Source of the DNA: Dyella sp. 2HG41-7
GTDB taxonomy: Bacteria; Pseudomonadota; Gammaproteobacteria; Xanthomonadales; Rhodanobacteraceae
Assembly: GCF_021390675.1 (NCBI RefSeq)
Contig: NZ_JAJEJV010000003.1
Span: forward strand, 110,293 to 174,292
Direction of reading: 5' to 3'
DNA: 64,000 bases
The translations under genes and the position numbers were made by a program. The notes under the pieces were generated by a model, which ran no database searches, was not told the DNA's origin, and saw only the letters and a program-made list of their open reading frames with translations. Each line of letters starts with the position of its first letter. The first letter of the stretch is position 1. Positions 1-64,000 of the stretch are shown here, piece by piece.

Positions 1-12
1 GGCCGGGGGAGA

Positions 13-46
13 CGCGCTGGATGCCGCCACAACGGCATCCAGCGCG
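13..46 (-). terminator. Hairpin terminator candidate after the first receptor gene
   Basis: A perfect 14-bp stem (13-26 with 33-46) and a 6-nt loop lie 9 bp beyond the stop codon of the minus-strand receptor gene. The stem is GC-rich, but no clear T run follows on the minus strand, so it may be a weak intrinsic terminator or an RNA-stabilising 3' structure. Confidence 0.6.
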
Positions 47-54
47 GCTGGTTC

Positions 55-2967
55 TTACAGCTTGAAGTTCACGCCGAGGTAGCTGGTGCGTCCGAAGTAC
101 TGGATCGTGCCGGTCTGCGTCGGGTTGCCGCCGAAGTACGTGCGCGTCGGCTGGTTGCTGAGGTTGAGCATCTGAGCCACCACGCTGAACTGCTTGGTGA
201 TGTTGTACGCCGCTTGGAAGTCGTACACGGTTTCGGATGCGAACGTCACCAACTGGTTGTCGACGGCGATCTGCGTGTCGGAGAGGAACGACGAACGGTA
301 GTTCGCGGACAAGCGGGCCGAGAAGGTGCCGTTGTCGTAGAACAGCGCCGCACTCGCCACGCGCTTGGACAAGCCTGGCAAGCCGATTTGCGTTGTCGGG
401 CCAGCCAGGGTGGTCGGGTTGTGCACGTTGCTCGCGCTGAACGCCACGTTTGCGTCGAAGCCCAGGCCCGACCAGATGCCCGGCAGGAAGTGCGTCTTGG
501 TGAACTGCGCTTCCACGCCGTCCACGTGACCGCCCTGTGCGTTGTAGGCGGTCTGATAGACGCCGTTCGCGTAAGGCTGACCGGTGGCCGGATTGGTCGG
601 CACCTTGATGCCGGCCGCGGCGAAATCGAAGTTGTTGTAGGTGACGTTCTGGATGAACGAGGCGATGTCCTTGTAGTACACACCCACCGTCACTTCGCCA
701 GTGGAATCGTCGAAGTAATGCTCGTAATCCAGGTCGTACTGCGTAGCGCGCAGCGGATTCAGCAGCGGGCTGGTGCCGCCCCACACGTTGTACTGACCGT
801 TGGACACCCAGGAACCTGCGCCTGCCAGCATCGTGTTGATCGGCGGACGCGACAGTACCTTGGCTGCGGAGAAACGCGTCTGGTCGTTGTCGTCCCAGTG
901 ATAGATCAGGTTCAACGACGGCAGGTAGTCGGTATACGTCTTGCCGACCTTGAGCGGCGCGTAGTCGGTGCTGGTGTTGCCGTTACCGTCGGTGATCGGA
1001 ACGCCTTCGCCGTTGCCGACCTGCTGCAGACCGTTGCTGTACTGCGACTGGTGCGACACGCGCACGCCGACGTTACCGGTCAGCTCGCGGCCGCCGACTT
1101 GCGCGTCGATATCGCCCATCAGGAAGAAGTCGCGCGTGCGCTCGTTGACCGAGCCGCTCTGAATTTCCGACCAGCTCTGATCGGTGATGTTCTTCACCGG
1201 GTTGGCGACGATGCCGTGCGCGGCCAAGATGGCTGGACCGTTGAGCGTCAGGAAGCAGGGGAAGCCGCTGAAGTTGCCTTTCCAGCAGGTGACCTGCGCA
1301 GCCGAGGACGGAATGGTCAGCGGCGGCTGACCCGGGCTGTTACTTGCATAACCGCCCCACTCCGAACCGTATACATAGACCTCGCGATCCGCGTTATAGG
1401 CATGGTTGTTCGCGTACACGCCCGCTTCGATCGCCGTGAACACGGGGTTGTTCGGCAGATCGTATTGAACGGCGGTGCGGAACGCTTTATCGCGATCGTG
1501 ATAAATGTAGGGATACACACCGTAACGCGACAACGCCATGTCGTTGAGGTTGGTGTAGATGCCCGGATTGGCGAACGACAGATCGCCGATGGAGCGACCC
1601 TTCAGCAAGAAATTCGCCGTCTGCGACATCAGCGTCGGGGTTGCGGTGCCCAGGCCGTTGTACGGATCGGCCGTGGTGTCGACGTTGATTTCGTGGCTGG
1701 CGGCGCGCGACATCGACAGATCGGATTCGACGTGCCAGTTGCCGTGGTTCCACTTCATGTTCAGGCCGCCGGAGAACACGTTGGTGTTCGTCGTGTAGTT
1801 GTCGGCCGTGGTTTCGTTGGAGAACTGCGAGGAGGCGCTGGCGCCGGTTACCGTACCGCCGATCAGCGTGCCCGGCTGGCCAGGCTGCGCATACGTGAAC
1901 ACCGGATTGGTGACCTGCGTATTGTTGCCGTAGTAATTCTGCGAACGGTAACCGAAACCGTACGACGAGTTGTCGAACTTCGAGAAGAACGTATCGGCGG
2001 TCAATTGCAACTCATCGGTGGGCTTCCACACGACGGTGCCGAGATAACCGCGACGACGCTCTTCGCCGCCGTTCTGCTGCAGCTGCACGCCTTCGGGCAT
2101 ATACGACTGCTGCGGACTGGCCTTGTTGAGCTGATACAAACCACCGTCGGACGCTTCGCCGACGAACTGCTCGGACACGTGCGGCTGATACATATCCGCA
2201 AAGCCCAGGCCAACACCCAAGGTGTTGTCGAGGAACTTGCCCTGGTAGGCCACGCTCAGTCGATAACCGGTCGCGCTTGCATTGGGCACGCCGTTCGCCG
2301 CGTCGTTGTAGCTGCCGCGCGTATCGATGTTGAGCGACTGATCCTTGGTGTTATCCAGCGGATTGGCCGTCTGCAACGCGATGGTGCCCGCCACGCCGCC
2401 TGTGATCAGCGATGCCTGCGAGGTTTTGTACACCGTCGCCATGTTGATCAGTTCGGACGGATATTGGTCGAACTGGATGTAGTTGGTGCCGCTGGTCGAG
2501 GGCTGCTCGCGACCGTCCAGCGTGGTCAGAATGAAGTCGCCCGAAAGACCGCGGATATTGATCTGCGATGCCTGGCCCGCGATGCGCTCGGCGGAAACGC
2601 CCGGCAGATGCGTCAGCGAGTCGGCGATGGACTGATCCGGAAGACCGCCGATATCGGCCGCCGTCACCACGCTCTGAATCGTGTCGGCATAACGCTGATA
2701 GTCGACCGACTTCTCGACGCTCGCGCTGAAGCCCGTCACCGTCACGGTGGACAAGCTCTTGGCCAACTGCGCCTGGCTCTTCGGATTGGTGGTTGCCTGA
2801 CTGGTGCTGCCGTTATTGGCGGTGTTGTTGCTCGTCGTGGCGGCTTGTTGCGACGAATCGGTCGTCTGCTGCGCACCGGTATCGCCCGTCGCAGCCTGTA
2901 CGCCGAAAGCCATGCAAAGACCAGCCGAAGCCAGTGCCATCACCAGCAAATTACGCTTGAGTATCAC
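55..2967 (-). CDS. TonB-dependent receptor, probable oligosaccharide transporter
   Basis: An outer-membrane, TonB-energised transporter of 970 codons. A Sec signal peptide (hydrophobic core LLVMALASAGLCMAFG, cleavage near VQAA) is followed by a low-complexity Q/T/N linker (about 25-65), a TonB-box-like STVTVTG, a plug domain (about 80-200) with the QINIRGLSGDF motif, and a beta-barrel ending in aromatic FKL. The start is a GTG at 2967 preceded by a strong GGGGAGGGG ribosome site; an upstream TTG at 2985 is less likely because that ribosome site would lie inside the gene. It is divergent from an alpha-glucosidase, and the two share an intergenic region with paired palindromes. This suggests uptake of an alpha-glucoside such as sucrose or maltooligosaccharides, as in the MalA-type receptors of Caulobacter and Xanthomonas. 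The substrate is inferred from context only. Confidence 0.93.
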   Translation of the reverse strand: MILKRNLLVMALASAGLCMAFGVQAATGDTGAQQTTDSSQQAATTSNNTANNGSTSQATTNPKSQAQLAKSLSTVTVTGFSASVEKSVDYQRYADTIQSVVTAADIGGLPDQSIADSLTHLPGVSAERIAGQASQINIRGLSGDFILTTLDGREQPSTSGTNYIQFDQYPSELINMATVYKTSQASLITGGVAGTIALQTANPLDNTKDQSLNIDTRGSYNDAANGVPNASATGYRLSVAYQGKFLDNTLGVGLGFADMYQPHVSEQFVGEASDGGLYQLNKASPQQSYMPEGVQLQQNGGEERRRGYLGTVVWKPTDELQLTADTFFSKFDNSSYGFGYRSQNYYGNNTQVTNPVFTYAQPGQPGTLIGGTVTGASASSQFSNETTADNYTTNTNVFSGGLNMKWNHGNWHVESDLSMSRAASHEINVDTTADPYNGLGTATPTLMSQTANFLLKGRSIGDLSFANPGIYTNLNDMALSRYGVYPYIYHDRDKAFRTAVQYDLPNNPVFTAIEAGVYANNHAYNADREVYVYGSEWGGYASNSPGQPPLTIPSSAAQVTCWKGNFSGFPCFLTLNGPAILAAHGIVANPVKNITDQSWSEIQSGSVNERTRDFFLMGDIDAQVGGRELTGNVGVRVSHQSQYSNGLQQVGNGEGVPITDGNGNTSTDYAPLKVGKTYTDYLPSLNLIYHWDDNDQTRFSAAKVLSRPPINTMLAGAGSWVSNGQYNVWGGTSPLLNPLRATQYDLDYEHYFDDSTGEVTVGVYYKDIASFIQNVTYNNFDFAAAGIKVPTNPATGQPYANGVYQTAYNAQGGHVDGVEAQFTKTHFLPGIWSGLGFDANVAFSASNVHNPTTLAGPTTQIGLPGLSKRVASAALFYDNGTFSARLSANYRSSFLSDTQIAVDNQLVTFASETVYDFQAAYNITKQFSVVAQMLNLSNQPTRTYFGGNPTQTGTIQYFGRTSYLGVNFKL

Positions 2968-3123
2968 GTTCCCCTCCCCAAACAATTTTTATGTAGTCGC
3001 ATCTTGTGATTGCCGACCGCCACGTTGTCGCGGTTCGCAAACACGGGCAGCTCGCACGCTGTCCGATGTGGAGTCGGCGGCGTGAATGGATGGTAGGGCG
3101 CGTTTTTCCATGGGAACTACATC

Positions 3124-3139
3124 TTGCATACGTATTCAT
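3124..3139 (-). promoter_or_regulatory. Operator-like palindrome, copy 1
   Basis: Read on the minus strand this is ATGAATACGTATGCAA, with the core TGnATACGTATnCA palindromic around a central CG. An even palindrome with a central CG is typical of LacI/GalR-family operators, which commonly control sugar receptors in this group. It lies 157 bp upstream of the receptor start. No regulator gene is present in the window, so the binding protein is inferred. Confidence 0.5.
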
Positions 3140-3314
3140 AGCGCGCCCCCTTGACCGCCTATCGCAGCGCAGCATGCATATTTCGTCACGACGCGCTAGC
3201 ACGACAAAACAGGCATAAATCGAGGCAAATGCGCGGTTTTTCCGAATCCACTCCATTTCCGCGCAATCCTCATCGATTTCCCGCCTGCGTATTCATGCCG
3301 CAACCGCAGCACGA

Positions 3315-3330
3315 ATGAATACGTATGCAA
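3315..3330 (+). promoter_or_regulatory. Operator-like palindrome, copy 2
   Basis: This is an exact second copy of the 16-bp element at 3124-3139, in the opposite orientation, 190 bp upstream of the alpha-glucosidase start. One copy facing each divergent gene is the arrangement expected for co-regulation by one repressor, possibly with DNA looping. A partial half-site (TGCGTATTCATG) lies nearby at about 3286. Confidence 0.5.
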
Positions 3331-3519
3331 GCGACGCGAGTCGCGCGGGTCGCGCGTCTAAGCTGCACCTGCTTTTCACCGCCGCGTCGGATGCAGGCTT
3401 ACGTCTGTCTTTCAACGCGCCGTGGATTCGGAAAGGCATTGCAGCTTCGCCGCTCGCCTGCATGCGCGCGACGAGGAAGTGGGTCGCGGCAAATATCGGA
3501 TTTCAAGGACAGGGTTTCA

Positions 3520-5133
3520 ATGATCGATGCAAGCTGGTGGCGCGGCGCCGTCATCTACCAGATTTATCCACGCAGTTTTCTCGACACCAACCAGGATGGC
3601 GTCGGTGACTTGCCGGGCATCATCCAGCGACTGGATTACGTGGCAAGCCTGGGCGTGGATGCGATCTGGATCGCACCGTTCTTCCGTTCGCCGATGGCCG
3701 ACTTCGGTTACGACATTGCCGATTATCGCGACGTCGATCCGCTGTTCGGCACGCTCGACGATTTCGATCGTCTGCTGGCGAAAGCGCACAGCCTAAATTT
3801 GAAAGTGATGATCGATCAGGTGTTGAGCCACACCTCCGATCAACACGCATGGTTCAAGGAAAGCCGCGAAAACCAGACCAACGATAAAGCCGATTGGTAC
3901 GTGTGGGCGGACGCAAAACCCGACGGCAGCGCGCCAAACAACTGGCTGGCGATTTTCGGCGGCTCGGCGTGGCAATGGGAGCCGCGACGCGGCCAGTACT
4001 ACTTGCACAACTTTCTCGCTTCGCAGCCGGATTTGAATTTCCACAATCCGCAAGTGCGCGCGGCGGTGCTCGACAACGTGCGCTTCTGGCTTGACAAAGG
4101 CGTGGACGGGTTGCGTCTGGACGCAATCAACTTCTGTTTCCACGACGCGCAGCTGCGCGACAATCCGCCGAAGCCGAAAGAAAAACGCGTGGGCCGCGGT
4201 TTCAGTCCGGATAATCCCTACGCGTTCCAATATCACCTCTACAACAACACGCAGCCGGAAAACCTCGCCTTTCTCGGTGAATTGCGCGCATTGCTCGATC
4301 TCTATCCGACCGCAGTGACGCTCGGCGAAATTTCGTCGGAAGATTCGCTCGCAACGATGGCCGAATACACGCACGGCCATCGCCTGCATATGGGCTATAG
4401 CTTCGAACTGCTAGGCAGCGATTTCAGCGCGACGTATATCCGCAACACCGTGGAGCAACTCGAAGCGCAAGTCAGCGAAGGCTGGCCGTGCTGGTCGATC
4501 TCCAATCACGACGTCGAACGCGTGCTCACGCGTTGGGGTAATGGCAACGCATCGCCGCGTCTGGCAAACCTGCTCACCGCAATGGTGTGTTCGTTGCGTG
4601 GCTCGGTGTGCGTGTATCAAGGCGAAGAACTTGGTTTGACCGAAGCGAACGTGCCGTTCGAATCGCTACGCGATCCTTACGGCATCACTTTCTGGCCGAA
4701 TTTCAAAGGTCGCGACGGATGCCGCACGCCGATGCCCTGGGACGACAGCGCCTTCGCCGGCTTCAGCAAAGTTGCGCCGTGGCTGCCGATTGACGAAGCG
4801 CACAAAGCGCTCGCCGTGACGCATCAGGAAACCGATCCCGATTCGGTCTTGCACGGTTTCCGTCGCTTTATGCAATGGCGTGCCGCGCAGCCGGCATTGC
4901 GTCGCGGCGGCATTCGCTTTCTGGATACACCCGAACCGGTGCTCGCCTTCGTTCGCGAGCATGACGGCGCGCAAGTGCTCGCGGTGTTCAACCTCAGCAA
5001 ACAGCCGCAATCGCTGACATTGAAAGGCTTCGAAGGCGCACAACCGCTTTCGGGTCACGGCTTGGACCAAGGTTCGCTGGAGCTCGGTCAGCTGCAGCTT
5101 CCCGGACACGGCGCGCTGTTCGCACGCTGCTGA
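3520..5133 (+). CDS. GH13 alpha-glucosidase (XgtA / oligo-1,6-glucosidase type)
   Basis: A glycoside hydrolase family 13 enzyme of 537 residues that cleaves, or transfers glucose from, short alpha-glucosides. All four GH13 regions are visible: DQVLSH (D99-H104), GLRLDAINF with nucleophile D201, GEISSED with acid/base E270, and SNHD with H330 and D331. The length and the QPDLNFHNP signature fit the GH13_23 alpha-glucosidases of Xanthomonas. No signal peptide is seen, so it should act in the cytoplasm or periplasmic-side localisation is unproven. The start at ATG 3520 follows AAGGACAGGG; the frame is open further upstream, but that part has no GH13 similarity. The divergent receptor gene probably supplies its substrate. 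Confidence 0.92.
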   Translation: MIDASWWRGAVIYQIYPRSFLDTNQDGVGDLPGIIQRLDYVASLGVDAIWIAPFFRSPMADFGYDIADYRDVDPLFGTLDDFDRLLAKAHSLNLKVMIDQVLSHTSDQHAWFKESRENQTNDKADWYVWADAKPDGSAPNNWLAIFGGSAWQWEPRRGQYYLHNFLASQPDLNFHNPQVRAAVLDNVRFWLDKGVDGLRLDAINFCFHDAQLRDNPPKPKEKRVGRGFSPDNPYAFQYHLYNNTQPENLAFLGELRALLDLYPTAVTLGEISSEDSLATMAEYTHGHRLHMGYSFELLGSDFSATYIRNTVEQLEAQVSEGWPCWSISNHDVERVLTRWGNGNASPRLANLLTAMVCSLRGSVCVYQGEELGLTEANVPFESLRDPYGITFWPNFKGRDGCRTPMPWDDSAFAGFSKVAPWLPIDEAHKALAVTHQETDPDSVLHGFRRFMQWRAAQPALRRGGIRFLDTPEPVLAFVREHDGAQVLAVFNLSKQPQSLTLKGFEGAQPLSGHGLDQGSLELGQLQLPGHGALFARC

Positions 5134-5188
5134 AATCGACGCACTTGTCTTTCAGACACGTACCAATTTATTGAACCGGACGCGGGTC

Positions 5189-5210
5189 CCGCGGCTGCAT
5201 AGGGCCGCGG
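5189..5210 (+). terminator. Weak hairpin downstream of the alpha-glucosidase
   Basis: A 7-bp GC-only stem (5189-5195 with 5204-5210) and an 8-nt loop lie 55 bp after the stop codon. There is no T run, so this is at best a weak terminator. The remaining gap to the next gene shows no other clear feature. Confidence 0.3.
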
Positions 5211-5486
5211 CGCGCATGCGTCGCCACGGACTCGCGTGTGACCGGAAGCACAAAAACCAGGCAGATCCGACGTTTGTCGCGGTTAAAGGGGATAAGTGGT
5301 TAAAATCCCGTGGTTCCGGCCGAGCGCATGCATCATCCCCGTTTGGACGGCTTTCCGGCGACCGCTAGCCGATCCCGGAATCCGGCATTCGACGCGCTTT
5401 CTGTCCTGTCCCGGGCACGCCGTGCGTGTGCCGGGCCTGGGCCAATGCGGTCGGCGACGCCCCGACATCTCCGAGGAACACTGGTT

Positions 5487-6986
5487 TTGAATACAGCGAA
5501 CGATACGGCACGACGCAATCCTGGCGTGAGCGGCATGAGCCTGTACGTACCCCAGCCCCGCGTCTCCCTGCGCGATTGGTGCGAGTGGACAGGCAATTCC
5601 TGGGACAAGGTGCAGGCCGTCGTCGGCCGAAGCTTCCGCCGACCGGCGCCGTACGAAGACGCCTACACCATGGCGGCCACCGCCGTACTGCGGTTGATCC
5701 GCAACTACAATGTCGATCCGCGCAATATCGGCCAACTCTCGCTCGGCACCGAAAGCAGCAAGGACAACTCTGCCGGCGCCGTGATCGTGCGCGGCATGGT
5801 GGATCGCGAGCTGGAACGCATGGGGCTGCCGCGTCTTTCCCGTCAGCTCGAAGTACCTGAATTCAAGCACGCCTGCCTCGGCGGCGTGTATGCGTTGAAG
5901 AGCGCGCTGCGCTACGTCGCCTTCGATGCGCACGGCAAGCAGGCGATCGTGGTGTGCAGCGATATCGCCGAATACGAGCGCGGCTCCAGCGGTGAGCAGA
6001 CGCAAGGCGCCGGAGCGGTCGCCATGCTGGTGGAAGCCGATCCTAAGTTGTTCGAAGTGGATCTGGCGAGCGCCGGCAGCGCGTCGGATTATCGCGGCCC
6101 GGATTTCCGCAAGCCGTTCGCGCGCCATTTCGATCAGGAATACGGTCAGCGTAGCAAGCGCGCGCACGATTTCCCGGTATTCAGCGGCAAATACTCCACT
6201 TTTGCTTATCTCGACGAAACGGGTCAGGCGGTGGATGCGATGCTCGAGCGCCTGGGCGTTTCCGATCTCGATTTTCTCAATGGCGCAGATGGCCTGTTCT
6301 TCCATCGTCCGTATCACATGATGCCGCTGCAGGCGCTGGCGTTTATTTATGCGCGTGCGTTGGCGCGCGCGCCGCAGCCGAACGAAGAATTCCAGGCGAT
6401 GTGCGCGCAAGCCGGCGTCGATCCGGAAGCGGTGATCGCCGAATGCAGCAACAAACCGGATCTCTTCGGCGAATTTGTGCGCCTGGGCAGTCATGCCGAC
6501 GCCGCGCACGATGCGCATCCGCTCACCACCAAGTTGTCCGGCGTGGTGCGCAAGAGTCCGGCGTTCCAGCAGTTGCTCGCCACGCGCGTGAAGTTCGGCA
6601 CCGACTGGGCGATGGAATTGGGCAACCTCTACACCGCTGCGCTGCCGGCGTGGATTGCTGCCGGTTTCGAGCAGGCGCTGGATGAAAATGCCGAACTGTC
6701 GAACGCCAAGTTCTACGCAATCGGCTACGGCAGCGGCGACGCTTCCGAAGCGATTCCGCTGAAGGTGGCGCCGCAGTGGCGCGAAGCCGCCGGCAAGATT
6801 AACTTCCGCACCGCGCTGGCGGCGGCGGCCGATCTGTCGCAGCAGGAATACGAGGCGCTGCACGACGGCAAGCATCCGGAGCTCCATTGCCCGCCGCGCG
6901 ATCAGTTCGTGATCGCCCGCACCGGCACCACGTACGAAGCCGCGTTCCAGGATTTGGGCGTCGATTACTACGACTTCGTTCAATAA
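5487..6986 (+). CDS. HMG-CoA synthase family protein (thiolase fold)
   Basis: A 499-residue condensing enzyme related to hydroxymethylglutaryl-CoA synthases, which join acetyl-CoA and acetoacetyl-CoA-type substrates through an active-site cysteine. The motif HACLGGVYAL places the probable nucleophile at C130; EDAYTMAATAV and the C-terminal GYGSGDASEAIP glycine-rich motif are also family-like. The TTG start at 5487 has a GAGGAA ribosome site 8 nt upstream; an alternative is ATG 5535, which begins directly at the conserved part. It stands alone between the alpha-glucosidase and modE, with no mevalonate or polyketide genes nearby, so the real reaction cannot be read from context. Confidence 0.75.
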   Translation: MNTANDTARRNPGVSGMSLYVPQPRVSLRDWCEWTGNSWDKVQAVVGRSFRRPAPYEDAYTMAATAVLRLIRNYNVDPRNIGQLSLGTESSKDNSAGAVIVRGMVDRELERMGLPRLSRQLEVPEFKHACLGGVYALKSALRYVAFDAHGKQAIVVCSDIAEYERGSSGEQTQGAGAVAMLVEADPKLFEVDLASAGSASDYRGPDFRKPFARHFDQEYGQRSKRAHDFPVFSGKYSTFAYLDETGQAVDAMLERLGVSDLDFLNGADGLFFHRPYHMMPLQALAFIYARALARAPQPNEEFQAMCAQAGVDPEAVIAECSNKPDLFGEFVRLGSHADAAHDAHPLTTKLSGVVRKSPAFQQLLATRVKFGTDWAMELGNLYTAALPAWIAAGFEQALDENAELSNAKFYAIGYGSGDASEAIPLKVAPQWREAAGKINFRTALAAAADLSQQEYEALHDGKHPELHCPPRDQFVIARTGTTYEAAFQDLGVDYYDFVQ

Positions 6987-7099
6987 AGACCTAAGCCGGG
7001 ATCGCATGAAGCCATGCGATCCCGGCCACGTATCCTGATATCCGCCGTTCTCGCCTTTGGCTAGACTCACACCATCCAGGCTGCGAGTCAGGCATCACG

Positions 7100-7894
7100 A
7101 TGCTTAAGCTGAAAGGCATACTTTCGCTTCAGTCCGGCAATCAGATACTGGGCGGCGCCGACCGCATCGCGCTGCTGGCCAAGATCCAGGAAACCGGCTC
7201 GATTACGGCCGCCGCGCGCGCGGTCGGGGTCAGCTACAAAGGCGCGTGGGACGCCATCGACGCCATGAACAATCTGGCCGACGAACCCCTGGTCACGCGC
7301 ATCACCGGCGGCAAAGGCGGCGGCGGCACACGCCTGACCGAGCGAGGTCAGCGGCTTATCGAAACCTTTAGCGCACTGGAAGAAGTGCACCGCCGATTCT
7401 TATCGCAGTTCGAAACGCTGACCGACGCCTCGGCCGACGACATCAAGCTGATAGGTAGCCTTATGCTGCGAACCAGTGCCCGCAATCAGTTTTCCGGCCG
7501 GGTCACCGTCATCCACAAAGGCGTGGTTAACGACACGGTGGAATTGGTGCTCCCTGGCGGCGAACACGTCGTGGCGAACCTCACCTGCGAAAGCACGGAA
7601 AACCTCGGTCTTCAGGTCGGCAGCGAAGCCGTGGCGCTGATCAAAGCATCGTCGGTCATGCTGGCGCTTCCCTCCGACGAGATGCGGCTGTCGGCACGGA
7701 ACCAATTCGCAGGCACCGTCACCCATGTCACCGAAGGTCCGGTCAACGCGGATGTGCGCGTTCAATTGGCCGGTGGCAACGTCATGTCGGCCGTGATCAC
7801 CAAGGAGAGCGTGTCCCAGCTCGGCTTGGAGGAAGGCGTGCCGGTGATCGCAGTGGTGAAGGCCTCCAGCGTGATTCTGGGCACCACCCGCTAG
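7100..7894 (+). CDS. modE: Molybdate-responsive transcriptional regulator ModE
   Basis: A 264-residue regulator. The N-terminal winged helix-turn-helix (about 15-110) contains the ModE signature TGSITAAARAVGVSYKGAWD and a glycine-rich wing GGKGGGGTRLT. Two molybdate-binding TOBE/Mop repeats follow, each beginning with SARNQF (about 130-195 and 200-264) and ending in IKASSVMLAL or VKASSVILG. ModE with bound molybdate usually represses the modABC transporter and activates molybdoenzyme genes. No molybdate genes are visible in the window, so its targets must lie elsewhere. The ATG has only a weak ribosome site. Confidence 0.93.
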   Translation: MLKLKGILSLQSGNQILGGADRIALLAKIQETGSITAAARAVGVSYKGAWDAIDAMNNLADEPLVTRITGGKGGGGTRLTERGQRLIETFSALEEVHRRFLSQFETLTDASADDIKLIGSLMLRTSARNQFSGRVTVIHKGVVNDTVELVLPGGEHVVANLTCESTENLGLQVGSEAVALIKASSVMLALPSDEMRLSARNQFAGTVTHVTEGPVNADVRVQLAGGNVMSAVITKESVSQLGLEEGVPVIAVVKASSVILGTTR

Positions 7895-8027
7895 CCTCCG
7901 GGCATATGACAAGACGTTTATACGGCCGGCATCTGGCCTGATCCTGCTGGAAACCGTCATATACTCGGCGATATAACGTTGCCTGTCGGTGAGGCGCAAA
8001 GTCCCACCCACCCTAGGGAGAATCTGC

Positions 8028-9347
8028 ATGTTGAAGCCATGGGCGCTTTCCGCCGCCATGCTCGGCCTGGTCGCGGCGAGCACGACCGTTTACGCCGACG
8101 ACGACATTTTCAGCAGCGGCCATGTGGATGGCGACCTGCGCATGTACAACTTCAGCCGTCTCTATGAGAGCAAGACGACGCCCAATGCCGAAGCGTTTTC
8201 GGTCGGCGCGCTGATCAATGCGCAGACCGGCCAGTTCTTAGGGGGCTTCAGCGTCGGCGGTTCGTTCGTGACCGTCAATTCGCTCGACACGCACTCGGAC
8301 AACCTCGCGAAAATCGATACGACACTGGCCGGGCCGAACAATTCGATTGGCGCCTTCAGTCAGGCGTATCTGCAATACAAGAACGACCTGTTTCTCTTCC
8401 GCGGTGGCTACCAATACCTGGCCGACGATCCCTGGATGGGCAACAACGATTCGCGCATGATCCCTTCCTCGTACAACGCGCTGATGGTGCAGTTCACGCC
8501 GATCAAGGGCTGGAATTTGTTCGCGGTGCGCGAATACAGCTGGAAGAGCCGCACGTCGTACGGCATGTACAACGACAACCTGTATTACGCCTCGAAATAC
8601 TCGGGCGATTCGATGTACGGCAACAACGGCGCGCTGCCGCTGACCGCGCGATCCGCACCCGGTACGTGGGAAGGCGGCACCACCTACGTGCATGGCGGCT
8701 TGAGCGCGCAGTTGCGCTATTACGATTTCATGCATTTCGCGCGTACCGGTTATGCGGTGGGCAGTTACGTGTTCGACACCGGCAGCGGTTTCAATCCGGT
8801 GGTGGGCGCGCAGTACCTGACGCAAAACGACGGCTCGGACAATCGCTTCACCGAAAGCAATGCCAAGCTCTTCGGCGTTGCCGGCGATCGCGTGAAGAGT
8901 CAGGCGATCGGCGGCGATCTGGGCGTGGTCATTCCCAGCGGTCGCTTCGATATCTACTACAACAAGCTCGCGCACGAGGCCGGCGCGGTGGGTGGCGGCG
9001 CGCTGATTTCGCCGTACACCACTAATTACGGCACCGATCCGCTGTACACCACCTCGATGATTCGCGGCTTGGTGGAAGCCGGTCCGGGTCGCGCCTGGAA
9101 AGGCAAATTCACCTACGATCTGCTCGATAAGAAACTGCAGCTGACCGCGGCGTACGCAAAGTACATGACCGTCTATCGCGGCAACAGCCACAATTTGTAC
9201 TTCGACGTGATCTACCACCTGGATGGCTATCTGCGCGGCCTGACGTTGCGCGACCGTTGGGAGCTTTCCAACGGCGGCGTCGCGAATCTCAATCCGAGCA
9301 ATAAAACCTTTGTGTATAACCGCGTGATGATCGACTACAAATTTTAA
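8028..9347 (+). CDS. OprD-family outer-membrane porin
   Basis: A 439-residue outer-membrane channel. The start at ATG 8028 has AGGGAG at 8015-8020 and yields a clean signal peptide (WALSAAMLGLVAASTTVYA, cleavage before DDD). The mature part opens with SGHVDGDLRMYNFSR and continues as alternating aromatic beta-strands ending in MIDYKF, as in the OprD family (Pseudomonas specific-uptake porins for amino acids and small acids). There are no neighbouring catabolic genes, so the substrate is unknown. It is preceded by modE but separated by 133 bp, so it is probably its own unit. Confidence 0.8.
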   Translation: MLKPWALSAAMLGLVAASTTVYADDDIFSSGHVDGDLRMYNFSRLYESKTTPNAEAFSVGALINAQTGQFLGGFSVGGSFVTVNSLDTHSDNLAKIDTTLAGPNNSIGAFSQAYLQYKNDLFLFRGGYQYLADDPWMGNNDSRMIPSSYNALMVQFTPIKGWNLFAVREYSWKSRTSYGMYNDNLYYASKYSGDSMYGNNGALPLTARSAPGTWEGGTTYVHGGLSAQLRYYDFMHFARTGYAVGSYVFDTGSGFNPVVGAQYLTQNDGSDNRFTESNAKLFGVAGDRVKSQAIGGDLGVVIPSGRFDIYYNKLAHEAGAVGGGALISPYTTNYGTDPLYTTSMIRGLVEAGPGRAWKGKFTYDLLDKKLQLTAAYAKYMTVYRGNSHNLYFDVIYHLDGYLRGLTLRDRWELSNGGVANLNPSNKTFVYNRVMIDYKF

Positions 9348-9433
9348 GCGATCGTGAAACGGCAATCGGCGGCATCTTCCTTTCTTAAGATGCCCATGCC
9401 TATGATCGGGCGGTCCTTTTCGCGGAGCGAATC

Positions 9434-9652
9434 ATGCGCGCCATTCTGTTTATCGTAGGACTCGTGTTGTTGATCGGCGGCCTGTGGGTGGTTTTCGGCC
9501 ACGGCAGCTATTCCCAAACCGACACCGTGTTGCAGCTCGGCTCGGCCAAACTGACGGCCACGCACGACAAAACCGTTCCGCAGTGGATCGGCATCAGCGG
9601 AATCGTCGTCGGTGCGCTGTTGGTGCTCGGCGGTATGTTTTCCAAGCGTTGA
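9434..9652 (+). CDS. Small two-helix membrane protein
   Basis: A 72-residue protein with two transmembrane segments (about 2-20 and 50-68) separated by a polar 30-residue loop containing SYSQTDTVLQLG. A GGAG ribosome site lies just upstream of the ATG. It resembles short DUF3185-like inner-membrane proteins, but the match is by eye only. No function can be assigned. Confidence 0.7.
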   Translation: MRAILFIVGLVLLIGGLWVVFGHGSYSQTDTVLQLGSAKLTATHDKTVPQWIGISGIVVGALLVLGGMFSKR

Positions 9653-9665
9653 TCGCGCTTGCCGC

Positions 9666-9687
9666 GCCCTCTCGTCTTCGAGAGGGC
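9666..9687. terminator. Perfect hairpin between the small membrane gene and uvrD
   Basis: A 9-bp perfect stem (9666-9674 with 9679-9687) and a TCTT loop, 14 bp after the stop codon of the small membrane protein. A T run is lacking (GTGAAAATG follows), so termination is possible but not strong. Confidence 0.45.
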
Positions 9688-9721
9688 GTGAAAATGAGGG
9701 ACAGCGGCTACAATCCCGCAG

Positions 9722-12043
9722 ATGGATGTCTCTCACCTGATCGAATCGCTTAACGACGCGCAGCGCGAAGCCGTCTGCGCACCGCCCGGCCACTACTTGG
9801 TTCTTGCCGGCGCCGGCTCCGGCAAAACTCGCGTACTCACGCATCGCATCGGCTGGCTCAATCAAGTCGAGCACGTGCCGGCCTGGGCGATTCTTGCCGT
9901 TACCTTCACGAACAAAGCCGCGGGCGAAATGCGCGCGCGCCTCGATAATCTGATTCCCGGCGGCACGCAAGGGCTTACGGTCGGCACCTTCCACGGTATC
10001 GCGCACCGCTTGTTGCGTCGTCATTGGCGCGAAGCAGGTTTGCCGGAAAGCTTTCAGATTCTGGATGCCGACGATCAACAGCGCATGGTGAAGCGCGTCG
10101 TCGCCGGTCTTGGCCTGGACGAAGCGCGTTTCCCGCCACGTCAGGCAGCTTGGCAGATCAACAGCTGGAAAGACGAAGGCAAGCGGCCGGAAAACATCGA
10201 GCACGGCCAGCACCCGGTCACACGCACGCTTGTGCAGATCTATCAGGCGTACGAAGACGCTTGCCGTCGCGCCGGCCTGGTGGACTTCGCCGAACTGCTG
10301 CTGCGCGCACACGAATTGTGGCTGAAGCAACCGGCGGTGCTGGAGCACTACCAATCACGCTGGCGTTATCTGCTGATCGACGAATTTCAGGACACCAACG
10401 CGCTGCAATATGCGTGGATTCGCGTGCTCGCAGGCCACAGCGGCCAGGTGTTCGTCGTCGGCGACGACGACCAAGCCATCTACGGTTGGCGCGGCGCAAA
10501 GGTGGAAAACGTGCAGCAATTCCTGCGCGATTTTCCCGGCGCGCGCACGATCAAACTGGAACAGAACTACCGCTCCACCTCCACCATTTTGAAAGCCGCC
10601 AACGCCGTGATCGAGCGCAACGGCAATCGCCTCGGCAAGCAGTTGTGGACGGCCGGCGATGAAGGCGAACGCATTTCGGTATACGCCGCCTACAACGAAC
10701 AAGACGAAGCGCGCTTCGTGATCGAGCGCATCCGCGAATACATCGCCGAACATGGCGATGCGAAAGATTGCGCGATCCTCTATCGCTCCAACGCACAATC
10801 GCGCAACTTCGAAGAGCAGCTGATCCAGCACGATATTCCGTACCGCGTCTACGGCGGCTTGCGCTTTTTCGATCGCGCGGAAATCAAAGACGCACTCTCC
10901 TATCTTCGCCTTACCGCCAACCGCCACGACGACGCGGCGTTCGAGCGCGCCGTCAATACGCCGCCGCGAGGTATCGGCGATCGCACCTTGGATGTGTTGC
11001 GGCGACGCGCACGCAGTGAGGGCGCGTCGATGTGGGAAGCCGCGCTGAGCGAACTCACATCGGGAACGGAGTTGGCTGGGCGCGCAAAGAATGCGGTCAA
11101 GGGCTTTCTTGTGATGATCGACGAAATGGCGCGCGCCTTTTCTCCCTCTCCCCTTCGGGGAGAGGGCTGGGGTGAGGGGCCAACCTCGCCGGAAGTTTTC
11201 GCTCCGAACAGCCCCTCACCCAACCCTTTTCCCTTGGGAAAAGGAGAAGAAGCAGGTGTACTCCCCGGAGGGGAGAGGGCTCAAGCAGCATTATCGCTAG
11301 CCGAACAAATCGACCACGCCATTACGCAAACCGGTCTACGCGATTTCTACGAAAAAGACAGCCGCGGCAACGCCGAATCGCGCGTGGAAAACCTCGACGA
11401 ATTGGTCAACGTCGCCAGCCGTTTCGAACTCACGCCGGACGACATCGAAGCGGGCTTGAGCGAACTGTCCGCCTTCCTTTCGCACGCCGCGCTGGAAGCC
11501 GGCGAAGGTCAAGGCGAATCCTGGGACAACTGCGTGCAGCTGATGACGCTGCATTCCGCCAAAGGTTTGGAATTTCCGTTAGTGTTTCTCGTCGGCGTGG
11601 AAGAAGGCTTATTCCCAAGCCAACGCTCGGTGGAAGACGAAGGCCGTCTGGAAGAAGAACGCCGCCTCGCCTACGTCGGCATCACGCGCGCGCGCCAGCG
11701 ACTCATCATCACGCATGCCGAATCGCGCCGCATGCACGGCACGGAAATGCTCGCACGGCCATCGCGCTTCCTGGCCGAAATTCCGCCTTCATTGGTCGAT
11801 GAAGTACGTCCGCGTGTGCAAGTAAGCCGTCCGCTTTATGCGGGTCGTTTTGCCGAACAGGCGCCGTCGTTGCAGGAAGACATGCCGGTGAAGTTGGGTC
11901 AACGCGTCAGCCACCCCAGTTTCGGCGAGGGCGTGATCGTGAGCGCCGAGGGCAGCGGCGCACATACGCGCTTGCAGGTGAATTTCGAGAGCGCTGGCAG
12001 CAAATGGCTGGTCGCCGCGTATGCCAAGCTCACGCCATTGTGA
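9722..12043 (+). CDS. uvrD: DNA helicase II UvrD (SF1A, 3'-5')
   Basis: A 773-residue ATP-dependent helicase for nucleotide-excision and mismatch repair. Walker A GAGSGKT is near residue 33, motif II LLIDEFQDTN near 220, motif III VGDDDQAIYGWRGA, motif IV EQNYRS, motif V LMTLHSAKGLEFP and motif VI RRLAYVGITRARQRL, with a C-terminal PcrA/UvrD Tudor-like domain (VSHPSFGEGVIV). It is about 50 residues longer than E. coli UvrD. The excess is residues about 473-520, encoded by an intergenic-type repeat inserted in frame (annotated separately) in the 2B subdomain. There is no good ribosome site: TACAAT sits 8 nt before the ATG, so a leaderless message is possible. The stop overlaps the ribosome site of the next gene. 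Confidence 0.96.
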   Translation: MDVSHLIESLNDAQREAVCAPPGHYLVLAGAGSGKTRVLTHRIGWLNQVEHVPAWAILAVTFTNKAAGEMRARLDNLIPGGTQGLTVGTFHGIAHRLLRRHWREAGLPESFQILDADDQQRMVKRVVAGLGLDEARFPPRQAAWQINSWKDEGKRPENIEHGQHPVTRTLVQIYQAYEDACRRAGLVDFAELLLRAHELWLKQPAVLEHYQSRWRYLLIDEFQDTNALQYAWIRVLAGHSGQVFVVGDDDQAIYGWRGAKVENVQQFLRDFPGARTIKLEQNYRSTSTILKAANAVIERNGNRLGKQLWTAGDEGERISVYAAYNEQDEARFVIERIREYIAEHGDAKDCAILYRSNAQSRNFEEQLIQHDIPYRVYGGLRFFDRAEIKDALSYLRLTANRHDDAAFERAVNTPPRGIGDRTLDVLRRRARSEGASMWEAALSELTSGTELAGRAKNAVKGFLVMIDEMARAFSPSPLRGEGWGEGPTSPEVFAPNSPSPNPFPLGKGEEAGVLPGGERAQAALSLAEQIDHAITQTGLRDFYEKDSRGNAESRVENLDELVNVASRFELTPDDIEAGLSELSAFLSHAALEAGEGQGESWDNCVQLMTLHSAKGLEFPLVFLVGVEEGLFPSQRSVEDEGRLEEERRLAYVGITRARQRLIITHAESRRMHGTEMLARPSRFLAEIPPSLVDEVRPRVQVSRPLYAGRFAEQAPSLQEDMPVKLGQRVSHPSFGEGVIVSAEGSGAHTRLQVNFESAGSKWLVAAYAKLTPL
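11144..11280. repeat. Intergenic-type palindromic repeat inside uvrD
   Basis: A structured repeat lying within coding sequence. It contains a 10-bp hairpin (11144-11153 with 11157-11166, loop TTC), an 11-bp inverted repeat (11170-11180 with 11211-11221) and a 9-bp hairpin CCTTTTCCC/GGGAAAAGG near 11225-11244. The CCCTCTCCCC...GGGGAGAGGG type is normally seen between genes and a relative lies in the kdpC-kdpD gap. Here it is translated as a proline/glycine-rich insert (SPSPLRGEGWGEG...) without breaking the frame. Confidence 0.8.
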
Positions 12044-12056
12044 GGACGACACGCCG

Positions 12057-12635
12057 ATGAGCACGCGACCCCTGCGCGACATCCGTCGCGAACTCGGCTA
12101 CTTCGATCGGCAACTGCAAGATTTCTACCAGCGCTTGCCGTGGAGCCATCGTTTGGTCAACGGTTTGTCGCTAGCGGCGCAGGCTATTGTCGGCGCAAGC
12201 CTCGGTTACGGACTTGGTTTGCTGTTGCATACGCAACAAGCTTTCTGGGGCGCGCTGACGGCCATCGCCGTCACGCAGCAAACGTATCTCGATACTCGCA
12301 AGTCGTCGCTCGATCAGGTAATCGGCGCCGCCATCGGCGCGACGGTGGCAATCGCTGGCTCTTTCCTCGTGCAAGACAATTACTGGGCTTACGTGTTCAC
12401 GATGGCGATATCCATCGTGCTGTGCTGGCTCTTCAACGTCGGCAACGCCGGCAAGCTCAGCGCCACCACGGTCACCATCGTGATGCTGGTTCCGCACAGC
12501 GGTCCGTTCTGGACGATTGCGCTTACGCGTTTGGGCGAGGTCACCATCGGCATCGCCAGTGCGCTGGTCGTGACGGGTGTCGCGCACAAATTGGAAAAGT
12601 GGTGCTTCGGCGATAAACCGCACGCCGGCACATGA
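12057..12635 (+). CDS. FUSC-family inner-membrane protein
   Basis: A 192-residue protein with about five to six transmembrane segments starting near residue 33. The pattern GASLGYGLGLLL, WGALTAIAVTQQTYLDTRKSSLDQVIGAAIGA resembles the fusaric-acid-resistance/aromatic-acid exporter (FUSC, PF13515) half-unit. Start ATG 12057 uses the GAGGA overlapping the uvrD stop codon, so the two genes are probably co-transcribed. The efflux substrate is unknown. Confidence 0.75.
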   Translation: MSTRPLRDIRRELGYFDRQLQDFYQRLPWSHRLVNGLSLAAQAIVGASLGYGLGLLLHTQQAFWGALTAIAVTQQTYLDTRKSSLDQVIGAAIGATVAIAGSFLVQDNYWAYVFTMAISIVLCWLFNVGNAGKLSATTVTIVMLVPHSGPFWTIALTRLGEVTIGIASALVVTGVAHKLEKWCFGDKPHAGT

Positions 12636-12650
12636 TCATCGCAATAAGCA

Positions 12651-12680
12651 GAAGGCCCGAGTTTCGCGACTCGGGCCTTC
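12651..12680. terminator. Bidirectional terminator between convergent genes
   Basis: An 11-bp perfect stem (12651-12661 with 12670-12680) and an 8-nt loop, followed on the plus strand by TCCGTTTT. It lies 15 bp after the FUSC gene and 22 bp beyond the stop of the convergent receptor gene, so it can serve both. Confidence 0.85.
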
Positions 12681-12702
12681 TCCGTTTTGCCTTGGGATCC
12701 GG

Positions 12703-15030
12703 TCAGTATTGATACTGCACCGTCATGCCAATCGTGCGCGGTTGATTGATCGCCATGCGGCGCGTCGTCGGCAAGTCTGCCGAAATGGCCACAGGAAGAT
12801 CGGTCTCGCCACGTTTGTTGAACAGGTTGGTCGCATACAGTGAAACGTCCCAACCATTGTATCCCTGCACGCCCGCGCGGATGTTAGTGGTGGTGAACCC
12901 ACCGCGTTGATAGAACGGGCTGGCTTGGTCGTAGAGGAAATTCTCGCGACCGACATAGCTGACGTCCGCGCGCAGGAATCCATCGTAGTTTCCACTTACC
13001 GGGTGACGGTATTCTGCCGACGCGGAGCCGCTCACACGCGGCACATTCACGAGACGATTGCCGGCCTTGGCATCCGTGCCTGGCACGTCGTTCTTCAAGT
13101 AAGCATCCGTATAACCAAAGCCTGCACCGAGCGTCAGCGATTTGATTGGACGGAACTGCATCTCTACTTCGCCACCCTGGCTGACAGCGTTACCGAAGTT
13201 CGCCGTGATATTGAATCCGCACTGCAGCACGATCTGCTGCTGCACCTGGCTCCAATCGATGCGATAGACCGATGCATTCACCGTCAAGCGGTGATCAAGC
13301 CACGATGTTTTCGCACCGATCTCGTAGTTCCACAGGTAGTCCGGGCTGTATGTGCTCAACTGCGAGGCGTTCAATCCAAGCCCTTCCACTTCCTGACCGC
13401 AAAGCGACACCGGCGCCGGATTGTTCGGACCGCCCGGACGATAACCTTGCGATGCGGTGGCATACACCATCTTGTCCGGCGTGATTTGATATTCCAGCGT
13501 GTATTTCGGCGTGACGCCGGTATCGCGCGAACGGTTGCTCACGGCGCTGTAGCCGCCGTTGAACACGCCATCGCCCGTTTGCGTGAACGACTGCGTCACT
13601 TCAAACGCGCGCATGCCGGCGCTGGCTTTCAGCTGGTCGGTAATTTGATACGACAATTCGCCGAAGATGGCGTATTCGTCCAAGGCCGCGTTGCGCGTGC
13701 CGGCATAGATGGTTGAATAATTCGGGAAAGGCGTACCGAAGGTCTGATTGAAACCGGCGGGAAACGGAATGGACGACGCCAGCGGCGCGTTCACGTGGTG
13801 ATAGTACGCGCCGGCGATCGCTTGCAGCGGACCGTCGAGCGTACTGGTGGCGCGCAGTTCCTCGGTGAATTCCTTGTTCTTGTAGTCGCCGAACATGGTG
13901 ACCGGATAAACGGTGGGGAGATCGAAGAAATAGTTGATCACCTTCGACGCGTCTTCCCGGAGATTCACCTCGCGCGTGAAATACGAAGTCGACGACACCA
14001 CTTCCGCGTACTCGAACTGCTTATGCACGGCGACGTTGGCGATCAGCGATTTCTGCACATCGGCTTCATTGACATCGCGAACCTGGATCGGATTCGACAA
14101 GCTGCCCGGCACGGCGTCGAACGTATACGGCGAACCCAGGCGCGAGTATTGATACAGAACACTTGGCGTGATGGTGAGCGTATCGTCCGGCTTGATCAGC
14201 AGCGCGGCGCGCGTACCGTACGATTTATAGGTGTTGACGTCTTTTTTCACCTTACCGCTTGGATCGGCGGCGAGATAGTTGTAAGGGTCGATCGGATAGC
14301 GATCGATAAATCCGTCGTCGTAACGCTCGTACGCCGAAACGCGCAAACCGACTTTGCCGTCGACCAACGGCAGATTCGCCACGCCGCTAACGTTGTTGTT
14401 CAAGCCGCCGCCTTGCGTGCCTGAAATATCCGTCTTGATGCGCGCCTCGACCGCATCGGCATCCGGCTGATTGGTCACGTACTTCACCGTGCCGCCCATA
14501 GAGCTGGAACCGTAAATCGTGCCCTGCGGACCGCGCAGCACTTCCACGCGATCGATATCGAACACGGACGGGTCGATCACGCCGCGCGTGGAGAGCAACG
14601 CCGCGTTGCTCGATGCGGCAATCGGCGTGTCGTCGAGGTAGTAGCCCACCGTCGCGGCGGAACCGGCGATGGAGGAAATGCCGCGAATGATCAGGTTATT
14701 GGAACCCGGCCCGGACGACGCCACGTTCAACGACGGCGCGATGCGCGACAAATCGGCAAGACTGGTAACGCCTAGCCGCTCCAGCTGCTCGCCATTGAGC
14801 GCCGACATGCTGATTGGCACTACTTGGATGGATTCCGCGCGCTTGCTTGCTGTAACGGTGATGCCGTCCAGCGTGGTGGCGGACGAAGAAGCTGATTTGT
14901 TTTGGGCTACCGCGGTCTTGTTGCTCGTGCCTTTATTTTTCGCGGCATCTTGTGCGTACACCATGCTCGATAGCACGACGCCGCTGAGAATGATCGCGCT
15001 ATACAACGCGCGGTGACGAAGAGATTTCAT
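12703..15030 (-). CDS. TonB-dependent receptor
   Basis: An outer-membrane TonB-dependent transporter of 775 codons. The start at 15030 gives a signal peptide (SAIILSGVVLSSMVYAQ) after MKSLRHRALY; the longer frame upstream has no receptor character. TonB box TLDGITVTAS is near residue 60, and the plug carries NNLIIRGISS and VEVLRGPQGTIYGSSSMGG (about 70-200). The barrel ends TIGMTVQYQY. The plug is of the large receptor class common in sphingomonads and xanthomonads, whose substrates (siderophores, glycans, other) cannot be told from sequence. It is divergent from an NTF2-like secreted protein. Confidence 0.93.
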   Translation of the reverse strand: MKSLRHRALYSAIILSGVVLSSMVYAQDAAKNKGTSNKTAVAQNKSASSSATTLDGITVTASKRAESIQVVPISMSALNGEQLERLGVTSLADLSRIAPSLNVASSGPGSNNLIIRGISSIAGSAATVGYYLDDTPIAASSNAALLSTRGVIDPSVFDIDRVEVLRGPQGTIYGSSSMGGTVKYVTNQPDADAVEARIKTDISGTQGGGLNNNVSGVANLPLVDGKVGLRVSAYERYDDGFIDRYPIDPYNYLAADPSGKVKKDVNTYKSYGTRAALLIKPDDTLTITPSVLYQYSRLGSPYTFDAVPGSLSNPIQVRDVNEADVQKSLIANVAVHKQFEYAEVVSSTSYFTREVNLREDASKVINYFFDLPTVYPVTMFGDYKNKEFTEELRATSTLDGPLQAIAGAYYHHVNAPLASSIPFPAGFNQTFGTPFPNYSTIYAGTRNAALDEYAIFGELSYQITDQLKASAGMRAFEVTQSFTQTGDGVFNGGYSAVSNRSRDTGVTPKYTLEYQITPDKMVYATASQGYRPGGPNNPAPVSLCGQEVEGLGLNASQLSTYSPDYLWNYEIGAKTSWLDHRLTVNASVYRIDWSQVQQQIVLQCGFNITANFGNAVSQGGEVEMQFRPIKSLTLGAGFGYTDAYLKNDVPGTDAKAGNRLVNVPRVSGSASAEYRHPVSGNYDGFLRADVSYVGRENFLYDQASPFYQRGGFTTTNIRAGVQGYNGWDVSLYATNLFNKRGETDLPVAISADLPTTRRMAINQPRTIGMTVQYQY

Positions 15031-15297
15031 GAACGATGTCCTATAAATGGGCAGCCAGAATGGAAGCGTCCCGGCCTCGGGCAACGGCGCGCCGTCTCAC
15101 AGCCAACGGTGATTTGGCTGTGTTTCGCCGCGTGCAGAGAGCGCCGGGGTAGCGCGGCCTCTACCCTACCGTGCTGCTTTACCCAACAAAATCAGACCGA
15201 TCTGAAAGATGCACGCCACTATTCAAGGCATGATGGGCAGGTTCAAACTGATACGACCCGCGCGTACTTCGAAGCCCCTTTCTTGCAAGGAGATGCC

Positions 15298-15747
15298 ATG
15301 AAAACCGTTCTTTTTGCTTTACTTGCTACCGTTGCCTTCACCGCGACCACGCAAGCAGCCGCTGAGACGCCGTCCGCGCGCGCAGCGATTCAACAGACCC
15401 TGGACGCCACCGCCAAGTACTGGTCCGCCGGCGACATGGACGCCTTTATGCGCGCCTCGTACGAACACACGTCCACCGTGCGCTATATCGGCAGCAAAGA
15501 TGTCGTGGTCGGATACGACGCGATCGCCGCGATGTACACGTCGCACTACAAGCCAAACGCAAACGCCGACATGGGACACCTCACGCTGCAATTGATCGAT
15601 GTGCAGCAACTCTCCCCCGATTACGCGATGGCGATCGGCCGTTACAACGTGACCTGGAAAAATGGCAAGTCGGCATCGGGCATGACCACGCTGTTGTTTC
15701 ATCGCACCGGTTCCCAATGGCTTATCGCTTTGGATCATTCCTCGTAA
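15298..15747 (+). CDS. Secreted NTF2-like (DUF4440/SnoaL-type) protein
   Basis: A 149-residue protein with a signal peptide (MKTVLFALLATVAFTATTQA, cleavage near A22) and one NTF2-like alpha+beta barrel. The motifs are AIQQTLDATAKYWSAGDMDAF, TSTVRYIGSKDVVVGYDAI and the C-terminal WLIALDHSS, as in DUF4440/SnoaL-like proteins. A perfect AAGGAG site precedes ATG 15298 by 5 nt, ruling out the longer upstream frame. Such proteins may bind or isomerise small ligands; no function is known here. It is divergent from the receptor gene across 267 bp with no other recognised feature. Confidence 0.8.
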   Translation: MKTVLFALLATVAFTATTQAAAETPSARAAIQQTLDATAKYWSAGDMDAFMRASYEHTSTVRYIGSKDVVVGYDAIAAMYTSHYKPNANADMGHLTLQLIDVQQLSPDYAMAIGRYNVTWKNGKSASGMTTLLFHRTGSQWLIALDHSS

Positions 15748-15793
15748 ACGAGGCCGGTTTGATCGACATAGCGCAAGCCGCTTAAGTTTTGCC

Positions 15794-15814
15794 GCCCCGG
15801 CGCAACGCCGGGGC
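15794..15814 (+). terminator. Terminator after the NTF2-like gene
   Basis: A 9-bp perfect GC stem (15794-15802 with 15806-15814), a CAA loop and a short TTT tail, 47 bp after the stop codon. It separates this gene from the kdp promoter. Confidence 0.7.
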
Positions 15815-15837
15815 TTTGGGCTTTATCTGCCCACCCC

Positions 15838-15850
15838 GTAAAAAATTTAC
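15838..15850 (+). promoter_or_regulatory. AT-rich palindrome in the kdp promoter region
   Basis: GTAAAAAATTTAC, a 5-bp inverted repeat with an AAA spacer, is the only AT-rich block in the 120-bp gap upstream of the kdp genes. KdpE of E. coli binds an AT-rich site at the same kind of position. A KdpE site here is an inference; a -10-like TCTATA lies 5 bp downstream. Confidence 0.35.
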
Positions 15851-15937
15851 GCGTTCTATACGCGTCCCGTCCTTTTCGCTACCCGCTTCTTATGCGGCCC
15901 TGCCTACAGTGCGTAGGTCGGGTATCGAGTGCATCCC

Positions 15938-16030
15938 ATGGACGTTATCTATCTGCTTTTCGGCTTCGTGCTGGCTGCGGCCACGCTCGGCTTTCTGCTG
16001 CTTTGCGACCGGCTGGGGCCACGCGGCTGA
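15938..16030 (+). CDS. 30-residue membrane peptide at the head of the kdp operon
   Basis: A 30-codon frame reading MDVIYLLFGFVLAAATLGFL and then LLCDRLGPRG: one transmembrane helix with a positively charged C-terminus. It lies 36 bp upstream of kdpF on the same strand. It resembles KdpF in size and topology but lacks the LLKPEWF ending. Similar short frames precede kdp operons in other bacteria, from memory. The ribosome site is weak, so translation is plausible but unproven. Confidence 0.5.
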   Translation: MDVIYLLFGFVLAAATLGFLLLCDRLGPRG

Positions 16031-16066
16031 CCGACTGCGGCGCACATTTATAACGGAGCGAATCCC

Positions 16067-16159
16067 ATGACCTTTTTCTACGGACTGGCTGCTGCGATCG
16101 CGGTGGCTTTGACGATTTATTTGTGCGTGGCGCTGCTGAAACCGGAGTGGTTCGAATGA
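16067..16159 (+). CDS. kdpF: K+-transporting ATPase subunit KdpF
   Basis: A 30-residue single-helix peptide that stabilises the KdpFABC complex in the inner membrane. It reads MTFFYGLAAAIAVALTIYLC and then VALLKPEWFE; the ALLKPEWF ending is the KdpF signature. The ribosome site GGAG is 8 nt upstream of the ATG. Its stop codon overlaps the start of kdpA (ATGA), which indicates translational coupling. Confidence 0.85.
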   Translation: MTFFYGLAAAIAVALTIYLCVALLKPEWFE

Positions 16160-17958
16160 CGGCCAACGATTTTCTGCAGATCGGCATCTATCTGGTCGTG
16201 CTGCTGTTGCTCATCAAGCCGATGGGCGACTATATGACCCACGTCTTTGCCGACGAACCCAATCGCCTCACGCGCGCTGGCGCAGGCATTGAGCGGTTGC
16301 TCTATCGCGTTTGCGGCATCGATCCGAACGAAGACATGGGCTGGAAGCGCTACGCGATCGCGATGCTGCTGTTCAACGTGTGTGGCATGGTGTTTGTGTA
16401 CGCCTTTCAGCGCCTTCAGCAATGGCTGCCGTTGAATCCGCAGCACTTTCCGGCGTTAAGCCCGGATTTGTCGATCAACACGGCTATCAGCTTTATCACC
16501 AACACCAATTGGCAAGCCTATTCCGGCGAATCGGCGATGAGTTACCTCACGCAGATGGCGGCGCTCGCGGTGCAAAACTTCTTGTCGGCCGCAACAGGTA
16601 TCGCTGTCGCCATCGCTGTGATTCGCGGCTTTGCGCGTAAAACCGTAAAGGGCATCGGCAATTTCTGGGTGGATCTCACGCGCACCACGCTTTATGTGTT
16701 GCTGCCGATATCGTTCTTGCTTGCCTTGCTTCTGGTGTCGCAAGGCGTTATCCAAAATCTCAAACCGTATGTCGATGTACCCGTGGTGCAGACCTCGAGC
16801 TACGCGCTGCCGGTCACCGATGCGTCCGGCAATCCGGTGAAGGACGCTTCGGGCAACGCTGTCACCAAACCGGCGCAGCTCACCACGCAAACGTTGCCGA
16901 TGGGCCCGGCGGCATCGCAAGTTGCGATCAAGATGTTGGGCACCAATGGTGGCGGATTCTTCGGCGCCAACTCTGCGCACCCTTATGAAAATCCGACGCC
17001 GTTTTCCAACTTCTTGGAGATGCTGGCCATCTTTCTGATTCCCGGCGGCCTATGCATCACCTTCGGGAACTTGGTTGGCGACAAGCGTCAAGGCTGGGCG
17101 ATTCTCGCCACCATGCTGGTGATTTTCGTACCGCTGGCCATCGGCGTGACAGCGGCGGAGCAAGCGGGCAACCCGATACTTCATGGTCTGTCGATCGATC
17201 AGCACGCATCGGCGCTGCAGTCGGGCGGCAATATGGAAGGCAAGGAAACGCGCTTCGGCATTGCCGCGAGCAGTTTGTTTACGGCGATCACCACGGCCGC
17301 ATCGTGCGGCGCGGTGAACAACATGCACGATTCGCTTACGCCCCTCGGCGGCTTGGTTCCAATGTGGCTGATGCAACTGGGTGAGGTGATCTTCGGCGGT
17401 GTCGGGTCCGGTCTCTACGGCATGCTCGCCTTTGCGGTCGTCGCGGTATTTATCGCCGGCCTGATGGTGGGACGCACACCCGAATACATCGGCAAGAAAA
17501 TCGAAGCGTACGAAATGAAGATGGCGAGCATCGCCGTGCTGATTCCGTGCGCGCTCGTGGTGATCTGTACGGCCATTGCTGTGATGACGCCCACGGCGGT
17601 CGCGACGGTCGGCAATCCCGGCGCGCACAGTTTCAGCGAAATGCTTTATGCGGTGACGTCCGCCGCCAACAACAACGGCAGCGCATTCGGGGGACTTTCG
17701 GCCAATATCCCGTTCTGGAACGTGATGCTGGGCGTGTGCATGTTCTGGGCTCGCTTTACCTTGGCGATCGCCATGCTGGCGATGGCCGGTTCGCTTGCCG
17801 CGAAAAAACACGTACCCGCCTCGGCCGGCACCTTACCCACGCATACGCCGTTGTTCGTCACGCTGCTCGCCAGCGTGGTGATCATCGTTGGCGCGCTCAC
17901 CTTTCTGCCGGCGCTGGCGCTTGGCCCGATTGCCGAATACCTGATGTCGGCGCACTGA
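16156..17958 (+). CDS. kdpA: K+-transporting ATPase, channel subunit KdpA
   Basis: A 600-residue inner-membrane protein that forms the K+-selective pathway of KdpFABC. Four selectivity-filter regions are visible: TNTNWQAYSGE, GTNGGGFFGANSAHPYENPT, TAASCGAVNNMHDSLTPLGG and AANNNGSAFGGLSAN, separated by about ten transmembrane helices. Length matches the family (E. coli 557) with a somewhat longer periplasmic loop around residues 210-255. The start at ATG 16156 overlaps the kdpF stop; the frame upstream is unrelated. Expression is expected when K+ is low, through KdpDE encoded downstream. Confidence 0.97.
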   Translation: MTANDFLQIGIYLVVLLLLIKPMGDYMTHVFADEPNRLTRAGAGIERLLYRVCGIDPNEDMGWKRYAIAMLLFNVCGMVFVYAFQRLQQWLPLNPQHFPALSPDLSINTAISFITNTNWQAYSGESAMSYLTQMAALAVQNFLSAATGIAVAIAVIRGFARKTVKGIGNFWVDLTRTTLYVLLPISFLLALLLVSQGVIQNLKPYVDVPVVQTSSYALPVTDASGNPVKDASGNAVTKPAQLTTQTLPMGPAASQVAIKMLGTNGGGFFGANSAHPYENPTPFSNFLEMLAIFLIPGGLCITFGNLVGDKRQGWAILATMLVIFVPLAIGVTAAEQAGNPILHGLSIDQHASALQSGGNMEGKETRFGIAASSLFTAITTAASCGAVNNMHDSLTPLGGLVPMWLMQLGEVIFGGVGSGLYGMLAFAVVAVFIAGLMVGRTPEYIGKKIEAYEMKMASIAVLIPCALVVICTAIAVMTPTAVATVGNPGAHSFSEMLYAVTSAANNNGSAFGGLSANIPFWNVMLGVCMFWARFTLAIAMLAMAGSLAAKKHVPASAGTLPTHTPLFVTLLASVVIIVGALTFLPALALGPIAEYLMSAH

Positions 17959-17976
17959 TTTCGGATTATCGAACTT

Positions 17977-20049
17977 ATGACTTCGCACACTCATGCCATC
18001 CGCACATTCGATCGCACCTTGATCTGGAAGGCCGTTGCGGATGCGTTCCGCAAGCTGTCGCCACGGATGCAGTTCCGCAATCCGGTGATGTTTGTCGTTT
18101 TAGTGTGCAGCATCCTCACCACCTTATTATGGGTACAGGCGTTGACCGGCCACGGCGAAGCGCCCACCGCGTTTATCTTCTGGGTGAGCGTGTGGTTGTG
18201 GTTTACGTTGTTGTTCGCCAACTTCGCCGAGGCCTTGGCCGAGGGCCGCGGTAAAGCGCAAGCCGCGGCGCTGCGCAGTTCGCGCAAAGATGTGATCGCC
18301 AAGAAGCTTGCCGATCCGAAACGCGATGCAGCCGTCACGTTCGTGCCGTCCAGCGAATTGCGCGCCGGCCATTACGTACTGGTGGAAGCGAACGAGCAGA
18401 TTCCCGGCGACGGCGAGGTGCTCATCGGCGCGGCAAGTGTCGATGAAAGCGCGATTACGGGCGAATCCGCACCGGTGATTCGCGAAGGTGGCGGCGACCG
18501 TAGCGCCGTCACGGGCGGCACGCGCGTGTTGTCGGATTGGCTGGTGATCAAAATCACGCAGAATCCTGGGGAGAGTTTTCTCGACCGCATGATCGCGATG
18601 GTGGAAGGCGCCGCGCGGCGCAAAACGCCGAACGAGATCGCGCTGACCATTCTGCTAGCCAAGTTCACGCTGATTTTCCTGCTGGCTTGCGCAACGTTGT
18701 TGCCCTACTCCATCTACAGCGTGCATGCGGCCGGCAAAGGCGAGCCGATTACGTTGACGGTGCTGATCGCCTTGTTGGTGTGTTTGATCCCAACCACGAT
18801 TGGCGCGTTGCTTTCCGCTATCGGTATCGCCGGCATGGATCGGATGATTCGCGCCAACGTGATCGCAACCTCCGGTCGTGCTGTCGAAGCCGCTGGCGAT
18901 GTCGATGTGCTGTTGCTGGACAAGACCGGCACCATCACGCTCGGCAATCGCCAGGCCGTCGCCTTTCACGCCGCACCGGGCATCGAAGAGCGCACGCTGG
19001 CCGATACCGCACAACTCGCTTCGTTGGCCGATGAAACGCCGGAAGGACGCAGCGTGGTCGTGCTCGCCAAGGAACGCTTCGGTTTGCGCGAACGGGAATT
19101 GGAATCGTTGCATGCCCAATTCGTACCCTTCACCGCGCAAACGCGCATGAGCGGCGTGGATATCGGCGAGCGCCGCATTCGCAAAGGCGCGCTGGATTCC
19201 GTCGAGCGTTATTTGGACAGTCTCGGCAGCCATTTGCCGCCGGCGGTGAAACGCATGGCGGAAGACATCGCGCGCCGAGGCGCAACGCCGCTTATCGTTA
19301 CCGAAGGCGACCACGCATTGGGCGTGATCGAACTGAAAGACATTGTCAAAGGCGGCATTAAGGAACGTTTTGCCGAGCTGCGCCGCATGGGCATCAAAAC
19401 GGTGATGGTGACGGGCGACAATCCGCTCACCGCCGCCGCCATCGCCGCCGAAGCCGGCGTGGACGATTTCCTCGCGGAAGCGACGCCGGAAGCGAAGCTC
19501 AAGCTGATACGCCAGATGCAATCGGAAAGCCGCCTCGTCGCGATGTGCGGCGACGGCACCAACGACGCTCCAGCGCTGGCGCAGGCCGATGTGGCGGTGG
19601 CGATGAACACCGGCACGCAGGCTGCGAAGGAAGCCGGCAACATGGTGGACTTGGATTCCAATCCCACCAAGTTGATCGAAGTGGTGGAGATCGGCAAACA
19701 GATGCTGATCACGCGCGGCTCGCTCACCACGTTCTCCATCTCCAACGATGTCGCCAAGTATTTCGCGATTATTCCGGCGGCGTTCGCCACCACCTATCCG
19801 GCGCTCAATACGTTGAACGTGATGAAGTTGGCGACGCCGCAAAGCGCGATTCTGTCGGCGGTGATCTTCAACGCACTGATCATCATTTTCCTGATTCCGC
19901 TGGCGCTGAAAGGCGTGAAGTACCGCCCGCTCGGCGCCGGACAGCTGCTGCGCCGAAATCTGCTTATTTACGGCTTGGGCGGCATCGTCGTTCCGTTTAT
20001 CGGCATCAAATTCATTGACATGCTGCTGGTTCTGTTTGGTCTCGCTTGA
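17977..20049 (+). CDS. kdpB: K+-transporting ATPase, ATP-binding subunit KdpB
   Basis: A 690-residue P-type ATPase subunit that hydrolyses ATP to drive K+ uptake. Seen in order: the actuator motif TGES (near residue 165), the phosphorylation motif DKTGT with D315, the nucleotide-binding domain, [20 protein letters not shown] and the hinge [20 protein letters not shown], then the C-terminal helices. Length is typical. It begins 18 bp after kdpA and is followed closely by a small unknown gene, so it sits in the middle of the operon. Confidence 0.97.
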
Positions 20050-20059
20050 GGACGCTGCA

Positions 20060-20263
20060 ATGCAAACGCTGAAACTTTCTTTTTCGCTGCCGGACGCTAC
20101 GCATCCGCATATGGAATTGCATGTCTCATCCAACGATTCCGATTGCGACGTGGTGATCGCGTTGCCAATGCGCGATCACTTCAAAGGCGGCGTCAACGCG
20201 GGGCCGGATACGCCGCTATCGGCGCAAGACGAATACGTGCTCGGCGGTTACGCCGGCATCTGA
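20060..20263 (+). CDS. Unknown 67-residue protein in the kdp operon
   Basis: A small soluble-looking protein beginning MQTLKLSFSLPDATHPHMEL, with no membrane helix or signal peptide, acidic and histidine-bearing, ending GYAGI. The GAGGA ribosome site overlaps the kdpB stop and precedes ATG 20060. Location and ribosome site support a real gene coupled to kdpB. I do not recognise the family; a role in K+ transport regulation is possible but only from position. Confidence 0.6.
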   Translation: MQTLKLSFSLPDATHPHMELHVSSNDSDCDVVIALPMRDHFKGGVNAGPDTPLSAQDEYVLGGYAGI

Positions 20264-20323
20264 AAAAAATCGGCGTCGCTGACTGGGCGATGCCGCCCAG
20301 CCATGACATTTCGAGAGGAAGGT

Positions 20324-21811
20324 ATGTACTACAAGAAGGCTCTAGCCGCAGCGATCCTGCTAACCGCGGCGCCGATTTTCTCACCGGCGATGGCGCAGTC
20401 CACAAACGTCAGCAATATGCCCGCGAGCACCAGCTTGCCGGCGTCGCCTATTGCGGTGGAGAGCGGCGATTGCAGCCACGGTTTCTTCTCTCGCCTGGCC
20501 GCCGCCTACCGCGAAGACGCACAACCGAGCAGCGCCAGCGCGCCAGCGCCCGCACGTCGCGCGATGGAGTCTCCGTTCGATTCGCCGCCGTTCCCTTCGG
20601 CGGAGTGGCAACTTGGCGGGGTGGACTATCCGATCGGCGTGCCGAACGAAAATTCGCAGTATCCGTTGGAGAAGGCGCTTGGCTGCACCAAGCTCGGGCA
20701 GTGGATGCAGCGCAACCATATCGAAACCTACGGGTGGATCAATCCGTCGGCCAACCTCAGCACGTCCAATTTCACCAACTATCCGCTTTCTTACGCGACG
20801 CGTCCCAATCGCGTGGAATTCGATCAGTTCCTGTTTCGTATCGAGCGCATTCCCGACACGGTGCAGACCGATCACATCGACTGGGGTTTCCACTTCGACA
20901 ATCTGTGGGGCTACGACTACCACTACACCACCATGAAAGGCGTCTTCAGCAATCAGTTGCTGAACAATCCATCCACCAGCCAGCCTTTGGCCGGCAAGGT
21001 GTATGGCGACGATCCGATGATTTGGTACGTCGATCTGTATATCCCGTGGATCGCGCAGGGTATGCAAGTGACGGTGGGCCGCTATCTGTCGCTGCCCGAC
21101 ATCGAAGCGCAGTTCTCGCCCAATAACTATCTGTTGACGCATTCGATCCTGTACACGGTGGATGCCTATACCAACGTGGGTGTCATCACTACCACCAAGC
21201 TCAACAACCAATGGACGGTGCAACTTGGCGTACACGGCGGCGACGATTCCGCGCCGTGGAACCGCTCAAGTCGCGCGAGCTTGCAAGCCTGCGTGCGTTG
21301 GGTATCGATGTCCAACAACGACATGCTCTATCCCTGCGTCGAGTCATACAACGGCGACAAGCAGACCTATAACAACTTGCAGGAATTCGTGACGACATGG
21401 GGCCATCGCTTCAGCCACAACGTGCACATGCTCACCGAGGCTTATTACATCTATGTACGCGACCAACCCGGCGCGCCGGCAGGTGTGCCCGGTTATCCGC
21501 TAGGTGAAGCGCCCAATTTCCCGAGCGGCATCAACCCGGCGTATGGCGTCGTCAACTACTTCAATGTCGAGTTGAATCCAAGCAACATGATCTCGATCCG
21601 AAACGAGTTCTACGACGATAAGCAAGGTCAACGCACGGGTTTTGCGACGCGCTACTCCAGTCACACCATCGGCATGACGCACTGGGTGTCGCAGGATTTG
21701 GAAATTCGTCCGGAGCTTCGCTACGAGCGCGCATACGACTTTCCCGCGTACGACAACGGCAAGAAAAACTACCAAGCCACCGCATTGGTGGATGTGATTC
21801 TGCATTACTGA
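20324..21811 (+). CDS. Outer-membrane beta-barrel protein (BBP2/OmpL-like) within the kdp operon
   Basis: A 495-residue exported protein. The signal peptide (ALAAAILLTAAPIFSPAMAQ) follows ATG 20324, which has AGAGGA just upstream. The mature part has a linker rich in S, A and P, then barrel-type strands; GRYLSLPDIEAQFSPNNYLL and the VDAYTNVGVITTTKLNNQW region resemble the putative beta-barrel porin-2 family (PF07642). It lies between kdpB and kdpC on the same strand with only 11 bp to kdpC, so it should be co-induced with the K+ pump. This suggests an outer-membrane route for cations, an inference from context. Confidence 0.75.
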   Translation: MYYKKALAAAILLTAAPIFSPAMAQSTNVSNMPASTSLPASPIAVESGDCSHGFFSRLAAAYREDAQPSSASAPAPARRAMESPFDSPPFPSAEWQLGGVDYPIGVPNENSQYPLEKALGCTKLGQWMQRNHIETYGWINPSANLSTSNFTNYPLSYATRPNRVEFDQFLFRIERIPDTVQTDHIDWGFHFDNLWGYDYHYTTMKGVFSNQLLNNPSTSQPLAGKVYGDDPMIWYVDLYIPWIAQGMQVTVGRYLSLPDIEAQFSPNNYLLTHSILYTVDAYTNVGVITTTKLNNQWTVQLGVHGGDDSAPWNRSSRASLQACVRWVSMSNNDMLYPCVESYNGDKQTYNNLQEFVTTWGHRFSHNVHMLTEAYYIYVRDQPGAPAGVPGYPLGEAPNFPSGINPAYGVVNYFNVELNPSNMISIRNEFYDDKQGQRTGFATRYSSHTIGMTHWVSQDLEIRPELRYERAYDFPAYDNGKKNYQATALVDVILHY

Positions 21812-21822
21812 GGTGCGCCGCT

Positions 21823-22404
21823 ATGAGTCGGTTGATTCGCAATGCTGTATCGATGTTATTGGTGATGACCCTCATCACCGGCATCGCCTATCCGCTGATC
21901 GCCACCGGCGTGGCACAGGTGCTGTTTCCGCATCAGGCGAACGGCAGCTTGATCGAAAAGAGCGGCAAACCGATCGGGTCCGAGCTGATCGGCCAGTACT
22001 TCGACGACCCCAAATATTTCTGGGGTCGACCGTCCGCCACCACGCCGCAGCCGAACAATGGCACCGCGTCGAACGGTTCCAATCTGGGGCCGTCGAATAC
22101 GGCGTTGCGCGACGCCGTGCAACAACGTATCGATGCGTTGCATAAGGCCGATCCGGGCAACGGCGCACCGGTGCCTGAGGATCTGATCACCGCTTCCGGC
22201 AGCGGACTTGATCCACAGATCAGCCCCGCCGCGGCGCAGTATCAGATCGCTCGCGTCGCGCGCGTACGCAAGCTCGGCGAAGATCAGGTGCAAGGGCTGA
22301 TCGTCAAGTACACGGAAGGACGTCAATTGGGTCTGCTGGGCGAACCGCGTGTGAATGTGTTGCAGTTGAATCTGGCGTTGGACCAGATGCAGACAACACG
22401 GTGA
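21823..22404 (+). CDS. kdpC: K+-transporting ATPase subunit KdpC
   Basis: A 193-residue periplasmic subunit with one N-terminal membrane helix (about 9-33). Conserved blocks are ITGIAYPLIATGVAQVLFP, GSELIGQYFDDPKYFWGRPS, LGPSNTALRDAV, DLITASGSGLDPQISPAAA and the C-terminal LGEPRVNVLQLNLALD. It completes KdpFABC. It follows the barrel gene by 11 bp and is separated from kdpD by a repeat-bearing gap. Confidence 0.97.
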   Translation: MSRLIRNAVSMLLVMTLITGIAYPLIATGVAQVLFPHQANGSLIEKSGKPIGSELIGQYFDDPKYFWGRPSATTPQPNNGTASNGSNLGPSNTALRDAVQQRIDALHKADPGNGAPVPEDLITASGSGLDPQISPAAAQYQIARVARVRKLGEDQVQGLIVKYTEGRQLGLLGEPRVNVLQLNLALDQMQTTR

Positions 22405-22428
22405 TGTCGTGCACGCAACGAAGTTGCC

Positions 22429-22556
22429 CCCTCCCCTGCACGCAGGGGAGGGTCGGGGTGGGGTTGTATGAGCTTGTCAAAAGCTGCTTGCCTGGCGCGA
22501 GATTGAAGGCTTCACCCCTCCCCAACCTTCCCCTACTGCACGTAGGGGAGGGAGCA
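22429..22556. repeat. Pair of GC-rich hairpin repeats in the kdpC-kdpD gap
   Basis: An 11-bp perfect hairpin (22429-22439 with 22442-22452) and a second CCCCTAC/GTAGGGG hairpin near 22530-22548 bracket a region with GGGGTGGGG and CACCCCTCCCC tracts. The composition matches the repeat found inside uvrD. The last arm ends in GGGGAGGGAG, four bases before the kdpD start, so the repeat supplies, and may sequester, the kdpD ribosome site. Confidence 0.7.
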
Positions 22557-22560
22557 TAAA

Positions 22561-25227
22561 ATGCCGCCTATGACCGACACCTCCCGTGACGCACGCGCCG
22601 ACGCCCTGCTCGATGTCGTACAGGAAGAGAGCAACCGGCGCCTGAAAATTTTCCTGGGCGCCGCGCCCGGCGTCGGCAAGACCTACGCCATGCTTTCTGC
22701 CGCGCGTGAACTGAAACGCCAGGGCGTTGACGTCGTCGTGGGTTTGGTGGAAACCCACGGTCGCGCCGATACCGCATCGCTACTCGAAGGCCTGGAAGTA
22801 CTCCCGCGCCTCACGCTGAACTATCAGGGCCGCGAATTCACCGAATTCGACGTGGACGCCGCACTGGCACGGCGTCCCGATATTTTGCTGGTCGACGAAC
22901 TGGCGCATCGCAACGTACCAGGCAGCCGGCACGAACGCCGCTGGCAGGATATCGCCGAAATTCTCGACGCCGGCATCGAGGTCTACAGCGCGCTTAACGT
23001 GCAGCACTTGGAAAGCTTGAACGATCAGGTGCGCCGCATTACCGGCGTAACCGTGCGCGAAACCGTACCGGATGCGTTTCTCGATCGCGCCCGCGATATC
23101 GTGCTGATCGATCTTCCGCCACGCGAACTTATCGAGCGCTTGCGGCAAGGCAAAGTCTATGTGCCGGAAACTGCCGCAGCGGCGCTCGAAGCATTTTTCT
23201 CCCCGACCAATCTCGCCGCGTTGCGCGAATTGGCCGTAGATACCGTCGCCGGGCACGTCGACAGCGATCTGCGCGAACACATGCTGGCGCGCGGCGGAAA
23301 AATGCCGGTACGCCGGCGCGTGATGGCGGCCATTGACGGGTATGCGCAAAGCGAATACTTGGTGCGCGTGGCGCGCCGCATCGCCGAGCGTCGCGGAACG
23401 CCTTGGACGGTGGTGTTTGTAGATACCGGCGCACCGTTGGACGATGCGCGTCGCGAACGCATCGATACCGCCATGCGCCTGGCGCGTCGTCTTGGCGGCG
23501 ACGCCACCATACTGCGCGGCCATGCGATCGCCGATGAGTTGCTCGTCCATGCCGATCGCGAGGGCGTTGGCCAGATCATTCTTGGACGCACGCGCGAGCG
23601 CTTCTTCGCGCGTATGCTCGGCCGTTCGCTGACGCAGCAACTGCTGCGTCGCGGTGCGCATTTGGAACTCGCCATCATCGCCACGCCGGTCGAACGCGTA
23701 CGCGCACGCAAACGGCTGCGTTTAATGTCGCTTTACTGGAAACGCGACGAATATATTTTCGCCACCATCGTGACCGCCATCGCGTTGGGGCTAGCGTTTA
23801 TTGCAGACCGTTATTTGTCGGTTGCGAATCTCGCCCTGATCTTCCTGACTGCCGTCATAACGGTCGCCGTGCGTACGCGCATGATGGTGGCGGTCTATAC
23901 GGCGACATTGTGCTTTCTTGGTTACAACTTCTTCTTCGCGCCGCCGCGTTACACGCTGGCCATCGCCAATTCCGACGACGTGCTGGCCGTAACGTTGTTC
24001 TTCGCCGCGGCGCTGATTTGCAGCCGACTCGCGACGCGTCTTGCCAGTCAGGTGGAATCCTTGCGTGCGGCGCACGATTATTCGCACACGCTATTGACGC
24101 TCGGCCAGCGTCTGTCCGTCAGCACGGATGCCGACGGCATACGTAGCGCTGGCGCGACCGCGCTGGCGCACGGCCTCCGCTGCGAAGCGGCGATTCTGGC
24201 GCGCGATGTCGAACACCGCCTGCATGTAGCGGCCAACAGTTCGCGCACGTTGACGCTGACGACGAAGGATTTCGCCGCCGCGGAATGGTGCGAACAACAC
24301 GCCGAACCGGCTGGTCGATCTACCGACACGCTCAACGCTGCGCGTTGCTGGATGCTTCCGCTGGGCTCGGAAGATCGCCGCCTTGGCGTCGCGGCGCTGC
24401 GTTTTGAAAACGGCGACTCGCCCGATATCGAACGGCGCAGCCTGGCGTTGGCGATGGTGCAGGACATCGGCCAGGCGCTAGAGCGCGCGCGACTCGCGTC
24501 CGAATTGGAAGGTGCGCGCGTGCAAGGCGAAACCGAACGTCTGCGCAACGCGCTGCTCTCTTCCGTGTCGCACGATTTGCGTTCGCCGTTGGCCTCCATG
24601 ATCGGGTCTGCCGGCACGCTTTCCTCGTATTGGGATCAATTACCCATCGAAGAACGCAACGAATTGCTCGGCGCGATTCTCGGCGAAGGCCAACGCCTGG
24701 ATCGCTATATCCAGAATCTGTTGGATATGACGCGACTGGGCCACGGCACGCTCAAGCTCAATCGCGATTGGACCGATGCGGCGGAGATCGTAGCGTCCGC
24801 CATGACGCGTGTGCGCAAGTTGTTCCCCGAGTTGCGCGTGGACAGCATCCTGCCCAACGAAACGGTTTTGTTGTTCGTCCATCCGGCGCTTATCGAACAA
24901 GCGCTGTTCAATATCCTGGAAAATGCTGCGCGCTTTTCGCCACCGGGCGAGCCGGTGCGGGTGATCGTGCGCGTGGCGGGCGACAGGCTGTTTATCGATG
25001 TGGTGGACCGCGGCCCTGGCATTCCCGAAGAGGAACGCGCGCGCATCTTCGATATGTTCTACTCCGTGGCGCGCGGCGACCGCGCGCCGCAAGGCACCGG
25101 TCTGGGACTTGCGATTTGCCGCGGCATGATCGGCGCGCACGGCGGCAGCGTGGAAGCCTTGCCCGGCGACGGCGTTGGCACCACCATTCGCATCAGCCTG
25201 CCGCTGCCTGCGCCACCTTCCGGATAA
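22561..25227 (+). CDS. kdpD: K+ sensor histidine kinase KdpD
   Basis: An 888-residue membrane histidine kinase. The N-terminal KdpD domain has Walker A GAAPGVGKT (about 38) and DELAHRNVPGSRHERRWQD; a universal-stress-like domain follows (about 250-375), then four membrane helices (DUF4118, about 395-500), a GAF-like region, and HisKA SSVSHDLRSPLASM with phosphoacceptor H671, and HATPase motifs (NILENAARF, DRGPGIPEE, GTGLGLAI). It senses K+ limitation and phosphorylates KdpE. Start ATG 22561 (or 22570, MTDTS). The ribosome site lies in a repeat arm. Confidence 0.97.
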   Translation: MPPMTDTSRDARADALLDVVQEESNRRLKIFLGAAPGVGKTYAMLSAARELKRQGVDVVVGLVETHGRADTASLLEGLEVLPRLTLNYQGREFTEFDVDAALARRPDILLVDELAHRNVPGSRHERRWQDIAEILDAGIEVYSALNVQHLESLNDQVRRITGVTVRETVPDAFLDRARDIVLIDLPPRELIERLRQGKVYVPETAAAALEAFFSPTNLAALRELAVDTVAGHVDSDLREHMLARGGKMPVRRRVMAAIDGYAQSEYLVRVARRIAERRGTPWTVVFVDTGAPLDDARRERIDTAMRLARRLGGDATILRGHAIADELLVHADREGVGQIILGRTRERFFARMLGRSLTQQLLRRGAHLELAIIATPVERVRARKRLRLMSLYWKRDEYIFATIVTAIALGLAFIADRYLSVANLALIFLTAVITVAVRTRMMVAVYTATLCFLGYNFFFAPPRYTLAIANSDDVLAVTLFFAAALICSRLATRLASQVESLRAAHDYSHTLLTLGQRLSVSTDADGIRSAGATALAHGLRCEAAILARDVEHRLHVAANSSRTLTLTTKDFAAAEWCEQHAEPAGRSTDTLNAARCWMLPLGSEDRRLGVAALRFENGDSPDIERRSLALAMVQDIGQALERARLASELEGARVQGETERLRNALLSSVSHDLRSPLASMIGSAGTLSSYWDQLPIEERNELLGAILGEGQRLDRYIQNLLDMTRLGHGTLKLNRDWTDAAEIVASAMTRVRKLFPELRVDSILPNETVLLFVHPALIEQALFNILENAARFSPPGEPVRVIVRVAGDRLFIDVVDRGPGIPEEERARIFDMFYSVARGDRAPQGTGLGLAICRGMIGAHGGSVEALPGDGVGTTIRISLPLPAPPSG

Positions 25228-25236
25228 TCAAGCCTC

Positions 25237-25935
25237 ATGACTGCCGCCCATCCATGCGTTCTGGTCATCGACGACGAGGCGCAGATTCGCAAGTTCCTCG
25301 ATATCGGCCTGCGCGCGGAAGGTTATGCCGTGGTGCTCGCCGCCGATGCTGCCGAAGGTCTTGCGCTGGCCGCCACGCGCGATCCGGACGTGGTGATTCT
25401 GGATATCGGCCTGCCCGATCGCGAGGGCCACGAAGTGCTGGCGGAATTGCGCCAGTGGACGCAGGTGCCCGTGCTGATGCTGTCCGTGCGCGACACGGAA
25501 AAAGAAAAAGTCAAAGCGCTGGACGCGGGCGCCAACGACTACATGACCAAACCCTTCGGTATCCAGGAACTGATGGCGCGATTGCGCGCATTGCTGCGCA
25601 ACCGCGCGACAAATGCGGAAGCGCCGCCACGTTATGAAGACGAACGCCTGCATGTCGATCTCGGTTTACGCGAAGTCACACTCGACGGCATACCGCTTGC
25701 GCTAACGCGCAAGGAATACGCCGTGCTTGCGATGTTGGTTCGCCATGCCGGACGCGTGGTGAGTCAGCAGCAACTATTGCGCGAAATCTGGGGCGGCACG
25801 CACGTGAACGATACGCACTATTTGCGCATCGTGCTGGGCAAGTTGCGGCAGAAGCTTGGGGATGATCCGACGTCGCCGCGTTGGTTGAAAACAGAACCGG
25901 GCGTGGGATATCGGTTTTTAGCTGGAAATGGTTGA
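25237..25935 (+). CDS. kdpE: OmpR-family response regulator KdpE
   Basis: A 232-residue regulator of the kdp operon. The receiver domain holds acidic DDE near residue 9, phosphoacceptor D56 in VVILDIGLPDREGHE and K near 107 (DYMTKPFG). The winged-helix DNA-binding domain (about 130-230) has LTRKEYAVLAMLVRHAGRVV and THYLRIVLGKLRQKL. It starts 9 bp after kdpD, so the two are co-translated. It probably activates the promoter upstream of 15938. Confidence 0.96.
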   Translation: MTAAHPCVLVIDDEAQIRKFLDIGLRAEGYAVVLAADAAEGLALAATRDPDVVILDIGLPDREGHEVLAELRQWTQVPVLMLSVRDTEKEKVKALDAGANDYMTKPFGIQELMARLRALLRNRATNAEAPPRYEDERLHVDLGLREVTLDGIPLALTRKEYAVLAMLVRHAGRVVSQQQLLREIWGGTHVNDTHYLRIVLGKLRQKLGDDPTSPRWLKTEPGVGYRFLAGNG

Positions 25936-25965
25936 GTTTTGCGCAGTGGCGTGATCTTGCCTCGT

Positions 25966-26089
25966 CGTCATTCCGCCGAAGGCCGGAATCCAGTCAAAAC
26001 ATGCTGTGCGAAGCACACAAACCAATAGAAGGTTTAGTGTGCTTCGCACAACGTATTGAAACTGGATTCCGGCCTTCGCCGGAATGACG
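25966..26089. repeat. REP/MITE-like nested inverted repeat
   Basis: Outer arms of 29 bp (25966-25994 with 26061-26089) match with one mismatch, and inner arms of 14 bp (26005-26018 with 26037-26050) match perfectly. The outer arm contains GCCGAAGGCCGGAATCC, the composition of widespread intergenic repeats. It fills the gap between the convergent kdpE and hemY genes and may also terminate both. No transposase is present. Confidence 0.85.
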
Positions 26090-26121
26090 GTGAAGCGTAA
26101 ATGGAATGCAAGGGAGAACGG

Positions 26122-27381
26122 CTATTCCTTGAGCCTCGGCACCCCATGCACATCGCGCTCTTCAATCGCAATCGGTCGCGTATCGAGACGACCACCGACC
26201 ATATTGCTCTCCGGCAACGGCTCGGTGCTGTCGCCGCGCGTCATCGCCATCGCATTGCGATAGCAGCGTTGCGCCAACTCCGCTTCACCTAATCCGCCGT
26301 AGACATCGCCCAGGGCTTCCCACGCATTCGAGCTTGGCGCCAAGGCCAACGAGCGTTCCAGATAGGGTCGCGCCTTGCTCCATTGCTTCAAACGCGCGGA
26401 CATGCGACCCAACGCCAACAACAAACTAGGATCGTTGGGGTGCGCCTCAAGCCAGCCTTCGGCACGACGCAGTCGTGCGTCGAGATCGTCGCCACCGAAC
26501 GTGCCGTAGGTTTCCACCAATTGCGGCGACCACTCGCGACGCAAGGCGGATTCCACTTCGTCCATGGCCGGAAGCAGCAGCCCAAAACTCGCCGCTTTGC
26601 GCGCATATGCGTCTATCACGGCCGGCGCGCGACGCTGCGTTTTCGGCAATTGCGACCACAGCGTATTCAATACCGCGCCATCGGTCGTTGCTTGAATGCT
26701 CGCGACCAGCACCAGCGTTTCGAGCGAGTTGTAGGCGCGCGTGCTCATCACGCCGCTCTTCTGCAACGGCTCCAGCGCCATGCGCGCACGACGCGTATCG
26801 CCGGCGCCCAGCGCCGCCATCACGAATTCGCGCCAGCCGCCGGGGCTGAGATTGCCGCTATCGGCTTCAGGTGTCAGCAGCGCCAGCGCTTCGGCGGGTT
26901 TGCCATCGCGACGCAGAACACGTGCGCGCAATACGCGTGCAGCGCGCGGCGCGACTTGCGAGGCCTGATCCAGCGATTCCAGCGCGCGACCATGTTCGCC
27001 ACGTCGCGATGCCGCTTCGGCGGCCGCGAGCAAGGCCGGACCGCGCAATTTGTCCAGACGCGATGCGCGATGCAGGTCGCGCTCGGCATCGCCATGACGG
27101 CCTTCCATCAACGCCACCAAACCGTCGGCCAAACGCTGCCGACTGAGACGACGATGACGGCGCGAAAACGCACCGAATGGCCAGCGCACGGCGCGCCACA
27201 GCACGCCAATCACGGCCCATATGAGCAACAGCAACACGACGGCAGCTAGCAAACTGGTCTGCATGGTGGTGCCGCGGAAACGAATCAGCACGTATCCCGG
27301 ATCTTCCGCGATCCAATGCCAGCCGAACGCCGCCAGCGCGGCGACGATCACCAACGCCAGTATCCAGCGCCAAACCTTCAT
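26122..27381 (-). CDS. hemY: HemY-like TPR membrane protein
   Basis: A 419-residue inner-membrane protein of the proteobacterial HemY family (not the protoporphyrinogen oxidase of the same name). Two N-terminal helices (about 4-22 and 40-63) flank EDPGYVLIRFRGTTMQTS, the HemY_N signature; the rest is helical TPR repeats, e.g. SNAWEALGDVYGGLGEAELA. It is linked genetically to heme synthesis but its exact role is unsettled. The start at 27381 overlaps the hemX stop (ATGA), and a longer frame upstream is simply hemX read out of frame. Confidence 0.92.
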   Translation of the reverse strand: MKVWRWILALVIVAALAAFGWHWIAEDPGYVLIRFRGTTMQTSLLAAVVLLLLIWAVIGVLWRAVRWPFGAFSRRHRRLSRQRLADGLVALMEGRHGDAERDLHRASRLDKLRGPALLAAAEAASRRGEHGRALESLDQASQVAPRAARVLRARVLRRDGKPAEALALLTPEADSGNLSPGGWREFVMAALGAGDTRRARMALEPLQKSGVMSTRAYNSLETLVLVASIQATTDGAVLNTLWSQLPKTQRRAPAVIDAYARKAASFGLLLPAMDEVESALRREWSPQLVETYGTFGGDDLDARLRRAEGWLEAHPNDPSLLLALGRMSARLKQWSKARPYLERSLALAPSSNAWEALGDVYGGLGEAELAQRCYRNAMAMTRGDSTEPLPESNMVGGRLDTRPIAIEERDVHGVPRLKE

Positions 27382-28490
27382 GGCTTGGCCCCGTTCGTCG
27401 GCGCGGCATTTTGCGTAGCAGGTTTGAGCGCATGCACGGCGCGCAGATTGCGCAGTTCGCCCAGCGCGCCGCCCAGCTTCACCGGTTCGCCTTGCTTGAG
27501 TTGACCCTGCAAAGTGGCGATACGTTGACGCGCTTGCTGCACGGCTGGCGCTTGCAGATCGAATTGCGCGGCAAGACCCGCGTCGGCGCGCTTGAGCGAC
27601 GCCGCGCATGCATTGCTGTCCCATGCCAGCAACGCGGCCTGCGCTTGCGCCAGATCCAAAGCGACCATTTCGCGCGCGATGTGTGCATCTGCCACATCCA
27701 CCGGCGCGCCGTTGTCGCGTTTGATTTGAATCACGCCGTACAGCGCACGGCGAATGCGCGCCCATACGCCGTTGTCTTCCTGCGCGGCTGGTTCGTCGAG
27801 CGGTTTCAGCGGCAGGCCCGGCAGATCACCGCGCAACTGCATCACGCTATCGAGCAATTGCTGCGGATCAGTCACCTGGCTCTTCACCAAGGCTTCGTGC
27901 TCGGCATCGATGTTTTGGCGCACGTCGTTGAACGCGTTGTCGGTGACGCCCGCGAGCGTTTGACTGGCCAGCGCGAAGGCTTGCGCCGCGCCTTGCGCGT
28001 CATGGAACAAGTTGTAGCGCTCGGCGCCCATGCGCAGCAGCGATTCGGTTTCGTCCAGGCGCATGGCGTCCTGGCCGGAAAGCGTTTTTTCGGACAGCTT
28101 GCCGACCGCTTCTTCCAGATCGCGCACGCGTTGATCTTGCGAAAGCAATTCATCACGCAGGGAGCGATTGACCTGGTCGGCGTCGTTCAAACGCTGCAAC
28201 AGCATGCCGCTCTGGCTGGTGGCGCCGGAGAGCGTGTGATCCATGGCGTTGACCCGCGTTTCCAACGCGGCGGTCGCGCGCAACGTCTGGGCGTCGATAT
28301 GCAGCAGCTTCCATTGCCGCCAAGCGACGTAGCCGACGCCGATGATCGCGATCAGGGCCAGCAACAAGGCCAAAGCGAGCGTGCCTCCTCCGGGGCGGGA
28401 CGGCGGCGCCGAACGGCTCACGCGATGGGAGTCAGAGGGTGTGCCGGCAGCGGGCACGGTACGTTCGGGGGTGAGGTCGTCCTGGCTCAT
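27378..28490 (-). CDS. hemX: HemX-like membrane protein
   Basis: A 370-residue protein with a proline/serine-rich cytoplasmic tail, one membrane helix (about 36-57) and a long periplasmic coiled coil (about 70-140) followed by the HemX domain (ETESLLRMGAERYNLFHDAQ). It was once annotated as a uroporphyrin methyltransferase but lacks such a domain; it is thought to assist heme synthesis at the membrane. It is the middle gene of hemD-hemX-hemY. Confidence 0.92.
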   Translation of the reverse strand: MSQDDLTPERTVPAAGTPSDSHRVSRSAPPSRPGGGTLALALLLALIAIIGVGYVAWRQWKLLHIDAQTLRATAALETRVNAMDHTLSGATSQSGMLLQRLNDADQVNRSLRDELLSQDQRVRDLEEAVGKLSEKTLSGQDAMRLDETESLLRMGAERYNLFHDAQGAAQAFALASQTLAGVTDNAFNDVRQNIDAEHEALVKSQVTDPQQLLDSVMQLRGDLPGLPLKPLDEPAAQEDNGVWARIRRALYGVIQIKRDNGAPVDVADAHIAREMVALDLAQAQAALLAWDSNACAASLKRADAGLAAQFDLQAPAVQQARQRIATLQGQLKQGEPVKLGGALGELRNLRAVHALKPATQNAAPTNGAKP

Positions 28491-28542
28491 GCGCCCATGC
28501 TAACAGCCCGCAGCGCCGCGGTAATTGGCCGCGAAGGCAGTT

Positions 28543-29331
28543 TCAGTCGTGCTGGCGTGAATGCGCCCGACATGCCGCCGCCAGCAAGTCGGCCTGCGCG
28601 GCGGAAGCGGCCGGATAGAGCCGTACGAATCCGGCTTCACGAGCGGCTTGGGCGATCCGTTCGCTGCTGACGATGGCGGTGGCTTCGCACAAGCGTCGCC
28701 AGACGGTCGCAGGGAGTTGCGCGTGCAGGTTTTGGATCGCCTCCGCGCTGGACAACAACACATAGGCGTCGGCGGGCAACTGCTGCACGGCTTCGATATG
28801 ATGCTGCGTCAATCGCGACGCGGTGCGCTGATAGACGTAAACATAGCGCAATTGCGCGCCGCGCTCAGCGAGTTGTTGCGGCAGCAATCCGCGTCCACCG
28901 GGCGCGGTGATCAGTGCGATACGTCGACCGTGCACATGTTCCAACGAAGGCAGCGCGAGCAGGCCTTCGCTGTCTTGTCGCGACGCCGGCGTTTCCGCCG
29001 CGATACCGTGTCGCTGCAATGCGCGCGCCGTTCCACGCCCGACGGCGATCACCGCGCCATGCGTTTCGGTAAACGGCGCAAGCGCCAATGCGTAACGCAC
29101 GGCTGCCGGACTGGTGAAAATTAGCACATCGTCGCGCTGCGCTTCTCGCCATTGCGCGCGCACGTGATGCGCATCGGGTGTCCCGCGCAACGACAGCCCC
29201 GGCAACAGCAGCGGCGCGCCGCCCGCGGCGCGCACGTGTTTCGCCAGTGACGTAGCGGTTCCCGCCGGGCGCGTGATCACCACCGTGCAGCCGGCCAGAT
29301 CCTTATCAACTTGTACGGAGGTTGCGCTCAC
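28543..29331 (-). CDS. hemD: Uroporphyrinogen-III synthase HemD
   Basis: An enzyme of about 262 residues that cyclises hydroxymethylbilane to uroporphyrinogen III. Motifs include VVITRPAGTATSLAKHVRAAGG at the N-terminus (fewer than 20 residues are diagnostic), DVLIFTSPAAVRYA, AVGRGTARAL, GLLALP and the late DAYVLLSSAEAIQNL. I chose GTG 29331; the only alternative is ATG 29442, which would overlap the divergent thioesterase start. hemC, its usual neighbour upstream, is not here. Confidence 0.88.
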   Translation of the reverse strand: MSATSVQVDKDLAGCTVVITRPAGTATSLAKHVRAAGGAPLLLPGLSLRGTPDAHHVRAQWREAQRDDVLIFTSPAAVRYALALAPFTETHGAVIAVGRGTARALQRHGIAAETPASRQDSEGLLALPSLEHVHGRRIALITAPGGRGLLPQQLAERGAQLRYVYVYQRTASRLTQHHIEAVQQLPADAYVLLSSAEAIQNLHAQLPATVWRRLCEATAIVSSERIAQAAREAGFVRLYPAASAAQADLLAAACRAHSRQHD

Positions 29332-29434
29332 GCTTGTTGCACCGGACTCTTCGGGTTGATCGAGTGAAATGACGACCCATCGCGATGGAGTGTAGCGTCT
29401 ACACTGTCCAACTCCCCCAACCCAAGCACGATCG

Positions 29435-29917
29435 ATGAACAAACCTGATCTCCACGCCGCCGCAGAAGCCTTGGTGGCCTTTATTCACGAGGGCATTCCG
29501 CTCGCCCACACCATGGGGCTTTCATTGCGCCGCTACGACGGCGAACGGCTGGTGTTGCGTTGCCCGCTCGCGCCCAACGTCAATGACAAGGGCTGCGCGT
29601 TTGGCGGCAGCCTGACTAGCTTGATGACCTTGACCGGCTGGGGCCTGGTCGAGCTGGCGCTGCGTCAGCGCGCCGAGGATTGCGATGTCTACGTGGGCGA
29701 ATCCACCGTGCGCTATCTCAGCCCGGTGTGGGGCGATTTCGAGGCCGAAGCCCAGCACGCCGACGATGCCGATTGGGATGCGTTCTTCGCCACCTTGTCG
29801 AGTCGTGGCCGGGCGCGGATTTCGGTTATCTGCCAAGTGCCTGGCGAAAATGGGAACCCCGCCGCCACGTTGGAGGCGAAGTTCGTGGCGAAGCGTCGCG
29901 TGGCTGCGGCAGAATAA
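29435..29917 (+). CDS. YiiD-C-type hotdog thioesterase
   Basis: A 160-residue protein of the thioesterase domain found at the C-terminus of YiiD. The hotdog motif NDKGCAFGGSLTSLMTLTGW (helix and Asn/Asp neighbourhood) and the strand STVRYLSPVWGDFEAEA are visible. It probably hydrolyses an acyl-CoA or acyl-ACP of unknown chain type. It is divergent from hemD and followed at 24 bp by a lipoprotein gene. Confidence 0.8.
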   Translation: MNKPDLHAAAEALVAFIHEGIPLAHTMGLSLRRYDGERLVLRCPLAPNVNDKGCAFGGSLTSLMTLTGWGLVELALRQRAEDCDVYVGESTVRYLSPVWGDFEAEAQHADDADWDAFFATLSSRGRARISVICQVPGENGNPAATLEAKFVAKRRVAAAE

Positions 29918-29941
29918 GGCGATCTCCAGGGGAGTTGTCGT

Positions 29942-30358
29942 ATGCGTATCCTTGCCGGTCTGATCGTGTTGTCGACCACGCTGCTGCTCGCCGGCTGCGC
30001 CTCCGACAAACGCAACGACGCGCTGACCCACACCATGATCGAATACGCCAACGCAGTGCGCTGGGACGGTTTCGAAGCGGCCGAGCAGTTTGTCGATCCA
30101 AAGGTTCGCGAAAAACATCCGTTGACCGATCTGGACCGCGCCCGCTTCAAGCAGGTGCAAGTGAGCGGTTACGACGACGGCAACGGCCCCATGGCGTCGG
30201 GCGAAAACGAGGTGCGCCAGGTGGTGCAGATCGATCTGACCAATGTGCACACCCAATCCGTGCGTACCATCGTCGATCACCAGGTTTGGCACTACGACAC
30301 GGAAAAGAACCGCTGGTGGCTGGAAAGCGGCATTCCGGATATTTCGCAGCAAAATTGA
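29942..30358 (+). CDS. Predicted lipoprotein
   Basis: A 138-residue protein with a lipoprotein signal peptide: MRILAGLIVLSTTLLLAGC, lipobox LAGC with Cys19, followed by ASDKR. The residue after cysteine (Ala) does not suggest inner-membrane retention. The mature part is a small alpha/beta domain with ALTHTMIEYANAVRWDGFE and VWHYDTEKNRWWLESGIPD, similar by eye to NTF2-like folds. Function unknown. The ribosome site AGGGGAG is just upstream. Confidence 0.8.
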   Translation: MRILAGLIVLSTTLLLAGCASDKRNDALTHTMIEYANAVRWDGFEAAEQFVDPKVREKHPLTDLDRARFKQVQVSGYDDGNGPMASGENEVRQVVQIDLTNVHTQSVRTIVDHQVWHYDTEKNRWWLESGIPDISQQN

Positions 30359-30388
30359 GGCGTTGCGCGCGCCCCGGCTCCGCTCCCC

Positions 30389-30394
30389 TATAAT
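30389..30394 (+). promoter_or_regulatory. TATAAT -10-like box
   Basis: A consensus TATAAT lies 33 bp upstream of the rhodanese-fold gene. The expected -35 position is GC-only, so the promoter assignment is tentative. Confidence 0.35.
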
Positions 30395-30426
30395 CGCCGT
30401 TTGCCTGCTACCCCTCCGGCCACTTC

Positions 30427-30870
30427 ATGAACGATTTTCTTCACAAGCTGCCCCAATTCGTGGGTAACCATCTCGCGCTGTCCCTGCTCTTTGTGGTGCT
30501 GGTGATCGCGCTGATCGTCATGCAGGTGATGGTGCTGCTGCGCAAGTTCACGGAGCTGACGCCGGCCGGCCTGACGCAGCTCATCAATCGCGACAGCCCG
30601 CTGATGATCGATCTGTCGGCCATCGCCGATTTCGAAAAGATGCACGTGCCGGGCGCCAAGCATGTGGCAATGAGTCAGTTCGATCCGGAAAACAAAGATC
30701 TGATCAAAGCGCGCGAGCTGCCGGTGGTGGTGATGGACAAGGATGGCCGCAACACCGAGAAAGCCGCTCAGCGTTTGGTGAAAGCGGGCTTCACGCGCGT
30801 TTACACCCTGGGTGGCGGCGTGCTGGCTTGGCAGCAAGCGCAGTTGCCGGTGGCGAAAGGCAAGAATTGA
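30427..30870 (+). CDS. Membrane-anchored rhodanese-fold protein (YibN type), no catalytic cysteine
   Basis: A 147-residue protein with one N-terminal helix (about 17-38) and a cytoplasmic rhodanese domain. The fold is clear (DLSAIADFEKMHVPGAKHVA, TRVYTLGGGVLAWQQA), but the position where the sulfur-carrying cysteine should be reads VVVMDKDGRNTEKAAQ, with D104 at the expected Cys. Thiosulfate sulfurtransferase activity is therefore unlikely; a binding or scaffolding role is more probable. Confidence 0.85.
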   Translation: MNDFLHKLPQFVGNHLALSLLFVVLVIALIVMQVMVLLRKFTELTPAGLTQLINRDSPLMIDLSAIADFEKMHVPGAKHVAMSQFDPENKDLIKARELPVVVMDKDGRNTEKAAQRLVKAGFTRVYTLGGGVLAWQQAQLPVAKGKN

Positions 30871-30904
30871 TTGTCGGGACGGGCGATTCGCGTTTCCGAA
30901 TCGC

Positions 30905-31990
30905 TCAACCTTTTACGCCGTACACGTCTTCGGCAATGCCAGCGCGACCGGCAAGAATCTGCGCCAGCACATCGGGTGCGTATTCGAACGAATCGTAGTA
31001 AAGCCGATCTTCCGGCAGTCCCGCTTCGACAAACAGCCTGCGCCCCGCCTCGATCATCGCGTGCGGTCCGCTCATATAGACATCGTGCGCGGAAAGATCC
31101 GGGTGATCTTGCAGCACGGCTTCATGCACTAATCCAGCCCGCAGTTCGGCGATTTGCGCCTGCTCCGGATCGGAGAGCACGGCATGGAAACGCAGATGCG
31201 GCAATTTCGCGGCCCAGCTCTCCGCGAGCTCCCGCTGATAAAGATCCGCCGCGCTGCGCGCCCCCCAATACACGTCGATCGTCCGACGCGTACCGAGCAC
31301 GAGAAAATGTTCGAGGATCGCCTTCACCGGCGCAAAACCGGTGCCGCCGGCCATAAAAATCATGGGCCGCTCGGAATCCTCGCGCGCCACGAAGGTGCCG
31401 AGCGGACCTTCGATACGAAGCGTGTCGTTTTCTTTCAACACGTCCGACACCCAGGTCGTGAATCCACCGCCTGCGACGTGACGCACATGCAACTCGATCA
31501 CCCCATCGGCCTGCGGTCCGTTGGCAATGGAGAACGGACGCCGACGACCTTCGTCCAGCAGCACATCCAGGTACTGCCCCGGCAACCAGTTCAAACGCAG
31601 TTCGCCCGGCAATGGCTGCAAATGCAGACCGATCACATCCGGCGCAAGCTGCCATTTGCGCGCCACGCGCACGGTCAGTTGGCGCCGCGCGATATCTTCC
31701 ACCGAGGTGACTTCGCGCGCTTGCACAATCAAATCGCTGGCGGGCACGGCCTGGCACAGCAGCACGGCATGCTGCGCGCGATCGTGCGCGTCCAGCGCGG
31801 CCGGCGGATTGCGCGGGTACTCGCAATGGCCCTGAATCAGCGTGGCCTTGCAGCTGCCGCACACGCCGGCGCGGCAGGAATACGGCAAGGCGATGCCGGC
31901 GCGCTGCGCGGCTTCCAGCACGGTTTCGCCCTGCGCGACCTCGAAACGGCGGCCGGAATGTTGGAGAGTGACGTAATACACGGGATACAT
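30905..31990 (-). CDS. 2Fe-2S ferredoxin/FAD/NAD(P)H reductase (CDP-glucoseen reductase-like)
   Basis: A 361-residue electron-transfer protein. The N-terminal plant-type ferredoxin domain has C39, C44, C47 and C79; a ferredoxin-reductase FAD domain follows with RPFSIANGP (about 170) and an NAD-binding domain with GGTGFAPVKAI and the C-terminal YYDSFEYAP. Proteins of this build include CDP-6-deoxy-delta-3,4-glucoseen reductases and flavin reductases; the true electron acceptor is unknown, and no deoxysugar genes are nearby. I chose ATG 31990 because the longer frame would run into the adjacent repeat element. Confidence 0.85.
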   Translation of the reverse strand: MYPVYYVTLQHSGRRFEVAQGETVLEAAQRAGIALPYSCRAGVCGSCKATLIQGHCEYPRNPPAALDAHDRAQHAVLLCQAVPASDLIVQAREVTSVEDIARRQLTVRVARKWQLAPDVIGLHLQPLPGELRLNWLPGQYLDVLLDEGRRRPFSIANGPQADGVIELHVRHVAGGGFTTWVSDVLKENDTLRIEGPLGTFVAREDSERPMIFMAGGTGFAPVKAILEHFLVLGTRRTIDVYWGARSAADLYQRELAESWAAKLPHLRFHAVLSDPEQAQIAELRAGLVHEAVLQDHPDLSAHDVYMSGPHAMIEAGRRLFVEAGLPEDRLYYDSFEYAPDVLAQILAGRAGIAEDVYGVKG

Positions 31991-32037
31991 TGTCGCCGCG
32001 GTGGCGGTCGTCGGACAATGTGGGCTCTCGGGAATGG

Positions 32038-32292
32038 GTTGACCCATTTTACGTGGGCGGCATGATGATCAGAAGGCCCGCAGAGTGTGTTGCGCGACGC
32101 AGGGAAGACTGGCCGTCTTTTCAAGTTGCGCGGCGCAGTCTGCGGGCCTTCTGATCATCACCCTGCGGGCCGCCCCTGTCTGTCCGCATCCCTTCGGTCC
32201 ATCGTCTCGACAGACAGCCAGTCTGCCTTCGCCGATGGCCCTGCGGTCTGCGAACAGACAGGGGCGGTGACGCCCACGTAAAATGGGTCAAC
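32038..32292. repeat. 255-bp element with perfect terminal inverted repeats and two internal stems
   Basis: The ends are a perfect 22-bp inverted repeat (32038-32059 with 32271-32292). Inside are a perfect 22-bp inverted repeat (32063-32084 with 32139-32160) and an 18-of-19 inverted repeat (32170-32188 with 32249-32267). Together they would fold into a three-way-junction structure. There is no open frame of note. It fits a non-autonomous mobile element or a structured non-coding RNA, located between the reductase and a thioesterase gene; no target duplication was obvious by eye. Confidence 0.85.
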
Positions 32293-32313
32293 ACATTCCT
32301 TGAGTATCAACCT

Positions 32314-32754
32314 ATGGGCATTTGGAAACAGCCGATCGATCTGGAAAGCCTCAATAGCTGGCGCCAAAACACCCTGCTGGAGGCGCTGGGCATTCATATC
32401 ACCGCTTTCGGCGAGGACTGGCTGCAAGGCACGATGCCAGTGGATCACCGCACGCACCAGCCGTACGGGCTGCTGCATGGCGGCGCATCCGTCGCGCTGG
32501 CCGAAACGCTCGGCAGCACGGCGGCCATGTGGACGCTCGATCCGGAGAAAGAGCGTGCGGTCGGCTTGGATATCAATGCCAATCATGTGCGCGGCGTGCT
32601 CAGCGGCACCGTGACAGGCACGGCGCGTCCGCTGCATATCGGGCGTTCGACGCAGGTGTGGGAAATTCGCATCGAGGACGAATCGAATCGACTGGTTTGT
32701 ATTTCGCGCATCACCATGGCAGTGGTGCCGGCTTCGGCGGTGGGTTCGCGTTGA
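32314..32754 (+). CDS. Hotdog thioesterase (YdiI/MenI-type)
   Basis: A 146-residue hotdog protein close to the acyl-CoA thioesterases of the YdiI/PaaI group. The motif GLLHGGASVALAETLGS holds the catalytic Glu candidate and the HGG turn; VGLDINANHVRGVLSGTVTG follows. MenI-like members hydrolyse DHNA-CoA, but no menaquinone genes are present. It starts 21 bp after the repeat element; a ribosome site is not clear. Confidence 0.85.
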   Translation: MGIWKQPIDLESLNSWRQNTLLEALGIHITAFGEDWLQGTMPVDHRTHQPYGLLHGGASVALAETLGSTAAMWTLDPEKERAVGLDINANHVRGVLSGTVTGTARPLHIGRSTQVWEIRIEDESNRLVCISRITMAVVPASAVGSR

Positions 32755-32811
32755 TGGTCAGCGTTGTAAGCACGACATTCCTTCCACCGTCTGCGAAGAA
32801 GGAACGCGTGC

Positions 32812-33762
32812 GTGACTGACGAAACGCCTTATGCGCGTCTCACGCCCGATCTCGTGCTCGATTCGATCACGGCCTGCGGCTTGTGGCCCGACGGTCGCTT
32901 GCTCGCGCTGAACAGCTACGAAAATCGCGTGTGGCAGGTGGGATTGGAAGACGACTCGCCGGTTATCGCGAAGTTCTATCGACCCCATCGATGGAGCGAT
33001 GCGGCGATTCTGGAAGAACACGCCTTCGCGCAAGAACTCGCTGAAGCCGAATTGCCGGTCGTCGCGCCGCTGCATTTCGCCGAACGCACCCTGCTGCATC
33101 ACGACGGTTTTCGCTATGCCTTGTCACCCCGACATGGCGGTCGCGCGCCGTCGCTGGAATCGACGGATCAACTCGAATGGCTGGGGCGACTGATCGCACG
33201 CATCCATAACGTCGGTGCGCGATCGTCCTTCGCTCATCGCGGTTATATCGACCGCGATACGCTGATTCTGCAACCGATGCGCGCCGTCCTTGCCTCACCC
33301 TTGCTCTCGCATTCATTGCATGACCGCTATCGCCAAGCGGTGGAACGCATGGATCGCCTGGTTGCCGCGCGTTTCGACGCGGTCGGCCCCCTTCGCAGAT
33401 TGCGCCTGCACGGCGATTGCCATCCCGGCAATGTGCTGTGGACCGACGCGGGCCCGCATTTCGTCGACCTCGACGACGCGCGCATGGGTCCTGCCGTGCA
33501 AGATCTCTGGATGCTGGCGCACGACGAACGCGCGATGGAAGCGTTGCTGGAAGGTTATGCGTCGATGCGTGACTTCGATCACGCAGAACTTGCATTGATA
33601 CCCGCGCTGCGCGCCATGCGACAAGTGCATTATGCAGGCTGGATCGCCGCGCGCTGGCACGACCCTGCGTTCCCTGCGGCGTTTCCGTTCGCCGCGGAAG
33701 CGCGCTGGTGGGAACAGCACATCACGGACCTGCATGAGCAGGCGGACGAACTTGAATACTAA
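32812..33762 (+). CDS. srkA: Stress response kinase SrkA (YihE/RdoA)
   Basis: A 316-residue bacterial Ser/Thr kinase of the aminoglycoside-phosphotransferase fold. The ATP-lid NSYENRVWQVG and catalytic HGDCHPGNVLW (near 201), and the Mg-binding VDLDDARMGPAVQDLWML are characteristic of SrkA. In E. coli it counteracts MazF-driven death. GTG start 32812 is preceded by AAGGAAC 6 nt upstream. Next gene is 18 bp away. Confidence 0.9.
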   Translation: MTDETPYARLTPDLVLDSITACGLWPDGRLLALNSYENRVWQVGLEDDSPVIAKFYRPHRWSDAAILEEHAFAQELAEAELPVVAPLHFAERTLLHHDGFRYALSPRHGGRAPSLESTDQLEWLGRLIARIHNVGARSSFAHRGYIDRDTLILQPMRAVLASPLLSHSLHDRYRQAVERMDRLVAARFDAVGPLRRLRLHGDCHPGNVLWTDAGPHFVDLDDARMGPAVQDLWMLAHDERAMEALLEGYASMRDFDHAELALIPALRAMRQVHYAGWIAARWHDPAFPAAFPFAAEARWWEQHITDLHEQADELEY

Positions 33763-33780
33763 TTTTTTGCCGGAGTTTGC

Positions 33781-34218
33781 ATGCGTCAGATTTTGTTTCG
33801 CTTGATTGGCATTTTGGAAGTCGCCGGCGGTTGCTACGGCATGTTGTCGGTGCTCCCGCGGTTGATCGCCTTCGGTCCGCTACACACTGCCGTGATCGGC
33901 TTGATCGAATTCGCGCTGTACGCCTTCGTGCTGGTGGCCGGCGTGCTGTTGCTGGAAAACAGCGAACGCGGCATTCGTTTCTCCAGCATCGCGCAGTTGC
34001 TGCAACTGCCGGTCATCGCGCTGCCGATCTTCAGCTACGGGTTTCATTGCGGCGCGTTCGTCAACGTGTTCATCCTGCTTCACTCGCCATTGCACCCGGA
34101 ATTGGCCTACCACTTCGGTAGCCAGGGACTGGCGCTGGCGTTTGGCGGTCCGTCGGCCTCGCGGCTTGGCATCAACCTGCTGGCGCTGTTGTCCTGGCTG
34201 GTGCTTAAACTGCGCTAA
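33781..34218 (+). CDS. Unknown integral membrane protein
   Basis: A 145-residue protein with about four transmembrane helices (about 5-30, 37-58, 70-90, 122-143). Ribosome site CGGAG precedes the ATG, and srkA ends 18 bp upstream, so they may form one unit. I do not recognise the family. Confidence 0.7.
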   Translation: MRQILFRLIGILEVAGGCYGMLSVLPRLIAFGPLHTAVIGLIEFALYAFVLVAGVLLLENSERGIRFSSIAQLLQLPVIALPIFSYGFHCGAFVNVFILLHSPLHPELAYHFGSQGLALAFGGPSASRLGINLLALLSWLVLKLR

Positions 34219-34277
34219 AACCGCGGTGTTTTCGCTAAAAATCGAGGTTGTACGGCCACTCCGGCTATCATAGGCGA

Positions 34278-35450
34278 ATGAGTACGCCTTCCGAATTGCC
34301 CGTTATCCGCCTGAAATCCGACCGCACGCCAGGCCATCCCTGGGTGTGGTCGGCGCAGGTGCACAAGCCCGAATCGCGACTGCCGCCGGGCAGCGTGGTC
34401 GATGTCGTCGATGCAAAGAATCGCTTCGTCGGGCGCGGCTTCTGGAACGGGCATGCGCGTATCGCGTTGCGCTTGCTTACGGCAAATGCGCAAGAAGCGA
34501 TCAATGCGGAGTGGATCAACGCGCGCATCGATCGCGCCGTCAATCTGCGACGCGAGCTGCTTACGTTGGATACGATCACCGACGCATGGCGCGTGGTGCA
34601 CAGCGAAGGCGATGGGCTTTCGGGGCTGATCGTCGATCGCTACAACGACATCCTGGTGGTCGAATATTTCGCCGCCGGCATGTGGAAATTCCGCGACGCC
34701 ATTCATGCCGCCTTGCTTCGCCATTTCTCCGGCGCGCGTTTGTACTGGTTCGCCGAAAGCCATGTGCAAAAGCAGGAATCGTTCGACTGCCGCGCGATGG
34801 AAGCGCCCACGCCGGTGGAAGTGCACGAACATGGTTTGCGCTTTCACGCCGCGCCGGGCTATGGACACAAAACCGGTTTCTTCGCCGATCAACGCGAAAA
34901 CCGGCGTCGCTTCGCCGAGCTTGCGCGCGGCAAACGCGTGCTCGACTTGTGCTGCAACGCAGGCGGGTTCGCCGTGCACGCAATGGCGGGCGGCGCACGC
35001 GAAGCGGTCGGCGTGGATATGGACCCCGGCATTCTTGAGATCGCCCGCGCGAACGCGCAAGCAAACGATCTCGCCATCCGTTTCGAGCAAGGCGATATTT
35101 TCGATTGGCTGCGTCAAGCCGTGGCGCGCGGCGACCGCTACGACGCCGTGATTCTCGATCCCGCCAAGCTCACGCGCGATCGCACCAAGGTGCTGGATGC
35201 GCTGAAGAAATATTTCGCCATGAACCGGCTTGCGCTGGATGTGATTCCACCCGGGGGTTTGCTGTTGACGTGCTCGTGCACCGGCCTGGTCAGCGAAGAA
35301 GATTTCCTGGAGATGCTGCGTCGCGTGGCCCTGAATGCGGGCCGCGAAATCCAGATTTTGGAAGTGCGCGGCGCGGGTGCGGATCACCCCGTTCGCACCG
35401 ACGTGCCGGAAAGCCGCTATCTCAAGGCCGTGTTCTGCCGCGTGGACTGA
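34278..35450 (+). CDS. rlmI: 23S rRNA m5C methyltransferase RlmI-like
   Basis: A 390-residue SAM-dependent methyltransferase (E. coli RlmI 396). An N-terminal PUA domain (about 1-80, RTPGHPWVWSAQV) and a Rossmann methyltransferase with VLDLCCNAGGFAVHA (SAM motif I), DPAKLTRDR and LLTCSCTGLVSEEDF (catalytic Cys motif) fit RlmI. ATG 34278 begins the conserved part. The 3' end overlaps the convergent gene by 29 bp. Confidence 0.9.
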   Translation: MSTPSELPVIRLKSDRTPGHPWVWSAQVHKPESRLPPGSVVDVVDAKNRFVGRGFWNGHARIALRLLTANAQEAINAEWINARIDRAVNLRRELLTLDTITDAWRVVHSEGDGLSGLIVDRYNDILVVEYFAAGMWKFRDAIHAALLRHFSGARLYWFAESHVQKQESFDCRAMEAPTPVEVHEHGLRFHAAPGYGHKTGFFADQRENRRRFAELARGKRVLDLCCNAGGFAVHAMAGGAREAVGVDMDPGILEIARANAQANDLAIRFEQGDIFDWLRQAVARGDRYDAVILDPAKLTRDRTKVLDALKKYFAMNRLALDVIPPGGLLLTCSCTGLVSEEDFLEMLRRVALNAGREIQILEVRGAGADHPVRTDVPESRYLKAVFCRVD

Positions 35451-36078
35451 TCGCTCGCCAGATCAGCATCAACACGTACGCCAACACGATAAACGCGATC
35501 CACAAAAAGACCGCGTTGCGCAACGTACGCGCGTAACCGAGTTGCAGAACGTCGATAAATCCGTACGGATAACGACCAAGCAACTCGCCGCGAATCAGCA
35601 CATAGACAAAATAGATCAGCGGATAAAGACTCCACCGAAACGGCGCCGACCACCGCAACGCCTGTCCGCGCAACGCCATCAGGCTATAGATCGCAAACGC
35701 GATCGGTACGACGTAATGCATCACGATATCGGCCACCAGCTGCAAACCCTGCGGATTCCAGACGTGGCGCAGCAGCACGAAATAACTCACGCCCACGAAT
35801 GCGATGCTGACGGCCACCCAGCCGATCGCCTCGGGTCGCTGAAAGAAACGGCCCCATGTCGACTCCGCCCCGAGCAACGGCGCCGTAGCCGCCACGCCCA
35901 CCAACATATTCGTTAGCACGGTGAAGTAGCCCAGATAGATCGCCAATCCCGTCGGGATCGACATGCCCATCGAATCGGTCAGCCGCAGCGAGAGATAAAG
36001 CTGTAACGCCACACCGCACCAGGCAAGAACGGCGATCAGCGCCAGCAGCGGCCTTCCACGGACGGTCGATACGCTCAC
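35422..36078 (-). CDS. Pr6Pr-type integral membrane protein
   Basis: A 218-residue protein with six hydrophobic segments. The blocks YLGYFTVLTNMLVG, HYVVPIAFAIYSLMALRG and LYPLIYFVYVLIRGELLGRYPYGF are typical of Pr6Pr (FAR-17a/AIG1-like) membrane proteins. Function unknown. It is convergent with rlmI, with a 29-bp 3' overlap. Confidence 0.8.
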   Translation of the reverse strand: MSVSTVRGRPLLALIAVLAWCGVALQLYLSLRLTDSMGMSIPTGLAIYLGYFTVLTNMLVGVAATAPLLGAESTWGRFFQRPEAIGWVAVSIAFVGVSYFVLLRHVWNPQGLQLVADIVMHYVVPIAFAIYSLMALRGQALRWSAPFRWSLYPLIYFVYVLIRGELLGRYPYGFIDVLQLGYARTLRNAVFLWIAFIVLAYVLMLIWRAISPRGRTRP

Positions 36079-36190
36079 GGCAGCTCCGGGGCAATCTGCG
36101 ACGTTGCGCCGATACTACCCGGAAATCGCGCGGTCTCATGGATTGATACAACTGCGCGTAAACTGTGCGCGATACCGCCGGAAACATCCC

Positions 36191-37552
36191 ATGCCCTTGA
36201 TCGATCTTGTCGCCGCCCTGCTCGTCGTGCTGCTTGCGCTGCAGATATTCGCCCTGCTGCGCGGCCGTGGGGACGCAGTACTGCAAACGAAGCTGGACGC
36301 CTTGAAAGACGACGTCCGCCATTTGCGCGAAGCCTTGGCCAAGGAGCAACGCGAAGGACGCGGCGAATTGAGCCAGGCGCTGACGCAGTTCGGGCAACGC
36401 CTGGATACGCTTACGGAGCGCACCGATACCGGCATGCAAACGCTCTCGCAACGGTTGATCGAGGAATCGCGTCGCGGTCGCGAGGAACTTGCCGCCAGTC
36501 TCAATCAGCTCGGCGCACAGCAGAAGCAACAGCTCGCCACGCTGACCGCCGACAACGAAAAACGCCTCGGCGAAGTGCGCGCGACGCTCGAAACCAAACT
36601 CGGCGCCATCCAACAGGACAACGCAGCCAAGCTGGAACAAATGCGCGCCACCGTCGACGAAAAGCTGCAGTCCACGCTGGAAACGCGGCTCGGTCAATCG
36701 TTCAAGCTGGTGTCGGAGCGACTGGAAGCGGTGCAGCGCGGCCTCGGCGAGATGCAATCACTCGCCAGCGGCGTGGGCGATCTCAAGCGCGTGCTGAGCA
36801 ATGTGAAAACGCGCGGTATTTTGGGCGAAATGCAGCTGGCCGCACTATTGGAGCAAATGCTCACGCCCGATCAGTACGAATCCAATGTCGCCACGGTTCC
36901 GGGTTCGGACGAGCGCGTGGAATTCGCCATTCGTCTCCCCGGCGGCGATCGCGACGCGAAGGTTTGGCTTCCCATCGACGCGAAATTTCCGCGCGAAGAT
37001 TACGAGCGTCTGTTGGACGCGCAGCAACAAGCGGATGCCGACGCTGTGGAACGCGCCGCCGCCGCTTTGGAGCGCCGTATTCGCGACGAGGCCAAAACCA
37101 TTCGCGCCAAATACATCGCCCCGCCGGCGACGACCGATTTCGCCATCCTGTTTTTGCCGACCGAAGGCTTGTACGCCGAGATCATTCGCCGCCCCGGTTT
37201 GTTCGAAAGCCTGCAACGCGAACAACGCGTCACCGTGGCGGGGCCCACGACGCTTTCCGCGCTACTCAACAGTTTGCAGATGGGTTTCCGCACGCTGGCC
37301 ATTCAAAAGCGCAGCAGCGAAGTGTGGCAAATCCTCGGCGCCGTCAAAAACGAATTTGGCAAATTCGGCGATGTGCTCAGCATGGTGCGCAAGAAGCTGG
37401 ATGAAGCCAGCAAGCATATCGACAAAACCACCACGCGCACGCGAGCCATTGAACGCAAGCTGCGCGATGTGGAATCGCTGCCGGGGGAACCGACGCAGCA
37501 ACTGTTAGACAGCGATCTGACCGAAGGGGATGAGGACGTCGTGGAAGATTGA
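36191..37552 (+). CDS. rmuC: DNA recombination protein RmuC
   Basis: A 453-residue protein with an N-terminal hydrophobic segment (about 3-22), a long coiled coil (about 35-190) and a C-terminal restriction-endonuclease-fold nuclease domain (GILGEMQLAALLEQML, LPIDAKFPREDYERLL, AILFLPTEGLYAEI). RmuC limits rearrangements between inverted repeats in E. coli. The chosen start ATG 36191 removes an unrelated extension. It is followed at 11 bp by the convergent dehydrogenase gene. Confidence 0.94.
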   Translation: MPLIDLVAALLVVLLALQIFALLRGRGDAVLQTKLDALKDDVRHLREALAKEQREGRGELSQALTQFGQRLDTLTERTDTGMQTLSQRLIEESRRGREELAASLNQLGAQQKQQLATLTADNEKRLGEVRATLETKLGAIQQDNAAKLEQMRATVDEKLQSTLETRLGQSFKLVSERLEAVQRGLGEMQSLASGVGDLKRVLSNVKTRGILGEMQLAALLEQMLTPDQYESNVATVPGSDERVEFAIRLPGGDRDAKVWLPIDAKFPREDYERLLDAQQQADADAVERAAAALERRIRDEAKTIRAKYIAPPATTDFAILFLPTEGLYAEIIRRPGLFESLQREQRVTVAGPTTLSALLNSLQMGFRTLAIQKRSSEVWQILGAVKNEFGKFGDVLSMVRKKLDEASKHIDKTTTRTRAIERKLRDVESLPGEPTQQLLDSDLTEGDEDVVED

Positions 37553-37563
37553 CGCGTATCGCG

Positions 37564-38382
37564 TCAGCTCAGCGCATGCGCTGCCGCACGCGCGATCAAC
37601 GCATCGTCCGGGCGCACGCCGGTGTAAAGCACGAATTGCTCCACCGCCTGCAACACGATCACTTCGGCGCCCGTCACCACCGATTTATCTAGCGAACGCG
37701 CCAGCCGGATCAACGGCGTTTCCGGCGGATTCGCCACGACATCGAACACCGCTTGCGCACGTTCCACTGCATCGCGATCGAACGCGAGCTGATCTTTTTC
37801 TACGCCACCTTCCATACCGAGGGGCGTGACGTTGATCAGCAGATCAGCTTGCAGGTCGGACATGTCGGCAGCCCACGTGAATCCGCTCACGTCGGCGAGC
37901 TTTCGCCCCGTAGATTCATTACGCGCAACGATATGTCCGTGCCGAAATCCCGCATCACGGAACGCGCAGGCGACCGCTTTGGCCATGCCACCGCTGCCGC
38001 GCAACGCCAATCGCATATCCGTGCCGAGCCCGTGTTGATCGATCAACGCACGCACCGCGATGTAGTCGGTGTTGTACGCATGCAGATGTCCGTCGTTGTT
38101 GACGATGGTGTTGATGGAAGCGATGGCGTTTGCCGACGCATCGATGCTGTCCACCAAGGGAATGCAGGCCTCCTTGAACGGCATCGAGATCGCGCAACCA
38201 CGAATGCCCAGCGCGCGGATGCCGCCGATCGCCGCAGGCAAATCGCGCGTGGTGAATGCCTTGTAGACGTAATTGAGGTCCAATGCCTCGTACAGGAAAT
38301 TCTGAAAGCGCGTGCCGAAGTTGCCCGGTCGGGCCGACAGGGACATGCAAAGCTGGGTGTCGCGGTTGATCGATCGGGTCAT
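37564..38382 (-). CDS. Shikimate dehydrogenase-like protein (AroE family)
   Basis: A 272-residue NADP-type dehydrogenase. The AroE substrate domain is present with the catalytic pair K70 (ISMPFKEACIPLVD) and D106 (AYNTDYIA), and the Rossmann glycine loop GSGGMAKAVAC. It is a divergent member rather than the canonical shikimate enzyme, possibly acting on quinate or another hydroxy acid. No other aromatic-pathway genes are nearby. Start at ATG 38382. Confidence 0.8.
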   Translation of the reverse strand: MTRSINRDTQLCMSLSARPGNFGTRFQNFLYEALDLNYVYKAFTTRDLPAAIGGIRALGIRGCAISMPFKEACIPLVDSIDASANAIASINTIVNNDGHLHAYNTDYIAVRALIDQHGLGTDMRLALRGSGGMAKAVACAFRDAGFRHGHIVARNESTGRKLADVSGFTWAADMSDLQADLLINVTPLGMEGGVEKDQLAFDRDAVERAQAVFDVVANPPETPLIRLARSLDKSVVTGAEVIVLQAVEQFVLYTGVRPDDALIARAAAHALS

Positions 38383-38538
38383 AGCGCAGTACAAAAAGGC
38401 GAGCCGGATTGCTCATGATACCGCCGCCCCAGTGAAGCTCAGGGCGACGACAGGCGTTGCATCCCGACCGGACGCACCCATAAAGGCTTGACGCGAGCGT
38501 TACACTTATCCGCCTCAAGCCCGTACCAAGGAAGCCGC

Positions 38539-39138
38539 ATGAGCGAGCACAACCCCTCCGACGTCACCCGCGAGCAGGCCGAAGAGGCCGTACGCGTCTT
38601 GCTGCGCTGGGCCGGCGAGGACCCCCAACGCGAAGGGTTGCTCGACACCCCCCGCCGCGTGGTGAAGGCTTATCGCGACTGGTTTTCCGGCTACCAGGTC
38701 GATCCGGGCGAGTACCTGCGCCGCACCTTCGAGGAAGTGGCCGGCTACGACGAAATGGTAGTGCTGCGCGATATCGAGTTCGAAAGTCATTGCGAGCATC
38801 ACATGGCGCCCATCATCGGCCGCGCCCATGTCGGCTACCTGCCCACCAATCGCGTCGTGGGCATCAGCAAATTGGCGCGCGTGGTAGACGCGTATGCCCG
38901 CCGCTTTCAGGTGCAGGAAAAGATGACCGCGGAAATCGCGCGCTGCATCCAGGAAAACCTGCAACCGGCCGGCGTGGCCGTGGTGGTCGACGCCAGCCAC
39001 GAATGCATGACTACCCGCGGCGTGCACAAGCGCGGCGTGTCGATGGTCACCAGCCAAATGCTCGGCGCGTTCCGCGAAGACGCCCGCACCCGCGCCGAAT
39101 TCTTGGATTTCATCGGCATCCAGGGCGGTCGCCGCTGA
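38539..39138 (+). CDS. folE: GTP cyclohydrolase I FolE
   Basis: A 199-residue enzyme converting GTP to dihydroneopterin triphosphate, the first step of folate synthesis. The Zn ligands are in [11 protein letters not shown] and [13 protein letters not shown], and the [18 protein letters not shown] block is characteristic. ATG 38539 is preceded by AAGGAAG. The stop codon overlaps the next gene's start (TGATG), an arrangement that favours coupled translation. Confidence 0.97.
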
Positions 39139-39464
39139 TGCGGCGGGCGCGGATCGCCCTGCTCTTCGCGCTACCCGTCGCCGTGCTGGCGCAAAGCACG
39201 GCGGCCGGCCTGTTCCAGGCTATGGATACCAACGGCGACGGCCGGGTCAGCGAAGCTGAATATGTGGCGTATATGAGCCAGGGCTTCTATCGGCGGGACG
39301 TCAATCACGATGGCGTGCTTGAGCCGGAGGAATTGCCGGGCGGCCACGGCAAACCCGTGACGCTGAAGGAATGGCAAGACAATCTGCGTCATGAATTTCG
39401 CCTGCTCGACCGCCACCACCATGGCTACCTGACGCCGCAGGAATTGATGCAGCCGCCGCGCTAG
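39138..39464 (+). CDS. Secreted EF-hand protein
   Basis: A 108-residue exported protein with a signal peptide (RIALLFALPVAVLAQ). Two good EF-hand loops are visible, DTNGDGRVSEAEY and DVNHDGVLEPEEL, and a third degenerate one, DRHHHGYLTPQEL. It should bind calcium in the periplasm. It overlaps folE by one base and is probably translated from the same message, although the functions look unrelated. Confidence 0.85.
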   Translation: MRRARIALLFALPVAVLAQSTAAGLFQAMDTNGDGRVSEAEYVAYMSQGFYRRDVNHDGVLEPEELPGGHGKPVTLKEWQDNLRHEFRLLDRHHHGYLTPQELMQPPR

Positions 39465-39604
39465 CGCCCTCATTACCGAACGGAGCAGCGCGCGAAGTAC
39501 ATAAGGGCGCGACATTTTCTGCATACATAGGCTCATGCCAAGCGGTCCTGCATCGGCTATCGTTGCATCTTTCTTCCCTTCGGTTGCCTAGCCGCGCCTT
39601 CTGC

Positions 39605-40948
39605 ATGGACTCTGCATCGACTCCCTCCCGCCAATCGGCCGCGTTCGCTTTCATCTTCGTGACAGTAATGCTGGACATGCTGGCGTTCGGCATCATCATC
39701 CCAGTGCTTCCACACTTGATCGTGGAATTGAGCGGCGGCAGCATCGCGCGCGCGGCGGTGTGGTCGAGCGCATTCGGCACCGTCTACATGCTGATGCAGT
39801 TTGTGTTTTCGCCAGTGCAGGGCACGTTGTCGGATCGCTTCGGGCGTCGCATCGTCATTCTTATTTCAAGCTTCGGCCTCGGCATCGATTTCATTGTGAT
39901 GGCGACGGCGCCGGTGGTGTGGCTGTTGTTTGTCGGGCGCGTCGCATCGGGTATCAGCGCGGCGAGCATCTCGACTGCGAATGCATACATTGCCGACATC
40001 GTGCCGAAGGAAAAGCGCGCGGCGGCATTCGGTATGTTGGGCGCGGCGTTTGCCATCGGCTTTGTCTTCGGACCCGCGCTCGGCGGTTTCCTCGGACATT
40101 TTTCGATCCGTTTGCCGTTTTGGGTGGCAGCGATTTTGTCGCTGATCAATTTCTGCTACGGCTTTTTCATCCTGCCCGAATCGCTGCCGCCAGAGCGCCG
40201 CACCAAGCGTTTCGATTGGCGTCACGCCAATCCGTTCGGCGCGTTGGTGCTGCTTCGTCGATATCCGCAGGTATTCGCGCTGGCCGCCGTGTATTTTCTG
40301 ATGACGCTGGCGCAGTATTCGCTCAATTTCACGTACGTGCTGTACACCGATTATCGCTTCGGCTGGGGGCCGGATGCGGTGGGTTACACGCTCGGATTTG
40401 TCGGCCTTTGCAGCGGCATCGTGCAGGCTGTGCTCGTGCGAAAGCTGATGCCAAAGCTCGGCGAGCGGCGTTTGATCATGATCGGATTGCCGCTGTGCGT
40501 GGTCGGCTATTTGCTCTTCGGTCTGTCTTCGGTCGTATGGATGTTCCTGTTGGGCATCCCGTTCCTTTGCCTTGGCGGACTTGCAGGCCCTCCCGCGCAA
40601 GCGTTGATGACCCAGCAAGTGGATCCGCACGAGCAAGGCCGATTGCAGGGCGCACTGACCAGCCTGGCAAGCTTCGCCGGCATCTTTGGACCCGCGCTGT
40701 TCGCCAACCTGTTCGCGTTATTCATCAGCGATCACGCGCCGGCGCATCTGCCCGGCATTTCTTTCGTGCTGGCGGCGGCGCTGATTGTATTTGCGACGTT
40801 CGTCGCCACCTACGCAATACGACATGTACACACCGTTCCGGCATCGGAAATCGCTTCAGTCGCTCCATTGCAAAGCGAGCTTTCGCCTGTCGCGGACGTG
40901 GTTACCCATGAGCCTCTCCCACATCATCAACCGGAGTCATCCCCATGA
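39605..40948 (+). CDS. TetA-like MFS drug efflux transporter
   Basis: A 447-residue, 12-helix major-facilitator transporter of the TCR/Tet (DHA1) type. MDMLAFGIIIPVLPHLIVEL (helix 1), motif A QGTLSDRFGRR, and motif C GFVFGPALGGFLG are typical of drug/proton antiporters. ATG 39605 follows an unrelated upstream stretch. Its last codons overlap the next gene (ATGA), suggesting co-translation. Confidence 0.88.
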   Translation: MDSASTPSRQSAAFAFIFVTVMLDMLAFGIIIPVLPHLIVELSGGSIARAAVWSSAFGTVYMLMQFVFSPVQGTLSDRFGRRIVILISSFGLGIDFIVMATAPVVWLLFVGRVASGISAASISTANAYIADIVPKEKRAAAFGMLGAAFAIGFVFGPALGGFLGHFSIRLPFWVAAILSLINFCYGFFILPESLPPERRTKRFDWRHANPFGALVLLRRYPQVFALAAVYFLMTLAQYSLNFTYVLYTDYRFGWGPDAVGYTLGFVGLCSGIVQAVLVRKLMPKLGERRLIMIGLPLCVVGYLLFGLSSVVWMFLLGIPFLCLGGLAGPPAQALMTQQVDPHEQGRLQGALTSLASFAGIFGPALFANLFALFISDHAPAHLPGISFVLAAALIVFATFVATYAIRHVHTVPASEIASVAPLQSELSPVADVVTHEPLPHHQPESSP

Positions 40949-41451
40949 GTCTCTCGATGTATCAAGCTTCCGTGCCTGTGTTTGTGCGTGCGCTGACCAA
41001 TCTGCACCACGTTCTCAAGCTCGGTGAAAAACACGCCAAAGACAAAGGCGTGGACGACGCGACCATGCTGCAAGTGCGCCTGATCCCCGACATGCTGCCG
41101 CTGGTGAAGCAGGTGCAGATCGCCACCGACATGGCGAAAAACGGCACCGCGCGCCTGGCCGGCGTAGACCCGCTGAAATTCGACGACAACGAAACCTCGT
41201 TCGCAGAACTGTACGCACGTCTGGATCGCGCAATCGATTACATCAAGAGCTTCAAGCCGGAACAAATCGACGGCAGCGAAACGCGCGCCATTGTTCTGAA
41301 AACGCGCAATGGTGAGCTGAACTTCGAAGGCCAGGCCTACCTGCTGCATTACGTGCTGCCTAACATGTTCTTCCACTGCACGACCGCTTACGACATTTTG
41401 CGTGTAGCGGGCACGCATATCGGCAAGCAGGATTTCATCGGCAAGCCGTAA
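40945..41451 (+). CDS. DUF1993 family protein
   Basis: A 168-residue soluble protein of the DUF1993 family (PF09351), a helical-bundle fold similar to DinB-type proteins. MYQASVPVFVRALTNL, LIPDMLPLVKQVQIATD and the C-terminal HYVLPNMFFHCTTAYDILR fit. The start overlaps the MFS gene, so expression is coupled to the efflux pump. Function unknown. Confidence 0.85.
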   Translation: MSLSMYQASVPVFVRALTNLHHVLKLGEKHAKDKGVDDATMLQVRLIPDMLPLVKQVQIATDMAKNGTARLAGVDPLKFDDNETSFAELYARLDRAIDYIKSFKPEQIDGSETRAIVLKTRNGELNFEGQAYLLHYVLPNMFFHCTTAYDILRVAGTHIGKQDFIGKP

Positions 41452-41829
41452 GTCGTTTCGTATGCGTACGGGGCGATGCGTTCGCCCCGTGCGTCACTCA
41501 TCGCATCATCGTCGCACTGACGACACCCCTCTCTCTTTCGTACATGTACGTGCTGCGCCGCAGTGCGCCGAGCATCGTTGTGCACGTTAATCACGTTTCA
41601 CAACGGGACTGCAGCAAATTAAGCGCAGTCCGATTGTTGAAAAAGCGTTACTCGCTTATTTGATAACGGCGGTTCGCAGGACGTTTTGTCCTGCCAGGGA
41701 TTGAACCGCATCAACGCAATAGTCACTGCTCGAGCCGCGCGTCGCGACTCGAGAGCGGCTTTCGCATTTCGTTATCAGCCGCTCGTTGTGTCGCTAAGCA
41801 ACGATCGGTGACTCCAGGGAGAGAGCACC
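41452..41829 (+). promoter_or_regulatory. Leader/promoter region of the Oar-like receptor
   Basis: A 378-bp stretch with no supportable gene. It contains two small hairpins: a 7-bp stem GGACTGC/GCAGTCC (41606-41612 with 41625-41631) and a 6-bp stem CAGGAC/GTCCTG (41677-41682 with 41688-41693). It ends in the GGGAGAGAG ribosome site of the TTG-initiated receptor. Promoter boxes could not be placed. Confidence 0.4.
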
Positions 41830-44800
41830 TTGAAAGCAGGAAAGACGTTCAATTATTCGTTGCTGGCGCTGGCGTGTGCAGCGGCGTTGGCTAGTACGAG
41901 TGTGTTTGGGCAATCCACGACAGGTAGTATTGCAGGCCAAGCACAACCGGGCGCAATCGTTACCGTTACGAGCAATACTGGCGTGGTGCGTAAATCCAAC
42001 GTAGATAGCTCCGGTCATTACAGCATCACCAGCTTACCCGTGGGAAATTACACGGTCACGCTTCAGCGCGATGGCGCCACGGTAAGTACGCGCAGCGACG
42101 TACAAGTTGTCGTAAATTCCAGCGCGGATGTTTCGTTCGCCTCGGAGGCCAACGCAAAATCGCTAAGCACCATTTCTGTCACTGCTGCGGCAATCCCTCC
42201 TATCGACGTAACCTCCGTCGACTCGCGCACGGTCATTACCGCCAAAGATCTGGAAAAGCTTCCTATCGGCCGCACCGCTGAAGCGATTGCAATGCTCGCG
42301 CCAGGTGTCGTCGCTGGGAGCAGCTACTTTTCAGGCCCTACGGGCAATCAGTTAGTTTCTTTCGGTGGGGCTTCAGTTTCCGAGAACGCCTATTACATCA
42401 ACGGTTACAACACCACCGACCCACTCAACGGGCTGGGTGGTATTGGACTCCCCTATGGAGCCATCGATCAGCAAGAAATTTTCACTGGCGGCTATAGCGC
42501 AAAGTATGGGCGTTCAACCGGTGGTGTTCTCAACCAAGTGGGTAAACGCGGAACCAATGAATGGCACTTCGGATTCCAAGTCCAGTGGGCCCCAGACTTC
42601 CTTGCCTCCAATCCAAAGAATGTCCGCTACCCAAATAGTCAATTGCCTGATGGCTATCATTACCAAGATCCTAGCCTCCCTGGCACGATCTATAGGTCTC
42701 GCAAAGACAACAAGAGCACGACAACTACTTACGACGCCTATGTGGGCGGTCCGCTAGTTAAGGACAAGCTATTTCTTTTTGCAGCAGTCGAAGCACAAAA
42801 GCAGGACGGAAAATCAACATCGCCCTCTAGCGTGTCGGCGCCCTATAACAACATCTACACCTACAGCACACCCAAGCACTACGTTAAGCTCGACTGGAAT
42901 ATCAACGATAGCAACATACTCGAATTCACGAACATTTCGAATAAGAATTCGTACACCAGCAATGAGTACGCCTACGACTACGTCACAGGCAAGCAGGGGG
43001 CTCTCATTGGTCACGATCTCTGGACCAAAACCGGTTCAGACATCTACATCGGAAAGTTCACGAGCTACATCACCGATGACCTGACCTTTTCAGCAACCTA
43101 TGGCCTGAACAGGGCAATAGATTTCAGCCAAAATCCGGGTGTGGACCCCAGCCTGTCGTATATCAGTGGCGTACTGAATCAGGACCCTAGCATCACTGAG
43201 GGCACGGTCATCGGCAATGACAATACAGTTGGTTACATGAACCCGCCCGATGCAAAGTACCGAAGCCGTGGCTTGCGTCTCGACCTTGAGTACAAACTTG
43301 GCGATCACTTGCTGTCCGCAGGTATCGACAATATCAACAGTTCTGCAATCGACGAAGGACAGGGACAATCCGGCCCAGGGTATTGGTGGATCTACTCGCA
43401 GTCGCGAACTCCGAATAAACCGCTCAGCACGCATTATGGGATTGGCGCTCCGGGTGGTAACGGCTATTACGTCCGCAAATATGTGTACAGCACCGCTACG
43501 AGCATGTCGGTGGATCAAAAGGCCCAGTACATTGAGGACCGCTGGCAAGTCAATGATCGATGGCTGCTGAATATCGGTCTTCGTAACGACCAATTTACCA
43601 ACTACAACAATGTCCATCAGTCTTACGTACACAACACAAACCAATGGGCTCCTCGCCTTGGTTTCAGTTGGGACGTGTTTGGTGATTCCACATTCAAAGT
43701 ATTTGGAAATTTAGGTCGCTACTATCTTGCTCTACCGAACAGCGTCGCAATCCGAGCAGCCTCGGCTTCCACTTACACCTATGAGTACTTCACATATGCA
43801 GGCATCGATCCGGCAACGGGTGCACCTACGGGACTAAAACCTCTCGGCGCGGGCCCCATTTCGGCCAACGGAGAATTCGGCCAAGCACCCGATGCCAAGA
43901 CCGTCGCAGCTACCAACCTTCGCTCCCAATACCAAGATGAGGCGATCCTTGGCTTCAATAAAATGTTGGGTAGCAGCTGGATGTACGGCGCCAAGATCAC
44001 GGTGCGCAAACTGCAAACTGCGATCGACGATGTTTGCGATATGGACGCATTGGCAACCAAAGCGATTGCGCAAGGCATCGATCCGGACAATGTTGTATTC
44101 CCGAATGGCTGCTTGATTTTCAACCCAGGTAGAACTAACACGTTCCTGTTAGCAAACGCCGATGGCAATGGCTATTCCAAAGTTACGATGACTAACAAGG
44201 ACTGGGGTTTCAACAGCGGGGCCAAACGCAAGTACTACGCATTGGACTTGTTCTTAGAGCATCCGTTCGACGGTAAATGGCAAGGACGCATCGACTACAC
44301 ATTTTCGCGCAGCTACGGCAACACCGAGGGGCAGGTGCTCTCCACGATCGGCCAGGACGATGTCTCGAAGACTCAAGATTGGGATTTCTGGCAGCTCATG
44401 GAAGCCAGTAATGGTGTGCTGTCAAACGATCGCACGCATCAAGTCAAAGCGTACGGTGCTTATCAAATCTCGCCTGAGTGGATGGTTTCTGGTTCATTAC
44501 AGGTCGCATCCGGCGCACCAAGGGTTTGCCTTGGCTATTACGCAGGTCCAGGTAGCGAGCTCGACAGCGACCCAGCGGGCTATTATTCCTCCTATCACTA
44601 TTGCAATGGCCAACCCGCACCGCTGGGAAGCCTCGGTCGCCTACCATGGACGAAGACCATCAACCTTGGCGTGACATACCGTCCTTCGTTCGCTGATAAA
44701 AAGCTCGCTTTGAACCTTGATGTTTTCAACGTCCTCAACGAACGCCAGGCAACGGTGCTCGATGCTACGTACGAGACTAGCGCTGGCCCGGGCAACGTCT

Positions 44801-44874
44801 CCAACACCTATGGCATGCCGCTCTATCAGCAACAACCACGATATGTGCGTCTATCGGCCACTTATGATTGGTAA
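41830..44874 (+). CDS. Oar-like TonB-dependent receptor with N-terminal carboxypeptidase-regulatory domain
   Basis: A 1014-residue outer-membrane receptor. A signal peptide (YSLLALACAAALASTSVFGQ) is followed by a 75-residue CarboxypepD_reg-like Ig fold (SIAGQAQPGAIVTVTSNTGV), then TonB box TISVTAA, the plug with VSENAYYINGYNTTDPLNG, GYSAKYGRSTGGVLNQVGKRGTNEW and a long barrel ending SATYDW. The TTG start has GGGAGAGAG upstream. Base composition is visibly lower in GC than neighbours (about 50-55% in sampled lines), hinting at transfer or relaxed selection. Substrate unknown, possibly peptide. Confidence 0.9.
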   Translation: MKAGKTFNYSLLALACAAALASTSVFGQSTTGSIAGQAQPGAIVTVTSNTGVVRKSNVDSSGHYSITSLPVGNYTVTLQRDGATVSTRSDVQVVVNSSADVSFASEANAKSLSTISVTAAAIPPIDVTSVDSRTVITAKDLEKLPIGRTAEAIAMLAPGVVAGSSYFSGPTGNQLVSFGGASVSENAYYINGYNTTDPLNGLGGIGLPYGAIDQQEIFTGGYSAKYGRSTGGVLNQVGKRGTNEWHFGFQVQWAPDFLASNPKNVRYPNSQLPDGYHYQDPSLPGTIYRSRKDNKSTTTTYDAYVGGPLVKDKLFLFAAVEAQKQDGKSTSPSSVSAPYNNIYTYSTPKHYVKLDWNINDSNILEFTNISNKNSYTSNEYAYDYVTGKQGALIGHDLWTKTGSDIYIGKFTSYITDDLTFSATYGLNRAIDFSQNPGVDPSLSYISGVLNQDPSITEGTVIGNDNTVGYMNPPDAKYRSRGLRLDLEYKLGDHLLSAGIDNINSSAIDEGQGQSGPGYWWIYSQSRTPNKPLSTHYGIGAPGGNGYYVRKYVYSTATSMSVDQKAQYIEDRWQVNDRWLLNIGLRNDQFTNYNNVHQSYVHNTNQWAPRLGFSWDVFGDSTFKVFGNLGRYYLALPNSVAIRAASASTYTYEYFTYAGIDPATGAPTGLKPLGAGPISANGEFGQAPDAKTVAATNLRSQYQDEAILGFNKMLGSSWMYGAKITVRKLQTAIDDVCDMDALATKAIAQGIDPDNVVFPNGCLIFNPGRTNTFLLANADGNGYSKVTMTNKDWGFNSGAKRKYYALDLFLEHPFDGKWQGRIDYTFSRSYGNTEGQVLSTIGQDDVSKTQDWDFWQLMEASNGVLSNDRTHQVKAYGAYQISPEWMVSGSLQVASGAPRVCLGYYAGPGSELDSDPAGYYSSYHYCNGQPAPLGSLGRLPWTKTINLGVTYRPSFADKKLALNLDVFNVLNERQATVLDATYETSAGPGNVSNTYGMPLYQQQPRYVRLSATYDW

Positions 44875-44904
44875 TTTCTTAGTGCAAATGCATAAGTAAA
44901 AGCG

Positions 44905-44931
44905 AAGGGTCGGCAATGCCGACCCTTTTTT
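44905..44931 (+). terminator. Strong terminator after the Oar-like receptor
   Basis: A 10-bp perfect stem (44905-44914 with 44918-44927), an AAT loop and a run of six T. It lies 31 bp after the stop codon. Confidence 0.93.
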
Positions 44932-45017
44932 CCATCTGATATTTCGCAGTTGACTTGATTCAAATCACCCCCATTGAGGGTCGTGTCTCCAACACGAATT
45001 GGTACCGGGAAACGGCC

Positions 45018-45671
45018 ATGCCTAAGCCATCTCAGCTAAAAATCGACTTCGTCTCAGACGTCGTCTGCCCGTGGTGCGCTGTCGGCCTGAAGTCGCTGCA
45101 GCAGGCGCTTCACAAGCTGGATGGGGACGTCGCGGCCGACCTGCATTTCCAACCCTTCGAGCTGAATCCGCAGATGGCGCCGGAAGGCGAAAATGTGGCC
45201 GAGCACTTGGCGCATAAGTACGGCAGCACGCCCGAGCAGATGGCCAAAAATCAGGAAGGGATACGCGAGCGTGGCGCCGCGTTGGGTTTCACCTTCAACA
45301 TGGACAAGCGCAACCGCATCTACAACACCTTCGACGCGCATCGTTTGCTGCACTGGGCGGAGTTGGAAGGCAAACAGCTCGCGCTGAAGACGGCCCTGCT
45401 GGAGGCGTATTTCACCCATGGTGAAGACGTCAGCTCCCACGACGTACTCGCGCGCGTTGCCGGCAAAGCCGGTCTGGATGCCGCCGAGGCACGCGACATT
45501 TTGGCGAGCAACCGCTATGCGGACGAGGTGCGGCAGCAGGAGCAGTTTTTCCAATCGCAGGGTATCCGCGCCGTACCGTCGGTGATCGTGAACGGCAAGT
45601 ACCTGATTCAGGGTGGCCAGCCGCCGGAAGTGTTCGAGCAGACCTTGCGGAAGATTGCCGCCGAAGCCTGA
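45018..45671 (+). CDS. DsbA/FrnE-type thiol oxidoreductase
   Basis: A 217-residue cytoplasmic thioredoxin-fold protein. The active site CPWC (VVCPWCAVGLK, Cys at about 18 and 21) and the cis-Pro region GIRAVPSVIVNGKYLIQGGQ fit the DsbA-family FrnE group, including 2-hydroxychromene-2-carboxylate isomerase-like proteins. No signal peptide is seen. ATG 45018 is chosen because the frame above it is unconserved. Confidence 0.88.
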   Translation: MPKPSQLKIDFVSDVVCPWCAVGLKSLQQALHKLDGDVAADLHFQPFELNPQMAPEGENVAEHLAHKYGSTPEQMAKNQEGIRERGAALGFTFNMDKRNRIYNTFDAHRLLHWAELEGKQLALKTALLEAYFTHGEDVSSHDVLARVAGKAGLDAAEARDILASNRYADEVRQQEQFFQSQGIRAVPSVIVNGKYLIQGGQPPEVFEQTLRKIAAEA

Positions 45672-45761
45672 TTCACGCTTCGAAAAGGCCCCTCCGGGGG
45701 AACCGCAGTCGTGCGGGGGACGTGAGACAATGGCGCGCCGCTCCATCCCGCACGATTCAGC

Positions 45762-47474
45762 ATGCTGCGACTCACTGACATCAAACTTCCCCTGGACCAC
45801 GCCGAGGAGGCGCTGGCTGGGGCTATTCGCGCCAAGTTGCACATGGGTGCTTCGGCGGTTCGCGGGTATACGATTTTTCGGCGTGGATACGACGCGCGCA
45901 AACGAGGCGCCATCCAGCTGATTTATACGCTGGATGTCGATGTCGCGGATGAGGCGAAGTTGCTGCAGCGCTTTGCGGACGATCCGCACGTTCGACCGAC
46001 TCCCGATACGGACTACCACTTCGTGGCTTCATTTTCACGCGACGTCCCTGTCGCGGAAAGCGAAAGTCAAAAATCGGACATCCATGGCCGAACTCTTCAA
46101 GAAGAGCGTTCACACCGTCCCGTCGTCATCGGCTTGGGACCCTGCGGCCTGTTCGCGGGCCTGCTGCTGGCGCAGATGGGCCTTCGCCCCATCATTCTGG
46201 AGCGCGGTAAAGCCGTGCGCGAGCGCACCAAGGACACCTGGGATTTGTGGCGCAAGCGCAATCTGCATCCCGAGTCAAACGTGCAATTCGGCGAAGGCGG
46301 CGCGGGCACGTTTTCCGACGGCAAACTCTATAGCCAGATTTCCGATCCCAAGCATTACGGTCGCAAGGTGCTTACGGAGTTCGTGAAAGCGGGTGCGCCG
46401 GAAGAAATCATTTATGTAAGCAAGCCGCATATCGGCACCTTTCGTCTGGTGACGATGGTGGAGAACATGCGCAACACTATCGAATCGCTCGGCGGCGAGA
46501 TTCGCTTTCAGCAACGCGTCGACGATCTTTTTGTCGAAGAGGATGCGGACAGCGTGCGCCATGTTCGCGGTGTCGGCTTGGCGAATGGCGAACAGATTCG
46601 CACCGATCATGTGGTGCTCGCGTTGGGACATAGTGCGCGCGATACCGTTACCATGTTGCACAAGCGCGGCGTTTATCTGGAAGCCAAACCGTTTTCGATC
46701 GGTTTCCGCGTGGAGCATCCGCAGTCGATCGTCGATCAGGCGCGCTTCGGTCCGCAGGCCGGCCATCCGCTACTCGGCGCCGCCGACTACAAACTCGTGC
46801 ATCACTGTCGCAACGGTCGCTCCGTCTACAGTTTTTGCATGTGCCCTGGCGGCACCGTGGTTGCGGCTACCAGCGAACCCGGGCGTGTGGTGACGAACGG
46901 CATGAGCCAATACTCGCGCAATGAACGCAATGCCAACGCGGCCATCGTCGTCGGTATCGAGCCAAGCGATTTCGCGCCGTACGACAACAGCGGCAGCCCG
47001 CTTGCCGGTATCGCATTGCAGCGCGCGCTGGAAAGCCGTGCGTTCGAGCTTGGCGGCGGCACGTATGAAGCACCCGGGCAGCTCGTTGGCGACTTTCTTG
47101 CCGGACGCGTGTCGACGGCATTGGGCGACGTAATGCCCTCTTATAAACCCGGCGTACACCTGACGGACTTGGCGACGGCGCTGCCCGACTACGCGATTGA
47201 AGCGATTCGCGAAGCGATGCCCGCGTTCGATCGCAAGCTAAAAGGTTTCGCAAGACCTGACGCGATATTTACCGGTGTCGAAACGCGTACGTCCTCGCCG
47301 GTACGTATCCGCCGCAACGACGACGATCTGCAGAGCCTCAACACGCGCGGCCTGTTTCCTGCGGGCGAGGGCGCCGGCTACGCTGGGGGCATTCTTTCCG
47401 CAGGCGTCGATGGCATCCGCGTCGCAGAAGCCGTTGCGTTGAGCATCGCGCATCAGGAAGCACATGCTTACTGA
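45762..47474 (+). CDS. NAD(P)/FAD-dependent oxidoreductase (COG2509-like)
   Basis: A 570-residue flavoprotein. An N-terminal region of about 110 residues (YTIFRRGYDARKRGAIQLIY) precedes the FAD Rossmann motif VIGLGPCGLFAGLLLAQMG; FGEGGAGTFSDGKLYSQI and the C-terminal GLFPAGEGAGYAGGILSAGVDG are characteristic of this uncharacterised dehydrogenase family. The reaction is unknown. It overlaps dinG by 11 bp, so the two are translationally coupled. Confidence 0.88.
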   Translation: MLRLTDIKLPLDHAEEALAGAIRAKLHMGASAVRGYTIFRRGYDARKRGAIQLIYTLDVDVADEAKLLQRFADDPHVRPTPDTDYHFVASFSRDVPVAESESQKSDIHGRTLQEERSHRPVVIGLGPCGLFAGLLLAQMGLRPIILERGKAVRERTKDTWDLWRKRNLHPESNVQFGEGGAGTFSDGKLYSQISDPKHYGRKVLTEFVKAGAPEEIIYVSKPHIGTFRLVTMVENMRNTIESLGGEIRFQQRVDDLFVEEDADSVRHVRGVGLANGEQIRTDHVVLALGHSARDTVTMLHKRGVYLEAKPFSIGFRVEHPQSIVDQARFGPQAGHPLLGAADYKLVHHCRNGRSVYSFCMCPGGTVVAATSEPGRVVTNGMSQYSRNERNANAAIVVGIEPSDFAPYDNSGSPLAGIALQRALESRAFELGGGTYEAPGQLVGDFLAGRVSTALGDVMPSYKPGVHLTDLATALPDYAIEAIREAMPAFDRKLKGFARPDAIFTGVETRTSSPVRIRRNDDDLQSLNTRGLFPAGEGAGYAGGILSAGVDGIRVAEAVALSIAHQEAHAY

Positions 47475-49566
47475 TGCGCTGAAAGAAAGCATTCGCGATG
47501 CGTATGCGCGCGTGAGAGACGGTCTCCCCGGCTTCCGCTCGCGCGCGGCGCAGACGCGCATGATCGCGGAAGTCGCCAGAGCGCTGTCGCAAAGCGGCGG
47601 CGCGGCGGTGATCGAAGCACCCACCGGTACCGGTAAGTCGATGGCGTATCTGGTCGCCGGCGTCGAAGTCGCGCGCGCGATGAAAAAGAAACTGCTGATC
47701 GCGACTGCCACCGTGGCGTTGCAAGAACAGTTGGTCGAACGCGATATTCCGCTTTACCTGAAGCTCAACGGGCGCGAAATGAAAGTGGCGCTCGCCAAGG
47801 GACGCGGCCGCTATCTGTGCCCACGCAATCTGCGCATGGCAGGCAACAGCCTCGGCGAAAGCGGTCAGATGGGCCTGGGTCTCGATACGGATCTCGCCCT
47901 GTGGAGCAAGCCCCCTGCAGAGCGCGACAAGCAGGTGCTGCGCAAACTCACCGACGCGTTCGATCACCAGACGTGGAACGGCGACATGGATGCCGCGCCC
48001 GAAACGCCCGGCGACATGCTGCGATCGATGATTACGACAAGCGCGGGCGGATGCACGGGACGTCGCTGCGGTCACTTCATGGGATGCCCGTTCTTTGCCG
48101 CGCGACGCGCGGTGGCGGACGCGGACATCGTCGTCGCCAATCAAGACTTGGTGCTCTCCGACCTCACCATGCCCGGCGACGACGACAACTGGGGCGGCGT
48201 AATTCTGCCAAAGCCCGACGAAACGCTTTACGTGTTCGACGAAGCGCATCATATGCCCGGCAAAACGATCGACCGGGGCGCGTCCGAGGTGCCGCTCGGC
48301 ACGGCCGTTCGGCAAATCAGCCGATTGGCGCGTCAGGTGCATGCTGCTTATTCGCTGACCGATAAAGAAGTCATTGGCAAGCTCACGCTCGATGCCGGCG
48401 ATTTGAAGCTGCAAGAGTTGAGCGACGGCATGGAAGAACTGGAAAAGGAAATCCGTCAGTCGTGGATGCCGGATCCGGCCGAGATCGAACCGATGTATCG
48501 CGGATCGCTAGGGCAGCTGCCGGACAACTGGGTGCATCACGCCACCGTGCTCGACGTCGCTGCATCCGAAGTACAACGATGGCTGACGACGGTGCGGCGC
48601 GCCGTCACCGAAATGAGCGAAGGCGGCCCCACCCAAGAAGCCTTGTCGCGTGAACTTGGCATGGCGCTCGAACGCATCGATCGCCAAGTACGCACCTGGC
48701 GTGCGTGGTCCAACGACGATCCAGAAAACGCGCCGCCGCTCGCGCGCTGGGTCACGCTATCGAACGATCAGCAATTGGTTTGTCACGCATCGGCCGTTTC
48801 CGCCGGCGCGCTCTTGCGCAATATTCTTTGGGACAATGCCAGCGCATCGATCATGACATCGGCCACGTTGAGCGTCGGTGGCAATTTCCGCGGCTTCGCC
48901 GATGCGGTGGGTCTGCCGGACGAAGCTGTTACCGTTAGCCTGCCTTCGCCGTTCGATTTGGGAGCGCAGGCGCGCCTTGAAGTTCCAGCGTTTTCTGCGT
49001 TGCCGGACGCGCGCGAACAACACGCGCGCGAGGTGACTGACTGGCTCGCCGAAAATTTGGATTGGGACGCCGGCAATCTCGTGCTGTTTACGTCGCGCGC
49101 GAAATTGGAACGCGTGCTGCAGTGCTTGCCTATCGACAAGGTGCGCAAAGTTCGCGCACAAGGCTCGCTCGGCAAAACGCAGTTGATTGCCGAGCACGTC
49201 GCAGCTATCGAAGGTGGCAAAGGCAGCACCTTGTTCGGACTCGCTTCGTTCGGTGAAGGCTTGGACCTGCCAGGCAAGCTGTGCGAAACGGTGGTGATTA
49301 CCCAACTTCCGTTCGCCGTACCGACGGACCCGGTCGGCGCCACCTATGCCGAATGGCTGGAATCACGCGGACGCAATCCGTTTCTGGAAGTCGCCGTTCC
49401 GGAAGCAACGCGCTTATTGATTCAATATTGCGGTCGTTTGATTCGCAGCGAAACGGATCGCGGTCGCATCGTGTTACTGGATCGTCGAGTCGTTACACGG
49501 CAATACGGTGGCCAGATGCTAAAAGCACTTCCGCCGTTCCAGCGCGTAATCGAGCGCACCTCGTAA
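47464..49566 (+). CDS. dinG: ATP-dependent DNA helicase DinG
   Basis: A 700-residue XPD-type superfamily 2 helicase. Walker A EAPTGTGKS (about 54-62), a 4Fe-4S cluster region with cysteines in YLCPRN and GGCTGRRCGHFMGCPFF, DEAH box in VFDEAHHM, and motif VI QYCGRLIRSETDRGRI. DinG unwinds D-loops, R-loops and G-quadruplexes and is often SOS-induced; I see no clear LexA site because the gene starts inside the preceding one. Confidence 0.95.
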   Translation: MLTDALKESIRDAYARVRDGLPGFRSRAAQTRMIAEVARALSQSGGAAVIEAPTGTGKSMAYLVAGVEVARAMKKKLLIATATVALQEQLVERDIPLYLKLNGREMKVALAKGRGRYLCPRNLRMAGNSLGESGQMGLGLDTDLALWSKPPAERDKQVLRKLTDAFDHQTWNGDMDAAPETPGDMLRSMITTSAGGCTGRRCGHFMGCPFFAARRAVADADIVVANQDLVLSDLTMPGDDDNWGGVILPKPDETLYVFDEAHHMPGKTIDRGASEVPLGTAVRQISRLARQVHAAYSLTDKEVIGKLTLDAGDLKLQELSDGMEELEKEIRQSWMPDPAEIEPMYRGSLGQLPDNWVHHATVLDVAASEVQRWLTTVRRAVTEMSEGGPTQEALSRELGMALERIDRQVRTWRAWSNDDPENAPPLARWVTLSNDQQLVCHASAVSAGALLRNILWDNASASIMTSATLSVGGNFRGFADAVGLPDEAVTVSLPSPFDLGAQARLEVPAFSALPDAREQHAREVTDWLAENLDWDAGNLVLFTSRAKLERVLQCLPIDKVRKVRAQGSLGKTQLIAEHVAAIEGGKGSTLFGLASFGEGLDLPGKLCETVVITQLPFAVPTDPVGATYAEWLESRGRNPFLEVAVPEATRLLIQYCGRLIRSETDRGRIVLLDRRVVTRQYGGQMLKALPPFQRVIERTS

Positions 49567-49579
49567 GCGCTATACGTTC

Positions 49580-49617
49580 AATAAAACAAGTCCGACCTAT
49601 GACGGACTTGTTTTATT
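49580..49617. terminator. Bidirectional terminator between dinG and the small peptide genes
   Basis: A 15-bp perfect stem (49580-49594 with 49603-49617), an 8-nt loop and T-rich flanks on both strands. It ends dinG transcription and that of the convergent minus-strand small genes, which stop at 49635. Confidence 0.92.
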
Positions 49618-49634
49618 TCGTCCGATAGCCGCTA

Positions 49635-49820
49635 TTACATGGGGCAATACCAGGGATACGGAGGATCGACGGGGCACATTGGCAGAGGGTCTTGCTGCAC
49701 GGTTATCGCGGAACTGCTTACTGGCTCGCTCGTTCCTGCCGAAACAGAGCCGCACAAGCTCAAAGCGACAACACAGCCGAACGCAAAACCGCTCCACACT
49801 GACTTGCTCTTTGTCTGCAT
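49635..49820 (-). CDS. Small secreted peptide A with C-terminal Cys pair
   Basis: A 61-residue precursor: a signal peptide (positive MQTKSKS, hydrophobic GFAFGCVVALSLCG, cleavage near SVSA), then about 33 residues ending in PMCPVDPPYPWYCPM, with C49 and C59 spaced C-x9-C. AAGAAG lies upstream of the ATG. It shares design, size and strand with the next two genes, which are tandem. Unknown family; a disulfide- or thioether-closed small extracellular or periplasmic peptide is possible. Confidence 0.65.
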   Translation of the reverse strand: MQTKSKSVWSGFAFGCVVALSLCGSVSAGTSEPVSSSAITVQQDPLPMCPVDPPYPWYCPM

Positions 49821-49977
49821 ATAACTTCTTCTTAGATTAAGTTAATTGCTAGCCAAGGCTGTAGCGAAAAAGCAGCCCAGCCAGGCTACCCGACCATTGT
49901 CGTGAATCGAGCACATCATGTATTTGATTCACTACAGGCGCGCTTGGAACATTGAAAGCCGGGCAGTAGAGCTCTCG

Positions 49978-50169
49978 TTAGCTAAGTGGCGGCGGGCAGA
50001 CGACAACCCCGTTCTGAACCACGCAGGGGTACATTAAAATGCCGATATCGCTCGAATCGTTAACTTGAGAACCCGTTGCTTGTGCGACGGACGTACCGAA
50101 CAAACTCATTGCCATGACGCAACCCATTACCAAGCTTCTGCACAGCATTTTTGTGATTGTCTTCTTCAT
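49978..50169 (-). CDS. Small secreted peptide B with C-terminal Cys pair
   Basis: A 63-residue precursor with signal peptide MKKTITK + MLCRSLVMGCVMAMSLFG, cleavage near VAQA, and a tail MYPCVVQNGVVVCPPPLS with C49 and C58 (C-x8-C). A strong AAGGAG ribosome site lies 8 nt before the ATG. It lies 157 bp upstream of gene A on the minus strand. The hydrophobic-core pattern with an internal Gly-Cys is like gene A, supporting common descent. Confidence 0.7.
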   Translation of the reverse strand: MKKTITKMLCRSLVMGCVMAMSLFGTSVAQATGSQVNDSSDIGILMYPCVVQNGVVVCPPPLS

Positions 50170-50344
50170 AAGCGTTCTCCTTGTTGATTACTTGCACGGC
50201 GCTTCAGCCGCTTAATTCACAGCAAAACAGCGAGCATTCAAGTCTCGCAACTACGGCGTCGCACGGGCGATCGGGAATGTGGCAGGGGATGTCTAACGTT
50301 CCAAAACATCTCAGGCATGCCCCAACGCACAGCATTGTTGCGGT

Positions 50345-50551
50345 TTAGAGCTTTTGTATCGGCGTACAATTGATAAGCGGAATGTATGAGTTGCAGGATG
50401 ACAGCGTGGTAACGGGCGCAGTGGTAGCGCCATTCGAGCCACCCGTCTGCGTATCCGTCGCGTGCGCAGCCGGAGTGACAGTCAGGCCAGCAGTGAGGAT
50501 GAAGCCCAGAGCGAGGCCGCCACGCGTCAGCTTTGTGATTATGTTTTTCAT
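50345..50551 (-). CDS. Small secreted peptide C with C-terminal Cys pair
   Basis: A 68-residue precursor: MKNIITKLTRGGLALGFILT, cleavage near AAHA, then a T/G/S-rich linker and SSCNSYIPLINCTPIQKL, with C53 and C62 (C-x8-C). AAAGGAAT precedes ATG 50551; the longer frame upstream lacks a signal. It is 175 bp upstream of gene B. Its N-terminus (MKNIITK) closely resembles that of gene B (MKKTITK). Confidence 0.7.
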   Translation of the reverse strand: MKNIITKLTRGGLALGFILTAGLTVTPAAHATDTQTGGSNGATTAPVTTLSSCNSYIPLINCTPIQKL

Positions 50552-50821
50552 ACATATTCCTTTATTAAATTTGGTAACCGCGCATCCAATTCCGATTTTC
50601 TCGAAGGGCACGATTGAATGACGCACGCCTAAGACTGACGACAAACGGAACCTTCACTTTCATGCAAGACGGCGCGGAAGTCGCCTCTGCAGAAACTCTA
50701 GCCTGACTCTATTCGCTCAAGCAGAGACAGCATTGTCGTCACGAACATGAAAGAAACGATAGTCAGCCTTATGTTTACTACAATGTAAGAAATAGCCGTC
50801 TTCCACCGAGCGACTACGTAC

Positions 50822-51382
50822 ATGACGATCATTCACCTGCGCGAATGCCCCGCCCTACCGTGGAAAAACGGCATGGGACGCACGCGCGAATTGGCCATCT
50901 ATCCTTCCAGCGCAGGCATGGATGACTTCATCTGGCGCGTAAGCGTGGCGGAGGTAGATAGCGCTGCGCCGTTTTCGTCGTTCGCCGGTGTCGATCGTCA
51001 TATCGCATTGCTGGAGGGAGCCGGTTTCACAATGACGCTGGACGATGGTCGTTCCCATGCGCTCACGATGCCATTTGCGCCATTTGCGTTTCCAGGCGAA
51101 GCCGCCGTGACGATCGCGCTGCACGGCGGACCGACGCGCGATTTCAATCTCATGCTGCGCCGATCGAAGGTTCGTGGCGAATTGGTAACCTGGGAAGATG
51201 CAGGTCGACAGGTGGTGGATGACGCGGTAGCGCTGATTTACTGCGCACGAGGGCAGATCGATACCTCCGATGGGCGCATGCAGCCAAGCGATGCATGGCT
51301 GCCCACGCCATTGACCGGTCGTGTCACGCTCGGCCCAGGCGCATTGGCACTTGTCGCGCGGGTGCAATCGCTGGGAAATTAG
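50822..51382 (+). CDS. HutD/Ves-family protein
   Basis: A 186-residue cupin-fold protein of the HutD/Ves family (PF05962). ALPWKNGMGRTRELAIYP, FIWRVSVAEVDSAAPFSSF and DRHIALLEGAGF are the family blocks. HutD members sit in histidine-utilisation clusters, Ves in E. coli is cold-induced; no hut genes are here, so the role is open. It is divergent from the small peptide genes. Confidence 0.9.
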   Translation: MTIIHLRECPALPWKNGMGRTRELAIYPSSAGMDDFIWRVSVAEVDSAAPFSSFAGVDRHIALLEGAGFTMTLDDGRSHALTMPFAPFAFPGEAAVTIALHGGPTRDFNLMLRRSKVRGELVTWEDAGRQVVDDAVALIYCARGQIDTSDGRMQPSDAWLPTPLTGRVTLGPGALALVARVQSLGN

Positions 51383-51466
51383 CCTTGGCTCGCCGTCCGG
51401 CTAAGATCGGCTCGACAACAGCGTATGCTGAAGACAAACCGGCCAACTCCATCATGAGGTTTCCCC

Positions 51467-52045
51467 ATGTTTGTGCTGATTCTCGGTTTGATTGTTTTTC
51501 TCGGTTTACATTCCGTCCGCATCGTGGCGGACGATTGGCGCGTGCGACAGATTGAACGCATCGGCCTGAATCGCTGGAAAGCGTTTTACTCTATCGTCGC
51601 CATCATCGGTTTCGTGCTGATCTGCGTGGGATTCGGCATGGCGCGCCAGCAGCCGGTGCTGCTCTATATCCCGCCCTTGTGGCTGCGGCATCTCAACGGA
51701 TTGTTCATGTTGGTCGCGTTGATCCTGTTCGCGGCGGCGAAGGTGCCGAACAATCACATCAAAGCCAAGCTAGGTCATCCGCAGGTGTTGGCGGTGAAAA
51801 CCTGGGCGTTCGGTCACTTGCTCGCGACCGGCATGTTGCACGACGTGGTGCTGTTTGCGCCGTTTTTGCTATGGGCGATCGTGCTGTATCAAGTCTCTCG
51901 GAAACGGGATCGCCGCAACGGCACCACTTATCCTCCGGGTACCGCGAAGGGCACCGCCATTGCGGTGGCGGCGGGCGTGGCGATCTGGGCATTGTTCGCG
52001 TTCTGGCTACATACGCTGCTGATCGGCGTGAATCCGATGCATTGA
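51467..52045 (+). CDS. NnrU-family membrane protein
   Basis: A 192-residue inner-membrane protein with about five helices. IVFLGLHSVRIVADDWR, NRWKAFYSIVAIIGFVLI and NNHIKAKLGHPQVLAVKTWAFGHLL are typical of NnrU, first linked to nitric-oxide reductase clusters but widespread in organisms lacking denitrification. No nitrogen-oxide genes are nearby. Confidence 0.9.
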   Translation: MFVLILGLIVFLGLHSVRIVADDWRVRQIERIGLNRWKAFYSIVAIIGFVLICVGFGMARQQPVLLYIPPLWLRHLNGLFMLVALILFAAAKVPNNHIKAKLGHPQVLAVKTWAFGHLLATGMLHDVVLFAPFLLWAIVLYQVSRKRDRRNGTTYPPGTAKGTAIAVAAGVAIWALFAFWLHTLLIGVNPMH

Positions 52046-52070
52046 GGGGTGTCTCCAGTCATCTTCGTCG

Positions 52071-52111
52071 GAGGGACCGCCTTGCGCTACAGTGATGGCG
52101 GTCCCTCTTTT
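52071..52111 (+). terminator. Terminator after the NnrU gene
   Basis: An 11-bp perfect stem GAGGGACCGCC/GGCGGTCCCTC (52071-52081 with 52097-52107), a 15-nt loop and a TTTT tail. It lies 25 bp after the stop codon and just ahead of the next start at 52123. Confidence 0.8.
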
Positions 52112-52122
52112 CGGGTGATGCC

Positions 52123-52320
52123 ATGGTCGGTTTTCTGCTCTGGTTGCTGTTGCTGATCTTCTGCTGGCCGCTGGCGCTGCTGGCGCTTGTGCTCTATCCC
52201 ATCGTGTGGCTGCTGTTGCTGCCGCTACGTTTGGTCGGCATCACGGTATCTGCCGTGTTTGCTTTTCTCGGCGCGGTGCTGATGCTGCCAGCACGGGTAT
52301 TGCGCGGACGTCCGATTTAG
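52123..52320 (+). CDS. Small hydrophobic membrane protein
   Basis: A 65-residue protein, almost wholly hydrophobic (FLLWLLLLIFCWPLALLALV), with two to three helices and a basic tail RVLRGRPI. Unknown family. The ribosome site is weak. It ends 16 bp before the methyltransferase gene and may share its message. Confidence 0.6.
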   Translation: MVGFLLWLLLLIFCWPLALLALVLYPIVWLLLLPLRLVGITVSAVFAFLGAVLMLPARVLRGRPI

Positions 52321-52336
52321 AACATTCGGCGGCACC

Positions 52337-52936
52337 ATGACTGGCAAGCCTTATTCGCCCGCGAGCGAGCGCAATCGCGAACCGATTCTGGCGGTGCTTC
52401 GCACATGGTTTGCCGATCGACGGCACGTGCTGGAAATCGGCAGCGGAACCGGCCAGCACGGCGTGCATTTTGCGGCCGCGATGCCGCACCTTGAGTGGCA
52501 AAGCTCGGATCGCGAAGAAAATCTCGCTGGCTTGCGACAGTGGCTCGACGAAGCCGCGTTGCCCAACACACCGCCGCCGTTGGAATTGGATGTAACGGAT
52601 ACGTGGCCCAACGATCACTACGACGCGATCTTCAGCGCCAATACGCTGCATATCATGGCGTGGCAGGAGGTCGAGCGCATGTTCGCCGCGTTGCCATCGG
52701 TGACCGTCGCCGGCGCTTGCCTTGCCATCTACGGCCCTTTCAATGTGGACGGTCGCTTCACCAGTGACAGCAACGCAGCATTCGATCGCGAGTTGAAGAT
52801 GCGTGGCGCGCACATGGGAATTCGCGATACGGCCGTTGTCGATGCGCTGGCCGCTAGCATTGGCTTCGAATTGATCGATGATGTTGCAATGCCAGCGAAT
52901 AATCGCTTGCGCTTATGGAAACGGCGAGGAACATAG
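52337..52936 (+). CDS. DUF938 SAM-dependent methyltransferase
   Basis: A 199-residue class I methyltransferase-fold protein of the DUF938 family. KPYSPASERNREPIL at the start, SAM motif VLEIGSGTGQHGVHFAAAMP, WQSSDREE and FSANTLHIMAWQEVE fit closely. The substrate is unknown. It starts 16 bp after the small membrane gene. Confidence 0.88.
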   Translation: MTGKPYSPASERNREPILAVLRTWFADRRHVLEIGSGTGQHGVHFAAAMPHLEWQSSDREENLAGLRQWLDEAALPNTPPPLELDVTDTWPNDHYDAIFSANTLHIMAWQEVERMFAALPSVTVAGACLAIYGPFNVDGRFTSDSNAAFDRELKMRGAHMGIRDTAVVDALAASIGFELIDDVAMPANNRLRLWKRRGT

Positions 52937-53118
52937 TCGTCCGGCGCCGTTTGCCTGTTAGCACCATGTGATCGATAAATGAGTGCCGCTCTCCCCGCGA
53001 CATGGAGACTTTAAGCGATCCGTCCCGACGGCCCGCGCATGGCTTCGTGCATGATTACCCCTTGCATTTGCGCACCAGCGCGTCACGATGAGCGCATCGC
53101 GCCAGGTGGATTCGAACC

Positions 53119-53520
53119 TTGCAAGCTGTCGACACCCTCACTCCCTGCCCTTGCGGCAACGACGCCGGTTACGCGCGTTGTTGCGGCCCGCTGCACGAGG
53201 GCGCCGTCGCGGCAACGGCCGAAGCGCTGATGCGTTCGCGCTACAGCGCCTATGTGCTCAAGCGCGAGGATTATCTGCTGACCACCTGGCACCCCAGCAC
53301 ACGGCCGGCCAGCCTCAAGCTTGCCGCACAGCAACCCGCACCCACCTGGCTGGGCCTGGATGTGAAGCATCACCAGGAAGACGGCGAACACGCCGTGGTG
53401 GAGTTCATTGCTCGTTTGCGCTACGGCGGAGGCAAAGCGCAGCGCATGCATGAAATCAGTCGCTTCGTGCGCGAGCAAGGCCGCTGGTATTACGTGGACG
53501 GCAGGTTCCCTGAAGGCTGA
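53119..53520 (+). CDS. YchJ-family protein (SEC-C Zn motif, NTF2-like)
   Basis: A 133-residue protein of the UPF0225/YchJ family. The N-terminal zinc-binding SEC-C motif [19 protein letters not shown] precedes an NTF2-like domain with [22 protein letters not shown] and the C-terminal [11 protein letters not shown] 53119 is the start, with AGGTGG about 9-14 nt upstream; no ATG is in frame. It overlaps the convergent NRDE gene by 31 bp. Confidence 0.85.
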
Positions 53521-54272
53521 ATCGAGAGTTCGCTTTCGCCTTCGAATACGCCCGATGGTCCAAAACGGCGTTCGACGATAAGCCCTCGGCCGTCGTAACC
53601 GATCGCCACAATGGTGCTGGCGCGCGTGCCGTATTGTTCGCCACGAATAAACGCCGCCGACAACCAACGCTCGCGCTCCAAGCCAACGCCGGTATCGGGC
53701 AACAGCTCGTCCGACGCCTGCTGTTCGTCGGCCAATGCCTGGAACAGCGGCGCAAAGTCGACTTCATGGCCCGCTTGCATCCAGGCATCCAAACGTTGCA
53801 TCAACGCGTGCGTCTTGGGCCACGGCGTATTGAAATCGGCGTTGGACAACCCGTGTATGCCAGGCTCGATCAACTGCGCGCGCGCCGACGGTCGATTACC
53901 CAGATAGAAACCGTGTTCGGTATCGAAAGTCAGCAGATTGAAGGGTCGATAATTCGGCGCCGCGGGAAGCAGCGCACGCGCATGGCGTGTGGCGTCGTCG
54001 GGCCCGATCAAATAATCCGTCGCCAGCAATCCGCGCGATGTGCCGTGCTGCGGATCGCGCGGATCGCGCACATTGGTGACCACGCAGCATCGTCCCGCCT
54101 CGGTGACGCCCAGCCACGTGCCGCCCGCTTCAAGATCGCGTCCGCCGATGATCGGCAGATCGGTCCAGCGTGACAGAGGCGCGCTGGGACGTGCGTGAAA
54201 TTCGTCGCGATTGCCGGCGAGCAACAGACGCCAACGCGGATGGATTTGCCAAGCAAAGGCGATCAGGCACAT
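53490..54272 (-). CDS. NRDE/TANGO2-family protein
   Basis: A 260-residue protein of the NRDE family, related to eukaryotic TANGO2. MCLIAFAWQ (Cys2 candidate nucleophile of an Ntn fold) and [25 protein letters not shown] and [14 protein letters not shown] are the diagnostic blocks. Function unsettled; TANGO2 has been linked to heme or lipid handling. It precedes no clear operon partner, the next minus gene lying 26 bp upstream of it in transcription. Confidence 0.92.
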
Positions 54273-54298
54273 GAAAGGCTTCCACTCCTATTGTTGCG

Positions 54299-55168
54299 TT
54301 ATGCCGCGCGACGGCGCACCGCATCGGCCCAACGAGCGGCGACACGCGGCGACGTCATGCAAACGGCCTCATCGGTGACGGTGGTCACCGCGCGTTCCAA
54401 CAACTGAATATCGGCTTCATGCTGACGCGCCACATGCGGGTCCTCGAAGAAGATCGCGCGATGGCAACGTCGCTCCAGTACCAGATCGGCAATCTGCGCA
54501 TCGCCGCCCATCGGTCCGCTCTTAAAGCGATCGACCCATTCTTTGTCTTGCGGCCAACCGCGACTCCACGCCAGCTCGTTCAATTGCTGACCGGTCGTAC
54601 CGGTGCCGACGCGCCGCGCGAAACGCGAGAGTACGTCGAAGTGATCGGACGCGTACGCCATCATTTGCGGTTTCATGGCATCGTGCGCAATCAGCGCAAT
54701 GGTTTGTTTTTCCAACGCGTACAAATCGTCAGCGCCGGGATCGGGTGCGAATCCCGCTTGAATCCGCTCCATCTCGACCCAGTCGCGCGCCGACGCCACG
54801 GTGGAAATAAACGGCTTCTGATGAATCACGCATTGGCGCTTCAACGCCACCGCCTCGGGAAACGTGGACGACGGGTCGACCGGATTGATCAGATAGATCG
54901 CGCCGTCCAAGGTGCGATTCGGCTCGGGCATGCCGACTACTTCCGCCACCAACTTCATCAAGCCGCCTTCATGGCCGTACGGATAGCGCACCAAGCCCGC
55001 GTAATCCTTGAGATAACCGACGCGGACGATCGCCGCATAAGTGCGCCCCACCGCATGCAAATGCAAGTTCAGTTCGCGAATCCCGTGCTCGCATGCCCGT
55101 AGCCAATGAAATAACGCCGCGTTGTCCTGGTCGTGATGAAACGCGTTGGCGGCAAGGCCCATGCGCAT
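54299..55168 (-). CDS. mgsA: Methylglyoxal synthase with internal duplication
   Basis: A 289-residue protein, about twice the length of E. coli MgsA (152). The C-terminal half (155-285) has the active-site pattern: GTGTTGQQL (188-196), GPMGGD with D223, and H250/D253 in RQHEAD. The N-terminal half (1-135) aligns along its length (GRTYAAI, GHEGGLMKLV, LDGAIYLINPVDP) but lacks the aspartate and histidine, so it looks catalytically dead. MgsA converts dihydroxyacetone phosphate to methylglyoxal. Start ATG 55168 has AGAGG upstream. It follows the SpmAB gene by 19 bp, so they are one operon. Confidence 0.85.
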   Translation of the reverse strand: MRMGLAANAFHHDQDNAALFHWLRACEHGIRELNLHLHAVGRTYAAIVRVGYLKDYAGLVRYPYGHEGGLMKLVAEVVGMPEPNRTLDGAIYLINPVDPSSTFPEAVALKRQCVIHQKPFISTVASARDWVEMERIQAGFAPDPGADDLYALEKQTIALIAHDAMKPQMMAYASDHFDVLSRFARRVGTGTTGQQLNELAWSRGWPQDKEWVDRFKSGPMGGDAQIADLVLERRCHRAIFFEDPHVARQHEADIQLLERAVTTVTDEAVCMTSPRVAARWADAVRRRAA

Positions 55169-55187
55169 GTGATATGCCTCTTTGTAA

Positions 55188-56417
55188 TTAACCAAAAAAC
55201 CAGTAACACACGCCAATCGACGCCAGCACGCCGGTGAGATCGGCCAACAATGCACACCCGACCGTGTGCCGAACGCGACGAATGCCGACCGCGCCAAAAT
55301 ACACGGCAACGACATAAAACGTAGTCTCCGTGCTGCCCTGTATCGTCGCCGCGACCAGGGCCGGAAAGCTGTCGACGCCCGAATGATGCATGGTTTCGAT
55401 CAACATGGCGCGTGCCGCGCTTCCCGAAAACGGCTTGACCAGCGCCGTTGGCAATGCATCCACGAAACGCGTATCCAGACCTGCATGCTGCGTAAGCCAG
55501 CGCACGCCGTCCAACGCGAAATCCAGCGCCCCCGATGCGCGCAACACGCCCACCATGCACAACATGGCGACGAGGTACGGCAGGATTTCCTTCGATACGT
55601 CGAAACCCTGCTTGGCGCCGTCGATAAAACTCTCGAATAACGGCACGCGCTTATACGCGCCAGCGCACAAGAACACGATGATGATGCCGAACAAAGCAAG
55701 ATTGCCAAGTAGCGACGAAAGCGAGGCAAGCGCGGCGGCCGTCAGTGAGGCAAGAAAGGCGAGAAAACCGCCCAGCAGCAATCCACCACCCAAAAACCAT
55801 GCAAGCACGACCGGGTCCCATAGCCGCAGTCGCTGCATATAGGCGACCGACAACAGGCCAACGAGATTCGACGCGAAGTGCGCCAGCAGAATCGGCAGAA
55901 AAACCAAGGTCGGATCGTGCGCACCAGCCTGCGCGCGATACATAAATACTGTCACCGGCAACAATGTCAGCGACGATGCGTTGAGCACAAGAAATAGAAT
56001 CTGCGCATTGCTGGCCGTAGTTTCGGACGGATTGAGCGTTTGCAGTTCGCGCATCGCGCGCAAGCCGATCGGTGTGGCGGCGTTATCCAGTCCGAGCGCA
56101 TTGGCGGCGAAGTTAAGCGTGATCAATCCGATCGCCGGATGTCCCCGCGGAACGTCCGGCATCAGCCGCGCGAACAACGGCCCCAACCAACGCGCCAACT
56201 GATCCACCAGACCTGCTTTCTCGGCGATACCGAGAAAGCCCAGCCACAAGGTCAACGTGCCGAACAACAGCAACATCACCTTGACCGATAGATCGGCCAT
56301 CTCGAACAGCGAACCAACGATGGCGGCAAACACAGTTTCGTCGCCGCCGACGAGCCAGCGAAGCAGCGCCGCCAAGGTGGCGGCCATAAAGAAGCCGAAC
56401 CAAAGGCGGCTCAGCAT
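55188..56417 (-). CDS. Fused SpmA-SpmB nucleoside-recognition membrane protein
   Basis: A 409-residue inner-membrane protein made of two Gate/nucleoside-recognition domains, corresponding to SpmA (1-200) and SpmB (about 220-409) joined in one chain. LNFAANALGLDNAATPIGLRA and the second-half GSTETTFYVVAVYFGAVG are hallmarks. In Firmicutes the two are spore-maturation proteins, but this organism is Gram-negative and the name carries no sporulation meaning. It may transport a small metabolite. It is the first gene of a unit with the methylglyoxal synthase. Confidence 0.88.
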   Translation of the reverse strand: MLSRLWFGFFMAATLAALLRWLVGGDETVFAAIVGSLFEMADLSVKVMLLLFGTLTLWLGFLGIAEKAGLVDQLARWLGPLFARLMPDVPRGHPAIGLITLNFAANALGLDNAATPIGLRAMRELQTLNPSETTASNAQILFLVLNASSLTLLPVTVFMYRAQAGAHDPTLVFLPILLAHFASNLVGLLSVAYMQRLRLWDPVVLAWFLGGGLLLGGFLAFLASLTAAALASLSSLLGNLALFGIIIVFLCAGAYKRVPLFESFIDGAKQGFDVSKEILPYLVAMLCMVGVLRASGALDFALDGVRWLTQHAGLDTRFVDALPTALVKPFSGSAARAMLIETMHHSGVDSFPALVAATIQGSTETTFYVVAVYFGAVGIRRVRHTVGCALLADLTGVLASIGVCYWFFG

Positions 56418-56510
56418 GCGGTCGTCGGATGCACGAGAAAAGTGACCATATCCCGCATTGTCGACGACAGCGGACGCACAAGCCAGCCTTGCCTGGGCGC
56501 CGCGTTCAAA

Positions 56511-56541
56511 GAAAAAGGCGCGCCGGTTGTCCGGCGCGCCT
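56511..56541 (-). terminator. Terminator of the first tandem receptor gene
   Basis: An 11-bp GC stem (56516-56526 with 56531-56541), a TTGT loop and, on the minus strand, a run of five T. It is 34 bp beyond the receptor stop codon and also separates it from the SpmAB gene. Confidence 0.9.
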
Positions 56542-56575
56542 CGGCTTTCCGTGGAAAGCTTGCTAACTCGTGGGC

Positions 56576-59428
56576 TTAGAACTTCACCTTGACGCCCACG
56601 TTCCAGAACCGCCCGACAATACCGGCGAAGTCATAGGTCGGGTTGTACAAGTTTGCTGCGTAGTTCAGCGGATCGATCGGCGGCTTGCGATTGGTCACGT
56701 TGTCCACCGAGGCGGTGACCGTGATGTGGTCGTTGATCTTGTACGAACCCACCAGATTGCCGTAAGTGAACGACGCCAGCGTGCAGTTCGACGCCAGTGG
56801 TCCGCCGTTCGCGCCCAAGGTGTCGAAGCATGCGGTGGTGCCGGTGACGTCTTGCGCCGATTCGTACTGATGACTGGTGTAGTAGATCGTCGCCGTTAGG
56901 CTGAGCGGGCCGTATTCGACCGTGTTCGCCCAACTGCCGCGCGTGCGTGGCGTACCCGCGCCGGAGGACAGGTTGTACGGGCCTTGCGTGCCGACGTAGC
57001 TCTCGATGTTCCCCGCGATATCTTCCTTCCACTGAAAGATCTGCGTGCCCTGCAGTTCGCTGATGTACTTGATGCCATTGCTGAAGTCGAAGTGCGCCTG
57101 CAGATCCAGATCAACGCCGGTGGTCTTCAACCAATCGCCGTTGACGTAATCCGCGCCCACGAATACAGGCCGCAAAGGCGCAGTGGGATGCTGCGGATCG
57201 GGCGTATCGAACTGGATGGTGTAGCCCGGCAACACGGTGCCCGTGTTGTAGTAGTTCAATAACGCGATGCCTGGGTCCGCCGGAACGATAACGTTGCTCT
57301 TGCGAATGTTGTAGTAGTCGATAGACGCGTTCAACCAACTGACCGGTTGCACCACGACACCGAAGGTGAAGCTCTGCGATTTCTCCGGCTTCAAGTTGGG
57401 ATTACCCGAATTACCCTCTTCAAGCGCGTACGGAACCGTCACATAATTGGAATTACCGTGCGCCGCCAGGAATGACGCTGGTGCGCCCTGGCTTTGCACT
57501 GAGCTGTTGACGAAACCCGCGCTGAAGCTGCCCGGACCTTCGCCGAATTGCGGAGCGCGGAATCCCTTCGAATATGTACCGCGCACGGCCAGCCATTCTG
57601 CCGGCTTCCACTTCAAACCAATCTTCGGCGAGAAGTTGTTGCCGATGTGCGGATAGTGGTCGAAGCGTCCCGAAACGTCGGCCTCCAGGCTCTCTAACAG
57701 CGGTGCGTCGAATTCGGCGTAGATACCGCTGACGTTGCGCGAGCCGGTAATGAATGTATTACCCAACGACTGATAGATACCGCCCGGATTGAGCTGCTCC
57801 TGCAACTGCGCTTCATGACGGAACTGCACGCCGGCGGCGAGACCGGTGGCGCCACCAGGCAAATCGAACAATTCGCGATTGACGTTGAAATCGAACACGT
57901 CCATGTCCGCGTGATTCTGCGCGATATCCGGCGGCGCGATCGCGTTGCGTTCGGCCTGCGTATTCGACGACGGATTGGCGAAGTTGTACGTGCCGTTGGC
58001 GAGTGCGTTGAGCAGACCTTGGTAGCTGATCAAACCCGTGTTGGTGTAACCCATCCACGCGTGATTGCCGACCACCGATGCCTCGTAGTTCCAATCACCG
58101 AAGGTACCTTGCAGGTCGATCATGCCGCGCACATTGTGCGTGTCGGTGTTGGTCAGGGCTGGAAGATCGCCGAATGCATAATTGATCAGCGCGTACTGGC
58201 CCGGGAACGGGTTGGATGGGTTCCCCGGCGGCAGCTCGATGGCGTCGGTGTTGTGCGGCACGCCGGACTGAATCTGAAATGGCGTACCCACTGCATGGAG
58301 CACGCTCTGGTAGTAGCTCACATCGGCATAAGCTTTGGTCGTGTCGTTGAACTTATAGGTGAAACGCCCATAGATGCCATCGCGGTTCGTGTACTGCTGG
58401 GCGTGACCGTATTGATAAGCCTGATCCTGTGCGCAGTAAGTGCCCGTGTTCGGACCCGTGCCCGGAACAGTTTCGAGTTGCGTACCGCCTGTGCACGGAC
58501 CTAGCGGCTGGAAGGGGCCGGTGGCCGCGCCGCCCGCCGTCGTTCCAGCCGGCGCTACCGTGCCGATCGTGGAACCATTGGTGTTCAACGGATTGCCGTT
58601 GCGAAGATCCGGACCGCCAATGCCGGTGAAGTTCGAACTGTTGAACGGATAGCTGCGCTTGCTCAACGGGATCGACTGGTCCTGATTCCATTCGGCGCCC
58701 ATGTAAGCGTTGTAGTGATCCGCGTTCAGATCGCCCATACCGGCCAACAGCGTAGCGTGCTTGTGGAAGCCGCCTCCGCGTTGCGAGTTGCCGACTTCGG
58801 CAGTGGCTTCGACACCCTGATAACCGGGCTTGAGAATGATGTTGACCACGCCGGCGATCGCGTCAGAACCGTAGATCGACGACGCACCGTCCTTCAGCAC
58901 TTCGATGCGTTCGACGGCAACCAGTGGAAGCGACTGCAGGTCGACGAACGAACGAATACCGTCATCGACCAGCGGATAACTGGCCGCGCGCTTGCCGTCG
59001 ACAAGCACCAACGTGGAGTTCACCGTCAAGCCGCGCAGTGCGACACCGGATGAACCGGTTGCAAAACCTGCGTAGAACGATGGCGGAATCGTACCGCTGT
59101 TATCCGCGGACACGGCGCGCACGACGTCGGAAACGTTAGTGAAGCCCGAACGCGCAATGTCTTGCGCGGTGATGACCGTAACGGGCGATGGTGTTTCGGT
59201 ATCGACGCGCGGCAAAGCAGAACCCGTGACGGTGATGGTCTGCAATTGCTTGGCATTGCCTTGCGACGCTTGTGGGGACGGCGCAGTAGTCTGCTGCGTT
59301 TGCGCGGCGGGTTGCTGTGTTTGTGTTGTTTGCTGATCTTGCGGGGCAGTGCTTTGTGCAAAAACCGCTCCGGGGACGGGCGCTAGCAGTAAACCTGCAA
59401 GCGTGAGAGCAAGTTTGTTACGTTTCAT
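56576..59428 (-). CDS. TonB-dependent receptor, tandem paralogue 1
   Basis: A 950-residue outer-membrane receptor. Signal peptide (LALTLAGLLLAPVPGAVFAQ) from ATG 59428 with GGAGGGG upstream, a Q/T-rich linker (about 25-65), TonB box TITVTGS, and plug (about 80-210) with GVALRGLTVNSTLVLVDGKR and VEVLKDGASSIYGSDAIAGV; barrel ends NVGVKVKF. It is strongly similar along its whole length to the next gene, so they arose by duplication. Substrate unknown. The frame continues upstream to 59503 without receptor character. Confidence 0.95.
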   Translation of the reverse strand: MKRNKLALTLAGLLLAPVPGAVFAQSTAPQDQQTTQTQQPAAQTQQTTAPSPQASQGNAKQLQTITVTGSALPRVDTETPSPVTVITAQDIARSGFTNVSDVVRAVSADNSGTIPPSFYAGFATGSSGVALRGLTVNSTLVLVDGKRAASYPLVDDGIRSFVDLQSLPLVAVERIEVLKDGASSIYGSDAIAGVVNIILKPGYQGVEATAEVGNSQRGGGFHKHATLLAGMGDLNADHYNAYMGAEWNQDQSIPLSKRSYPFNSSNFTGIGGPDLRNGNPLNTNGSTIGTVAPAGTTAGGAATGPFQPLGPCTGGTQLETVPGTGPNTGTYCAQDQAYQYGHAQQYTNRDGIYGRFTYKFNDTTKAYADVSYYQSVLHAVGTPFQIQSGVPHNTDAIELPPGNPSNPFPGQYALINYAFGDLPALTNTDTHNVRGMIDLQGTFGDWNYEASVVGNHAWMGYTNTGLISYQGLLNALANGTYNFANPSSNTQAERNAIAPPDIAQNHADMDVFDFNVNRELFDLPGGATGLAAGVQFRHEAQLQEQLNPGGIYQSLGNTFITGSRNVSGIYAEFDAPLLESLEADVSGRFDHYPHIGNNFSPKIGLKWKPAEWLAVRGTYSKGFRAPQFGEGPGSFSAGFVNSSVQSQGAPASFLAAHGNSNYVTVPYALEEGNSGNPNLKPEKSQSFTFGVVVQPVSWLNASIDYYNIRKSNVIVPADPGIALLNYYNTGTVLPGYTIQFDTPDPQHPTAPLRPVFVGADYVNGDWLKTTGVDLDLQAHFDFSNGIKYISELQGTQIFQWKEDIAGNIESYVGTQGPYNLSSGAGTPRTRGSWANTVEYGPLSLTATIYYTSHQYESAQDVTGTTACFDTLGANGGPLASNCTLASFTYGNLVGSYKINDHITVTASVDNVTNRKPPIDPLNYAANLYNPTYDFAGIVGRFWNVGVKVKF

Positions 59429-59550
59429 TTTGGAACCCCTCCAATGGATAAAACCGAAAAGGTTTACCGCTTGTGAGTTTTCCAATCGATCCGCTGGATA
59501 CAAAGTGAAAAAGGGTATCCCTCCTGAACCCTAGCGCGGTCTAACACACC

Positions 59551-59580
59551 GGAACGCTATGGACAAGTCTTTAACATTGG
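59551..59580 (-). promoter_or_regulatory. Conserved upstream element of receptor paralogue 1
   Basis: GGAAC (59551-59555), GACAAGTC (59562-59569) and TTAACAT recur in the same order and nearly the same spacing upstream of the next receptor (62767-62792). It lies 123-152 bp upstream of the start. A short palindrome GCAATTTATTGC follows. Conservation suggests a shared promoter or operator; the boundaries are by eye. Confidence 0.5.
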
Positions 59581-59764
59581 CAATTTATTGCGTTTTCGCG
59601 TGAAGAAAACGCAGTTGCGCATGAAGTGCGTGCGCGCCGTTGGCGTCGTATAGCCATCTAAAACGATTACAGAAAAACTGAATATCAGCACATGAATTTA
59701 CGAATTCACTGAACGTTGAAGTGAAAAAATGTGTTTGTACGGCCGTCTAACTTTTCATACTCGC

Positions 59765-59800
59765 AAAAATAACGGCGCGCCGAAAACGACGCGCCGTTAT
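59765..59800 (-). terminator. Terminator of receptor paralogue 2
   Basis: An 11-bp stem ATAACGGCGCG/CGCGCCGTTAT (59769-59779 with 59790-59800) with a 10-nt loop and TTTTT on the minus strand. It lies 69 bp beyond the stop codon of the second receptor. The gap between the two receptor genes (59429-59869) also holds the promoter element of the first. Confidence 0.85.
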
Positions 59801-59823
59801 GGGATGTAGCAACTCTGCGACTG

Positions 59824-59857
59824 CGATGCATCGTGCGATCGTTTGCACGATGCATCG
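59824..59857. terminator. Second hairpin downstream of receptor paralogue 2
   Basis: A perfect 13-bp stem (59824-59836 with 59845-59857) and 8-nt loop only 12 bp after the receptor stop, upstream of the terminator at 59765-59800. It has no T run; it may protect the 3' end of the message or assist termination. Confidence 0.55.
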
Positions 59858-59869
59858 GGATTGCAGCGA

Positions 59870-62656
59870 TTAGAGCTTGACCTTCACGCCGACGTTCCAG
59901 AAGCGCCCGACGATGCCGGGGAAGCTGTAGGTCGGGTTGTACAAGTTAGCTGCGTAGTTCAACGGATCGATCGGCGGCTTCTTGTCCGTCACGTTGTCCA
60001 CCGAAGCGGTAAACGTGATCTTGTCGTTCAACTTGTAGCTGCCCACGAGGTTGCCGTAGGTGAACGAGCCCATGGTGCAGTTGTTGGCCAACGGACCACC
60101 ATCGGCTGCCAGCGCATCGGCGCAGAACGGGTTGTTGGTCTGATCTTCGGCCGCTTCATACAAGTGGCTGGTGAAGTAGACCGTCGCCGTCACGCTGAAC
60201 GGACCGTATTCGACGGTGTTCGCCCAGTTGCCGCGAGTACGCGGCGTGCCAGCGCCCGACGACAGGCCATACGGACCCTGCGTACCGACGTAGCTCTGAA
60301 CCTGACCGCCCACGTCTTCCTTCCACTGGAAGATCTGCGTGCCCTGCAGTTCGCTGATGTACTTGATGCCGTTGCTGAACGCGAAGTGCGCTTGCAGGTC
60401 CAGATCCAGACCGGTGGTCTTCAGCCAATCGCCGTTGACGTAATCGGCGCCGACGAAGATCGGGCGAAGCGGCGCACCGGGATGCGTCGGATCGGCGGTA
60501 TCGAACACCATCGTGTAGCCCGGCAGCACCGTGCCGTTCGCAAAGTAGTTAGCCAACGCCGGACCGGGGTTCGCCGGAACGATCACGTTGCTCTTGCGGA
60601 TGTTGTAGTAGTCCAACGAAGCGTTCAACCAGCTCGTCGGCTGCACCACCACACCGAAGGTGAAGCTCTGCGACTTCTCCGGCTTGAGGTTGGGGTTACC
60701 CGTGCTGCCCAGCTCGATCGCGTACGGATTGCTGACGTAAGCGTCGCCGCCGTGCGCGGCGAGGAAGGAAGCCGGAGCGCCCAGACCCGCAACGGAGTTG
60801 TTGGTGAAGCCTGCGCTGTAGCTGCCGGAGCTCTCACCGAACTGCGGAGCGCGGAAACCCTTCGAGTAGGTGCCGCGAACAGCGAGCCAATCGGTGGGCT
60901 TCCACTTCAGGCCGACCTTCGGCGAGAAGTTGTTGCCAACGCTCGGGTAATGGTCGAAACGGCCGGAAACGTCGGCTTCGAGGCTCTCGAGAATCGGAGC
61001 ATCGAATTCGCCGTAGATACCGCTGACGTTACGCGAACCGGTAATGAAAGTTGCGCCCAGACCCTGGTAGATGCCGCCCGGATTGAGCGGCTGCTGCAGC
61101 TGGCCTTCGTGACGGAACTGCACGCCACCGGCGAAGCCCGACGCACCACCGGGAAGATCGAACAATTCGCGGTTAACGGTGAAATCGAACACGTCCATAT
61201 CGGCGTGATCGGTCACGTTGTACGGCGGCGCCACCGAATTGCGAACAGCCTGGCTGTTGGCCGACGGATTGGCGAAGTTGTACGTGCCGTTGTTGATCGC
61301 GTTGATCAGACCCTGGTAGCTGATCAAGCCCAGGTTCGTGTAGTCGAGCGACTGATGGTTGCCCACGACCGACGCTTCGTAGTTCCACTCGCCCCATGCG
61401 CCTTGCAGATCGAGCACGGCACGCAGGTTGTGGTCGTCGGTGATCGACTGCGAAGGAATATCGCCGAACGCGTAGTTGATGTACGCGTACTGGTTGCCGA
61501 ACGGATTGGACGGGTTACCCGGCGGCAGCTGGATCGTGTTGGTGTTGTTCGGCACGCCCGACTGAATCTGCGACGGCGTACCATTGATGATGGTCTTGTT
61601 CTCGTCGTAGCTCAACGAGGCGTAAGCCTTCGTCGTGTCGCTGAACTTGTAGGTGAAGCGGCCGTACAAACCGATGCGGTTCGAATACTGCTGAGCGAAA
61701 CCGTACTGGTGCTGCTGGTCCTGCGCGCAGTACGAGCCCGCCGCATTCGTCACCAGCTGCATGTTGCTGCTGCAAGCGCCCAGCGGTTGGGTCGGACCCG
61801 TGGCGGCGCCGCCCGGAGCCGTGCCAGCCGGCGTCACCGAGCCGACGGTCGAACCCTGGTTGTTGGCCGGGTTGCCCCAGCGCAGATCGTTACCACCGAT
61901 GCCGGTGTAGTTGGAGCTGTTGAACGGATAGCTGCGATCGCTAAGCGGAATCGCCTGATCCTGTTCCCACTCGGCGCTCAGGTAGGTGTTGTAGTGATCC
62001 GAATTCAGATCGCCCATACCGGCCACCAGCGTGGCGTGCTTGTGGAAGCCGCCGCCATGCTGCGAGTTGCCGATTTCGGCAGTGCCTTCTACGCCCTGGA
62101 AGGAGGGCTTGAGGATGATGTTGACCACGCCCGCGATGGCGTCCGAACCGTAGATCGACGACGCACCGTCCTTCAGGACTTCGATGCGCTCGACAGCGGC
62201 GAGCGGGATCGTGTTGAGGTCGACGAACGAACGGATGCCGTCGTCCACCAGCGGGTAGCTGGCGGCGCGCTTGCCGTCGATCAGCACCAGCGTGGAGTTC
62301 ACGGTCAGGCCGCGCAACGCAACGCCCGACGAACCCGCCGCGAAACCGGCGTAGAACGAATTCGGGATGCTGCCGCTGTTGTCGGCGGAAACGGCGCGCA
62401 CCACGTCGGAGACGTTGGTGAAGCCGGTACGTGCAATGTCAGCTGCGGTGATCACTGTCACCGGCGACGGCGTTTCGGTGTCGACGCGCGGCAGAGCCGA
62501 GCCCGTCACGGTGATGGTTTGCAGTTGCTTGGTGTTGCTCGAGGCCGGGGCAGCCTGAGTCTGGTCTTGTGCAGGCGCGCTTTGGGCAAAAGCGGTGCCG
62601 GCAATCGGGGCAAGCAGCAATCCCGCCAAAGCAAGCGCGAGTTTATTCCGAGTCAT
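59870..62656 (-). CDS. TonB-dependent receptor, tandem paralogue 2
   Basis: A 928-residue outer-membrane receptor closely related to the preceding entry. Signal peptide LALALAGLLLAPIAGTAFAQ from ATG 62656 with GGAGGG upstream; a shorter linker; TonB box TITVTGS; plug with the same ALRGLTVNSTLVLIDGKR and VEVLKDGASSIYGSDAIAGV; barrel ends NVGVKVKL. It lacks about 22 linker residues found in paralogue 1 and differs most in barrel loops, as expected for paralogues diverging in substrate or phage exposure. Confidence 0.95.
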   Translation of the reverse strand: MTRNKLALALAGLLLAPIAGTAFAQSAPAQDQTQAAPASSNTKQLQTITVTGSALPRVDTETPSPVTVITAADIARTGFTNVSDVVRAVSADNSGSIPNSFYAGFAAGSSGVALRGLTVNSTLVLIDGKRAASYPLVDDGIRSFVDLNTIPLAAVERIEVLKDGASSIYGSDAIAGVVNIILKPSFQGVEGTAEIGNSQHGGGFHKHATLVAGMGDLNSDHYNTYLSAEWEQDQAIPLSDRSYPFNSSNYTGIGGNDLRWGNPANNQGSTVGSVTPAGTAPGGAATGPTQPLGACSSNMQLVTNAAGSYCAQDQQHQYGFAQQYSNRIGLYGRFTYKFSDTTKAYASLSYDENKTIINGTPSQIQSGVPNNTNTIQLPPGNPSNPFGNQYAYINYAFGDIPSQSITDDHNLRAVLDLQGAWGEWNYEASVVGNHQSLDYTNLGLISYQGLINAINNGTYNFANPSANSQAVRNSVAPPYNVTDHADMDVFDFTVNRELFDLPGGASGFAGGVQFRHEGQLQQPLNPGGIYQGLGATFITGSRNVSGIYGEFDAPILESLEADVSGRFDHYPSVGNNFSPKVGLKWKPTDWLAVRGTYSKGFRAPQFGESSGSYSAGFTNNSVAGLGAPASFLAAHGGDAYVSNPYAIELGSTGNPNLKPEKSQSFTFGVVVQPTSWLNASLDYYNIRKSNVIVPANPGPALANYFANGTVLPGYTMVFDTADPTHPGAPLRPIFVGADYVNGDWLKTTGLDLDLQAHFAFSNGIKYISELQGTQIFQWKEDVGGQVQSYVGTQGPYGLSSGAGTPRTRGNWANTVEYGPFSVTATVYFTSHLYEAAEDQTNNPFCADALAADGGPLANNCTMGSFTYGNLVGSYKLNDKITFTASVDNVTDKKPPIDPLNYAANLYNPTYSFPGIVGRFWNVGVKVKL

Positions 62657-62766
62657 TTTTCATACCCTCCAAGGTACAGCGAGTTGTAATTCGCCCAACT
62701 AAGGGTTTTTGCGGGAAAGGGGGAGTTGGGCGTGTGGGGACACGAGGCCGAAGTCTTCCACACCTC

Positions 62767-62792
62767 GGAACCATCCGACAAGTCCTTAACAT
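62767..62792 (-). promoter_or_regulatory. Conserved upstream element of receptor paralogue 2
   Basis: GGAAC, GACAAGTC and TTAACAT match the block upstream of paralogue 1, here 111-136 bp before the start. The palindrome CGTAAAATATTACG follows at about 62795-62808. The rest of the gap (62657-63132) has no supportable gene. Confidence 0.5.
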
Positions 62793-63064
62793 CACGTAAA
62801 ATATTACGAATGCCCGTCGTAAGGTGATGCTTGAAGTTAAACCGCCTAATAGGCCTGTCTGGAACGAGATTTATCGAAATAGCACGTGTTCATGCGTTAC
62901 CGTTCCATGACGAAATCGCAATATTTTACGACAAATGTGAGCGCCGCCTTAACCCGTTTCCAGGCATTTCGCACAGAGACTGATCGAAAAACCCGGCCGG
63001 AAAGCCCCCCATGCGGATCGACGGACCCGTCCGGAATGCCCCCCCCATTGGGCCGCATAGAACT

Positions 63065-63098
63065 AAGCCTGTTTCCGCTCGAAATGGGAAACAGGCTT
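63065..63098. terminator. Hairpin between gltD and the receptor promoter
   Basis: A 12-bp perfect stem (63065-63076 with 63087-63098) and 10-nt loop, 34 bp beyond the gltD stop codon. It has only a weak T tail on the minus strand. It probably ends the gltD message. Confidence 0.65.
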
Positions 63099-63132
63099 GG
63101 TCGCAACGATTGAGTGGGTAACGCGGTAGGTT

Positions 63133-64000
63133 TTAACCCACGGCCACGGTGGTTTTCGCCGGCTCGCTCACCAGCATGTTGGCGATGCTTTTCGCCGCCT
63201 CGCGCCCGTCGTACACCGCGCGCACAACCAGGTCCGCACCACGCACGTTGTCGCCGCCGGCGAAAATTTTCGGATGACTGGTTTGATGCGGCAGTCTGCC
63301 GTGCGCACCGGTGATCACTTTGCCGGACGACGCCAGTTGCACGCCATGTGCAGTCAACCATTCCGGTGGGCTGGGCAGAAAACCGAACGATTGAATCACC
63401 ACGTCAGCGGCGATCTCCGATTCGGTGCCGGGAATGTTCTGCGGTTTTGGACGTCCATCTCCGCTATCGACCAAACGCGTTTCCACAACACGCACACCGC
63501 GCACCTGGCCATTGCCGTCATCGAGAATCGCCATTGGCTGACGATGAAATAGGAAAGAAACACCCTCTTCACGACTGTAATTCACTTCGCGCGCGGAGCC
63601 GGGCATGCTCGCTTCATCGCGACGGTATACGCAGGTGACCGACGCGGCGCCGAGGCGAATCGCGGTGCGATTGCAATCCATACCAGTGTCGCCGCCACCT
63701 AGGACGACGACATGCTTGCCGTGGAAATCGAACATCGAAGCCGGCTCGTCGCGCATCAGCCGTTCGGTATTGGCGATCAGGAACGGCAACGCATCGTGCA
63801 CGCCTTGCAGCGCGTGTCCCGGCAGTTTTCCGTCGACGAACGTATACGCACCGGTACCGACGAATACCGCGTCGTATTCCTCAAGCAACGATTCGAATGC
63901 CACATCGCGCCCGATGTCTTTGCCGAGCACGAAACGCACGCCCATCCCTTCGAGCACATCGCGACGCGTGCGCACCACGCCCTTGTCCAACTTGAAGGGC
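63133..64000 (-). CDS. gltD: Glutamate synthase small subunit GltD (5' part beyond the window)
   Basis: The C-terminal 289 or so residues of GltD. The NADPH-binding motif VVVLGGGDTGMDCNRTAIRLGAA, VYRRDEASMPGS and the late FAD-binding KIFAGGDNVRGADLVVRAVYDGREAA match. GltD passes electrons from NADPH to GltB, which makes glutamate from glutamine and 2-oxoglutarate. The gene runs off the window at 64000, so its start, N-terminal Fe-S domain and the expected neighbour gltB are not seen. Confidence 0.95.
   Translation of the reverse strand, partial: PFKLDKGVVRTRRDVLEGMGVRFVLGKDIGRDVAFESLLEEYDAVFVGTGAYTFVDGKLPGHALQGVHDALPFLIANTERLMRDEPASMFDFHGKHVVVLGGGDTGMDCNRTAIRLGAASVTCVYRRDEASMPGSAREVNYSREEGVSFLFHRQPMAILDDGNGQVRGVRVVETRLVDSGDGRPKPQNIPGTESEIAADVVIQSFGFLPSPPEWLTAHGVQLASSGKVITGAHGRLPHQTSHPKIFAGGDNVRGADLVVRAVYDGREAAKSIANMLVSEPAKTTVAVG

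Follow-up and report, generated by a model that had tools for sequence, protein, structure and literature searches.

We tentatively favour the reading that three short, neighbouring open reading frames of Dyella sp. 2HG41-7, here called A, B and C, are genuine genes, each with its own start, and form a single fast-diverging, lineage-restricted family, whose products would be exported by the Sec route as peptides of ~32-37 residues with one disulfide and an extracytoplasmic partner. They lie within a window (the whole stretch of DNA that was analysed) of 64,000 nucleotides, in an insert separating two genes that are contiguous in most genomes of the genus, a setting that the initial annotation of the cluster did not have in view. 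Annotation readily misses tiny secreted peptides when no gene of known function lies nearby, and an orthologue at the same site with the cysteine pair, together with three local copies, offers a small test case for the acquisition and diversification of looped peptides.

Gene structure and predicted peptides

All three genes are on the minus strand, and the coordinates, strand, lengths and cysteine positions first given for them were borne out. Gene A (49635..49820; 61 codons) has a predicted cleavage site VSA/GT and the pair C49-x9-C59; gene B (49978..50169; 63 codons) has predicted cleavage at AQA/TG and C49-x8-C58, enclosing the loop VVQNGVVV; gene C (50345..50551; 68 codons) has predicted cleavage at AHA/TD and C53-x8-C62. 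Each starts with ATG, and the ribosome site claimed for each can be read from the sequence as a Shine-Dalgarno-like site on the minus strand, weak for A (AAGAAGAAG, 49825..49833, in the arrangement AAGAAGAAG-TTAT-ATG, 4 nt from the start codon), strong for B (AAGGAG, 50177..50182; AAGGAG-AACGCTT-ATG, 7 nt) and fair for C (AAGGAA, 50557..50562; AAGGAA-TATGT-ATG, 5 nt). An ATG frame of 61 residues antisense to A (49639-49824, plus strand) covers almost all of it, while the antisense frames listed at the orthologous D. lipolytica gene (see below) have TTG starts and are not coextensive with it.

The four precursors (A, B, C and the D. lipolytica orthologue) all begin with charged residues, continue into a hydrophobic core and carry a predicted [AV]xA cleavage site at about residue 28-31, signal peptides being assigned by hydropathy and a cleavage rule that yield a heuristic score. 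Cleavage there would leave mature parts of ~33 (A), ~32 (B) and ~37 (C) residues, whose sole cysteines would be the C-terminal pair; additional cysteines fall within the signal peptides of A (C16, C23) and B (C10, C17) and none within that of C. A lipoprotein assignment was rejected, the signal-peptide cysteines of A, B and the orthologue lacking, by eye, a preceding [LVI][ASTVI][GAS]. Net charges of the mature parts, counted from sequence, are about -3 (A), -2 (B), 0 (C) and +1 (D. lipolytica).

A perfect 15-bp inverted repeat with an 8-nt loop, likely a terminator, lies between the ends of A and its neighbour dinG (49580..49617; fold z -5.09, matched by none of 200 shuffles), and a terminator-like hairpin with a T run follows B (49878..49896, minus strand; fold z -2.75, matched by 2 of 200 shuffles). 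Two terminator-like hairpins with a T run were counted in the region against a chance expectation of 1.8, no sigma-70-type promoter was found there (1.3 expected by chance), and an Rfam search gave no match. The spacers of 157 nt (A-B) and 175 nt (B-C), together with the hairpins after A and B, suggest separate transcription units. Separate genes with their own ribosome sites, spacers and hairpins would also allow separate control, as would suit a narrower form of the favoured explanation in which the looped peptides would serve as signals or surface ligands that the producer itself or a nearby organism senses; the 12 neighbouring genes scanned, however, include no receptor, kinase or regulator, and a signal shared across the genus would normally be better conserved, so that we hold this form to be distinctly improbable.

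An insert between dinG and hutD

The cluster occupies an insert of 1255 nt (49567..50821, ~51% GC) flanked on one side by a dinG-like helicase gene (47464..49566, plus strand; Pfam Helicase_C_2), which we take to be dinG, and on the other by a hutD-family gene (50822..51382, plus strand; Pfam HutD). The flanking hutD was found in 15 of 16 genomes of the genus, the source genome counted, and in 13 of these 15 it abuts dinG (0-3 nt between match ends), the distance between match ends being 1259 nt in the source genome and 686 nt in D. lipolytica NBRC 111473 (G001). Among named genomes, Dyella species give the nearest matches to the source hutD. Both flanking genes are present in 31 of 43 named loci, many of which come from the same genomes as the genus-wide count so that the two counts overlap; the hutD match starts -4 to 38 nt from the dinG stop in 29 of the 31, larger gaps occurring in D. 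lipolytica (682 nt) and Rhodanobacter sp. 7MK24 (479 nt). The latter gap (L186:3022-3500) was rejected as a third insert, being palindromic DNA without such a peptide, and it implies that the junction took up different DNA in different lineages. A further Dyella-type dinG-hutD locus (HutD 76%, DinG 90% identity) was met in CAJCJD010000043.1 (L180), titled 'Candidatus Eremiobacteraeota', a title that probably misnames the organism.

Insert GC is 51% in both the source genome and D. lipolytica, and that of the surroundings is 57-65% in most intervals at 45-49 and 51-56 kb, but a gene at 42-45 kb is also at 49-55%, so low GC alone is no proof of foreign origin. Beside C, upstream of it and overlapping the start of hutD, is a strongly hydrophobic 44-residue ORF (50698-50832, minus strand), with no Pfam match and no counterpart among ORFs of at least 40 residues at the D. 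lipolytica locus. The earlier statement that no transporter, protease or modification gene adjoins the peptides held up, none of the RiPP or bacteriocin kind appearing among the 12 neighbours scanned with Pfam (41830-56417; 10 with matches, 2 without). A DUF938 methyltransferase-like gene and one for an FAD-dependent protein lie nearby, separate from the cluster, and a DsbA-like thioredoxin-fold protein without an evident signal peptide (44955-45671, plus strand; Pfam DSBA) is encoded ~4 kb away.

The orthologue of A in D. lipolytica

D. lipolytica has one such peptide gene, at the same dinG-hutD site and in the same orientation as A (L064:1501-1692, plus strand; the same gene is in L181). It has a ribosome site, and visual inspection shows a GC-rich hairpin downstream. 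Its product matched A at E 7e-5 in a single-peptide search (1 of 100 genomes) and shares with it 38% identity over 60 aligned residues, the cysteine pair (C-x8-C) and the CP being kept. No shuffle of 5000 scored as well for the whole precursors, whereas the mature parts alone show a modest likeness (99 of 5000 as good). The same two species share 90% protein identity in DinG and 74% in HutD, with a dinG DNA divergence of ~19%; set against these values, the 38% indicates that A changes much faster than its flanks.

Codon-aligned nucleotide identity between A and the orthologue (0.506) exceeds, narrowly, that of all 500 codon-shuffled controls (mean 0.384, maximum 0.500). Differences per codon position run 45/38/65%, against 59/52/73% in the controls, an order that is little evidence by itself because the shuffled sequences show it too. 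Homologues with conserved cysteines, whose absence had been named as a ground for dismissing the peptides, thus exist for A, at the same locus, but for B and C none turned up in 233 genomes of the family. As judged from sequence, the D. lipolytica relative suggests that at least one of the three, A, is a real, fast-changing gene.

How the two species came to share a filled site admits several accounts. A dinG tree joins D. lipolytica to G011, G008 and G010 (94/83) and places the source genome elsewhere; constraining both species to one clade is weakly rejected by this gene (AU p 0.027), and presence of the insert takes 2 changes on the tree. Flank identity of the pair is 0.79 over the 300 nt near the dinG end and 0.77 over the first 300 nt of hutD (13 of 14 dinG rows used, that of G005 being out of register and ignored), no higher than in the general run of other species, and a recent transfer between the two was accordingly rejected. 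With no recent tract and a single clade weakly rejected, the insert may reflect an old insertion followed by losses, an old exchange or repeat insertion. At both filled sites dinG ends with TAA then G, and at three empty sites compared there is an ATGA overlap, a difference that would fit a single insertion and is little evidence for it.

Relations among A, B and C

The proposal that B and C look like paralogues was supported, since no shuffle of 5000 aligned as well and their score lies above those of all 47 other signal-peptide ORFs; they are 31% identical, with both cysteines in register. A is linked to the pair by way of B (equalled in 3 of 5000 shuffles, a score again exceeding those of all 47 other signal-peptide ORFs of the same genome), but A and C are not directly alike (1523 of 5000). 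As whole precursors, the orthologue resembles B weakly (92 of 5000) and C not at all (1116 of 5000). What A, B and C have in common is chiefly the signal peptide and the first mature residues; the mature parts alone are not significantly alike (A-B 1372, B-C 2269 and A-C 1256 of 5000 shuffles as good), nor is that of the orthologue like that of B (4399) or C (1214). The claim of a family therefore rests on the chain through B and on a common build.

These figures bear on the suggestion that the three are recent orphan genes that have yet to gain a settled function, being short ORFs that carry export signals and have persisted in the insert by chance. Presence in only two species, the varying number (one against three) and the scant conservation of the mature parts agree with it, yet A keeps its frame, length, signal and cysteine pair across ~19% dinG DNA divergence and the pair is kept in three neighbouring copies, and we consider this origin unlikely.

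A home-made filter for short, signal-peptide-like ORFs with a two-cysteine C-terminus, ATG and a Shine-Dalgarno-like site was run on 454 kb of the 4.26-Mb genome, made up of the window and a further 390 kb. Its counts are descriptive and give no clean p-value, because the filter was devised after the peptides were known: 146 of 3207 short ORFs were signal-peptide-like, 11 distinct ones added a two-cysteine C-terminus, and ATG together with a Shine-Dalgarno-like site occurred in just three of the 11, namely A, B and C, the corresponding numbers for reversed sequence being 136 of 3048, 1 and 0. A second pass over the 454 kb found 13 short ORFs with ATG, Shine-Dalgarno site and signal, of which five had exactly two mature cysteines and only A, B and C a C-x8/9-C spacing. 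A similar filter on 229 kb from 31 related loci returned a single short secreted ORF, which is the orthologue in D. lipolytica. That the three frames are chance ORFs and no genes at all would accord with the want of orthologues for B and C and the almost exact overlap of A by an antisense frame, but the orthologue match (E 7e-5), the filter counts, the shuffle tests and the scores against 47 signal-peptide ORFs all speak against it and make it highly improbable.

Searches for wider relatives

Single-peptide searches of 100 genomes each gave matches at E <0.001 only to the genes themselves and, for A, to D. lipolytica. A profile of A with its orthologue matched 39 of 233 genomes of the family at E <= 0.05, only the source genome and D. 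lipolytica falling below 0.001, and 5 of 398 genomes of the order at E <= 0.002; the three new ones at order level were rejected, their frames encoding no short secreted peptide with a C-terminal cysteine pair. A joint B and C profile matched 22 of the 233 family genomes at E <= 0.01, but outside the source genome no match extends past profile position 51 of 70, so that all miss the cysteine pair, and one, in L228, is the signal peptide of a longer protein truncated where the contig stops, which resembles a TonB-dependent receptor. In many genomes these searches scored a subset of the first-pass candidates (at most 27 per genome for the A profile in the family, 15 in the order and 26 for B and C), so that distant members may be missed; within that scope no convincing full-length relative was found elsewhere in the 233 family genomes (two profiles) or the 398 order genomes (one profile). 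Searches of viral contigs, phages and plasmids gave no relative.

The initial annotation knew of no described family of this build, and agreement came from Pfam, NCBIfam, PHROGs, PADLOC and the PDB, none of which gave a meaningful match; the best family scores came from an NhaA model that matched B at E 0.054 and from a PHROG that matched the signal region of C at E 0.1, the D. lipolytica peptide being included in only part of the family and PDB searches. A profile search of PDB chains was empty at E 10 and AlphaFold2 gave a poor model (pLDDT 54), both from a four-row alignment in which the cysteines of B were out of register; in a mature-only alignment it was those of A. A Bowman-Birk-like inhibitor loop was rejected, spacing and register not fitting. 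Titles and abstract openings in the open literature, with subscription papers and preprints outside that scope, mention no such peptides in Dyella or Rhodanobacteraceae.

A proposed looped peptide directed outside the cytoplasm

On the favoured reading, Sec would export each precursor and signal peptidase I would trim it to the predicted length, leaving a Ser/Thr/Pro/Gly-rich stretch followed by a C-terminal loop of 8 or 9 residues that one disulfide would close in the oxidising periplasm. The source genome has a DsbB gene (E 1.1e-38), which makes a periplasmic disulfide plausible. The loop of B, VVQ-NG-VVV, would suit a hairpin turn. The loop sequence varies while the signal peptide, the length, the two cysteines and usually a proline after the second stay, a pattern that would be expected if the loop offered its side chains to an extracytoplasmic partner. 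The likeliest use, we infer, is in interactions with other microbes or with the environment, through competition or as a secreted ligand, with no linked immunity or export gene. That the peptides form a Dyella-restricted, previously undescribed family, with a fixed precursor frame, a fast-varying and interacting C-terminal disulfide loop and tandem expansion at one insertion site, is a bolder claim, possible but doubtful. The peptides are short enough for synthesis, so activity is directly testable.

A second narrower form of the favoured explanation is a Sec-exported, bacteriocin-like peptide whose loop harms close relatives, immunity being unlinked or arising from target differences. The net charge of the mature parts (about -3 to +1) is unlike that of cationic antimicrobial peptides, and no conserved immunity or exporter gene was found beside the cluster; the 44-residue hydrophobic ORF next to C could be counted in favour but lacks a Pfam match and, among ORFs of at least 40 residues, a D. 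lipolytica counterpart. Peptides used in competition would be expected to be small, to diverge fast and to occur patchily, as these do, and class IIa microcins can carry disulfides too (PMC10233263). On this evidence a bacteriocin-like role is not probable.

Comparison with known systems

Membership of the class II microcins was rejected because of the leader and the lack of the expected adjacent genes: that class has a leader of 15-18 residues ending in GG or GA and an adjacent immunity gene for a membrane protein of 51-216 residues (PMC10233263). The four precursors share no GG or GA at 15-18, no such immunity gene lies beside the cluster, only the 44-residue hydrophobic ORF, and the 12 neighbours (41830-56417, Pfam) include no PCAT exporter or MFP gene. 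A RiPP precursor assignment was also rejected, no modification enzyme or leader peptidase of that kind appearing among these neighbours. Microcin V has a disulfide near its C-terminus. Class IIa microcins, of the microcin V type, are alike in being small exported Gram-negative peptides with a possible disulfide (PMC10233263). They differ in size (~5-10 kDa, against 32-37 residues), in their double-glycine leader of 15-18 residues where A-C have a hydrophobic Sec-type signal, and in their adjacent immunity, PCAT and MFP genes, none of which was found beside A-C in their chromosomal insert.

Sec-dependent class II bacteriocins of the enterocin P type have a Sec signal peptide, a disulfide and a small mature peptide, all of which are predicted here. 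Those bacteriocins come from Gram-positive bacteria, whereas A-C have a Gram-negative host and no immunity gene found beside them, and differ in having no YGNGV motif and in placing the cysteine pair at the C-terminal end.

Thanatin and the 'Rana box' peptides are short, cationic animal peptides with a C-terminal disulfide loop. A-C are about neutral to acidic and show no sequence relation to them in the PDB-chain profile search (E 10), but share the short length and, by prediction, the C-terminal disulfide loop; if the claim of a Dyella-restricted family is true, that family would be, in its mode of evolution, a bacterial equivalent of toxin or defence peptide families in animals.
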